41,272 bases of DNA from Eximiradius proteiniborus (lineage in GTDB: Bacteria > Bacteroidota > Ignavibacteria > Kapaibacteriales > UBA2268). The stretch is from assembly GCA_026415495.1 (NCBI GenBank), contig JAOAGZ010000017.1, positions 1 through 41,272 on the forward strand, in the 5' to 3' direction. Below the pieces are notes generated by a model. It had not been told where the DNA came from. It ran no database searches and was given only the letters and a program-made list of their open reading frames with translations. This document shows, one piece after another, positions 1-41,272 of this stretch (positions are counted from its first letter, which is position 1; every line of letters starts with the position of its first letter). A program made the translations under genes and the position numbers.

Positions 1-397
1 GACTTATAGCAATAACTGTGAGACTTTTAGTAAAATCGCCTTCGATAATCTTCTTCAAGGCAAGCCCAATTGTCATTATTGGCAAGCTGCCGATGATAAC
101 AAACCAACCGAGTCGGCTATTAAGGCTTTGACGAGAAAAAGCAAGCCGGTTTTTCCCAAGGTTTTCCCGGAGGAATGCAGTTGGAATTTCATAAATTTCG
201 CGGCGAAAATACCAGAGAACAGAAAAAAGAGTGCCGAGTTGGATAATTGCAATAAAAGCAGTCCATTGCTCGGGGTGGGAGTGGTCGATAGTTCCGAAAA
301 GTTCGCCGAAAATTGTTAGATGAGCTGTAGAACTAATGGGGATGAATTCAGTAAGACCCTGTATTAATCCTAAGACAATAGCAACGAGTAAATTCAT
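1..397 (-). CDS. uppP: Undecaprenyl-diphosphatase UppP/BacA, N-terminal part (runs off the window edge)
   Basis: Reverse-strand translation from ATG at 397: MNLLVAIVLGLIQGLTEFIPISSTAHLTIFGELFG..., the characteristic BacA/UppP N-terminus (GLxQGLTEFxPISSxAHL). Missing from the ORF track because it has no stop inside the window. Confidence 0.92.
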   Translation of the reverse strand, partial: MNLLVAIVLGLIQGLTEFIPISSTAHLTIFGELFGTIDHSHPEQWTAFIAIIQLGTLFSVLWYFRREIYEIPTAFLRENLGKNRLAFSRQSLNSRLGWFVIIGSLPIMTIGLALKKIIEGDFTKSLTVIAIS

Positions 398-544
398 TAT
401 GAAAACTTATAGTTAAACAATAATATTATTGAAACATAATGCACTTAAAAAAACAAATTAAAAAGAATTATTGAAATTTGGAAAAGTGATTAGTATTTTT
501 TTCTTATTTTTGTAAATTATTTTGTTTTTTTGGGAGTTAAATAG

Positions 545-1288
545 ATGATTCGGCTAAATGTAAATATCGACCATATTGCAACAATACGAAACGCACGTGG
601 TGGGAATGAACCTGATCCTGTTTTTGCAGCATCGTTGGCAGAGTTGGCAGGAGCAAGCGGAATAGTATGTCATCTGCGGGAAGACCGTCGCCATATAAAC
701 GATAGAGACCTGAGACTTCTGCGGGAAGTTGTTCAGACGAAATTAGACCTTGAAATGGCAGCAAACGAAGAGATAATACAAATTGCATTGCAAACACGTC
801 CGGAATTAGTTACGATTGTTCCCGAAAAACGCCAAGAGCTCACAACCGAAGGCGGTTTGGATGTTGTTTCGCAGAGAGAAAAGCTTATATCGCTTTGCGA
901 GAGAATGCACGAGCGTGGAATAGAAGTAAGTTTGTTTGTGGAACCTGAAGAAAAGCAAATCACTGCTGCCAAGGAAGTTGGTGCGGATATGGTCGAGCTA
1001 CACACAGGAACCTATGCCAATGCAAAAACTCCCGAACGTTTCAAATTCGAATTAAACAGAATTATTAATGCTGCTGCTTTTGCCGGCAATCTTGAATTGA
1101 AAGTGGCTGCTGGTCACGGGCTTAACTATTACAATACAAAGCACATTTGTTACATTTACGAAATTGAGGAGTTAAGCATAGGGCATTCGATTATTTCTCG
1201 TGCTGCACTTGTTGGAATTGAACGGGCAGTAAAAGAAATGATTGAGCTTATAAACAATTCTACATTACACAGAAACATAGATATTTAG
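545..1288 (+). CDS. pdxJ: Pyridoxine 5'-phosphate synthase
   Basis: MIRLNVNIDHIATIRNARGGNEPDPV... with ITIREDRRHI-like (CHLREDRRHINDRD), ELHTGTYA and AGHGLNYYN motifs typical of PdxJ. Confidence 0.96.
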   Translation: MIRLNVNIDHIATIRNARGGNEPDPVFAASLAELAGASGIVCHLREDRRHINDRDLRLLREVVQTKLDLEMAANEEIIQIALQTRPELVTIVPEKRQELTTEGGLDVVSQREKLISLCERMHERGIEVSLFVEPEEKQITAAKEVGADMVELHTGTYANAKTPERFKFELNRIINAAAFAGNLELKVAAGHGLNYYNTKHICYIYEIEELSIGHSIISRAALVGIERAVKEMIELINNSTLHRNIDI

Positions 1289-1291
1289 TAT

Positions 1292-3214
1292 ATGTGTGGA
1301 ATAGCAGGAATATTCAATTACTCCGGACAGCAAAACGCTATAAGTCAAGAAATTTTAAAACAAATGTCTGATTGTATAGTTGAGCGGGGTCCTGATTCGG
1401 ACGGCACTTATATTTCTGAGGACAGATTGTGCGGGATGACCTTTCGCCGACTGGCAATAGTGGATCTTTCTGCAAACGGCAATCAGCCAATGCAAACTGC
1501 TGATGGACATTTCTCGATTGTGTTTAATGGCGAAATATATAATCATCTTGAAATACGCAAAGAATTAATTCAATTAGGTTTCAATTACCGTTCCAAAACT
1601 GACACGGAAACGATTCTGTATGGATATGTGAGCCGGGGAAAAGATATTTTGCAAAAAATGCTTGGGATGTGGGCAATTGCTATTTATGACAAACAAAGGC
1701 AGGAACTTTTTTTAGCGCGTGACAGAATCGGAATAAAGCCATTATATTTTTACAAAAAGAACGGAATATTTCTTTTTGCTTCGGAAATCAAATCAATTCT
1801 TGCTCATCCACTTACAGAGAAAGAATTTAATTTTGATGAACTGCCTAATTATTTAAATTATGGACTATCTTCCAACCGTGGCACTTTATTTAAAAATATA
1901 TACAAAATACCTGCCGGACACTTTTTAGTAATCAATAAAGATGGTGAAATTAAATTACAGAGGTATTGGAGCCCATTCAACAAGGAAAAGGAAATTGAAT
2001 TAGAGCAATTAAGCGACGAAGAAATCCAAAAGCAATTACTTGAATTATTGCGGCGGTCAATTGAAGCACGGATGATGAGCGATGTGCCGTTCGGAGTATT
2101 TCTTAGTGGTGGGATTGATTCGAGCGTAAATGTTGCTTTGATGGCAGAGTTAATGAACCGTCCGGTAGATACGTTCACTGTTGGCTTTCGACAACTCGAA
2201 AAGTATAATGAACTGCAATATGCAAGAAAAATTGCCGAAATTTTTAAAACGAACCATCGCGAAATATTAATTGATGAAAATGATGCGATAGGAATACTGG
2301 AAAAACTTGCTTATCGTGAGGACGAACCAAATGCAGACCCTGTGTGCATTCCGTTGTATTTTTTGTCGCGACTAACCCGCCGGAGTGGCACAATTGTGGT
2401 GCAAGTCGGCGAAGGAAGCGACGAACAATTTGCAGGATATCCGTGGATTGTTCAGCACTACAATGTGTATGAAAAATACTGGAAGCATTACATTAAACTA
2501 CCTGAAACAATCAGAAAATCTGCGTATTATGCTGCCAAACCTATATTGAGTGCAACAGGAAAAATTTTGGCACTTGATTATATCCGACGCGCTGCTTATG
2601 GTGAGCAATTTTACTGGAGCGGTATGCCAATTTTTTCTACGTGCCATTTGCAAAGACTATTTGCACCAAGCTTCGAACAATTAGTGTCGAAACCTGCCGA
2701 ATATGCTGATTATTTGCATAAACAAGCTCTTGAACTTTCGCCAGATGCAGATTATTATCAGCGGATGGCATATCTGGAACTTACACAACGGCTTGCTGAG
2801 CTTCTGCTTATGCGTGTTGATAAAGTTACAATGTCGCATAGTATTGAGGCACGAGTTCCGTTTTTAGACCATAGAATTGTGGAATTTTCTACTGCACTCA
2901 AAGCAAATCGAAAGATGCCAGACGGGAAAACAACTAAATACATTTTGAAAAAAGCAGTTGAAAGCATTTTGCCAAAAGATATTATTTACAGACGGAAGCA
3001 AGGATTTGCCGCACCCATAGAAGAATGGCTCCGGAAGGAATGGCACAAGTATGCCAAAAATGAAATTATTAACTCCCATTTTGTTCAAAATAGAATTTTC
3101 GATGAGAAATACATCGAAAAGCTTATTGCAGAACATCATTCATATAAAGCTAACAACTCGAAACAAATTTTCGCACTTCTGATGTTATCACTTTGGTGGA
3201 AAAAGTTTTTTTAA
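1292..3214 (+). CDS. asnB: Asparagine synthetase (glutamine-hydrolysing)
   Basis: N-terminal MCGIAGIFN (class II GATase Cys2), FNGEIYNH, and synthetase-domain SGGIDSS (PP-loop); 640 aa. Confidence 0.95.
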   Translation: MCGIAGIFNYSGQQNAISQEILKQMSDCIVERGPDSDGTYISEDRLCGMTFRRLAIVDLSANGNQPMQTADGHFSIVFNGEIYNHLEIRKELIQLGFNYRSKTDTETILYGYVSRGKDILQKMLGMWAIAIYDKQRQELFLARDRIGIKPLYFYKKNGIFLFASEIKSILAHPLTEKEFNFDELPNYLNYGLSSNRGTLFKNIYKIPAGHFLVINKDGEIKLQRYWSPFNKEKEIELEQLSDEEIQKQLLELLRRSIEARMMSDVPFGVFLSGGIDSSVNVALMAELMNRPVDTFTVGFRQLEKYNELQYARKIAEIFKTNHREILIDENDAIGILEKLAYREDEPNADPVCIPLYFLSRLTRRSGTIVVQVGEGSDEQFAGYPWIVQHYNVYEKYWKHYIKLPETIRKSAYYAAKPILSATGKILALDYIRRAAYGEQFYWSGMPIFSTCHLQRLFAPSFEQLVSKPAEYADYLHKQALELSPDADYYQRMAYLELTQRLAELLLMRVDKVTMSHSIEARVPFLDHRIVEFSTALKANRKMPDGKTTKYILKKAVESILPKDIIYRRKQGFAAPIEEWLRKEWHKYAKNEIINSHFVQNRIFDEKYIEKLIAEHHSYKANNSKQIFALLMLSLWWKKFF

Positions 3215-3289
3215 TTGTGGCATATTTCTTGCACAAATAAAAATACTTTTGAATTTCGACCAAAGTTGGTAATTTTGGAATGGGTAGTT

Positions 3290-4204
3290 ATGATTAAGAA
3301 AACGAAAAATATAATATTGCCATTGATATTGGCAGCGATTTTGTTTATTGGCTTTACTCAGGATAAAGCTAATAAAATTCCGGAGATTGCATTACCAGAC
3401 GAAGAAGAATTAGGCAAGCGTCATCCTATTCCACTACTTTTTTCTCCCGTTAAAGATACAATCTACGTTCTGGGCGATGAATATATAGAAATTTGTTTGA
3501 AAACACAGACAGCAAAATTAGTGCAAAGAAACGGGAATAGTTTTGAGTATAAAATCAGCTCGGGCAATCCGTTTATTTCGCAGGGAATTGAAACAACGAC
3601 AGGAATTTTTACAGTTCAATCGAAATCTCCAAAAGCAATATCGAAGCAATTTAATAACGCTGAGCTATTCTGGTGGGTTGGCTTTAATGGCAATATAGGT
3701 TTTCACGGGCTTGCAGGAAATGGTTATTATCATCATTTAGGTGTGAGGTCGTCTTCGCACGGATGTGTGAGAATAAGCCGCGAAGACGGTAAAGATTTAT
3801 ACGAAAAGGTGCGAGTAGGCACACCTGTAATGGTTTATAAATCTGAACCAGCAAGAATATTTGCTTTCGCTGATTTTGATGATTATGCCAAATCACCTTC
3901 TGCAATATTATTGAATGATGATGCAAGTATCAGAAGGTTTTTAAGCAATCGGCTCGACTATTTATATCAAGGGAAAGCCCATACAAAAAATAAAACACGT
4001 GTATTTATCGACGGTGCAACAAAATTGAGACAATTGAAAATATCGGAAGGTGATTTCGCGAAAGTGTCTATTATTCAGGAAGTACCAATCGGAGATGTTC
4101 CGCTATATATTGCTGAAAAAGACAAATTAAGAAGAAACGAAACATTATTTGTGCAAAAAAATAAGCAAAAAGAAGAGAGTTCAGAGAATAGTGATAAAAA
4201 GTAA
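3290..4204 (+). CDS. L,D-transpeptidase (YkuD-type) with N-terminal membrane/signal segment
   Basis: HGLAGNGYYHHLGVRSSSHGCVRISREDG matches the YkuD HG...SHGCVR signature. Start assigned to the internal Met followed by a hydrophobic segment (MIKKTKNIILPLILAAILFIGF); the upstream 25 aa of the ORF look non-coding. Confidence 0.88.
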   Translation: MIKKTKNIILPLILAAILFIGFTQDKANKIPEIALPDEEELGKRHPIPLLFSPVKDTIYVLGDEYIEICLKTQTAKLVQRNGNSFEYKISSGNPFISQGIETTTGIFTVQSKSPKAISKQFNNAELFWWVGFNGNIGFHGLAGNGYYHHLGVRSSSHGCVRISREDGKDLYEKVRVGTPVMVYKSEPARIFAFADFDDYAKSPSAILLNDDASIRRFLSNRLDYLYQGKAHTKNKTRVFIDGATKLRQLKISEGDFAKVSIIQEVPIGDVPLYIAEKDKLRRNETLFVQKNKQKEESSENSDKK

Positions 4205-4229
4205 AAATCACAAAATATTTTAATATTGC

Positions 4230-4260
4230 AAAAATCCCCAGCGTAGAGCCGGGGATTTTT
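4230..4260. terminator. Rho-independent-like hairpin, shared by the convergent L,D-transpeptidase and purC genes
   Basis: AAAATCCCC-agcgtagagcc-GGGGATTTTT inverted repeat flanked by A/T runs between convergent genes. Confidence 0.8.
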
Positions 4261-4263
4261 ATT

Positions 4264-5139
4264 TTAGGATTTGATTATCATTTCGAGAGCCATTTGGTAT
4301 TTTTCTAAAGTGCCGCTAATAATTTCGGGAGGCAGTGGCGGCGGAGGTGGCTGTTTGTTCCAGTTGGTGCTTTCAAGCCAATCACGAAGAATTTGCTTAT
4401 CAAAGTTTGTTTGAGGAACACCGGGAGCGTAGCTTTCCTTCAGCCAGAAGCGAGATGAATCCGGGGTGAGAGCTTCGTCGATAAGAATAATTTTGCCATT
4501 GATCATTCCAAATTCGAATTTTGTATCGGCAAGGATGATTCCACGCCCGGAAAGGTAGTTTGCTGCAAATTTATATAAATTGATTGAGGATTGCTCAATG
4601 ATACTGAAGACGCTATCTCCAAGAATATGCTTAGCCATTTCGGGAGAAATATTTTCGTCGTGTCCGGCTTCTGCTTTGGTGGAAGGAGTAAAAACAGGTT
4701 CGGGGAGTTGCTCGAATTCTTTAAGACCTGCCGGAAGAGGAATACCGCAGATAGTTTGGGATTTCAGATATTCTTTCCAGCCACTTCCTGCGATATAGCC
4801 ACGGACAATACATTCGACAGGAAGAGGAGAGCATTTTTTTACAATCATCGAACGACCATCCAAAGCCTGTCTGTATTTTTTGCAAACATCGGGATAATCA
4901 TCAACATTGGATGAAATGAAATGATTATCGATGATATGCTTAGTATTATTGAACCAGAATTCAGAAATTTTGTTAAGTATAATACCTTTGCCTGGGATAG
5001 GTTCCTGCATAATAACATCAAAAGCAGAGATGCGGTCAGTTGCAACGAACAAAAGGCATTCGCCGAGGTCATAGACATCCCGGACTTTACCCCGGCGAAT
5101 GAGTGGAATATCCTGAAAGTTTGTTTGGAAAACGTTCAT
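4264..5139 (-). CDS. purC: Phosphoribosylaminoimidazole-succinocarboxamide synthase
   Basis: GKVRDVYDLGECLLFVATDRISAFDVIM and ECIVRGYIAGSGWKEY motifs of SAICAR synthetase. Confidence 0.96.
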   Translation of the reverse strand: MNVFQTNFQDIPLIRRGKVRDVYDLGECLLFVATDRISAFDVIMQEPIPGKGIILNKISEFWFNNTKHIIDNHFISSNVDDYPDVCKKYRQALDGRSMIVKKCSPLPVECIVRGYIAGSGWKEYLKSQTICGIPLPAGLKEFEQLPEPVFTPSTKAEAGHDENISPEMAKHILGDSVFSIIEQSSINLYKFAANYLSGRGIILADTKFEFGMINGKIILIDEALTPDSSRFWLKESYAPGVPQTNFDKQILRDWLESTNWNKQPPPPPLPPEIISGTLEKYQMALEMIIKS

Positions 5140-7335
5140 TTAGAGCATTCCTGCAATAACAAGAGAAACTACAGCCATCAACTTAATAAGGATATTGAGC
5201 GATGGACCAGAAGTATCTTTGAAAGGATCGCCAACTGTGTCTCCGGTAACGGCAGCTTTGTGTGGGTCTGAACCTTTGTAATATCGCTTGCCATCGATTT
5301 CGACACCTTCTTCGAACATTTTTTTAGCATTATCCCAAGCACCACCAGCGTTTGCCTGGAAAACTGCAAGCAGAACACCTACAACAGTAACGCCAGCAAG
5401 CAAACCGCCTAATGTTTCTGCACCAAAGGCAAATCCAACAAATAGAGGAACAATAACAGCAAGAAGACCCGGAGCAATCATTTCACGGATAGCAGCTTTA
5501 GTGGAAATAGCAACGCATTTTGTGTATTCGGCAGCATCCTGTGCTTGGTGCAAAGCATCCAAATCTTCTTTGCTCCAATCTTTTTTATCTTTGTCTCCAT
5601 ATTTTTTCATTAAATCAAGAGCTTTAACCATAGAAGGGATTTCAGTGAACTGGCGACGAACTTCTTTTACCATACTCATAGCAGCGCGTCCAACTGCTCC
5701 CATAGATAAAGCACTGAAAACGAACGGAAGCACACCACCGATAAATAATCCAGCCATTACATTAGCTTTGGAAATATCTATTGATTTAATATGAGCAGCA
5801 GTCATAAATGCACCGAAAAGCCCCAATGCAGTAAGAGCAGCGGAACCGATTGCGAAACCTTTACCGATAGCAGCAGTAGAATTTCCGACAGCATCAAGTT
5901 TATCAGTGCGTGAACGTACTTCTTTTTCGAGTTCGCTCATTTCAGCAATACCGCCAGAATTGTCGGCAATAGGACCATAAGCATCAACTGCGAGCTGAAT
6001 ACCAGTTGTTGCAAGCATACCAACAGCAGCAATAGCAATGCCATAAAGACCAGCATAATAGAACGAACCAATAATTGCGATAGCGATAAGAATTACAGGA
6101 ATTGCAGTTGAAAGCATACCTGTTCCAATTCCGGCGATAATGTTGGTGGCGTGTCCGGTTAAAGACTGCATAGCAATTTTGCGAACAGGTGGTTTGCCTA
6201 AACCAGTGTAATATTCAGTGATGAAGCCAATACCAACACCCGCGAGGAGCCCAACAATAGTAGCGAGGAAAACACCGAGAGAAGTAATGGTAAACACTTG
6301 ATTATAAAGTGGGTCTTCGTAGAGCCATTGTTCGGGGAGAATCCAGTGAATAATCAAGTAGGAAACAACAATCATCAGCACAGCAGCAATACTTGTTCCG
6401 ACATTAAGTGCAGCCTGAGGATTGCCGCCTTCGCGAACTTTTACGAAAAATGTTCCGAAAATTGAGACAAGAATACCAGCACCTGCAAGGAAAAGAGGCA
6501 GAACAACAGCTGAAAGCCCTTTGAACATTGTTGTTTGAAATTCAGGAACTGCAAAGAAAGAAGCCCCAAGAACCATTGCAGCAACAATTGAACCGACATA
6601 AGATTCGAATAAGTCTGCTCCCATACCGGCAACATCGCCTACGTTGTCGCCAACGTTGTCGGCAATAGTAGCCGGATTAAGCGGATGGTCTTCCGGAATA
6701 CCGGCTTCGACTTTTCCAACAAGGTCGGCACCGACATCTGCTGCTTTTGTATAAATACCGCCACCTACTCTTGCAAAAAGAGCAATTGACGATGCACCAA
6801 AAGAAAAGCCAGTTACAACATTTACAACTTTCAATATAGCTTCGCTTGAACTTGCCCCATCAAAAGTGTTGTTGTATAGAAGGAAAAGAATACTCAAACC
6901 AGTAACACCAAGACCTACAACGCCCATACCCATAACTGAGCCGCCGTTGAAAGCAACGCGCAAAGCACTGTTTAGCCCTGTGCGAGCAGCATTGGTAGTG
7001 CGAACATTTGCTTTTGTTGCAACTCGCATACCGATAAAACCAGCCAACCCAGAGCAAAATGCGCCAACGATGAAGGAAAGCCCAACAAGTGGGTGAGTGT
7101 TTTCTGTGCTTGCTCCCTGAATTGTAAGCAGAATTGCAACAAGGACAACAAAAATTGCAATCATCTGATATTCTGCTTTGATGAATGCCATAGCACCTTC
7201 TGCAATGGAGCGAGCAATTCGCTGCATCCTTTCGTTGCCGGGATCCTGACTGCTAATCCATTTTGCCCTGATGTAAGTGTAAAGCAAAGCAATTATACCA
7301 GTCGCAGGAATTAAAAATAGTAGTGAATCCATCAA
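5140..7335 (-). CDS. hppA: Membrane-bound (vacuolar-type) ion-translocating pyrophosphatase
   Basis: 731 aa polytopic protein with [68 protein letters not shown] and [23 protein letters not shown]. Confidence 0.97.
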
Positions 7336-7440
7336 AAACCTCTTAAATTAGTTAATTTTAATTGTTTAGTGATGCATAGAAATATTTGCAATTTTGTTCA
7401 AAAATAATCACAAATAAGGTAAATAAAAAATAAAAAAACA

Positions 7441-8718
7441 TTAATAATTAATGTCTGCAAGCAAATAGAACGAGCCGACGACAATAAAAGGTTCGTTTAC
7501 TGATTTAGCAAATTCGAAGGCTTGTTGTGGATTTTGCACTACTGTATTTGGAATTTCCAATGCTTCGGCTATTTGCCTGATGGAGTTTGCAGTCATTGCC
7601 CGCTTTGTAGATGGTTGAGTAATAATCAGCAAATTTGTAATATTCTTTATTATTTCCAGCATTTTATGCACATCTTTATCAGACATAGCACCGAAGACTA
7701 TGTTGAATTTTTCATTTGGGAAGACCAATTGTGAAGTTTCCGCAAGCTTTTCTATGGCAGCAGGATTATGTGCAGTATCCAGAATAATAACCGGAGATTG
7801 GGATAAAATCTGAAAGCGACCTGAAAGACCGGTATTTTCCACAACATTTTTGACTCCATTGTAAATAGCTTGCTGTGAGACATTGAAATATTGATTTATC
7901 TTTTCTATTGCCAATATTGCCAGTGAGTGATTTATTGCCTGATGGTTGCCAAAAAGCGGAGAATTGATTATGTAAGTGTTGGTATTAGTAGTTATTTGGT
8001 ACTGCATTGTGTAATCAGAATTCAATCCGATAATATTGGCAATTGCAGAATCTGACAGGATGAGCGGGCTATTTCGTTCAAAACAAATTTGCTCAAGCAC
8101 TTTATAAGCGTTCGAAGGTAATTTGCCTAAGAGCGTGGGCGTATTTTGCTTGATTATGCCTCCTTTTTCGAAGGCAATTTGTTCGATGGTGCTACCTAAA
8201 TAATCGGTGTGTTCGATAGCAATACTTGTAATAATGCTAAGAAGCGGCATTATTACATTAGTTGCATCCAGACGCCCTCCTAATCCAGTTTCAATAACTG
8301 CAATATCAACGTTGTTGCGAGCAAAGTAGTCGAAGGCAATAGCAGTAGTAATTTCAAAAAAAGTTGCATCAACGCTCTTCCCTATTTCCATATACTTTAT
8401 TGCGAGTTGAATTAAATCATCATCGGGAATTGTTTTGCCGTTTATCCGAACCCGCTCATTAAATTGTTTGATATGTGGTGAAGTGTAAAGTGCGGTGCGG
8501 TATCCTGCTTCTGCTAAAACAGAGGCAATAAGCGAAGCCGTTGAACCTTTGCCGTTTGTTCCTGCAATATGAATAGATGGAAATTTTTTGTGTGGGTTGC
8601 CAGATTTTTCGAGTAGATAAGCAATTCTATCAAGTCCGGGATTGATTCCTTTGCGTTCGAGCGAGAATAATTTTTCAAGTATTTTTTCTTTTGTATCAAA
8701 CATTTCAATCCTTTTCAT
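7441..8718 (-). CDS. folC: Bifunctional folylpolyglutamate synthase/dihydrofolate synthase
   Basis: IHIAGTNGKGSTASLIASVLAEAGYRTALYTSPHI...FNERVRING, VIETGLGGRLDATN. The ORF extends to 8805 but the region upstream of MKRIEMFDTKEK is not FolC-like, so the start is likely 8718 or 8703. Confidence 0.92.
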   Translation of the reverse strand: MKRIEMFDTKEKILEKLFSLERKGINPGLDRIAYLLEKSGNPHKKFPSIHIAGTNGKGSTASLIASVLAEAGYRTALYTSPHIKQFNERVRINGKTIPDDDLIQLAIKYMEIGKSVDATFFEITTAIAFDYFARNNVDIAVIETGLGGRLDATNVIMPLLSIITSIAIEHTDYLGSTIEQIAFEKGGIIKQNTPTLLGKLPSNAYKVLEQICFERNSPLILSDSAIANIIGLNSDYTMQYQITTNTNTYIINSPLFGNHQAINHSLAILAIEKINQYFNVSQQAIYNGVKNVVENTGLSGRFQILSQSPVIILDTAHNPAAIEKLAETSQLVFPNEKFNIVFGAMSDKDVHKMLEIIKNITNLLIITQPSTKRAMTANSIRQIAEALEIPNTVVQNPQQAFEFAKSVNEPFIVVGSFYLLADINY

Positions 8719-8784
8719 ACAAATAAAAACTAAAAAAAATCGTAAATAATTAATTACAATATTAATAACTATTTTGGAGATTTT

Positions 8785-9507
8785 ATGTCTAATAATTCTT
8801 TGCAAGGGAAAACAATATTAGTTACAGGTGCGAGCAAAGGGATTGGGAAAAGCCTTGTTGAGGTGCTTTCGAGATATGATTGCCGAATAATAGCTACAGC
8901 AACAAAAATGGATAGTTTTTCAAATTATGAAATTGCAAGCGATAAAATTGTGTTCGAAGCATTTGATTTAAATAATGAAAGTGAGATAATTGAAGGAATT
9001 GATAGATTAAAATCAAAAAAATTAATACCTGATATAATAATAAATAACGCAGGCGTAGGAATTTTCAAGAACTTTGCAGATTTTTCGAGCGACGAAATTG
9101 ACAAACTGATAAATATTAATTTCAAAGCACCGGTACTGATTTCAAAATCTTTTCTGCCGGAGATGCTTGAAAAACAATTCGGATTGTTTGTAAATATTAT
9201 TTCAGTTGCAGCAGTAGAAAGTTTTCACCGCTCATCACTTTATGGAGCTACAAAGGCAGCATTGCTGGAAACAATGAAAACAGTCAGAAAAGAATACAGA
9301 CATCAAGGCATTAAAGTGCTTAATATTTTGCCGGGAGCAACAAGAACGCCGATATGGTCGCCAAAAGTTGTCCAGCAATTCGGTGATAGAATGATGGCAC
9401 CCGAAGCACTTGCACAAGTGATAGTTACAAACATTGCTCTTGCAATAGAGCAGGACATTATGCCTGAAGAGTTCATTATTCGACCTCATTATGGAGATTT
9501 AGGATAA
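8785..9507 (+). CDS. Short-chain dehydrogenase/reductase (classical SDR)
   Basis: TGASKGIG cofactor motif, NNAGVG, YGATK (YxxxK) catalytic motif. Confidence 0.88.
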   Translation: MSNNSLQGKTILVTGASKGIGKSLVEVLSRYDCRIIATATKMDSFSNYEIASDKIVFEAFDLNNESEIIEGIDRLKSKKLIPDIIINNAGVGIFKNFADFSSDEIDKLININFKAPVLISKSFLPEMLEKQFGLFVNIISVAAVESFHRSSLYGATKAALLETMKTVRKEYRHQGIKVLNILPGATRTPIWSPKVVQQFGDRMMAPEALAQVIVTNIALAIEQDIMPEEFIIRPHYGDLG

Positions 9508-9553
9508 GAAGACAAAAACAATTAATCATTAGCAAATAGGAGAATTTTCAAAG

Positions 9554-10546
9554 ATGAAGGTATTAATTACTGGTGGAGCAGGATTTATTTTTTCGCGAGT
9601 TGCGGAATTTTGTCTGAATGCCGGATATGAAGTTGTAATTGTGGATAAGCTTACTTATGCGGGAGACCTGGCTCGAATAAATCACATTTACGACAGAATA
9701 AAATTCTATAAAGCAGATGTTTGCAATCAGAAAGATGTGTTTGACGTATTTGAGCGGGAAAAACCGCAAATAGTAATACATTCAGCCGCAGAAACTCACG
9801 TTGATAGAAGTATATTAGACGGGAAGCCTTTTCTGGAAAGCAATGTTATTGGAACTTATGTTTTGTTGGAGGCTGCCCGGCGTTATAATACAGAAAAATT
9901 CATTAATATTACTACTGACGAAGTGTATGGAGAACTTGGCGGCGAAGGGCATTTCCAAGAGACAAGCCCGCTACGACCGAACTCTCCATATGCAGTGAGC
10001 AAAACTTCTGCCGATATGCTGGGACGTTCATATTTGCGGACATATCAATTGCCGGTAATTACTGTTCGCCCGTCGAACAATTACGGTATGTTTCAGTATC
10101 CGGAAAAGCTCATTCCAGTGGTATTTCTGAAAGCATATAATAATGAGAAAATACCTGTTTATGGAAAAGGAGAAAATGTGCGCGAGTGGTTATTTGTAGA
10201 TGACACTGCCCGAGCAATGCTGAAAATTATCGAGAATGGGAAAATCGGAGAAATTTATAATGTGGGCAGTTCCGAAGAGCGGCGCAATATTGATGTGGTA
10301 AGGAAAATATTGGACATAATGGGCAAATCTGACGAACTGATCGAATTTGTGAAAGACCGCCCCGGACACGATTTCCGTTATTCGCTTTCCTGCGATAAAA
10401 TCAAACAAGAATTGGGGTGGCAAGCAGAAGTTGGTTTTGAGGAAGGTTTGAGAAGAACAATTGAATGGTATTTTAACAATATTGATTGGCTACTAAATAA
10501 AATTGAGCAATTAAGAAAATATTGGGAATTAGCTTACAAACAATGA
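9554..10546 (+). CDS. rfbB: dTDP-glucose 4,6-dehydratase (RmlB/RfbB-like)
   Basis: TTDEVYGEL, SPYAVSK, RPSNNYGMFQYPEKLIPV and RPGHDFRYS motifs of the RmlB family. Confidence 0.87.
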   Translation: MKVLITGGAGFIFSRVAEFCLNAGYEVVIVDKLTYAGDLARINHIYDRIKFYKADVCNQKDVFDVFEREKPQIVIHSAAETHVDRSILDGKPFLESNVIGTYVLLEAARRYNTEKFINITTDEVYGELGGEGHFQETSPLRPNSPYAVSKTSADMLGRSYLRTYQLPVITVRPSNNYGMFQYPEKLIPVVFLKAYNNEKIPVYGKGENVREWLFVDDTARAMLKIIENGKIGEIYNVGSSEERRNIDVVRKILDIMGKSDELIEFVKDRPGHDFRYSLSCDKIKQELGWQAEVGFEEGLRRTIEWYFNNIDWLLNKIEQLRKYWELAYKQ

Positions 10547-11406
10547 AAAATATATCAAAGGCGAAATTTATTATCACGGGCGGCGCAGGGCAACTTGCCC
10601 GGGCATTTTGCAAAATGCTTGATAGAGCAAATGCTGATTACATTGCGTTAGATATTGACAAGCTCGACATTACAAATATTGATGCGTTAAGCAAGGTTTG
10701 CAAAGAATACAAGCCTGATTTTCTTATCAATTGTGCTGCTTATAATAACGTTGATGCGGCCGAGAGCGATTTCGAAACAGCGATGAAGGTAAATTTCACT
10801 GGTCCGAAGAATATTGCAACGGTGAGTGTCGAATTAAAATTCAAAGCTATCCACTTTAGCACAGATTATGTATTTGGAGGGCGTGAACAATACATCCCAT
10901 TTAGAGAGCAAGATGAGACTTCACCGTTGAATAAATACGGAATTTCGAAGCTAAAAGGCGAACAGATATTTTTAGAAATTTCACCGAAAAATCTTGTGTT
11001 TCGGGTGAGTTGGCTATACGGAGAAGGACATCAGAACTTTATATATAAATTGCTGCAATGGATTGAAACACGAAATGAAATATTGATTGCAAATGACGAG
11101 ATTTCTGTGCCAACAAGCACATATTTTGTAGCGAAAAACGTATTAGAAGTACTAAATGCAAATGGGTTGTTTCACCTTGTGCCGGATGGATATGTATCGA
11201 GGTATGATTATGCCAAATTTGTGTTGAATAAATTGAAAAAAGATGCTCAATTAAAGCCAGTTTCAGCAGAATATTTCAAGTTGCCTGCCCGAAGACCTAA
11301 TTTTTCGGCAATGGACAGTTCGTTATTTTTCAATTTGTTTAGTTTGGAAAAAAAGCACTGGAGCGAATATTTAGAGGAATTTCTGGTTGAGAGAAAATTT
11401 GAATAG
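10543..11406 (+). CDS. rfbD: dTDP-4-dehydrorhamnose reductase-like (RmlD)
   Basis: ITGGAGQLARAF, INCAAYNNVDAAE, FSTDYVFGG, YGISK; ATGA start/stop overlap with the preceding rfbB. Confidence 0.85.
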   Translation: MKNISKAKFIITGGAGQLARAFCKMLDRANADYIALDIDKLDITNIDALSKVCKEYKPDFLINCAAYNNVDAAESDFETAMKVNFTGPKNIATVSVELKFKAIHFSTDYVFGGREQYIPFREQDETSPLNKYGISKLKGEQIFLEISPKNLVFRVSWLYGEGHQNFIYKLLQWIETRNEILIANDEISVPTSTYFVAKNVLEVLNANGLFHLVPDGYVSRYDYAKFVLNKLKKDAQLKPVSAEYFKLPARRPNFSAMDSSLFFNLFSLEKKHWSEYLEEFLVERKFE

Positions 11407-11603
11407 TCATCTATAATAATTCTACTTTAAAGCTTTTTCTTGCGAAAAAATAATCTAATTGCAACGTAAATAATTTTCATTTTTTTTAATATCATTGTGT
11501 GAATTTCTGATTTCTAATAAATTCACCGAACCCATATTATTAAAAAAAATTAATCCATTTTTATTACCATAAAAATTTAAATTAGCCGTTGTAACGATTA
11601 TAA

Positions 11604-11625
11604 ATTATCATAAACTAATGATAAT
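11604..11625. promoter_or_regulatory. Candidate operator: perfect 8-bp inverted repeat upstream of the respiratory supercluster
   Basis: ATTATCAT-aaacta-ATGATAAT about 120 bp upstream of actA in a 339-bp non-coding, AT-rich intergenic region. The only evidence is the repeat and its position. Confidence 0.3.
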
Positions 11626-11745
11626 CAAAGATTTTTTTCGGAGAGAAATAATTTTTCTTGATTAAAAAGTAAGATAATTGTAACTTATTTTTTGAAAGCA
11701 GATACCGAAAAAACAAACAAGTTCGCAATAAATATATAGGTTCAA

Positions 11746-12318
11746 ATGAAAAAAGTTTTTCTTGACTACGTTTTAAAAGTTCGTCTACCGGTAACACTCT
11801 TTGTAATATTGGGTGCATTTGCAGTAACTTATTATGTGGCAAGACCCGAGCGGGACGGAATAGGTTATGAACCTGAACAGCCTATTGCGTTTTCGCATCG
11901 TTTGCATGCCGGAAATATGCAAATTGATTGTCGGTATTGCCACACAAGCGTGGAGAAATCGCGGCACGCAAGCATCCCGGCAGCGAACATTTGTATGAAT
12001 TGCCACTCTGTGGCTCGCAAGGATAAGCCTGAGATTGTGAAGCTCACAAGGTATTACGAGCAGAACAAGCCAATTCCCTGGAAGCGAATCCACAAGGTAC
12101 CGCACTATGCTTATTTTAGTCATCAGTCGCACGTAACACAAGGTATTCCTTGCCAATCCTGCCACGGAGCAGTAGAGAATATGGATGTTGTTATGCAGGT
12201 GAACTCATTTACAATGGGAAGCTGCATAGAATGCCACAGAAACCCCAACAGCCGACTTCCAAAAAATTCACCGAAAATGAAAAGTGGTCCTGTTCATTGT
12301 AACGCTTGCCACAGATAA
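11746..12318 (+). CDS. actA: Alternative complex III subunit ActA, pentaheme c-type cytochrome
   Basis: N-terminal TM helix; five CxxCH motifs (CRYCH, CMNCH, CQSCH, CIECH, CNACH); first gene of an ACIII cluster. Confidence 0.93.
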   Translation: MKKVFLDYVLKVRLPVTLFVILGAFAVTYYVARPERDGIGYEPEQPIAFSHRLHAGNMQIDCRYCHTSVEKSRHASIPAANICMNCHSVARKDKPEIVKLTRYYEQNKPIPWKRIHKVPHYAYFSHQSHVTQGIPCQSCHGAVENMDVVMQVNSFTMGSCIECHRNPNSRLPKNSPKMKSGPVHCNACHR

Positions 12319-12327
12319 GGAGGAATT

Positions 12328-12501
12328 ATGAAAGGGAATAAGCGAAATTTTATTAAGAAAGCCACTCTTGGTGTGTTTTCGTTACCTCTAATCAGCAGCA
12401 TTAATTTCGAGAGTATTGTTAAAAAAGTATCTAACCCGAAAAAGCCAAGAACGAAAGTGAAAATCAACTCCTATGCTATAAAAAGAAATACAGGAGAATA
12501 A
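12328..12501 (+). CDS. Small 57-aa protein with Tat-like N-terminus between actA and actB (uncharacterised)
   Basis: AAGGAGGAATT-ATG Shine-Dalgarno start; translates to MKGNKRNFIKKATLGVFSLPLISSINFESIVKKVSNPKKPRTKVKINSYAIKRNTGE*; stop is 4 nt before the actB ATG, whose own RBS-like AGGAG lies within its 3' end. Below the 60-aa cutoff of the ORF track. Confidence 0.65.
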   Translation: MKGNKRNFIKKATLGVFSLPLISSINFESIVKKVSNPKKPRTKVKINSYAIKRNTGE

Positions 12502-12505
12502 GCGA

Positions 12506-15500
12506 ATGAAGAATTTTTTCAACTTATTAAAGAATAAATCTGAATTTAGTAGAAAATCAAAAACCGCACCTGAACTGAAGAAAATGTCTGCAGAAAGCCG
12601 GAGGCGTTTTCTTGCCCTGATGGGTGCGACCGCGGCAGTTACAGCAACTGCCTGCAAAGACTACCGCGACAAAGGCAAAATTATCACTTACAATAAAAAA
12701 CCACAGGATGTAACATACGGAAAGGCAAACTATTACGCATCGACTTATCGCGATGGCTCGCCAATTCTGATAAAAACACGTGAAGGACGTCCAATTGGAA
12801 TTACTGGTAATGATATTCATCCTGTAAGTAAAGGCAAAGTCTCGATTCAAGCAGAAGCGAGCATATTAGATTTATACGACCCGGAACGATTGAAATTCCC
12901 TCTGAAAAATGGTAATAAAAACGAATGGAAAACTGCAAACAATGAAATTATGCAGAGGCTGCAGGATATTTCAGCAAAAGGAAAAGAAATTGCCGTAATT
13001 ACGGGCAAGATCAATTCCCCCACTTATGCAAAATTATTAGAAGATTTTGCGAGTAAATATCCGAATGCAAATGTTTATCCGATAGAACTATTTAGCGATA
13101 GGAATAGAAGGTTAGCATGGACTGCGTGTTATGAAAGCAATGAATATCCGGCTATTGACTGGAGCAAAGCAAATATTATTGTTGCAGTCGAAGCCGATTT
13201 GTTTGCAACAGATGGAGTTCCTGCTGAACAAATAAACGAAATCACTAAACGAAGAAGTGGTGAAAAAGCTGAAAATTTCAACAGAATATATGCAGTTGAA
13301 GCGAGTATGTCTTTGGTAGGAGCAAATGCAGATTATCATATAAGGGTTCGCCCGAGTGTGTATTACCCGCTTTTGCTTGCTATTTACAATGATTTAGTGA
13401 ATAAATTAGCACCATTTGGGCATACTCCAATAGGAGATTATTCACTTGAAAAAATAATTAATGAGAATAAATTAAATCACAAGCAAATTAATGCATTAGT
13501 TAATGATTTACTTAATAATCAGGGTAAATCAATAATATATGTCGGCGATAATTTACCGGTGCAAATTCATATAATAGCAAATTTTATTAATGATATACTT
13601 TCGGCATATGAATTATATGACTATAATTCAAGTTACGTCGAGTTCTTCAAGATATTAGAACCTGCCGGCATTGATAATTTAATTGCAAGAATGAAGCAAG
13701 GCGAGATTGGTGCTGTAATTTTTGCTGATACAAACCCAGCATATTATTTGCCGCCAGATTTTGATTTTCAAGGTGCTCTAAAAAATATTGAGCTTAAAAT
13801 TTCATTAACAGAAAAAGAAAATGAGACTTCGAAACTGTGCAATTACACACTTCCGATAAATCACCCATTCGAAAGTTGGGGCGATTATCAGTCGCAAAAA
13901 AATATAATAAATTTACAACAACCAGTAATAGAGCCAATATTTGACACCCGTCAGAAAGAAGCGATATTGCTTAGCTGGATAAATGGAAAAAATGTGGAAT
14001 ATTCTTTCGATATGTATCATCAATATCTGAAAAACAGGTATTCAGAAATTGCAAAACAATTGAATGTCCAGGATTTTGAAAGTTTTTGGTATAGTGCTTT
14101 GCACGATGGATTTATTCAGTTGAGTAGCAGCGAAAAAACAATAGCAAAGCCAAAGTTAATTATTTTGAGACAAACTGAAAATCCAATTAATGACAGCGGA
14201 ATTTCGATTGTATTGAAAAAGAGTCCGTTAATTGGCGACGGCAGATATGCGTCGAATGGATGGTTGCAGGAAATTCCTCATCCGGTTTCGAAAATTGTAT
14301 GGGATAATTATGCTGCAATATCACCGAACACTGCAAAACGCTATGGCTTGGACTACAAAGATTTCAAAAGTTCAGTAATTAAAATTTCTGTAAGCAAAAA
14401 GGAAATAACAATACCAATACTTTTGCAACCGGGCGTTGCAGAAGATACGCTTATCATTGAACTTGGATATGGACGGAAAGAGGCTGGAACAATTGGTTCA
14501 GGAGTAGGGATTGATGCAATTCCACTTATGGATAAAACGCTTTCGGTTGTTTTGTCTGGTGCAAAAATCGAGAAAACCGGGAAAAAATATAAGTTGTTTG
14601 GGACGCAGGAATTTCACAAGCTCGAAGATGAGTATTTGAAGGATCTTCATCGGAAGCGTCAATTAATTCAGGATGGAACGGTTGCAATGTATTTGAGCAA
14701 TCCGGATTTCATTCAGAATCAAAGAATAATGAACGAAGAAGAAATAGAAAAGCACAGTGTAAATCCACCGCATAATTATCCTGAAGCCAAATGGGCAATG
14801 GCAATTGATCTGAGCCGTTGTGTCGGTTGCTCGAATTGTGTTGCTGCGTGCAATGTCGAAAACAATATTCCTATAGTTGGGAAGGAAGAATGCGGTAACG
14901 GTCGAGAAATGCACTGGATGAGAATAGACAGGTATTATAGCGGAACAAACGAAGAGCCAATTGTTAGTTACTTGCCAGTAATGTGTCAGCATTGCGATAT
15001 GGCACCGTGCGAAAATGTTTGCCCTGTGGTAGCAACAACCCATAGCACAGATGGACTGAACCAAATGACATATAACAGGTGTGTGGGAACCCGCTATTGT
15101 GCGAACAATTGCCCGTATAAAGTCAGACGTTTCAATTTCTATGATTTTCGACATCGCTATGCAGATGGCTACTACGAGCAAGACAGTTTAGAATTGCTAC
15201 ATAACCCAGAGGTTACAGTTCGCTCACGCGGAGTGATGGAAAAATGCACATTTTGCGTTCAGCGTATTGCAGAAGCAAGGCAAGATGCAAAATCGAAAGG
15301 CAAAAAATTCACCGGTTCGGAGGTTCGCACAGCTTGCCAAGAGGCTTGTCCGGCAAATGCAATAGTATTTGGTAATGTAAATGACCCGAATTCAGAAATA
15401 TCGAAATTAATGAAAAACAAGCTTGGATATAAGCTAATTGAAGTATTGGGGATAAAGCCCAATGTTACTTACCTTGCTAAATTAAGGAACACAAATTCGG

Positions 15501-15514
15501 AGGACTTAACGTGA
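12506..15514 (+). CDS. actB: Alternative complex III subunit ActB (molybdopterin-oxidoreductase-like domain plus FeS-cluster domain)
   Basis: 1002 aa; [21 protein letters not shown] (twin-arginine signal with lipobox-like Cys); C-terminal ferredoxin-type motifs [53 protein letters not shown]...CQEACP. Confidence 0.95.
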
Positions 15515-16893
15515 GCACAGAAGTAATAAAAGAGCCTTCGGTTATTGAAGGTAAGCCAACATTTGTAGATATAGATGAACAGATTTTTGCTCCAATTGAT
15601 AAATCGCCGAATATTAAATACTTCATAGCGTTGGGCATTACTTCTATGATGTTGCTTATAGGTATTATTTGCATTGGAGCAACTTTTTTCTATGGAATAG
15701 GGCTTTGGGGAAATAATAATCCAGTCGGATGGGCTTTTGATATAATTAACTTTGTGTTTTGGGTAGGAATAGGGCACGCCGGGACGCTGATTTCGGCAAT
15801 ATTATTTCTTTTCAGACAGAAATGGAGAACCGGCATAGCTCGATTTGCAGAAGGAATGACAATTTTTGCTGTGATGACAGCGGCTCTGTTCCCTCTTATT
15901 CACGTTGGGAGACCTTGGCTTGCGGGATATTTATTTCCATATCCAAATCAACATCATCTATGGGTGAATTTCACATCACCATTGTTGTGGGATGTGTTTG
16001 CAGTATCGACATATTTTACAGTATCATTTGTATTCTGGTATATTGGTTTAATTCCTGATTTTGCTACACTCCGTGATAGAGCTAAAAGCAGGATAAAGAA
16101 GATTGTTTACTCAATATTAAGTTTGGGTTGGCGTTTTTCGAACCGCCATTGGCATAATTACGAGATGATTTATTTAATTCTCGCAGGATTTGCCACACCG
16201 CTTGTGCTTTCGGTGCATACGATTGTAAGTTTCGACTTTGCTGTATCGATTATGCCCGGTTGGCATACGACTATTTTCCCACCGTATTTCGTTGCAGGTG
16301 CGGTATTTTCGGGATTTGCAATGGTACAAAATGTATTGATAATAATTCGCAAAATCTTCAACTTCGAACATATAATAACGCTTGATACTCTTGAAAAGAT
16401 GAACAAAATTATGCTCGCAACAGGGACAATGGTCGGATATGCTTATGGAATGGAATTTTTCATAGCGTGGTATAGCGGAAGTCAGTTTGAAAGTTTTGTT
16501 TTTGTAAATCGTGCATTTGGCCCATATGCCTGGGCATACTGGATAATGGTATCTTGTAATGTAATATTTCCACAGCTTTTCTGGTTTAAGAAAATACGCA
16601 GAAATATAGCAATAATGTTTGTAATTGCGGTATTGGTAAATGTAGGAATGTGGTTTGAACGATTTGTGATAATTGTAACATCGCTTGCACACGACTTTAT
16701 GCCATCGAGTTGGGCATATTATAAGCCAACACTTGTAGATTTTGGGATATTGATTGGTAGTTTTGGTTTGTTCTTTACTTTACTTTTACTATTTATTAAA
16801 GCAATGCCTGTAATTTCGATTGCAGAAGTCAAAGCAGTGCTTGATGGAGCACAACCACACCACACTCATAATGGAGGGCATAATGGAAAATAA
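15511..16893 (+). CDS. actC: Alternative complex III subunit ActC (NrfD/PsrC-like quinol-binding membrane subunit)
   Basis: Polytopic NrfD-like protein ([41 protein letters not shown]) directly after actB, with a 4-bp overlap. Confidence 0.93.
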
Positions 16894-18025
16894 GATTATA
16901 TATGGAGTAACGGGGATTTTTGACACACCCGATGAAATCATCTCTGCTGCAAAACAAGTGAAATCAAGCGGTTTCGAGAGATTTGACGTGCACACGCCTT
17001 ATCCAATACACGGTATGCCCAAAGCTATGAGGTTAGGTGCATCGCCACTTGGTTATTTTGCACTTGTTTTTGGATTAACTGGTGCATTTGCAGCTTTTGC
17101 TCTGATGACTTATCTGATGGGCTACAATTATCCTTTGATAATTAGTGGCAAGCCTTTTATTCCTATACCCGCCTTTATTCCGGTTACTTTCGAAGTTACA
17201 GTGCTTCTGGCATCGGTGGGGACAGTGCTTGCAATGTTATTTTTGCTGTTTAAGCTTCCGAATAATAGCCATCCGCTGCACGATACAGACTACATAAAAA
17301 AAGTATCTTCTGATAAATTTGGTATTTGCATAGAAGCGAAAGACGATAAATTCAACGAAAATGAAGTAATTGAATTCCTGAAAAAAATTGGTGCTAAAGA
17401 CGTTGAGGTAATTTATTACGATAATGAAACATTGAATTTCAAAGTAAATATTTTTGAATGGAAGTTCGTAACTTTTCTGGTTGTATCTGCATTGGTGGTT
17501 TCTGGAGCTACATACATTGTATTGAATAAACTGATGTTCGCACGTCCATTCAATTGGATGATGGAACAGCATCGCATAGATGCGCAGGTGGAGAGTAAAT
17601 TTTTTGGCAAGGATAATTTTTCGATGCGAGTTGCACCAGTGGGAACAGTGTCGCGCCACTCAAATCAATTTAAGTTTTCCGGGCAACCTGAGCTTGCCGA
17701 TGCAAAGCTTGTTAATCCATTAATCCCTACAGAGGTAAATTTACGAAAAGGAATGAAAAAATACGATATTTATTGCAGTCCCTGCCACGGTTACCACGGG
17801 CTTGGAGACGCCCGACTAAACGGGCAGTTCCCAAATCCTCCGAGCTTGCATTCCGAGAAAGTGCGTAATTGGGGCGATGGACATATTTTTTACGTTATTA
17901 CCGAAGGACAAAACTCGATGCCATCATATTCATCACAATTAACTAACGAAGAGAAATGGTCAATAGTTTTGTATGTGCGTGCTTTACAAAGAGCTATGAA
18001 TGCAAAAGAGGAGGACTTGAAATGA
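16883..18025 (+). CDS. actD: ActD (DUF3341-type) fused to a C-terminal monoheme cytochrome c domain (ActE-like)
   Basis: N-terminus [43 protein letters not shown] is ActD/DUF3341-like. After an internal TM helix, [31 protein letters not shown]...[17 protein letters not shown] is a class I cytochrome c domain. Start set to the internal Met overlapping the actC stop. Confidence 0.88.
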
Positions 18026-19200
18026 CAGCAATAAATTATCAGAAAAAAGAACTACCATCAATAATGTTGAAAGCCGGTGTATTGCTGTTCCTGTTGGGAT
18101 TAATCATTGCCTTGCTTGGATATGTAATAGACCACGAGAGAGCTGCTTTCAACGGAATAATTCTTCTAATGTTTGTGATGAGCGTTGGGCTCGGGAGTCT
18201 TTTCTTAATTGGATTAGAATATTTGGTTGGTGCCGATTGGAGTGTGCCGTTTCGCAGAGTAATGGAGATATTGGCGATAGTGGTTTTTGCAGTTCCGGTG
18301 TTTTCTTTGCCGCTATTTGCTAATTTACATACCCTATTTCACTGGACTCATATTGAAGATGTGTTGAAAGACCCAATATTAAAGAACAAGATGCCATACT
18401 TGAACGAAATGTTCTTTTCTATTCGTTCCACTGTAGCGTTTGTGCTGATGTTTATTTTCTGGTGGTTGCTTGCCGGGCGATCTTTCGGACAGGATAGCTC
18501 TCCGACCGGGAATTATAGAAAGGTAACGATTAGGATTTCGGCACTGTTTATGCCAATTTTTACGATAGTTTTGACTTTTATGGCAGTTGATTGGATGATG
18601 AGTTTGGAACCTCACTGGTTTTCGACAATTTTCGGAGTATATTATTTTGCGGGAACTTTTTCGGTAGCACTTGCAGTAGTTACTTTGTTTGCGATATATT
18701 TAAACGAGAATAGTTATTTGGGCGAGGGTATCGGAGGCGACCATTATTATAATTTTGGGGCATTGCTATTTGCATTTACTAATTTCTGGGCATATATTGC
18801 GTTTAGTCAATTCTTGCTGATTTGGTATGCTAATCTGCCAGAAGAGACATTCTGGTATCTTCACCGATGGGAAGGCAGTTGGGCTGTCGTATCGATAGGA
18901 ATAATAATAATACATTTTATAGTTCCTTATGCTGTGTTGCTTCCGCAACCAGCCAAAAGCGACCCAAAGAGGTTGAAATTCATTGCCTGGTGGCTTGTGT
19001 TTGCTCATTTTTATGATCTATATTGGCTTGTGATGCCAACTTATTCAAGTGGCGGAGCTGTTTTTGGTTGGATGGAAATATATCCAGTGCTGATTTCGTT
19101 GGGAACTATCCTGATTCTATTCTACTATTTTGCTAAGAACAAAAATTTATTGCCGATTGGCGACCCAAAGTTGCCCAAAAGTATAAATTTCCATTTGTAA
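18022..19200 (+). CDS. actF: Alternative complex III subunit ActF (second NrfD-like membrane subunit)
   Basis: Polytopic protein (SVPFRRVMEILAIVVFAVPVFSLP...LFHWTHIEDVLKDPILKNKMPYLNEMFFSIRS) in the conserved position; ATGA overlap with the preceding gene. Confidence 0.9.
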   Translation: MTAINYQKKELPSIMLKAGVLLFLLGLIIALLGYVIDHERAAFNGIILLMFVMSVGLGSLFLIGLEYLVGADWSVPFRRVMEILAIVVFAVPVFSLPLFANLHTLFHWTHIEDVLKDPILKNKMPYLNEMFFSIRSTVAFVLMFIFWWLLAGRSFGQDSSPTGNYRKVTIRISALFMPIFTIVLTFMAVDWMMSLEPHWFSTIFGVYYFAGTFSVALAVVTLFAIYLNENSYLGEGIGGDHYYNFGALLFAFTNFWAYIAFSQFLLIWYANLPEETFWYLHRWEGSWAVVSIGIIIIHFIVPYAVLLPQPAKSDPKRLKFIAWWLVFAHFYDLYWLVMPTYSSGGAVFGWMEIYPVLISLGTILILFYYFAKNKNLLPIGDPKLPKSINFHL

Positions 19201-19217
19201 TTATCAATGGTGAAGAT

Positions 19218-20153
19218 ATGGAAGAGCTAAACAATAAAAAAATTGAGGAAGAAATAAATTTCAAAAACGTATTGAAAACCCCAATTCGCTGGTTTGGAAT
19301 TATTTATCCGTATTTTTTGTTCCTAATTGTTGTAGGTGGATTATTTTATGTTTCGAATTTAAATAGTATAAACGAGAATAAGATAAAACCAACTATTATT
19401 GACAGCACACGGCTGAAATCAGATCTCCCCGTTCGAATGGCTGTAAGAATAGAAGGTGTGAATGTGAAAGAAATTGCTAAACCGACCGCAGAGTTGATTG
19501 CCAAAGGGCGGGAGTTGTATCTTGCAAGCTGTGCGTCTTGCCATGGCAACGAGGGAGGCGGAGACGGAATTGCCGGGGCAGGGCTTGCTCCTGCACCAAG
19601 GAACTTCCTGAAAAAAGATGGTTGGACCAATGGTATGACGTTGGCTGATATGTTCAAAACTCTTGAAGAAGGAATCGCTGGGACAGGAATGGCTGCATAT
19701 GAGTATATGCCTGTGGCAGACAGGTTTGCAATTATCCATTTTATTCATTCGCTTATTGGCGATTATCCAGAAAATACACCTGATGAGCTTGAACAACTAA
19801 ATATAAAGTATAAGTTGGCTGATGGTCGCATTCTTCCGAATCAAATTCCTGTCGAAAAAGCCTTAAAGATAATTGCTGAAGAAAATTTGCCACTTTTGAA
19901 TAAATCAATTGCTTATGGAAAGGTTATTAGCATTAATCAAAATAAAATTGGAAGCATAACAAAGGCGATTGTCAAAGAAGATGTTGCAGCGTATTATCTT
20001 TCAAAATCTGATTTATGGAGGCGAAGTAATAACGATTTCAGGGAATATGTTTCGATTGGACTTCCGACTAATGGGTTTAAGGCTGGATTTTATCTTCTTT
20101 CGGAAGAGGAAATGACACAATTACGAACATTTCTTGCTGATGTGATAAAATAA
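19218..20153 (+). CDS. Membrane-anchored monoheme c-type cytochrome with long C-terminal extension
   Basis: One N-terminal TM helix; heme motif CASCHGNEGGGDGIAGAGLAPAPRNF; distal Met candidates GTGMAAYEYM; about 120 aa further C-terminal sequence of unknown family. Confidence 0.82.
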   Translation: MEELNNKKIEEEINFKNVLKTPIRWFGIIYPYFLFLIVVGGLFYVSNLNSINENKIKPTIIDSTRLKSDLPVRMAVRIEGVNVKEIAKPTAELIAKGRELYLASCASCHGNEGGGDGIAGAGLAPAPRNFLKKDGWTNGMTLADMFKTLEEGIAGTGMAAYEYMPVADRFAIIHFIHSLIGDYPENTPDELEQLNIKYKLADGRILPNQIPVEKALKIIAEENLPLLNKSIAYGKVISINQNKIGSITKAIVKEDVAAYYLSKSDLWRRSNNDFREYVSIGLPTNGFKAGFYLLSEEEMTQLRTFLADVIK

Positions 20154-20166
20154 ATTGGAGAAATAA

Positions 20167-20958
20167 ATGAAAAAAATCGCACTGCTCTTAGTATTTATAA
20201 CGCTTATTCAGATTTCTTATTCAGAGAATCCACCAGAAATTGGGATAGTGGAGAAATTAGGCAATCAAATTCCACTTGATTTGGAATTTACAAGTTCCGA
20301 TGGGACAAAGAAAAAGCTGCGAGATATAATTGATAAACCTACAATTCTCTCGCTTGTTTATTACAATTGTCCGGGAATATGCAGTCCATTACTAACAAAT
20401 ATGAGCGAAGTAATGGATAAAGTAAAGCTGGAACCGGGGAAGCACTTCAAGGCACTCACGATTAGTTTTGACCACCGCGAAGGTGCAGACAAAGCTAAAC
20501 GTTGGAAAGAAAACTACCTTGCTTCGATGAAACGCCCATTTGGCGAAGAGAATTGGGAATTTATGGTTGGCGATAGCGTATCGATACGGAAGCTCACCGA
20601 TGCAGTTGGGTTCTATTTCAAGCCAGAAGGCAACGATTATGTTCATCCTGGTTCATTATTTATTCTAACACCGGATGGGAAGGTGTCGCGATACTTATTA
20701 GGTATAGAATACAATCCATTTGATTTACAAATGAGCATAAGCGAGGCAGCCAAAGGCAAATCTATGCCCACAGTAACAAAAATTCTTCAATATTGCTTTA
20801 GTTACGACCCTGAAGGGAAAAAGTATGTTTTTAATATTACTAAGGTTGCAGGCACAGTTATCTTTCTTGCTGCTGGTATTTTCTTTATAACATTAGTCTT
20901 GATGGGAAAATCAAAAAGGAAAAAGAAAAATATGGAGGATATTAACAATGAGCAATAG
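20167..20958 (+). CDS. SCO1/SenC-family copper chaperone/thioredoxin-like protein
   Basis: SLVYYNCPGICSPLLTNM (CxxxC copper site) and HPGSLFILTPDGKVSRYLLGI (distal His); signal peptide and C-terminal TM segment. Confidence 0.92.
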   Translation: MKKIALLLVFITLIQISYSENPPEIGIVEKLGNQIPLDLEFTSSDGTKKKLRDIIDKPTILSLVYYNCPGICSPLLTNMSEVMDKVKLEPGKHFKALTISFDHREGADKAKRWKENYLASMKRPFGEENWEFMVGDSVSIRKLTDAVGFYFKPEGNDYVHPGSLFILTPDGKVSRYLLGIEYNPFDLQMSISEAAKGKSMPTVTKILQYCFSYDPEGKKYVFNITKVAGTVIFLAAGIFFITLVLMGKSKRKKKNMEDINNEQ

Positions 20959-22588
20959 TGTTTCAACAACGATAAAAAGTTTTTACGAATACGAGGGAAA
21001 GCATAGAGGAATATTAGGTTGGATACTATCTACGGACCACAAGCGAATAGGTTTATTATACTTGTGGTCAATGGTTGGATTTTTTCTTGTTGGGGTATTT
21101 CTTGGTTTCTTAATGCGATTGGAAATGCTAAGTATGGGACCAACGATAATGGGACCACAAATGTATAATGCAACTTTTACTCTACACGGGATAATAATGA
21201 TTTTTTTGTTTATTGTTCCAGGAATACCTGCAGCATTTGGAAATTTTTTGTTGCCAATAATGATTGGAGCGGAAGATGTGCAATTCCCTAGATTGAATTT
21301 GCTTTCTTGGTGGCTTTATGTAACGGGAGGAATATTTGCAATAGTATCATTATTTTTAAGTGGTGGACCGATAGATACAGGCTGGACGTTTTACGTTCCG
21401 TATAGCATTCGAACAACTACTCAGGTAATATTACCTTTGATTGCTGCATTTATTTTAGGTTTTTCATCGATATTGACAGGGATAAATTTTATTACAACAG
21501 TGCATAGGATGCGAGCCAAAGGAATGACTTTTTTCAAGCTTCCGTTATTTGTTTGGGCTTTGTATGCAACAGGGTGGATACAAATAATTGGAACACCTGT
21601 AATTGGAATAACGATACTGCTTGTGATTATTGAGCGTGTGTTTAGCGTTGGGCTATTCGATCCAGCGTTGGGTGGTGATCCAATTTTGTTTCAGCATTTA
21701 TTTTGGATATATTCTCATCCTGCGGTATATATAATGATATTGCCGGCAATGGGAGTTGTTTCGGAAATAATTCCGACTTTTGCTCGCAAGCATATATTTG
21801 GATATAAGGCGATTGCGTTTTCGTCGTTGGCAATTGCATTTATCGGGACACTTGTTTGGGGGCACCATATGTTCACCAGTGGGATGAGCGATACTGCCCG
21901 TTGGGTTTATTCATTCCTGACTTATATTGTTGCATTGCCGAGTGCAGTTAAAGTGTTCAATTGGGTTGCAACGATGTATAAAGGTTCAATACGGATGAGT
22001 GCACCATTTGCATTTGTGATGGCATTTATTGTTTTGTTTTCGATTGGTGGGCTAACTGGCTTGATACTTGGTTCGGTTGCAACAAATGTTCATGTTCACG
22101 ACACATATTTTGTTGTAGCACACTTCCATTTTGTAATGTTTGGCGGAACTGGATTTATCTTTTTTGCAGCACTGCATTATTGGTTCCCCAAAATGTTCGG
22201 GAAAATGTATAACGAGAAAATTGCAATGACGGCTGTTGGAATATTGACAGTTGGTTTTTTAATGTTATATTTCACAATGTTTATTCTTGGTTACGAAGGG
22301 ATGCCGCGCCGGTATTATGATTATCTGCCACAATTTCAGTTTCTGCATATTTTCGCAACAGTAGGCTCGTGGGTCTTGATTTCCGGGCTGTTGCTAATGT
22401 TTTGGAATTTGCTATATGCCTTGAAGAAAGGCTCGCCTGCAAAGCCAAATCCTTGGAACGGTATGACACTGGAATGGATGACCTCTTCCCCGCCACCATT
22501 TGAGAATTTCAATTATCATCCTGAAATAAAATTTGGTCCTTATGAATATGAACATTATGATGAGGCGGTAAAAGATGAATACAAATAG
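20948..22588 (+). CDS. ctaD: Cytochrome c oxidase subunit I (heme-copper oxidase, A2-like)
   Basis: FTLHGIIMIFLFIVPGIPAAFGNFLLPIMIGAEDVQFPRLN, IYSHPAVYIMILPAMG, WGHHMFTSG, HDTYFVVAHFHFVMFGG: all canonical subunit I motifs. Confidence 0.97.
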   Translation: MSNSVSTTIKSFYEYEGKHRGILGWILSTDHKRIGLLYLWSMVGFFLVGVFLGFLMRLEMLSMGPTIMGPQMYNATFTLHGIIMIFLFIVPGIPAAFGNFLLPIMIGAEDVQFPRLNLLSWWLYVTGGIFAIVSLFLSGGPIDTGWTFYVPYSIRTTTQVILPLIAAFILGFSSILTGINFITTVHRMRAKGMTFFKLPLFVWALYATGWIQIIGTPVIGITILLVIIERVFSVGLFDPALGGDPILFQHLFWIYSHPAVYIMILPAMGVVSEIIPTFARKHIFGYKAIAFSSLAIAFIGTLVWGHHMFTSGMSDTARWVYSFLTYIVALPSAVKVFNWVATMYKGSIRMSAPFAFVMAFIVLFSIGGLTGLILGSVATNVHVHDTYFVVAHFHFVMFGGTGFIFFAALHYWFPKMFGKMYNEKIAMTAVGILTVGFLMLYFTMFILGYEGMPRRYYDYLPQFQFLHIFATVGSWVLISGLLLMFWNLLYALKKGSPAKPNPWNGMTLEWMTSSPPPFENFNYHPEIKFGPYEYEHYDEAVKDEYK

Positions 22589-23192
22589 TCATAATATAGC
22601 TCACCACCGTGATGACTTCGGTTCGAAAATGGGAATGTGGTTGTTTCTATTTACAGAACTGATATTATTCGGTGGACTATTCATAATGTATATGGTCTAT
22701 CGGGTTGAATACTCGGAGCAGTTCCATCTTGCTGCGAAGGAATTGAATTTAGCACTCGGAACGATAAACACGCTGATATTGCTGACAAGCTCGCTCACGA
22801 TGGTTCTATCGATAGTAGCAATTGGGCGCGGCTCGAAGAAAATTTCTATTATATATTTGATTGCTACTATTCTATTGGCTTTGGGGTTTATGGTAATCAA
22901 AGGTTTCGAGTGGGGAGCCAAATTTTCGCACGGGATTTATCCGGGTGGTGCGGAACTTGCAAATTTATCTAACGGCGAGGTGATTTTCTTCGGAATGTAT
23001 TTTGTGATGACCGGACTACACGCCTTGCACGTTCTGATTGGAGTAGTAATTTTGTCGTTTATGCTTGTTTTTCTTTTGAGAGACAAAATCAACAAGGACA
23101 ATTATATCAAGCTCGAGGCCGGGGGACTTTACTGGCATTTGGTAGATTTAATCTGGATTTACCTGTTCCCGTTATTTTACTTATTACATTAA
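22575..23192 (+). CDS. ctaE: Cytochrome c oxidase subunit III
   Basis: KMGMWLFLFTELILFGGLFIMYMVYR ... FFGMYFVMTGLHALHVLIGVVIL ... YWHLVDLIWIYLFPLFYL, typical subunit III motifs. Confidence 0.95.
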   Translation: MNTNSHNIAHHRDDFGSKMGMWLFLFTELILFGGLFIMYMVYRVEYSEQFHLAAKELNLALGTINTLILLTSSLTMVLSIVAIGRGSKKISIIYLIATILLALGFMVIKGFEWGAKFSHGIYPGGAELANLSNGEVIFFGMYFVMTGLHALHVLIGVVILSFMLVFLLRDKINKDNYIKLEAGGLYWHLVDLIWIYLFPLFYLLH

Positions 23193-23204
23193 TGGAGGAA
23201 GAAT

Positions 23205-23504
23205 ATGGAAGAGAATGTAGTACATCAGGAACACAAGAATACACCGGGCTATGGCTATAATATTTTAATATGGCTTACTTTGATTTCGCTAACCTGCGTA
23301 TCTGTGGCAGTTGCGGGACTTGATCTGGGAGCATATATTTTGCTGACTGCACTGGTAATTGCAACGATAAAATCAACATTAGTAATTAATATTTTTATGC
23401 ATATAAAGTTCGACGACCCAATATTCAAGTTGTTCTTTTCGCTAATAATATTTACACTATTTGTGCTTTTTGTATTAACTGCTTTTGATATTTTATATCG
23501 ATGA
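23205..23504 (+). CDS. Cytochrome c oxidase subunit IV-like (prokaryotic, caa3-type)
   Basis: 99 aa with three TM segments, NIFMHIKFDDPIFKLFF motif, located between subunits III and II. Confidence 0.85.
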   Translation: MEENVVHQEHKNTPGYGYNILIWLTLISLTCVSVAVAGLDLGAYILLTALVIATIKSTLVINIFMHIKFDDPIFKLFFSLIIFTLFVLFVLTAFDILYR

Positions 23505-23511
23505 GGAAACT

Positions 23512-24495
23512 ATGTTCGAAGGTGCGTCATATTATGCTGATAAAGTAGATACCACGATGCTAATTATCGTTGGTATATCAGTGTTTTTTCTAATCGGGAT
23601 AGTAGTGGCAATGATTTATTTCGTGGTAAGATATAACCATAAAAGAAATCCGGTTGCTACACAAATCAAAGGGAATAATTTGCTTGAAGCAATATGGATT
23701 ATTATCCCTCTATTTATAGTAATAGGTATGTTCTGGCTTGGATGGAAGGACTTCAGCAGATTACGTAAAATCACAGACTATGCGATGAAAATCGAAGTTA
23801 CAGGTAGGATGTGGAAATGGGACTTCAAATATCCAAATGGGAAAACTTCCGATACACTTTATGTGCCAGTTGGAAAGACGATAAAGCTCGAAATGAGGTC
23901 AGTTGATGTTAATCATGCTTTTTTTATTCCGGCATTGAGAATGAAAGAAGATGTGATAGCCAGCAGAAATACCTATATGATTATTGAACCGCAGAAATTG
24001 GGAGAGTATGATATTGCTTGCGCTGAATATTGCGGGCTAAATCACGCCTATATGTATACAAAACTGATTGTTGTTCCGGAAGACGTTTTCGACGCTTGGC
24101 TTTCAGGCGATTCAACTGCTCCGTCGGCTACCACACCAACTCCAACAATTGCAAGATTAGAACCCAAAAACGAGAATGAATATATTAAACTCATCCGTAA
24201 CAATAAAAATTTCGATTTATTAGTCAAATATGCTTGCGTGAGCTGCCATACAGTTGATGGTTCGAAAAATATTGGACCATCATTTGCAAAACTTGCTTCC
24301 GGCAAAACTGACGTAATGCGAGATGGAAAGAAAATGACTATTGATATTGACGCTAAGTATTTACGCACTGCATTGCTCGAACCTGATTACGAAATTGTTG
24401 AAGGATACAGCCCATATACTATGCCTACTTTACGTGGCAGAGTGTCTGAAAATGATTTGCAAGCAATCATCGACCTACTTCTTGGGAAAAATTAG
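23512..24495 (+). CDS. ctaC: Cytochrome c oxidase subunit II with fused C-terminal cytochrome c domain (caa3-type)
   Basis: CuA ligands in DIACAEYCGLNHAYMYTKLIV; heme c motif YACVSCHTVDGSKNIGPSF; N-terminal TM hairpin. Confidence 0.95.
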   Translation: MFEGASYYADKVDTTMLIIVGISVFFLIGIVVAMIYFVVRYNHKRNPVATQIKGNNLLEAIWIIIPLFIVIGMFWLGWKDFSRLRKITDYAMKIEVTGRMWKWDFKYPNGKTSDTLYVPVGKTIKLEMRSVDVNHAFFIPALRMKEDVIASRNTYMIIEPQKLGEYDIACAEYCGLNHAYMYTKLIVVPEDVFDAWLSGDSTAPSATTPTPTIARLEPKNENEYIKLIRNNKNFDLLVKYACVSCHTVDGSKNIGPSFAKLASGKTDVMRDGKKMTIDIDAKYLRTALLEPDYEIVEGYSPYTMPTLRGRVSENDLQAIIDLLLGKN

Positions 24496-24497
24496 GG

Positions 24498-25415
24498 ATG
24501 GAAAAAGTTTCGTTTGAAATAAAAGCAAAAGTAGAAGCAGTTGAACGTGGACATTTGCTTGCGGGATTAATTCAGCTTGCAAAGCTAAGGGTTACATTTT
24601 TTGTTGCGTTATCCTCGTTTTTTGGATATATTTTCTATGGAGGGTTTTCGTGGCAGTCGTTGCTTGTAGTATCAGGAGTATTTCTGACTGCGGTTTCTTC
24701 TTCTGCCATAAATCAATATCAGGAACGTAAATACGACAAGTTGATGGCAAGAACCCGGCAACGTCCGCTACCAGCAAAAAAATTGCGAAAAGAAGAAGCT
24801 TTGATATTTATCATTTTTACGGGCATATTGGGAATATTTCTTCTTGGGCTCACTTTTAACGTTTTAGCGGTGGGGCTTGCTGCTTTTTCGATGATATGGT
24901 ATAATCTCGTTTATACACCGCTGAAACGAAAAACAGCATTTGCTGTATTGCCCGGTGCATTGCTTGGAGCAATACCACCTGTAATCGGTTGGGCAGTAGC
25001 TGGTGGCGATTTGTTTTCACCGAAGATAATGTTTATTGCAATACTATTTTTTTTGTTTCAAATTCCTCATTTCTGGTTTCTGTTTTTGATCTACAATGAC
25101 GACTATAAGCAGGGTGGCTACCCAACTCTGAAAGATGTATTGAAGGTTAATCAAATCGGAAGGATCTCGTTTGTTTGGATAGTATGCCTTGCAATAGTAG
25201 CGGTAGCAGAGCCTTTTTTCTTTGTAAATAATCCTTTGTTTTTAGCTGTAATTTTTGGAATGTCTGTAATATTAATCTGGAAAAACAAGTTTTTGCTGAA
25301 TCTCGAAGAAACAAATGAAAATATTAGTTATAGAATTGCTTTTCAAACACTTAATATATACGTTCTATTGGTAGTAGTTATCCTCACACTTGAAAAAATT
25401 ATTAGTAATAAATAA
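24498..25415 (+). CDS. ctaB: Protoheme IX farnesyltransferase (heme O synthase)
   Basis: UbiA-type NQYQERKYDKLMARTRQRPLP and YTPLKRKT...GAIPPVIGW motifs. Confidence 0.96.
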   Translation: MEKVSFEIKAKVEAVERGHLLAGLIQLAKLRVTFFVALSSFFGYIFYGGFSWQSLLVVSGVFLTAVSSSAINQYQERKYDKLMARTRQRPLPAKKLRKEEALIFIIFTGILGIFLLGLTFNVLAVGLAAFSMIWYNLVYTPLKRKTAFAVLPGALLGAIPPVIGWAVAGGDLFSPKIMFIAILFFLFQIPHFWFLFLIYNDDYKQGGYPTLKDVLKVNQIGRISFVWIVCLAIVAVAEPFFFVNNPLFLAVIFGMSVILIWKNKFLLNLEETNENISYRIAFQTLNIYVLLVVVILTLEKIISNK

Positions 25416-25426
25416 ATGGTTCGATT

Positions 25427-26779
25427 ATGGAATTGCTTTACAAACTTGTTATACCGCAGTCGGAAACAAATCTACTGTTGCTAAATCTGCTACAAATGAT
25501 TTCGCTTTCGTCGCTGATGATTTATTCGGGTATATTGTTGGGAAGCATATCGCTATCGATATGGTTTTACAAAAAATCGATAAAGGAAAATTCTCTGAAA
25601 TATGCAGAAATTGCAAAAGCATTAGCAGATTTGATAGCAAGCGGGAAAATGTTTGCTTTCGGGCTGGGAATAGTGCCATTTTTGGCAATAATTATGGTTT
25701 ATATCCAATTGCTGAATTTATCGGGGGCGTATGTGCCCAAATTTTTGATATTGGCATTTGTTCTCTGGCTGATTGCTATTGCACTTATATTTATCTATCA
25801 CCATTCAACTGAACTAAATTATTATTTAGAGTACTTCAAAACAAAAATTAGTTCGGAAAGAAAAGATGATGATTTTTTGTTGTTTCAAGAAAAGGCAGAA
25901 CGCTATAGGACAAGAACCGGATTTTGGGGTATATTGCTACTTGCAGTTTCTCTTTATATTTTCATTGCTGCTCTTAATTTGGCGGTAGAGAACTGGAGGT
26001 GGGGGTCGGTTCATAATACATTTGAGCTGATATTAAGTTTTTCTGCTTTTTTCAAATATATGAGTTTTATTACTTCTGCATTTGCAATTACAGGAATTGC
26101 ATTTCTATATAAGAAATATAAATGGATGGAAGAACCACCTTTTGCAGATGCAGAATTGAATGATTACGCAAAGCGTTTTAATTTATCGGTTGCACTTATT
26201 GCCACAATGTGTATGCCTTTGTTTTATATTTTGAATTTGATAATTACACCGAAAACAGCAATAAATGACTTTCTGTTTGGATTTGCTTTGTTAGGGCTTG
26301 TGTTGCTGTTTATTTTGCTTCATTTTCTCTACGAGATGGTGCGAAAGAACAAGTTTATATACATTTCCGTAGCATTTTATTTGCTGATTGCAGTAATAGG
26401 TATTTCGCAGGTAAAAGAGCAACTTGTCTTTAAGTATGCTAATGCTGAACAAACTGCACGTCTTTCGAAAAATTATGATGTATTTTATCAGGATTTGCTT
26501 GCTAAAGCTGGACGTGGCGGAGCTGAAATAAACGGAGAAGAAATCTACAAGGGAAAATGCGTTGCTTGCCACGACTTCGAACGTAAAGTAGTCGGTCCAC
26601 CTCACAAATTAGTTCTTCCGAAATATATTAATAATCCCGAGGCTCTTGCTAAATTTATTCTAAACCCTGTAAAGGTTGATCCTGCTTATCCGCCGATGCC
26701 TGCGCAGGGATTGCGTCCGAAGGAAGCAGAAGCAGTCGCCAAATATATGATTGAACATTATGGACCAAAAATTAAGTAG
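25427..26779 (+). CDS. Uncharacterised polytopic membrane protein with C-terminal monoheme cytochrome c domain
   Basis: Roughly 8 hydrophobic segments followed by NGEEIYKGKCVACHDFERKVVGPPHKLV...YPPMPAQGLRPKEAEAVAKYMIEHY (class I cytochrome c with CxxCH and distal Met). Last gene of the supercluster. Confidence 0.8.
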   Translation: MELLYKLVIPQSETNLLLLNLLQMISLSSLMIYSGILLGSISLSIWFYKKSIKENSLKYAEIAKALADLIASGKMFAFGLGIVPFLAIIMVYIQLLNLSGAYVPKFLILAFVLWLIAIALIFIYHHSTELNYYLEYFKTKISSERKDDDFLLFQEKAERYRTRTGFWGILLLAVSLYIFIAALNLAVENWRWGSVHNTFELILSFSAFFKYMSFITSAFAITGIAFLYKKYKWMEEPPFADAELNDYAKRFNLSVALIATMCMPLFYILNLIITPKTAINDFLFGFALLGLVLLFILLHFLYEMVRKNKFIYISVAFYLLIAVIGISQVKEQLVFKYANAEQTARLSKNYDVFYQDLLAKAGRGGAEINGEEIYKGKCVACHDFERKVVGPPHKLVLPKYINNPEALAKFILNPVKVDPAYPPMPAQGLRPKEAEAVAKYMIEHYGPKIK

Positions 26780-26799
26780 CAAAAAAGATAGAAAATACT

Positions 26800-26830
26800 A
26801 AGGGCGTATTTTTGAAATACGCCCTTTTTT
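26800..26830. terminator. Strong bidirectional intrinsic terminator ending the respiratory supercluster
   Basis: AAGGGCGTATTT-ttg-AAATACGCCCTT perfect inverted repeat followed by T-run (and preceded by A-rich sequence) between convergent operons. Confidence 0.9.
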
Positions 26831-26881
26831 AGTTTTTATGAATAAAATTAAATTATTTTGCAAAAAGATAAAGGAGAAAAA

Positions 26882-27679
26882 TCAACGCTTTTTCCATTTC
26901 ATCCAGACAGTTTTATTGAGGTCTGTAACTTCGGCGCCCATATCCCATTTGCCTACATCTAAACGGTCGAGCCAATCAAGAAACTTTGTAACGTTTTCCC
27001 CACGGAAGATAGCACCGTGCTGCGGACAAATCATTTTAGGGTTAATCAGACGGGCGCGTCTTACCCAATTTTTAAGAGCGTTGGTGGAAGGCATCCAACG
27101 GAGGTGGAATTTTTCCATAAGCTTAGTATGACGGTCGAAATCATCGACATACATTGGATAATCTGGCGGGATTAGTGCAGCACCAATATCACCAGAAAAA
27201 AGGATTTCAGATTTAGGATCATATACTGAGAAATTACCAGACGAATGGCAATAGTGAGCCGGAACTAAATATACATTGGAACGAGAATTTCCAATCGGAA
27301 CTTCCATACCTTCATCAGGAACGCCAATCAGAGAAAGCTTAGTTCCCATACCGAAATGAGCAATAAAACCAGTCCAAATCCACGAGCAATAGACTTTCAC
27401 ATTTGGACACAGATCAGTCCACATAGCAAGCGAAGAGGAAATATCCGGATCCTGGTGAGATGAAATAATACAAGCAATATTGTCAGTTGAAATATGACGT
27501 GTAATTTCGGTAAGCACCTGAGGAAAGATTTCAATCCCACCTGGGTCGAGCAGGCACGCCTGCCCATCGGAAACAATGATATATTCGTTAGTATCAATAA
27601 CTTCTTCGGATTTTTCAGGGTCTCGTCCTAAAACAATCCATTTGTGGTTTTCACCATCAAAAATAACTTCACTTTTCAT
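26882..27679 (-). CDS. ODP/flavodiiron-like metallo-beta-lactamase-fold protein (putative oxygen-binding di-iron protein), no flavodoxin domain
   Basis: MBL-fold metal motifs: IISSHQDPDISSS (H-x-D-x-D), VPAHYCHSSGNFSVYD, LFSGDIGAAL, ICPQHGAIFRG. Architecture and motif spacing resemble the diiron domain of FprA/ODP proteins. 265 aa only. Confidence 0.8.
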   Translation of the reverse strand: MKSEVIFDGENHKWIVLGRDPEKSEEVIDTNEYIIVSDGQACLLDPGGIEIFPQVLTEITRHISTDNIACIISSHQDPDISSSLAMWTDLCPNVKVYCSWIWTGFIAHFGMGTKLSLIGVPDEGMEVPIGNSRSNVYLVPAHYCHSSGNFSVYDPKSEILFSGDIGAALIPPDYPMYVDDFDRHTKLMEKFHLRWMPSTNALKNWVRRARLINPKMICPQHGAIFRGENVTKFLDWLDRLDVGKWDMGAEVTDLNKTVWMKWKKR

Positions 27680-27688
27680 AGAACACCT

Positions 27689-28468
27689 TTATTTTGATTT
27701 CAACTTAATTAACGTAGTAATAACACTATCGCCATACGACAAATCTTCCGAAATTTTCATCAATTGTTCATCGAGAATTTTAACAATATTTTTGATATTT
27801 TCCACAAGCCCGGAGAAGCTTTTCTGGTCGGAAGAAAGATAGGACGATTCAATTAAGATATTCGAGCCCATATAATTGGCAATAAAGCCATTACGTTTGA
27901 TTGAATCTAATTTTTTTGAAGCTTTATTCATAAGAATATGAGCATCATAAAGCAAATCGTTTATCAATTCGATAACCTTTTGGTTTCTTGAAGCAAAACG
28001 TATAATGTTTTCTCTATCGTTTTGAGTAACATTTTTGAAAGCGGGATGGCTTGGAAGTTTGGCAAGCACTTTTGGGTCAAGCAGATTAAAATCTTCGGCA
28101 TTATAGGCAGTTTTTGAATATTTCAGCACACGGGCAATTAAGTTTCGCAACGCTTCTGAATAATTCAAATAGCGACGAACAGCGATAGAGCAGACAGTAA
28201 GCTGGCGAGCGAATTGAGCAGATACCTGCTCCAATTCTTCGAGTTCAGGTGCAATCTGAACGGGCAAATCGGAGAGAAACCCCGAGAGAGTGATAAGAGA
28301 TTGTCCTTGATTCGTCCCGATTTTAGCAGCCTGAACAATTCCGTTAATAGCCAGCAGCTTCAAGTCCAAACTAATATTTTTTAACGAACGAGTTCCGTTA
28401 AGCACATCCACACCAATGGCGAAAACTTTTGAAATCTCGTTCATATAGTTATTCGTAATCATACTCAT
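27689..28468 (-). CDS. Small cytosolic MCP-signalling-domain-like protein, operonic with the ODP-like gene
   Basis: RSLKNISLDLKLLAINGIVQAAKIGTNQGQSLITLSGFLSDLP aligns by eye with the MCP hairpin consensus (IxxIAxxTNLLALNAAIEAARAGExGxGFAVVAxEVRxLA). No TM segment apparent; 9-bp gap to the downstream ODP-like gene. Confidence 0.62.
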   Translation of the reverse strand: MSMITNNYMNEISKVFAIGVDVLNGTRSLKNISLDLKLLAINGIVQAAKIGTNQGQSLITLSGFLSDLPVQIAPELEELEQVSAQFARQLTVCSIAVRRYLNYSEALRNLIARVLKYSKTAYNAEDFNLLDPKVLAKLPSHPAFKNVTQNDRENIIRFASRNQKVIELINDLLYDAHILMNKASKKLDSIKRNGFIANYMGSNILIESSYLSSDQKSFSGLVENIKNIVKILDEQLMKISEDLSYGDSVITTLIKLKSK

Positions 28469-28551
28469 ATAAAAGCTTCCGATAGTGGATCTTAAGCAAT
28501 ACTTATATTCGGTAAAATACGAATAAACTTAAATATAATTATTAAAAAATT

Positions 28552-29400
28552 TTACTTGATTAGTTTAGTACTCTCTGCCTGAAGAACTTCATAATCAAGA
28601 GATTTAGAATAAACATAAGCTACAATATGAATATTCGATGGTTTCCAGTCCTTCGATTGTGGAATAACGAAGGAATGATTGAAATTAAATTTATTGCCAG
28701 AAGTAATTTCGTTTGATGAAATACGCTCGCCCCAAGCAGAATTTATACTACCACGCAAGATGTGATTATGAACATAATCTAAAATATTTTGATTTTCGCC
28801 AAGACGGTAATCTTTCTGGTATTGGATTATGCTATCTTCGACAATCAGCAAAACCAAATAATCCTGCGACGATGAATTTTTTAGATAATGCAAGTTGGTA
28901 GAAACATCTATTTTTCTGGTAGTTTGATTATAAGAAACGTTCAATTTGATAGAAAGCGACGGTTGATTTTGAAGTTCAGCAGAAACAAGCGAAGCCCACT
29001 TTGTATGGCGAGTAATATAAGAATTACTGAATTTTTTTCGGTTAATCATACCATTGGGAAGTCCGGCTTTGCTATTGCCGAAAAATTCGTCGTAGGCATT
29101 GCCTTCGGGAGTGCGAAAATCATAAGGATGCTCAGGATATGGTTCAGCAAAAGAGCCGGCGTGAACAGCAACCGGAATGAAAAGCTCGCCATAAGTTTTT
29201 TCAAGTTGTTTTATAACATCGTGAGCAGCCGGACAATTGCCGCAAGTGTAGCCTGTAAAATCTTCGAGGAGCACTTTCCGGACTACATTATTCGATGAAG
29301 TATCAATATTTGGAATTTCATTAACATCGCCAGTAATCTGGTCGCAAGAAACAGCGAAAATCAACAAAAAAGCGAACACCAGAATATTTATTGTTTTCAT
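28552..29400 (-). CDS. Omp28-related lipoprotein with thioredoxin-like CxxC motif
   Basis: MKTINILVFAFLLIFAVSCDQ (lipoprotein signal); VLLEDFTGYTCGNCPAAHDVIKQLEKTYGELFIPVAVHAGSFAEPYPEHPYDFRTPEGNAYDEFF typical of Omp28-related proteins. The ORF extends to 29541 but the lipoprotein start is at 29400. Confidence 0.85.
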   Translation of the reverse strand: MKTINILVFAFLLIFAVSCDQITGDVNEIPNIDTSSNNVVRKVLLEDFTGYTCGNCPAAHDVIKQLEKTYGELFIPVAVHAGSFAEPYPEHPYDFRTPEGNAYDEFFGNSKAGLPNGMINRKKFSNSYITRHTKWASLVSAELQNQPSLSIKLNVSYNQTTRKIDVSTNLHYLKNSSSQDYLVLLIVEDSIIQYQKDYRLGENQNILDYVHNHILRGSINSAWGERISSNEITSGNKFNFNHSFVIPQSKDWKPSNIHIVAYVYSKSLDYEVLQAESTKLIK

Positions 29401-29410
29401 AGCAATCTCC

Positions 29411-31042
29411 TTAAAAAGATGAACTAATCGAAAGATAAAAGCCATTAGAAGCCGGAACTCTGCGGCAAACGCCACCAACACAGATAATACCTTGATTTTG
29501 TTTTCCGTAAGAGAGCTGAATTCTGTTTGAACCGACGACATAAGTGAAAGAAGCCGAATAGTAGTGTATTTTCAAGTCGTCGAATTCATTTCCATAGTTG
29601 TAATCGTCGCTGATTGAAAAATAAAACGAAGGGGAAACCGAGTATTCGAGCAGAGCAGAAATCCAGTTGCCATAACGAGTATCACCAACGTGAGCAGAAG
29701 AATCTTGCTTTGCCCAAAGATGTTGCAATTCGAAACGAATCGCGTTTTTGTCGTCAATTTTATAAGTGCCGTCCATAATCAAGAAGTTTCCTTTGATTTG
29801 TCCATATTTTGGAGCACCTTCGTTTTCTAAGATGTCTTTGTCGTAAATCATATTAATGTAGGACAGGCTACCTTTGAATTTGGAAGAGAATTTTTTAGAA
29901 ATGTTAATAGTAAAATCCTGATAGAATAATCTATCGCCAATTGCAAATAAATCTGAATTGTATTTATATTGACTTGTGTGAGTTGTATCGATTGATTGGA
30001 TGCGGGAGAAATTAATGTTTAAATTTGTTCCATATTTGCCACCCAAAGCCGATAAAGCAGGCAAAACATAATTAATTTCAGCCTGGATGCCAGCTTCGCC
30101 ATTTAATTTAGTTGCAAAAGGAAACATATTGGGAAGCTTATAAGGACTTTGTTTGTTGATTGGAGGAATATAGCTCAGAGTAAGATTATTGCCGGCAGCC
30201 GACCTATCGGAACGGAAATCCATATTATCAAGTTTATGAGCAGAGAGAGCAAAGCTAAATCCTTTGGTAAAATAGGAACCATTAAGCGATAAGCCATAGC
30301 CATTATTATAAGAGTTGTTATTTGTAGTATTCGGGTCATTGTATTTGTAACCAAATTCAGCATCAAACAGAAAACTACTGCCTGAAAGCCCCAATCTTGT
30401 GGAATAAGCGAGCACATTTTCCGGCATACGCAGAAACGGGTCGTCATCTTTCTGATAGCGACTAACAATACTTCCACCAAGTTTAATATCGAAAGGAAGT
30501 TCTAATTTCGCGAACTCATTAAGGGCAAGATTGAAATCGCCACCTCGCACAATACCATCACTTTTGCCCCAGAAAATTCGCTGTTTACCAATTAGCCCGG
30601 TAATTTCCAAGCCATCGGACGGACGCAGCTTTACCCGAAAACCTTCGACAGCATTGTCTATGCCCAATGCACGTTCTTCGTAAGCACGGAAAATCATACC
30701 GCTGCCGAATTGCTCGTAGAAATCCCCAACAGTAGCAGAAAGGAAGTCGTTGCTCCACGAAGCATAACGATAAGAGACACCATAACCCTTATATTGTGGG
30801 TCGTATCCCAGTATTGGATTGAGATAAGCTTCGTAACGCAAACCAGCGTTAAAATTATCAAGAGTGTAGTTTAGGTTGAGAAAACCATTAGAAAGGATTT
30901 TCTCTTTGACATCGGGCGCACCGATAACGCTATCTTTTTTATAAGTTTGGGCTTCGAGTTGGAAATTTCCACTGATTTTACCAATATTTTGAGATAATAC
31001 GACATAAGGCACAAAAATAAGCAGGTAGATAAGCCTTTTCAT
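29411..31042 (-). CDS. Outer-membrane beta-barrel-like protein (resembles DUF6029 family)
   Basis: Signal peptide MKRLIYLLIFVPYVVLSQ; repeated alternating beta-strand pattern ending in aromatic Phe (LSISSSF); GDFYEQFGSGMIFRAYEERALGIDNAVEGFRV motif. Confidence 0.75.
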   Translation of the reverse strand: MKRLIYLLIFVPYVVLSQNIGKISGNFQLEAQTYKKDSVIGAPDVKEKILSNGFLNLNYTLDNFNAGLRYEAYLNPILGYDPQYKGYGVSYRYASWSNDFLSATVGDFYEQFGSGMIFRAYEERALGIDNAVEGFRVKLRPSDGLEITGLIGKQRIFWGKSDGIVRGGDFNLALNEFAKLELPFDIKLGGSIVSRYQKDDDPFLRMPENVLAYSTRLGLSGSSFLFDAEFGYKYNDPNTTNNNSYNNGYGLSLNGSYFTKGFSFALSAHKLDNMDFRSDRSAAGNNLTLSYIPPINKQSPYKLPNMFPFATKLNGEAGIQAEINYVLPALSALGGKYGTNLNINFSRIQSIDTTHTSQYKYNSDLFAIGDRLFYQDFTINISKKFSSKFKGSLSYINMIYDKDILENEGAPKYGQIKGNFLIMDGTYKIDDKNAIRFELQHLWAKQDSSAHVGDTRYGNWISALLEYSVSPSFYFSISDDYNYGNEFDDLKIHYYSASFTYVVGSNRIQLSYGKQNQGIICVGGVCRRVPASNGFYLSISSSF

Positions 31043-31087
31043 AACATTTCAACGATTAATTAAACAAACCACGATTAATAGAACAAA

Positions 31088-31909
31088 TTATCTGACAGCT
31101 TCCCATTCTTTGGTAATAGACTTATTGAAAAGCATAACAGTTACAGCATTAAGTCCCCAATAGAGCAAAGTTTTGAAATAGCCATATTTTCTGAAACGGC
31201 GGGTAGATTCGAGCACAACAATATTGCGGCAGAATTTCACCTTAGCTATTTTATTAATGCGGCGATACAAATCGAAATCTTCGCCGGCAACTATTTCACT
31301 ATTGTAGCCACCCACCTGCTCGAAAACGTTTCGCCGAACAATCTGGCACTCCCCACGCCCCATACCAAGCCCAATAAAATTGAGAAAGGCAACATATTGA
31401 TTATGAAGAAAGTAGAAAACTTTATCCTTGAAACGGATTTCGGAAGGGAAGCCACTCACATAGCAAGCAATAGCACCGCAATTGCCGGATTTATCATTTG
31501 CCCATTTCAAAATTTCAGAGAAGAATTTATCTAAATCGGCAGGATAAGAATCGGCATTAAGAAAAATCAGGACATCGCCGGAAGCAATCGAAGCCCCATT
31601 ATTTCTACCGGCGGCAATAGTCTGACGTTTGGAACTATCGTGAAGAATTATTTTATCGGAGTATTTTTTTGCAATCTCGACTGTTTTATCGGTGGAACCA
31701 CCATCGGAAACAATAAGTTCAAAATTATATTTTTTGCGTATTTCAGGCGTAAATCTCTTTAACTGTTCTTCGATTAGCTTTTCTTCTTGAAAAGTAGGGA
31801 TAATCAAGCTAAGCTTCACATCAACCTGTTTATTTGCTGAACTTTTATGATTTGGTTCAGCTTTTAGAGCTATTTTATCGTGTTGCTCGTATGATAACCT
31901 GTAATGCAA
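31088..31909 (-). CDS. Glycosyltransferase family 2
   Basis: LSLIIPTFQEEKLIEEQLKRF, VSDGGSTDKTVEIAKKY, LIFLNADSYP, VAGEDFDLYRRI. Exact start uncertain. Confidence 0.85.
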   Translation of the reverse strand: MHYRLSYEQHDKIALKAEPNHKSSANKQVDVKLSLIIPTFQEEKLIEEQLKRFTPEIRKKYNFELIVSDGGSTDKTVEIAKKYSDKIILHDSSKRQTIAAGRNNGASIASGDVLIFLNADSYPADLDKFFSEILKWANDKSGNCGAIACYVSGFPSEIRFKDKVFYFLHNQYVAFLNFIGLGMGRGECQIVRRNVFEQVGGYNSEIVAGEDFDLYRRINKIAKVKFCRNIVVLESTRRFRKYGYFKTLLYWGLNAVTVMLFNKSITKEWEAVR

Positions 31910-32127
31910 CTTTTACCTGTTAAATTATATATAAATTATAAAATTAACTATTTTTTCGTTCTTATTCAACTTAATAATAAATTCGGGGGATACAATTGAG
32001 AAAAAACAGATTTATTTGTAATGCATAATATACATATAATGAAACGATACGATACATTGTTTATCAACTGTCTGAATACAAAAGGGACAGTCTTTTCTTT
32101 TGGACATAAAAAATCAAGAAAAAATAA

Positions 32128-32159
32128 TTTGGGAAAATTTTGAAAAAATTGTATTTTTG
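32128..32159 (+). promoter_or_regulatory. Putative Bacteroidota-type promoter of rpmB (-33 TTTG / -7 TAnnTTTG)
   Basis: TTTG at 32128-32131 and TATTTTTG at 32152-32159 with 20-bp spacing, about 40 bp upstream of the rpmB ATG. Confidence 0.45.
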
Positions 32160-32199
32160 TTTTCTATTGAAAATGAAATAACTTATTTGGAGATAAAAA

Positions 32200-32421
32200 A
32201 TGGCAAGAAGATGTGAGCTTACAGGCGTTGGTCCGATGACTGGCAACAATGTATCGCACGCTAACAACAAAACACGCAGACGTTTCCTACCGAACTTGCA
32301 AAAGAAGAGAATCTGGTTGCCTGAGGAAAAACGTTGGATAACAATCAAAGCTACTGCTCGAGCATTAAAAACTTTGGATAAGAAAGGCTACGCAGCAATG
32401 ATTAAAGAATTAGCAAAGTAA
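32200..32421 (+). CDS. rpmB: 50S ribosomal protein L28
   Basis: [37 protein letters not shown], canonical L28 N-terminus. Confidence 0.97.
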
Positions 32422-32450
32422 TTTAGCTTAAGACAGTGTATTTAATATGA

Positions 32451-32480
32451 GCGAAAACGCGGGGGTTTTCGCTTTTTTTT
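32451..32480 (+). terminator. Intrinsic terminator after rpmB
   Basis: GCGAAAAC-gcgggg-GTTTTCGC followed by a T-run. Confidence 0.9.
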
Positions 32481-32492
32481 TAGGAGAATTTT

Positions 32493-33380
32493 ATGTATTG
32501 GGGCGAAATAGCGGCATTAACAGCAGCTTTTTTATGGGCAGCAGGTTCGTTTTTATTCACATCGGCAGTCAAGCGAATTGGCAGTATTCAACTCAATATA
32601 GACAGGATGACACTTGCAGCAGTATTCATAGCAATTACTATGCTGGCAGCAGGGATTTCTTTCAATTGCACGAAAAACCAATTGTTATACTTAGTCGGAA
32701 GTGGAATAGTAGGCTTGATTATCGGCGACACCGCATTATTCAGAGCATTTCGTGAGATGGGACCGCGAATAAGCTTGCTCATTTATTCTTTTAATCCGGC
32801 ATTTGCAGCGATATTAGCATTTATTTTGTTTGGGGAAAAGCTTCCATTTATTAGCATTATTGGAATTTTTCTAACGCTTTTGGGAATAATACTTGTTGTT
32901 ACAGAAAAGCCACGAAACGACAACCCAATGAATTTTAAAGTAACATTGCCGGGGGTGCTTTTTGCATTTATTTCGGCGTTAGGTCAAGCGGGAGGGCTAA
33001 TCTTTGCAAAATACGCTTTCAATGATAGCTACATACATAGTTTTACAGCGACTTTTTACAGAATATCTACTTCAGTCCTGTTGTTTCTCCCTCTGGGGGT
33101 TTTGCTGAAAAGATATGTAAACCCTTTCAAATTATACAGCAGAGACAAAAAATCTTTCAAGCAAATATCAATTGCTTCGATAATCGGACCATATCTTGGA
33201 ATAACGCTTAGCTTTTTCGCAATTTCACACACAAAGCTTGGAATTGCCTCGACATTGCTTGCTACGGTTCCGGTAATGATACTTCCAATGACAAGAATTG
33301 TGTATAAAGAAAAATTAACTTTAATTTCAGTTACGGGTGCAATTGTTGCATTTATTGGAATAGCGCTACTATTCGCATAA
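32493..33380 (+). CDS. DMT-superfamily (EamA) transporter
   Basis: About 10 TM helices in two repeats; ALTAAFLWAAGSFLFTSAVKRIG; second EamA repeat with KEKLTLISVTGAIVAFIGIALLF. Confidence 0.88.
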   Translation: MYWGEIAALTAAFLWAAGSFLFTSAVKRIGSIQLNIDRMTLAAVFIAITMLAAGISFNCTKNQLLYLVGSGIVGLIIGDTALFRAFREMGPRISLLIYSFNPAFAAILAFILFGEKLPFISIIGIFLTLLGIILVVTEKPRNDNPMNFKVTLPGVLFAFISALGQAGGLIFAKYAFNDSYIHSFTATFYRISTSVLLFLPLGVLLKRYVNPFKLYSRDKKSFKQISIASIIGPYLGITLSFFAISHTKLGIASTLLATVPVMILPMTRIVYKEKLTLISVTGAIVAFIGIALLFA

Positions 33381-33434
33381 AAGCAACAAAGTTATTAATT
33401 TTCAAACTGTAAAGAGCACATTTGTAGTTAAAGA

Positions 33435-34853
33435 TTACAGCTTCATTATTTTAACAACATTTTCCGGAAGTGATGTTTTTTCGGAAGTTCCGGTAACAAA
33501 AATAATTTTCTCACCCTTTTCGAAAATGTTATTATCAACAAGAAAATTGCAGATTGTATTAACTATATCGTCGGAATTATTGAGTTCCTCGAGCCAAAAA
33601 GAACGCACACCCCAGATGAGAGCGAGTTTTCGTTGAGTTTCTTTAAGTTCGGTGAAGGCAATAATTTCCTGACGAGGTCTGTATTTAGCGATATTAATTG
33701 CGGTGAACCCGCTGGTAGTCATAGCAATAATAGCGGAAGCATTCACTTGAGAAGAAACCTCGCAGGAGGCTTTTGAAAGTGCGTCGGAAAAATTATGGCG
33801 TTCGTCGCTCGGAACAATGCGTGGTTCGAGCATACGATGGAAATTTTTCTCGGTGGTTAGAATAATTCTATCCATATAATTAACGGCTTCGCACGGATAG
33901 CTTCCGGTGCTGGTTTCGCCACTAAGCATAACGCAATCAGTTCCGTCGATAACGGCGTTAGCTACATCGCTTGCTTCGGCACGGGTTGGGCGGGGATTTG
34001 TAATCATCGATTCAAGCATCTGGGTAGCAACGATTACGGGTTTGCCGTAGTAATTACATTTTTTAATAATGTTTTTTTGGAGAACTGGAACTTCTTCAGC
34101 AGGAGTTTCGAGCCCGAGATCGCCGCGGGCAACCATTATTCCGTCTGATTCTTCAATAATTTCATCAATACGTTCGCAGGCTTCGTATCGTTCAATTTTC
34201 GAGATTATTCCAACCTTTTTTTTGAAGATTTTCATTGCAGTTTTGAGTTCGATTACATCTTTTGCTGAACGGACAAAGGACAAAGCAACGTAATCAACAC
34301 CTAACTCTAATCCAAATTTCAAGTCTTCTATATCTTTTTCGGAAAGCGAAGGAGCAAAAGATTTTACACCTGGAGCAATAATTCCTTTGTTGTTCTTTAA
34401 ATTTCCGCCTTTAATAACTTCGGTAATTATATCGTTGCCAACCACCTGTTTAACTTTCAGAATCAGATAACCATCATCGAGCAGAAGAGTATTGCCAGCC
34501 GAAACTTCTTTAACAAGGTCTTTGTAGGTAGTGGAAACGCGGTTTTCGTCGCCCTCTTCGAGGTCGTCGGCAGTAATAATAAATTCGCTGCCGGGAGAAA
34601 GAAAAACAATTCCATTTCGCACATTTCGGGTGCGAATTTTGGGACCTTGCAAATCCTGAATGATAGCAATAGGTTTGCCGGTAATTTCTTCGGCACGTCT
34701 GATATTGGCGAAAATTTCCTGATGTTGCTGGTGGGTGCCGTGAGAAAAATTAAGCCGGGCAATATCCATTCCGTTGTGGACAAGTTCGACAAGTTTTTCA
34801 ACATCTGCGGTTGCCGGACCGATAGTGCAAATGATTTTGGTTCTTCTTCTCAT
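33435..34853 (-). CDS. pyk: Pyruvate kinase
   Basis: MRRRTKIICTIGPATADVEKLVELVHNGMDIARLNFSHG, IMVARGDLGLETPAEEVPVLQK, PTRAEASDVANAVIDGTDCVMLSGETSTGSYP. Confidence 0.97.
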   Translation of the reverse strand: MRRRTKIICTIGPATADVEKLVELVHNGMDIARLNFSHGTHQQHQEIFANIRRAEEITGKPIAIIQDLQGPKIRTRNVRNGIVFLSPGSEFIITADDLEEGDENRVSTTYKDLVKEVSAGNTLLLDDGYLILKVKQVVGNDIITEVIKGGNLKNNKGIIAPGVKSFAPSLSEKDIEDLKFGLELGVDYVALSFVRSAKDVIELKTAMKIFKKKVGIISKIERYEACERIDEIIEESDGIMVARGDLGLETPAEEVPVLQKNIIKKCNYYGKPVIVATQMLESMITNPRPTRAEASDVANAVIDGTDCVMLSGETSTGSYPCEAVNYMDRIILTTEKNFHRMLEPRIVPSDERHNFSDALSKASCEVSSQVNASAIIAMTTSGFTAINIAKYRPRQEIIAFTELKETQRKLALIWGVRSFWLEELNNSDDIVNTICNFLVDNNIFEKGEKIIFVTGTSEKTSLPENVVKIMKL

Positions 34854-34861
34854 TTGGTTCT

Positions 34862-35851
34862 CTATTTAATTCTACCAATAAAAACGGGATTTTCGGCTTT
34901 GAGAGATTCCATAATGCTATAAGCATTTTGCTCGGATGTAATCAAAATTATGCCGATACCTAAATTGAATACTTGTCGCATCTCTTCTTCGGGAACGTTT
35001 CCAACTTTTTGAATCAATTGAAAAATAGGTGGACGTTGCCAGCTATCCCAGAAAATTTCTAATTCGAGAGGCTTACGAACAACACGGGAAGTATTTCCAA
35101 CAATACCACCGCCGGTAATATGAGAGATACCGCTTACAAGCCCTTTTTCAGCCAAAGGATGAACAACGTGCAAATACGAGCGATGGATTTTCAGAAGCTC
35201 TTCGCCTAATGAACAGCCTAATTCTTCGATATAATCATCAACTTTATATTTAGCAAAAAGGACTTTGCGGGCAAGAGAATAACCATTCGTATGAAGTCCG
35301 TTTGATGGTAAACCAATCAGAACATCACCCGATTGCACAGAACTACCATTTACAATTTTAGATTTATCGACAACGCCAACAATTGTTCCGCTTACGTCAT
35401 ACTCGCCGTCAGCGTAAATTGAAGGCATTTCGGCAGTTTCGCCACCAATTAGTGCAGTAGAATTTTCACGGCAAGCTTTGACAAACCCTGAGATTACCTG
35501 TTCGGCAACAGAGGGTTCGAGCCGACCGGTAGCAAAATAATCAAGGAAGAACAAAGGTTTAGCACCGCAGGCAAGAATATCATTAACGCAGTGATTCACA
35601 AGGCATTGCCCGACAGTGTCGTGCTTGTTGGCAGCGAAAGCAACTTTTAGCTTTGTTCCGACCCCGTCAGTGCTTGCAACAAGCACCGGCTCGGAATAGC
35701 CATCAAATTTTGCTTCGTAAAGCCCGCCGAAAAGTCCAATTTCAGAAAGAACTTTTTCGTTGAAGGTAGTTTTTACAAGAGGTTTTATTCTACTGACTAA
35801 TTCTTCGCCTGCTTCTATGTTTACTCCTGAGGCTTTGTAAGTTTCGTTCAT
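34862..35851 (-). CDS. purM: Phosphoribosylformylglycinamidine cyclo-ligase
   Basis: YKASGVNIEAGEELVSRIKPLVKTTF, STDGVGTKLKVAF, NHCVNDILACGAKPLFFLDYFATGRL, LIGGETAEMPSIY. Confidence 0.96.
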   Translation of the reverse strand: MNETYKASGVNIEAGEELVSRIKPLVKTTFNEKVLSEIGLFGGLYEAKFDGYSEPVLVASTDGVGTKLKVAFAANKHDTVGQCLVNHCVNDILACGAKPLFFLDYFATGRLEPSVAEQVISGFVKACRENSTALIGGETAEMPSIYADGEYDVSGTIVGVVDKSKIVNGSSVQSGDVLIGLPSNGLHTNGYSLARKVLFAKYKVDDYIEELGCSLGEELLKIHRSYLHVVHPLAEKGLVSGISHITGGGIVGNTSRVVRKPLELEIFWDSWQRPPIFQLIQKVGNVPEEEMRQVFNLGIGIILITSEQNAYSIMESLKAENPVFIGRIK

Positions 35852-35964
35852 TTTTTCTCCCAAATCAAAAAAACAAAATTACGATTAAATACAATAAGTT
35901 AAAAACAAGAGTTGAACGTTTTTTGATAATTAACAATAATTCATTATTAATTAATATAGTTTGT

Positions 35965-37056
35965 ATGAAAATAAACGGAACTGAATATTGTTCGCTTTGG
36001 GAAGAAAACAGTAAAGCTCTATCGATAAGTGCAATAGACCAACGATTATTGCCGTTCAGGTTGGAAATTGCCAAAATTGCAAGTTACAAAGAAATGGTAA
36101 TGGCAATAAAAGAAATGACAATACGAGGTGCCCCACTGATTGGAATAGGCGGCGCGTACGCAATTATGCTCGCATTGCAAGAGATTGTTCAAAATAAGCA
36201 ACCTTTTGAAAAGATTAATGAAATTATTTCAGAGATTCGCTCGGCACGTCCAACAGCAGTAAATTTGATGTGGGCAGTTGATAGAGTTGCTTCAAAAATT
36301 GATTTTTCGCTTTCGGTTGAGGAAAACTATGAACGCTCACTACAAATAGCCCGGCAAATTTATTCTGAAGAAGTGAGAGCCTGCAAGCAGATTGCAAAAT
36401 CTGGCTTCGACTTGATAGAAAATTTATATTCGAAATATCAACGACCGCTAAATATTCTAACGCATTGTAATGCAGGCTGGCTTGCAACAGTTGATTGGGG
36501 AACAGCACTTGCTCCGATTTATTACGCACACCGGAAAGAAATACCGCTTCACGTGTGGGTAGATGAGACGCGCCCACGCAATCAAGGAGCGAAACTTACT
36601 TCGTTTGAGTTGCTAGGCGAAAATATTGCTCACACAATTATTGCGGACAACACAGGTGGCTTGCTTATGCAAACGGGCAAGGTGGACGCTGTAATTGTTG
36701 GTGCAGATAGAGTTACAAGCAAAGGCGACGTTTGCAACAAGGTGGGAACTTATTTAAAAGCTTTAGCTGCAAAAGAGCATAATATCCCGTTCTGGGTAGC
36801 TTTCCCGACAAGCACAATAGATTGGGAAATAAGTGATTATAGAGAAATACCAATAGAAGAACGCCCGAGCGAAGAGATTGACTATATAGAAGGAGAATAT
36901 CTGGACAAAATCTGTAAAGTGAGAATTACACCGACTGGCTCGAAATCTCTGAACTATGCATTTGATATAACTCCGAACCAATTTGTTTCGAAGTATATTA
37001 CTGAACTTGGCGTGTTTGATAGCATTCAAAGTTTAAAAGACGAGAGCTTCACATAA
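35965..37056 (+). CDS. mtnA: S-methyl-5-thioribose-1-phosphate isomerase
   Basis: MTIRGAPLIGIGGAYA, LTHCNAGWLATVDWGTALAPIY, VWVDETRPRNQGAKLTSFEL, GADRVTSKGDVCNKVGTY. Start set to the internal Met (MKINGTEYC). Confidence 0.95.
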   Translation: MKINGTEYCSLWEENSKALSISAIDQRLLPFRLEIAKIASYKEMVMAIKEMTIRGAPLIGIGGAYAIMLALQEIVQNKQPFEKINEIISEIRSARPTAVNLMWAVDRVASKIDFSLSVEENYERSLQIARQIYSEEVRACKQIAKSGFDLIENLYSKYQRPLNILTHCNAGWLATVDWGTALAPIYYAHRKEIPLHVWVDETRPRNQGAKLTSFELLGENIAHTIIADNTGGLLMQTGKVDAVIVGADRVTSKGDVCNKVGTYLKALAAKEHNIPFWVAFPTSTIDWEISDYREIPIEERPSEEIDYIEGEYLDKICKVRITPTGSKSLNYAFDITPNQFVSKYITELGVFDSIQSLKDESFT

Positions 37057-37057
37057 A

Positions 37058-37083
37058 AAATGGCGGGATGTTTCCCGCCATTT
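37058..37083. terminator. Intrinsic terminator (bidirectional) between mtnA and the DUF1573 gene
   Basis: AAATGGCGGGA-tgt-TTCCCGCCATTT inverted repeat just after the mtnA stop. Confidence 0.85.
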
Positions 37084-37112
37084 ATAAAATCAAGAAAAGC
37101 AGATTTACTTTA

Positions 37113-37817
37113 TTAATTTTTATTTTGCTTTGGGTCGACAGCACTTCCCCATCCATTTATATCAATAGTTTTGGATTCTTCGTTGTCTGTTGTAATGGAC
37201 ACACGAATTGAATTAACACCGATTTGCGTTGGGGTGAATTTTACTTCCAGAGGAGTTTCAGATTTTGGTTTAAGCACATCATTAGCTTTAAGGTTGATTT
37301 TAAGAGATTCAGGGTTAGTCTTTATATCCAAAATTTTGATTGGAGCATCAGTATTATTTTTTAGCATAACTTTGGAGCTTGCTTCCTGCAAATAGTAGAG
37401 TTCGTTGAAAGGAATATATTGAGGCACAACAACAATCGGACGGAACACATTTGCTTTGATATAGTAGTAGAAAGATTTTTTCTCGGGGTCGGTGGATTCA
37501 ATCATAATGCTTTTGACAACGTTATCGGAATAACCGGTAATATTCAAAGTAATGTCTAAATTAGCAGAATCGCCGGGAGGAAGAATCTTTTTGTCGAGCG
37601 GAGCAGTAGTGCAACCGCATCCCGGTTTCACATTAATAATGTGGAGTTCCTCGTTGCCTCTGTTGTAAATTTTGACAGTTGCTTTCAGAGGGTTATCGGT
37701 TGATTTGACCTTGCCCCAATTATATTCATTTGGTGGGAAAATTTCAAGTTTTGGCTGGGAGTAAGCAACAACACTCAAACCGATAAAAACTAAGAACAAA
37801 CCTAATAATCTTTTCAT
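37113..37817 (-). CDS. DUF1573 (Ig-like) domain secreted protein
   Basis: Signal peptide; FNWGKVKSTDNPLKATVKIYNRGNEELHIINVKPGCGCTTAPLDKKILPPGDSA is the DUF1573 GCGCT motif. Confidence 0.88.
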   Translation of the reverse strand: MKRLLGLFLVFIGLSVVAYSQPKLEIFPPNEYNWGKVKSTDNPLKATVKIYNRGNEELHIINVKPGCGCTTAPLDKKILPPGDSANLDITLNITGYSDNVVKSIMIESTDPEKKSFYYYIKANVFRPIVVVPQYIPFNELYYLQEASSKVMLKNNTDAPIKILDIKTNPESLKINLKANDVLKPKSETPLEVKFTPTQIGVNSIRVSITTDNEESKTIDINGWGSAVDPKQNKN

Positions 37818-37884
37818 AACAAACCTTTAAACATTATTGATGAAACTAACAAACAAACTTAATAAAAAAAATAATATTATCAAA

Positions 37885-38733
37885 TTATGGTTGATTTTTC
37901 AGCAACATAAAAGTATCCCTGATTGCGTAAGCAGAGCCGACAACGCCGATACCACCTTCGACACTACCAAGCAACGGATTGACCGAATTGACACCAACGT
38001 TTTGCAAATACCAGCGAACTAAGTTCCAGTCTGCTGCCATAATAGTTACTTCGTGTTTACCAAACCATTTGAAACCTGACCACACAACACGGGTTTTTGT
38101 TGATGGAATTAATCCAGAAGCAGATTGTTCTTTATATCTATTTTCATTAATAAATGGATTATACACTCTTCTATTTTTTTCATTAGTAGGGGGCTCGAGA
38201 TATTTACCATATTCAAGAGTATCCAGACAAGTAATTGAAATAATATAATAATCGAAACCGGGTGCTTGTGTCCACGAAATCGAGTCGCTTTGAGGCAAAT
38301 TAATAGTATCTTTTGGATATTGTATAGTTTTGTTGACGCGCGTTTGCCAATAAATTTCAGAAGGAGTAGTAGTTTTGCCGCTTAGAATTTTTCCGTCGGG
38401 CAGTTTTACTTCAATTGAGTATTCAGTATTTGGTTTCACTTTATAATTAGCGTCCGGGTAGTAATAGCCGGGTTTTAAAGTATCATAGTTGAACAGAAGA
38501 GGGAACACTTGTCCATCGCCTTTGACCAAGACTTCTGCATTTTTGATAAAAGCTTGATAATGATTATATTTAGCAGAAATTGGCTGAGTTTTCAATACAG
38601 CAATATTTTGGATTGGCTCGCCGACGAGCAAAACTGCTTCCAGAACAACATCGGGTTTGTAATCGGTTGGGACATCATCACCGCAAGCAGCAAGAAACAC
38701 CAACGAAATCAATATATATTTGAGTTGTTTCAT
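37885..38733 (-). CDS. DUF4249-family lipoprotein
   Basis: MKQLKYILISLVFLAACGDD lipoprotein signal; located directly downstream of a TonB-dependent receptor; sequence pattern (VVLEAVLLVGEPIQNIAVLKTQPIS) typical of DUF4249. Confidence 0.8.
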   Translation of the reverse strand: MKQLKYILISLVFLAACGDDVPTDYKPDVVLEAVLLVGEPIQNIAVLKTQPISAKYNHYQAFIKNAEVLVKGDGQVFPLLFNYDTLKPGYYYPDANYKVKPNTEYSIEVKLPDGKILSGKTTTPSEIYWQTRVNKTIQYPKDTINLPQSDSISWTQAPGFDYYIISITCLDTLEYGKYLEPPTNEKNRRVYNPFINENRYKEQSASGLIPSTKTRVVWSGFKWFGKHEVTIMAADWNLVRWYLQNVGVNSVNPLLGSVEGGIGVVGSAYAIRDTFMLLKNQP

Positions 38734-38741
38734 TTATCCTC

Positions 38742-41012
38742 CTAAAATTTAATTTCATAAGAAATAGTTGGTAAAATCGGGATTAATCGCACATCTTCAA
38801 CTTTTGTTTCTTCATCCTGAAGATTATAGTATCTGAACCATATATCGCGGCGGTTATAAACATTGTAAATATCAAAAATTAGCTTGGAATCGAGACCATA
38901 GGTTTTGAATGAATATGTAGCATTGAGATTGAGCTGATGAGAAGGAGGAAGACGCAACCCATATCTTTGAGAAGGAACAATTTTGCCACGACCATAGGTT
39001 TGATTCGGGAAGAAAGATTGAAATCGCGAAGTCGCACCAGTGTAGGATTGCCCGGATTGGAAAGTAAATGTGGCTCCGATATCCCATCTTTCAGATAAAT
39101 TATATTGCATAACAACTTTAAAATCGTGCAAACGGTCGTATTTTGGTCTGAATTCACGTCCATAATTAATACTATCGAATTTAGCCCGGATATAACCGAG
39201 AGCATACCCAGCCCAACCGGTAAGACGTCCAACCCGTTTTTGCAAGAAAACTTCGAAACCATAAGAATATGCGTTCCCAATGTAGAAGACATCGCGGACG
39301 TTCGAACCCTGAAGAGCATTTTGGTTTAGTTCGCTCACATTTCTGTATTTTTTATAGTATATGTCGAAATTCAAATCAAAGTTCTGGAAAGGTTTTGTTT
39401 CGACGCTAAAAATATAATGGATAGCACGGCTTGCAGGAACAGTGGAATCAGTTGGCAACCAGGTATCGAAGAATGAGAAGTCAGGTTGAGTGGCAAGACG
39501 TAAATTCTGGCTAAACACTCCCCAAGCAGCCTTCAAAGAAATATTATCAGTTAAAGTGTATCTCAAAGCCAAGCGTGGGTCAATCAAAATTATATCTCTC
39601 ATTTCCCAATAGTTTGCCCGCAATCCAGCCTGAATAGCAAATAATTCTATCGGTGAATAACTCATCTGAGCGTAAGCTGAATAGTTGTAGTCCTTTACTT
39701 TCAAGTTTGTAGTTCCGGCTGACGAACCAACCTGAGTGCTATCAGTTTCACCGGTGAAATTTTGGAGGAACTGAAAATTGTAGTTGTTAACTTCCAAGCC
39801 GAAATTGTGAGTAATCTTTTCATTAGTAAACCATTCGAAATTTAATTTTGCAGAATAATCAGTGATTGAATTTTCAATCAGAAATTGATAACCGGTTTGG
39901 TCGCCGGTGAAATTATTAAAATAATGGCTTGCACTAAGATTTAAGTTAGCAAAAAGAGAGTTGGAGAAAATATGTGTCCAGTTCATAGAAGCAAGTCTAT
40001 TTCCAATGGATAAATCCATACTAATTCCGAAAGTGCTCACATCAAGATTATCTTTGCTCATAAATCCACTTAAAGAAAATTTATCGTTATCTCCAATATC
40101 TTGGGTGATTTTAGCATTCACATCATAGAAATTGAAGTCCGGGATAGGTTGCTCGGGATTATTGTCGATGAGGCTTTTGACGAGTTCGAAGTAAGTGCGG
40201 CGTCCACCAATAAACCACGAGCCGTGCCCGATAGGTCCTTCCAGTGTGGCACGCGAAGAGATAGCACCAATAGATGCCAATCCTTGAGTTTGACTTCTAT
40301 CGCCATCTTTCTGAGTGATGTTCAGCACAGCCGAAAGTCGCCCACCATACTGAGGCTCGAAGCCACCTTTTATGAGTTCGACATCTTTGATAGCGTCTGT
40401 GTTGAAAGTAGAGATAAATCCGAACAAATGCGTTGGATTATAAACTGTGGAACCATCTAAAAGAACTAAATTCTGGTCGGGCGAACCACCACGGACATAT
40501 AATCCGCTGGAAATCTGGGAAGAGGTAAGCACACCGGGTAAATATTGTAAAGAACGGAAAACGTCTGACTCGCCACCGATACGAATTTCCTTGATTGTTT
40601 CCACAGGGACATTAACTTTGCTAATCATAACTTGCCTTTGCTCAACTTCTCGCTCTGCTTCGACAAGAACATCTTCCTTCCTTACAGCGGTTTGCTTCAA
40701 TGAAATATCGAGGCGAAGCTCTTCGTTGGCTTTCAGATTTATTTTTCGCTCGAAACGCTCGTAACCCAAAAATGAGACTACAAGAGTGTAGCTACCCGGA
40801 GGAATACTCGAAATGCTGTAGAAACCGTTTTTGTTTGTTCTTGTTCCGAATTTTGTATCCTTGAGCATAACGGTAGATGAAATGAGCGTTTCCTTGCTTT
40901 TATCATCACGAACAAATCCAGCAATTGATGCAGTATTGGGCGCATTTAAATTTGCACTGAGATTAAAGAAAACGACCACGCTTAACAGACAGATTGAAAT
41001 AATAAGTCTCAT
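38742..41012 (-). CDS. TonB-dependent receptor with N-terminal carboxypeptidase-regulatory-like domain
   Basis: Signal peptide; ASIAGFVRDDKSKETLISSTVMLKDTKFGTRTNKNGFYSISSIPPGSYTLVVSFLGYE; plug domain GGESDVFRSLQYLPGVLTSSQISSGLYVRGGSPDQNLVLLDGSTVYNPTHLFGF; 756 aa barrel. Confidence 0.95.
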   Translation of the reverse strand: MRLIISICLLSVVVFFNLSANLNAPNTASIAGFVRDDKSKETLISSTVMLKDTKFGTRTNKNGFYSISSIPPGSYTLVVSFLGYERFERKINLKANEELRLDISLKQTAVRKEDVLVEAEREVEQRQVMISKVNVPVETIKEIRIGGESDVFRSLQYLPGVLTSSQISSGLYVRGGSPDQNLVLLDGSTVYNPTHLFGFISTFNTDAIKDVELIKGGFEPQYGGRLSAVLNITQKDGDRSQTQGLASIGAISSRATLEGPIGHGSWFIGGRRTYFELVKSLIDNNPEQPIPDFNFYDVNAKITQDIGDNDKFSLSGFMSKDNLDVSTFGISMDLSIGNRLASMNWTHIFSNSLFANLNLSASHYFNNFTGDQTGYQFLIENSITDYSAKLNFEWFTNEKITHNFGLEVNNYNFQFLQNFTGETDSTQVGSSAGTTNLKVKDYNYSAYAQMSYSPIELFAIQAGLRANYWEMRDIILIDPRLALRYTLTDNISLKAAWGVFSQNLRLATQPDFSFFDTWLPTDSTVPASRAIHYIFSVETKPFQNFDLNFDIYYKKYRNVSELNQNALQGSNVRDVFYIGNAYSYGFEVFLQKRVGRLTGWAGYALGYIRAKFDSINYGREFRPKYDRLHDFKVVMQYNLSERWDIGATFTFQSGQSYTGATSRFQSFFPNQTYGRGKIVPSQRYGLRLPPSHQLNLNATYSFKTYGLDSKLIFDIYNVYNRRDIWFRYYNLQDEETKVEDVRLIPILPTISYEIKF

Positions 41013-41179
41013 AGTTCCTTTAAGTTATTGAATAATTACAGAACTAAAAACGTAAAAAGTTATTAATAGTTTCAAAAAAAATTAAAGTTTACAATAATTA
41101 ACGTGATTATCAGTGTATTATTAATTTATTATTAACAAATTCAGATATGGATATTAAGTAGATAATTACCGGAGAGTGT

Positions 41180-41272
41180 ATGAAAAAAAATCTGTTGATG
41201 TTGTTTTTGCTACTTTCAGCTACAAAATTATTTGCTATTGAGCCATTACTGTTTAAGCCACTTGTAGGGAAC
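41180..41272 (+). CDS. N-terminus of a secreted/envelope protein (truncated by window end)
   Basis: RBS-like GGAGAG then MKKNLLMLFLLLSATKLFAIEPLLFKPLVGN..., a signal-peptide-like start; open to the window end. Confidence 0.6.
   Translation, partial: MKKNLLMLFLLLSATKLFAIEPLLFKPLVGN

What the first reader, a model, noticed from the sequence alone, without database searches (positions are those of the whole stretch)
12328..12501. Undetected 57-aa ORF with Tat-like N-terminus nested between actA and actB
MKGNKRNFIKKATLGVFSLPLISSINFESIVKKVSNPKKPRTKVKINSYAIKRNTGE has its own strong SD (AAGGAGG), is spaced 9 bp after actA and 4 bp before actB, and carries the RBS-like sequence of actB in its 3' end. 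The KRNFIKK-hydrophobic-SINFES pattern resembles a Tat signal peptide (RRxFLK variant) followed by only about 30 basic residues. Canonical ACIII descriptions list ActA-G; I know of no such small subunit. It could be an ACIII accessory subunit, an assembly factor, a Tat co-passenger, or a translational-coupling leader.
Basis: partly seen in the sequence, partly recalled or inferred. Interest (0 to 1): 0.62.

Follow-up and report, generated by a model that had tools for sequence, protein, structure and literature searches.

The report
Overlooked small protein of alternative complex III
Between two genes of a bacterial respiratory enzyme (alternative complex III) lies a tiny, real, protein-coding gene that almost every relative of this bacterium keeps in exactly that place, and that is missing from published lists of the enzyme's parts; it probably makes a small membrane-anchored part or helper of the enzyme.

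Summary
The 57-codon ORF at 12328-12501 is real and conserved. Of 136 class-level genomes with this ActB type, 122 carry it directly upstream of actB. Most of the rest are diverged copies or split contigs, leaving about five true absences. It never occurs full-length elsewhere in a genome. It lies between actA and actB in three further lineages as well. Selection acts on the protein: dN/dS is 0.14-0.33 in 12 close pairs, and a C-terminal motif, V-K-I-[HN]-P-x-A-[VI]-K-R-N, ends in an Arg present in all 48 aligned members. ActB has its own Tat signal, so this is not a split ActB. Pfam, NCBIfam and PDB chains (including solved ACIII complexes) contain no full-length relative. The N-terminus resembles a Tat signal, but only 20 of 48 members have RR (18 RK, 7 KR). 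With no cleavage site or lipobox evident, I read it as an uncleaved, Rieske-like Tat-type anchor with a short basic periplasmic tail. It is best explained as an accessory subunit of this ACIII clade, or else an assembly factor, lost at least four times. Direct experimental evidence is lacking. Cultured Melioribacter roseus P3M-2 carries it unannotated, so it can be tested.

The parts
11746..12318 (+). actA, pentaheme cytochrome c subunit of ACIII (190 aa, five CxxCH, ends ...CNACHR)
   Evidence: ORF, heme motifs, Pfam Cytochrome_C7; homologous to ActA throughout the relatives
12317..12323 (+). Shine-Dalgarno-like AAGGAGG of the small ORF, overlapping the actA stop
   Evidence: sequence; identical in same-genus L004 and L005
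12328..12501 (+). small ACIII-associated gene, 57 aa (pI about 10.9, no Cys)
12340..12351 (+). twin-basic K5-R6-N7-F8, the Tat-like motif (F8 in at least 90% of members; pair RR 20, RK 18, KR 7 of 48)
12352..12402 (+). weakly hydrophobic signal/anchor segment (residues 9-25); AlphaFold2 helix 2-23
12457..12489 (+). C-terminal conserved motif V44-K-I-N-S-Y-A-I-K-R53-N (family consensus VKIHPxAVKRN, R53 invariant)
12492..12496 (+). AGGAG, likely ribosome-binding site of actB, inside the small ORF's last codons
   Evidence: sequence; inference
12506..15514 (+). actB, 1002 aa, with its own Tat signal ([20 protein letters not shown]), so not continued by the small ORF

Best explanation
The ORF encodes a conserved accessory protein of one large clade of alternative complex III. 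I infer that an N-terminal Tat-type signal is not cleaved and anchors it in the cytoplasmic membrane (N-in, C-out), as the Tat signal-anchor of bacterial Rieske proteins does. Its basic tail of about 30 residues then lies on the periplasmic side, where the HPxAVKRN motif clips onto the ActB/ActA/ActC assembly (ActB is the likeliest contact) and stabilises or helps build it. Translation is coupled to actA and actB. Shown: a real protein-coding gene under purifying selection, strict one-per-genome linkage to actA-actB, the conserved motif, and repeated loss. Inferred: membrane topology, Tat routing, physical membership in the complex, and contact partner.
For: Present next to actB in 122 of 136 genomes and never full-length elsewhere in the genomes searched. 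Always between actA and actB in three other lineages. In the ActB tree, 48 of 54 rows of one 100%-supported clade carry it. dN/dS 0.14-0.33. HPxAVKRN motif with invariant Arg. Hydrophobic segment 1.48 on the Kyte-Doolittle scale, near ActB's Tat signal (1.33) and below ActA's membrane helix (2.18). Weak profile hits fall mainly on Tat signals and Rieske Tat anchors. No Cys (1 of 48 members has one), and by inspection no AxA cleavage site in the window protein. The genome has TatC. Mature ActB is near-neutral/acidic (pI 6.9, net -2) whereas ActA is basic (+9), and the tail has pI 10.5. Known ACIII complexes already carry lineage-specific extra subunits such as R. marinus ActH (PMC5928083).
Against: No proteomic or structural evidence. 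RR is not conserved (RK in 18 of 48), so Tat use is doubtful for many members. Basic residues on both sides of the segment leave topology open. At least four independent losses show that it is dispensable. Convergent changes in other Act subunits after loss, which would have pointed to the partner, are not significant.
Confidence: 0.6

Rival explanations
1. It is an assembly or translocation factor, not a final subunit: a Tat-signal mimic that helps the Tat machinery or escorts ActB during cofactor loading and export, then leaves.
For: Tat-like N-terminus next to a Tat-exported, Fe-S-loaded subunit; relaxed twin-basic motif; translational coupling to actB; weak matches to NF038009 'TatB_1' and TIGR02811 in the N-terminal half; dispensable in several lineages.
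Against: The tail motif is at least as conserved as the Tat-like part, which suggests a persistent binding site. No chaperone-like globular domain. NF038009 scores are about 17 bits against a cut-off of 100.
Confidence: 0.27
2. It is a membrane-bound peptide whose tail stays in the cytoplasm, inserted by YidC/Sec, and stabilises the cytoplasmic face of ActC/ActD/ActF.
For: Basic residues after the hydrophobic segment would, by the positive-inside rule, favour a cytoplasmic tail (net +6). RK pairs are poor Tat signals.
Against: Tat-strength hydrophobicity and the F after the basic pair. Basic c-regions are normal in Tat signals. Neighbours ActA and ActB are periplasmic.
Confidence: 0.08
3. It is only a translational-coupling leader for actB, or a chance ORF.
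For: actB's ribosome-binding-like site lies inside it; 17 of 51 members overlap actB by 4 nt.
Against: dN/dS 0.14-0.33, invariant Arg and the HPxAVKR motif across phyla, no excess RNA structure (z 0.93), and lineages without it still have ActA-ActB order.
Confidence: 0.03
4. It is a former N-terminus of ActB, split off by a frameshift or sequencing error.
For: Both begin with a Tat-like stretch and are adjacent.
Against: ActB has its own start, Shine-Dalgarno-like site and Tat signal in the window and in relatives, and both occur side by side in over 100 genomes.
Confidence: 0.01

Closest known systems
ActH of Rhodothermus marinus ACIII (Rmar_1979)
   Same: Small extra ACIII subunit found only outside the canonical ActA-G list; contacts ActA, ActB and ActE (PMC5928083).
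   Different: ActH is an all-helical periplasmic protein with a three-helix bundle of about 30-residue helices, and no homologues outside close relatives were reported. The present protein is 50-80 aa, one helix plus tail, in a different lineage and with no sequence match.
ActG
   Same: Small ACIII protein with one predicted transmembrane helix, not present in all clusters (PMC5928083).
   Different: Reported absent from M. roseus (PMC3534657). No ACIII chain in the PDB matches our profile. The gene position differs.
TIGR02811 'formate dehydrogenase region TAT target'
   Same: Small Tat-signal-like protein encoded beside subunits of a large exported redox enzyme, with a conserved short C-terminal region (the C-terminal description is from memory).
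   Different: Only N-terminal, sub-threshold matches (best E 0.01, about 13 bits against a cut-off of 48). The partner complex differs.
Rieske iron-sulfur protein N-terminal Tat anchor
   Same: Weak N-terminal profile matches. In Rieske proteins the uncleaved Tat signal acts as the membrane anchor (established knowledge).
   Different: No Rieske domain, no Fe-S ligands, only a short tail.

Membership tests
ACIII accessory subunit (works with ACIII) | Gene always linked to ACIII genes | tested here: met
   122 of 136 adjacent; no full-length copy found elsewhere; other phyla too
ACIII accessory subunit (works with ACIII) | Present in the purified complex | not testable with these tools
   No proteomics or structure of an ACIII from this clade was available to search
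Tat substrate / Tat signal | Twin-arginine S-R-R-x-F-L-K motif | tested here: inconclusive
   RR 20, RK 18, KR 7 of 48; F at +2 in 44 of 48; the window has KR
Tat substrate / Tat signal | Weakly hydrophobic h-region, less than a Sec-type membrane anchor | tested here: met
   Median 1.48 against 1.33 (ActB Tat) and 2.18 (ActA helix)
Tat substrate / Tat signal | Host has Tat machinery | tested here: met
   TatC twice over the cut-off in the genome
TIGR02811 formate_TAT | Score above the curated cut-off over the full length | tested here: not met
   About 13 bits against 48.45 in the members scanned singly, N-terminal part only
NF038009 TatB_1 | Score above the curated cut-off | tested here: not met
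   About 17 bits against 100 in the members scanned singly
ActG / ActH / other chains of solved ACIII | Sequence relation to a chain in the PDB | tested here: not met
   Profiles A1 and A2 hit no ACIII chain at E up to 10, although ActB finds 8k9e, 6lod, 6f0k and 6btm
Any Pfam family | Match above the gathering score | tested here: not met

The most novel reading that the evidence does not exclude
A clade-defining, previously unrecognised small subunit of alternative complex III, present in nearly all Ignavibacteria-type ACIII and in a few other phyla: a domain-less Tat signal used purely as a membrane anchor that presents a conserved HPxAVKRN peptide to clamp ActB/ActA onto the membrane module. 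ACIII in these bacteria would thus have a constant extra part that every gene list read here has missed.
Probability: 0.5. Interest if true: 0.7.

Novelty: new variant of a known kind. Interest (0 to 1): 0.6.

Why it matters
ACIII replaces cytochrome bc1 in many bacteria, and its mechanism and full subunit list are unsettled. R. marinus ACIII already contains ActH and one unassigned periplasmic density (PMC5928083). A near-universal, unannotated 50-80 aa protein in a whole class of ACIII-bearing bacteria, with a sharply conserved motif and independent losses, gives structural biologists a concrete chain to look for. It would also be a clean example of a Tat-type signal kept as an anchor without a cargo domain. 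Because the gene is in cultured Melioribacter roseus, whose aerobic proteome has been measured (PMC5492636), it can be checked soon.

Tried and rejected
Split or frameshifted ActB: rejected, because ActB has its own start and Tat signal. RNA element: no excess folding. Tail motif fused into ActA, ActB or ActC of lineages lacking the gene: none found. Link to the downstream cox cluster: lineages without the gene keep the same cox genes. Relocation of the gene in lineages without it: no full-length match elsewhere, nor in their second ActABC-like cluster (28 failed on a file name). Convergent changes in partner subunits after loss: not significant; ActA P119 is the only hint. Homology to solved ACIII chains: none. 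AlphaFold2 of the small protein: helix 2-23, helix 27-35, extended tail, mean pLDDT 78 but pTM 0.27, so uninformative on contacts.

Full report
WHAT IS THERE. The window carries an alternative complex III (ACIII) cluster: actA, a 57-codon ORF, actB, actC, a fused actDE, actF, a cytochrome c, SCO and cytochrome oxidase genes. The ORF at 12328-12501 is exactly as described: AAGGAGG at 12317-12323, 9 nt after the actA stop, 4 nt before actB. ActB has its own start and Tat signal ([20 protein letters not shown]), so the ORF is not a broken-off piece of ActB.

IS IT A GENE. ORF length proves nothing here (one search lists 53 ORFs of 50 aa or more in 14 kb). I therefore extracted the actA-actB junction from 111 loci fetched with ActB. 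Nearly all Ignavibacteria-type relatives have a 50-80 aa ORF in the same slot with the same layout. Forty-eight were aligned (A1): consensus xRRKFFxxxGxG...P...VKIHPxAVKRN, with Arg53 in all 48 and Phe8 in 44. Twelve close pairs give dN/dS 0.14-0.33, against 0.03-0.07 for actA and actB. Substitutions favour third positions, and in all three same-genus pairs there are fewer amino-acid changes than a neutral shuffle gives (P 0.006, 0.02 and <0.001). The RNA folds no better than shuffles.

HOW WIDESPREAD AND HOW TIGHTLY LINKED. In the family (54 genomes) the strong full-length matches are one per genome. In 294 genomes of the class, 136 have a well-scoring ActB in the list used, and 122 of these have the profile match directly upstream on the same strand. 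Of the other 14, three have it on another contig. Six (G066, G134, G211, G222, G274, G276) hold a diverged copy that still ends in HPxAVxR or HPxSVKR. That leaves G003, G004, G037, G039 and G292 (G292 checked). The 23 non-adjacent matches are N-terminal Tat-signal-only matches (9) or probably lie where ActB is split across contigs or reported in pieces (14); adjacency was checked for three of these, the remaining 11 were not checked one by one. Outside the class no full-length match was found in the phylum sample. Full-length copies do occur in the Sericytochromatia class (5 of 18), the phylum of L053 (4 of 40) and Elusimicrobia (L067, L068), every one between actA and actB. In an ActB tree, 48 of 54 members of one fully supported clade carry the gene. 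The six without it fall in at least four places, so it has been lost repeatedly. The two Elusimicrobia copies lie in another clade, and their homology is less certain.

WHAT IT LOOKS LIKE. Twin-basic residues, an F two residues on, a weak Gly-rich hydrophobic stretch, often a Pro, and a basic tail of about 34 residues. Twin pairs are RR 20, RK 18, KR 7 of 48; only one member has Cys. The hydrophobic stretch (1.48) resembles ActB's Tat signal (1.33) rather than ActA's membrane helix (2.18). The outside matches of the profile are weak and N-terminal, mainly Tat signals, including Rieske proteins, whose uncleaved Tat signal is their membrane anchor. No chain of a solved ACIII matches, although ActB finds those entries. 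AlphaFold2 gives helix 2-23, helix 27-35 and an extended tail at moderate confidence. The genome has TatC, twice.

MECHANISM. Best explanation (0.6): an accessory ACIII subunit, Tat-type anchor in the membrane, tail motif bound to the periplasmic side of the complex. The basic tail (pI 10.5) and the charge of mature ActB (net -2) against ActA (+9) make ActB the likelier contact; this is inference. Main rival (0.27): an assembly or translocation factor for ActB. Less likely: cytoplasmic tail (0.08); pure leader peptide (0.03). A search for convergent partner changes after loss was not significant, and the downstream oxidase cluster does not explain the losses.

KNOWN OR NEW. The literature read lists ActA-G plus ActH in R. 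marinus (PMC5928083). ActH is a different, helical-bundle protein. M. roseus P3M-2 was annotated actA = Mros0045 directly followed by actB = Mros0044, with ActG not found (PMC3534657). A genome here of exactly its published length, 3,300,414 bp, carries the small ORF between the two, so the gene had been missed. Not every ACIII structure paper is in the library (the Roseiflexus ACIII paper was not found), so a description elsewhere under another name cannot be excluded; PDB sequence searches argue against identity with any modelled chain.

LIMITS. No expression, topology or interaction data. Tat dependence is unproven and may differ among members. Genome handles are anonymous; the M. roseus identification rests on exact genome length and gene position.

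Noticed in passing
L124-L129 (genomes G003, G004, G005, G018, G035, G037): A second, about 30% identical ActA-ActB-ActC-like cluster without the small ORF. All family genomes that lost the small gene carry such a second cluster, but independent pairs are too few to test this.
   Followed up: partly
window 11746-12318, ActA residue P119: Conserved Pro of ActA (KVPHYAYF) is Gly or Ala in three of four lineages that lost the small gene; a possible contact hint, overall not significant.
   Followed up: partly
window 12506-12625: The cytosolic N-terminal extension of ActB in this genus lacks the FWKSL...EF element found in most relatives just before the Tat signal.
   Followed up: no
G000:C150:7-636 and G000:C120:12611-13240: Two TatC genes in the window's genome assembly (5% contamination estimate, so one may be foreign).
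   Followed up: no
L066:4746-4931: Riflebacteria locus has an ORF between actA and actB ending APPGSVRRR, similar to the Elusimicrobia tails, but without a hydrophobic segment; unclear whether related.
   Followed up: no
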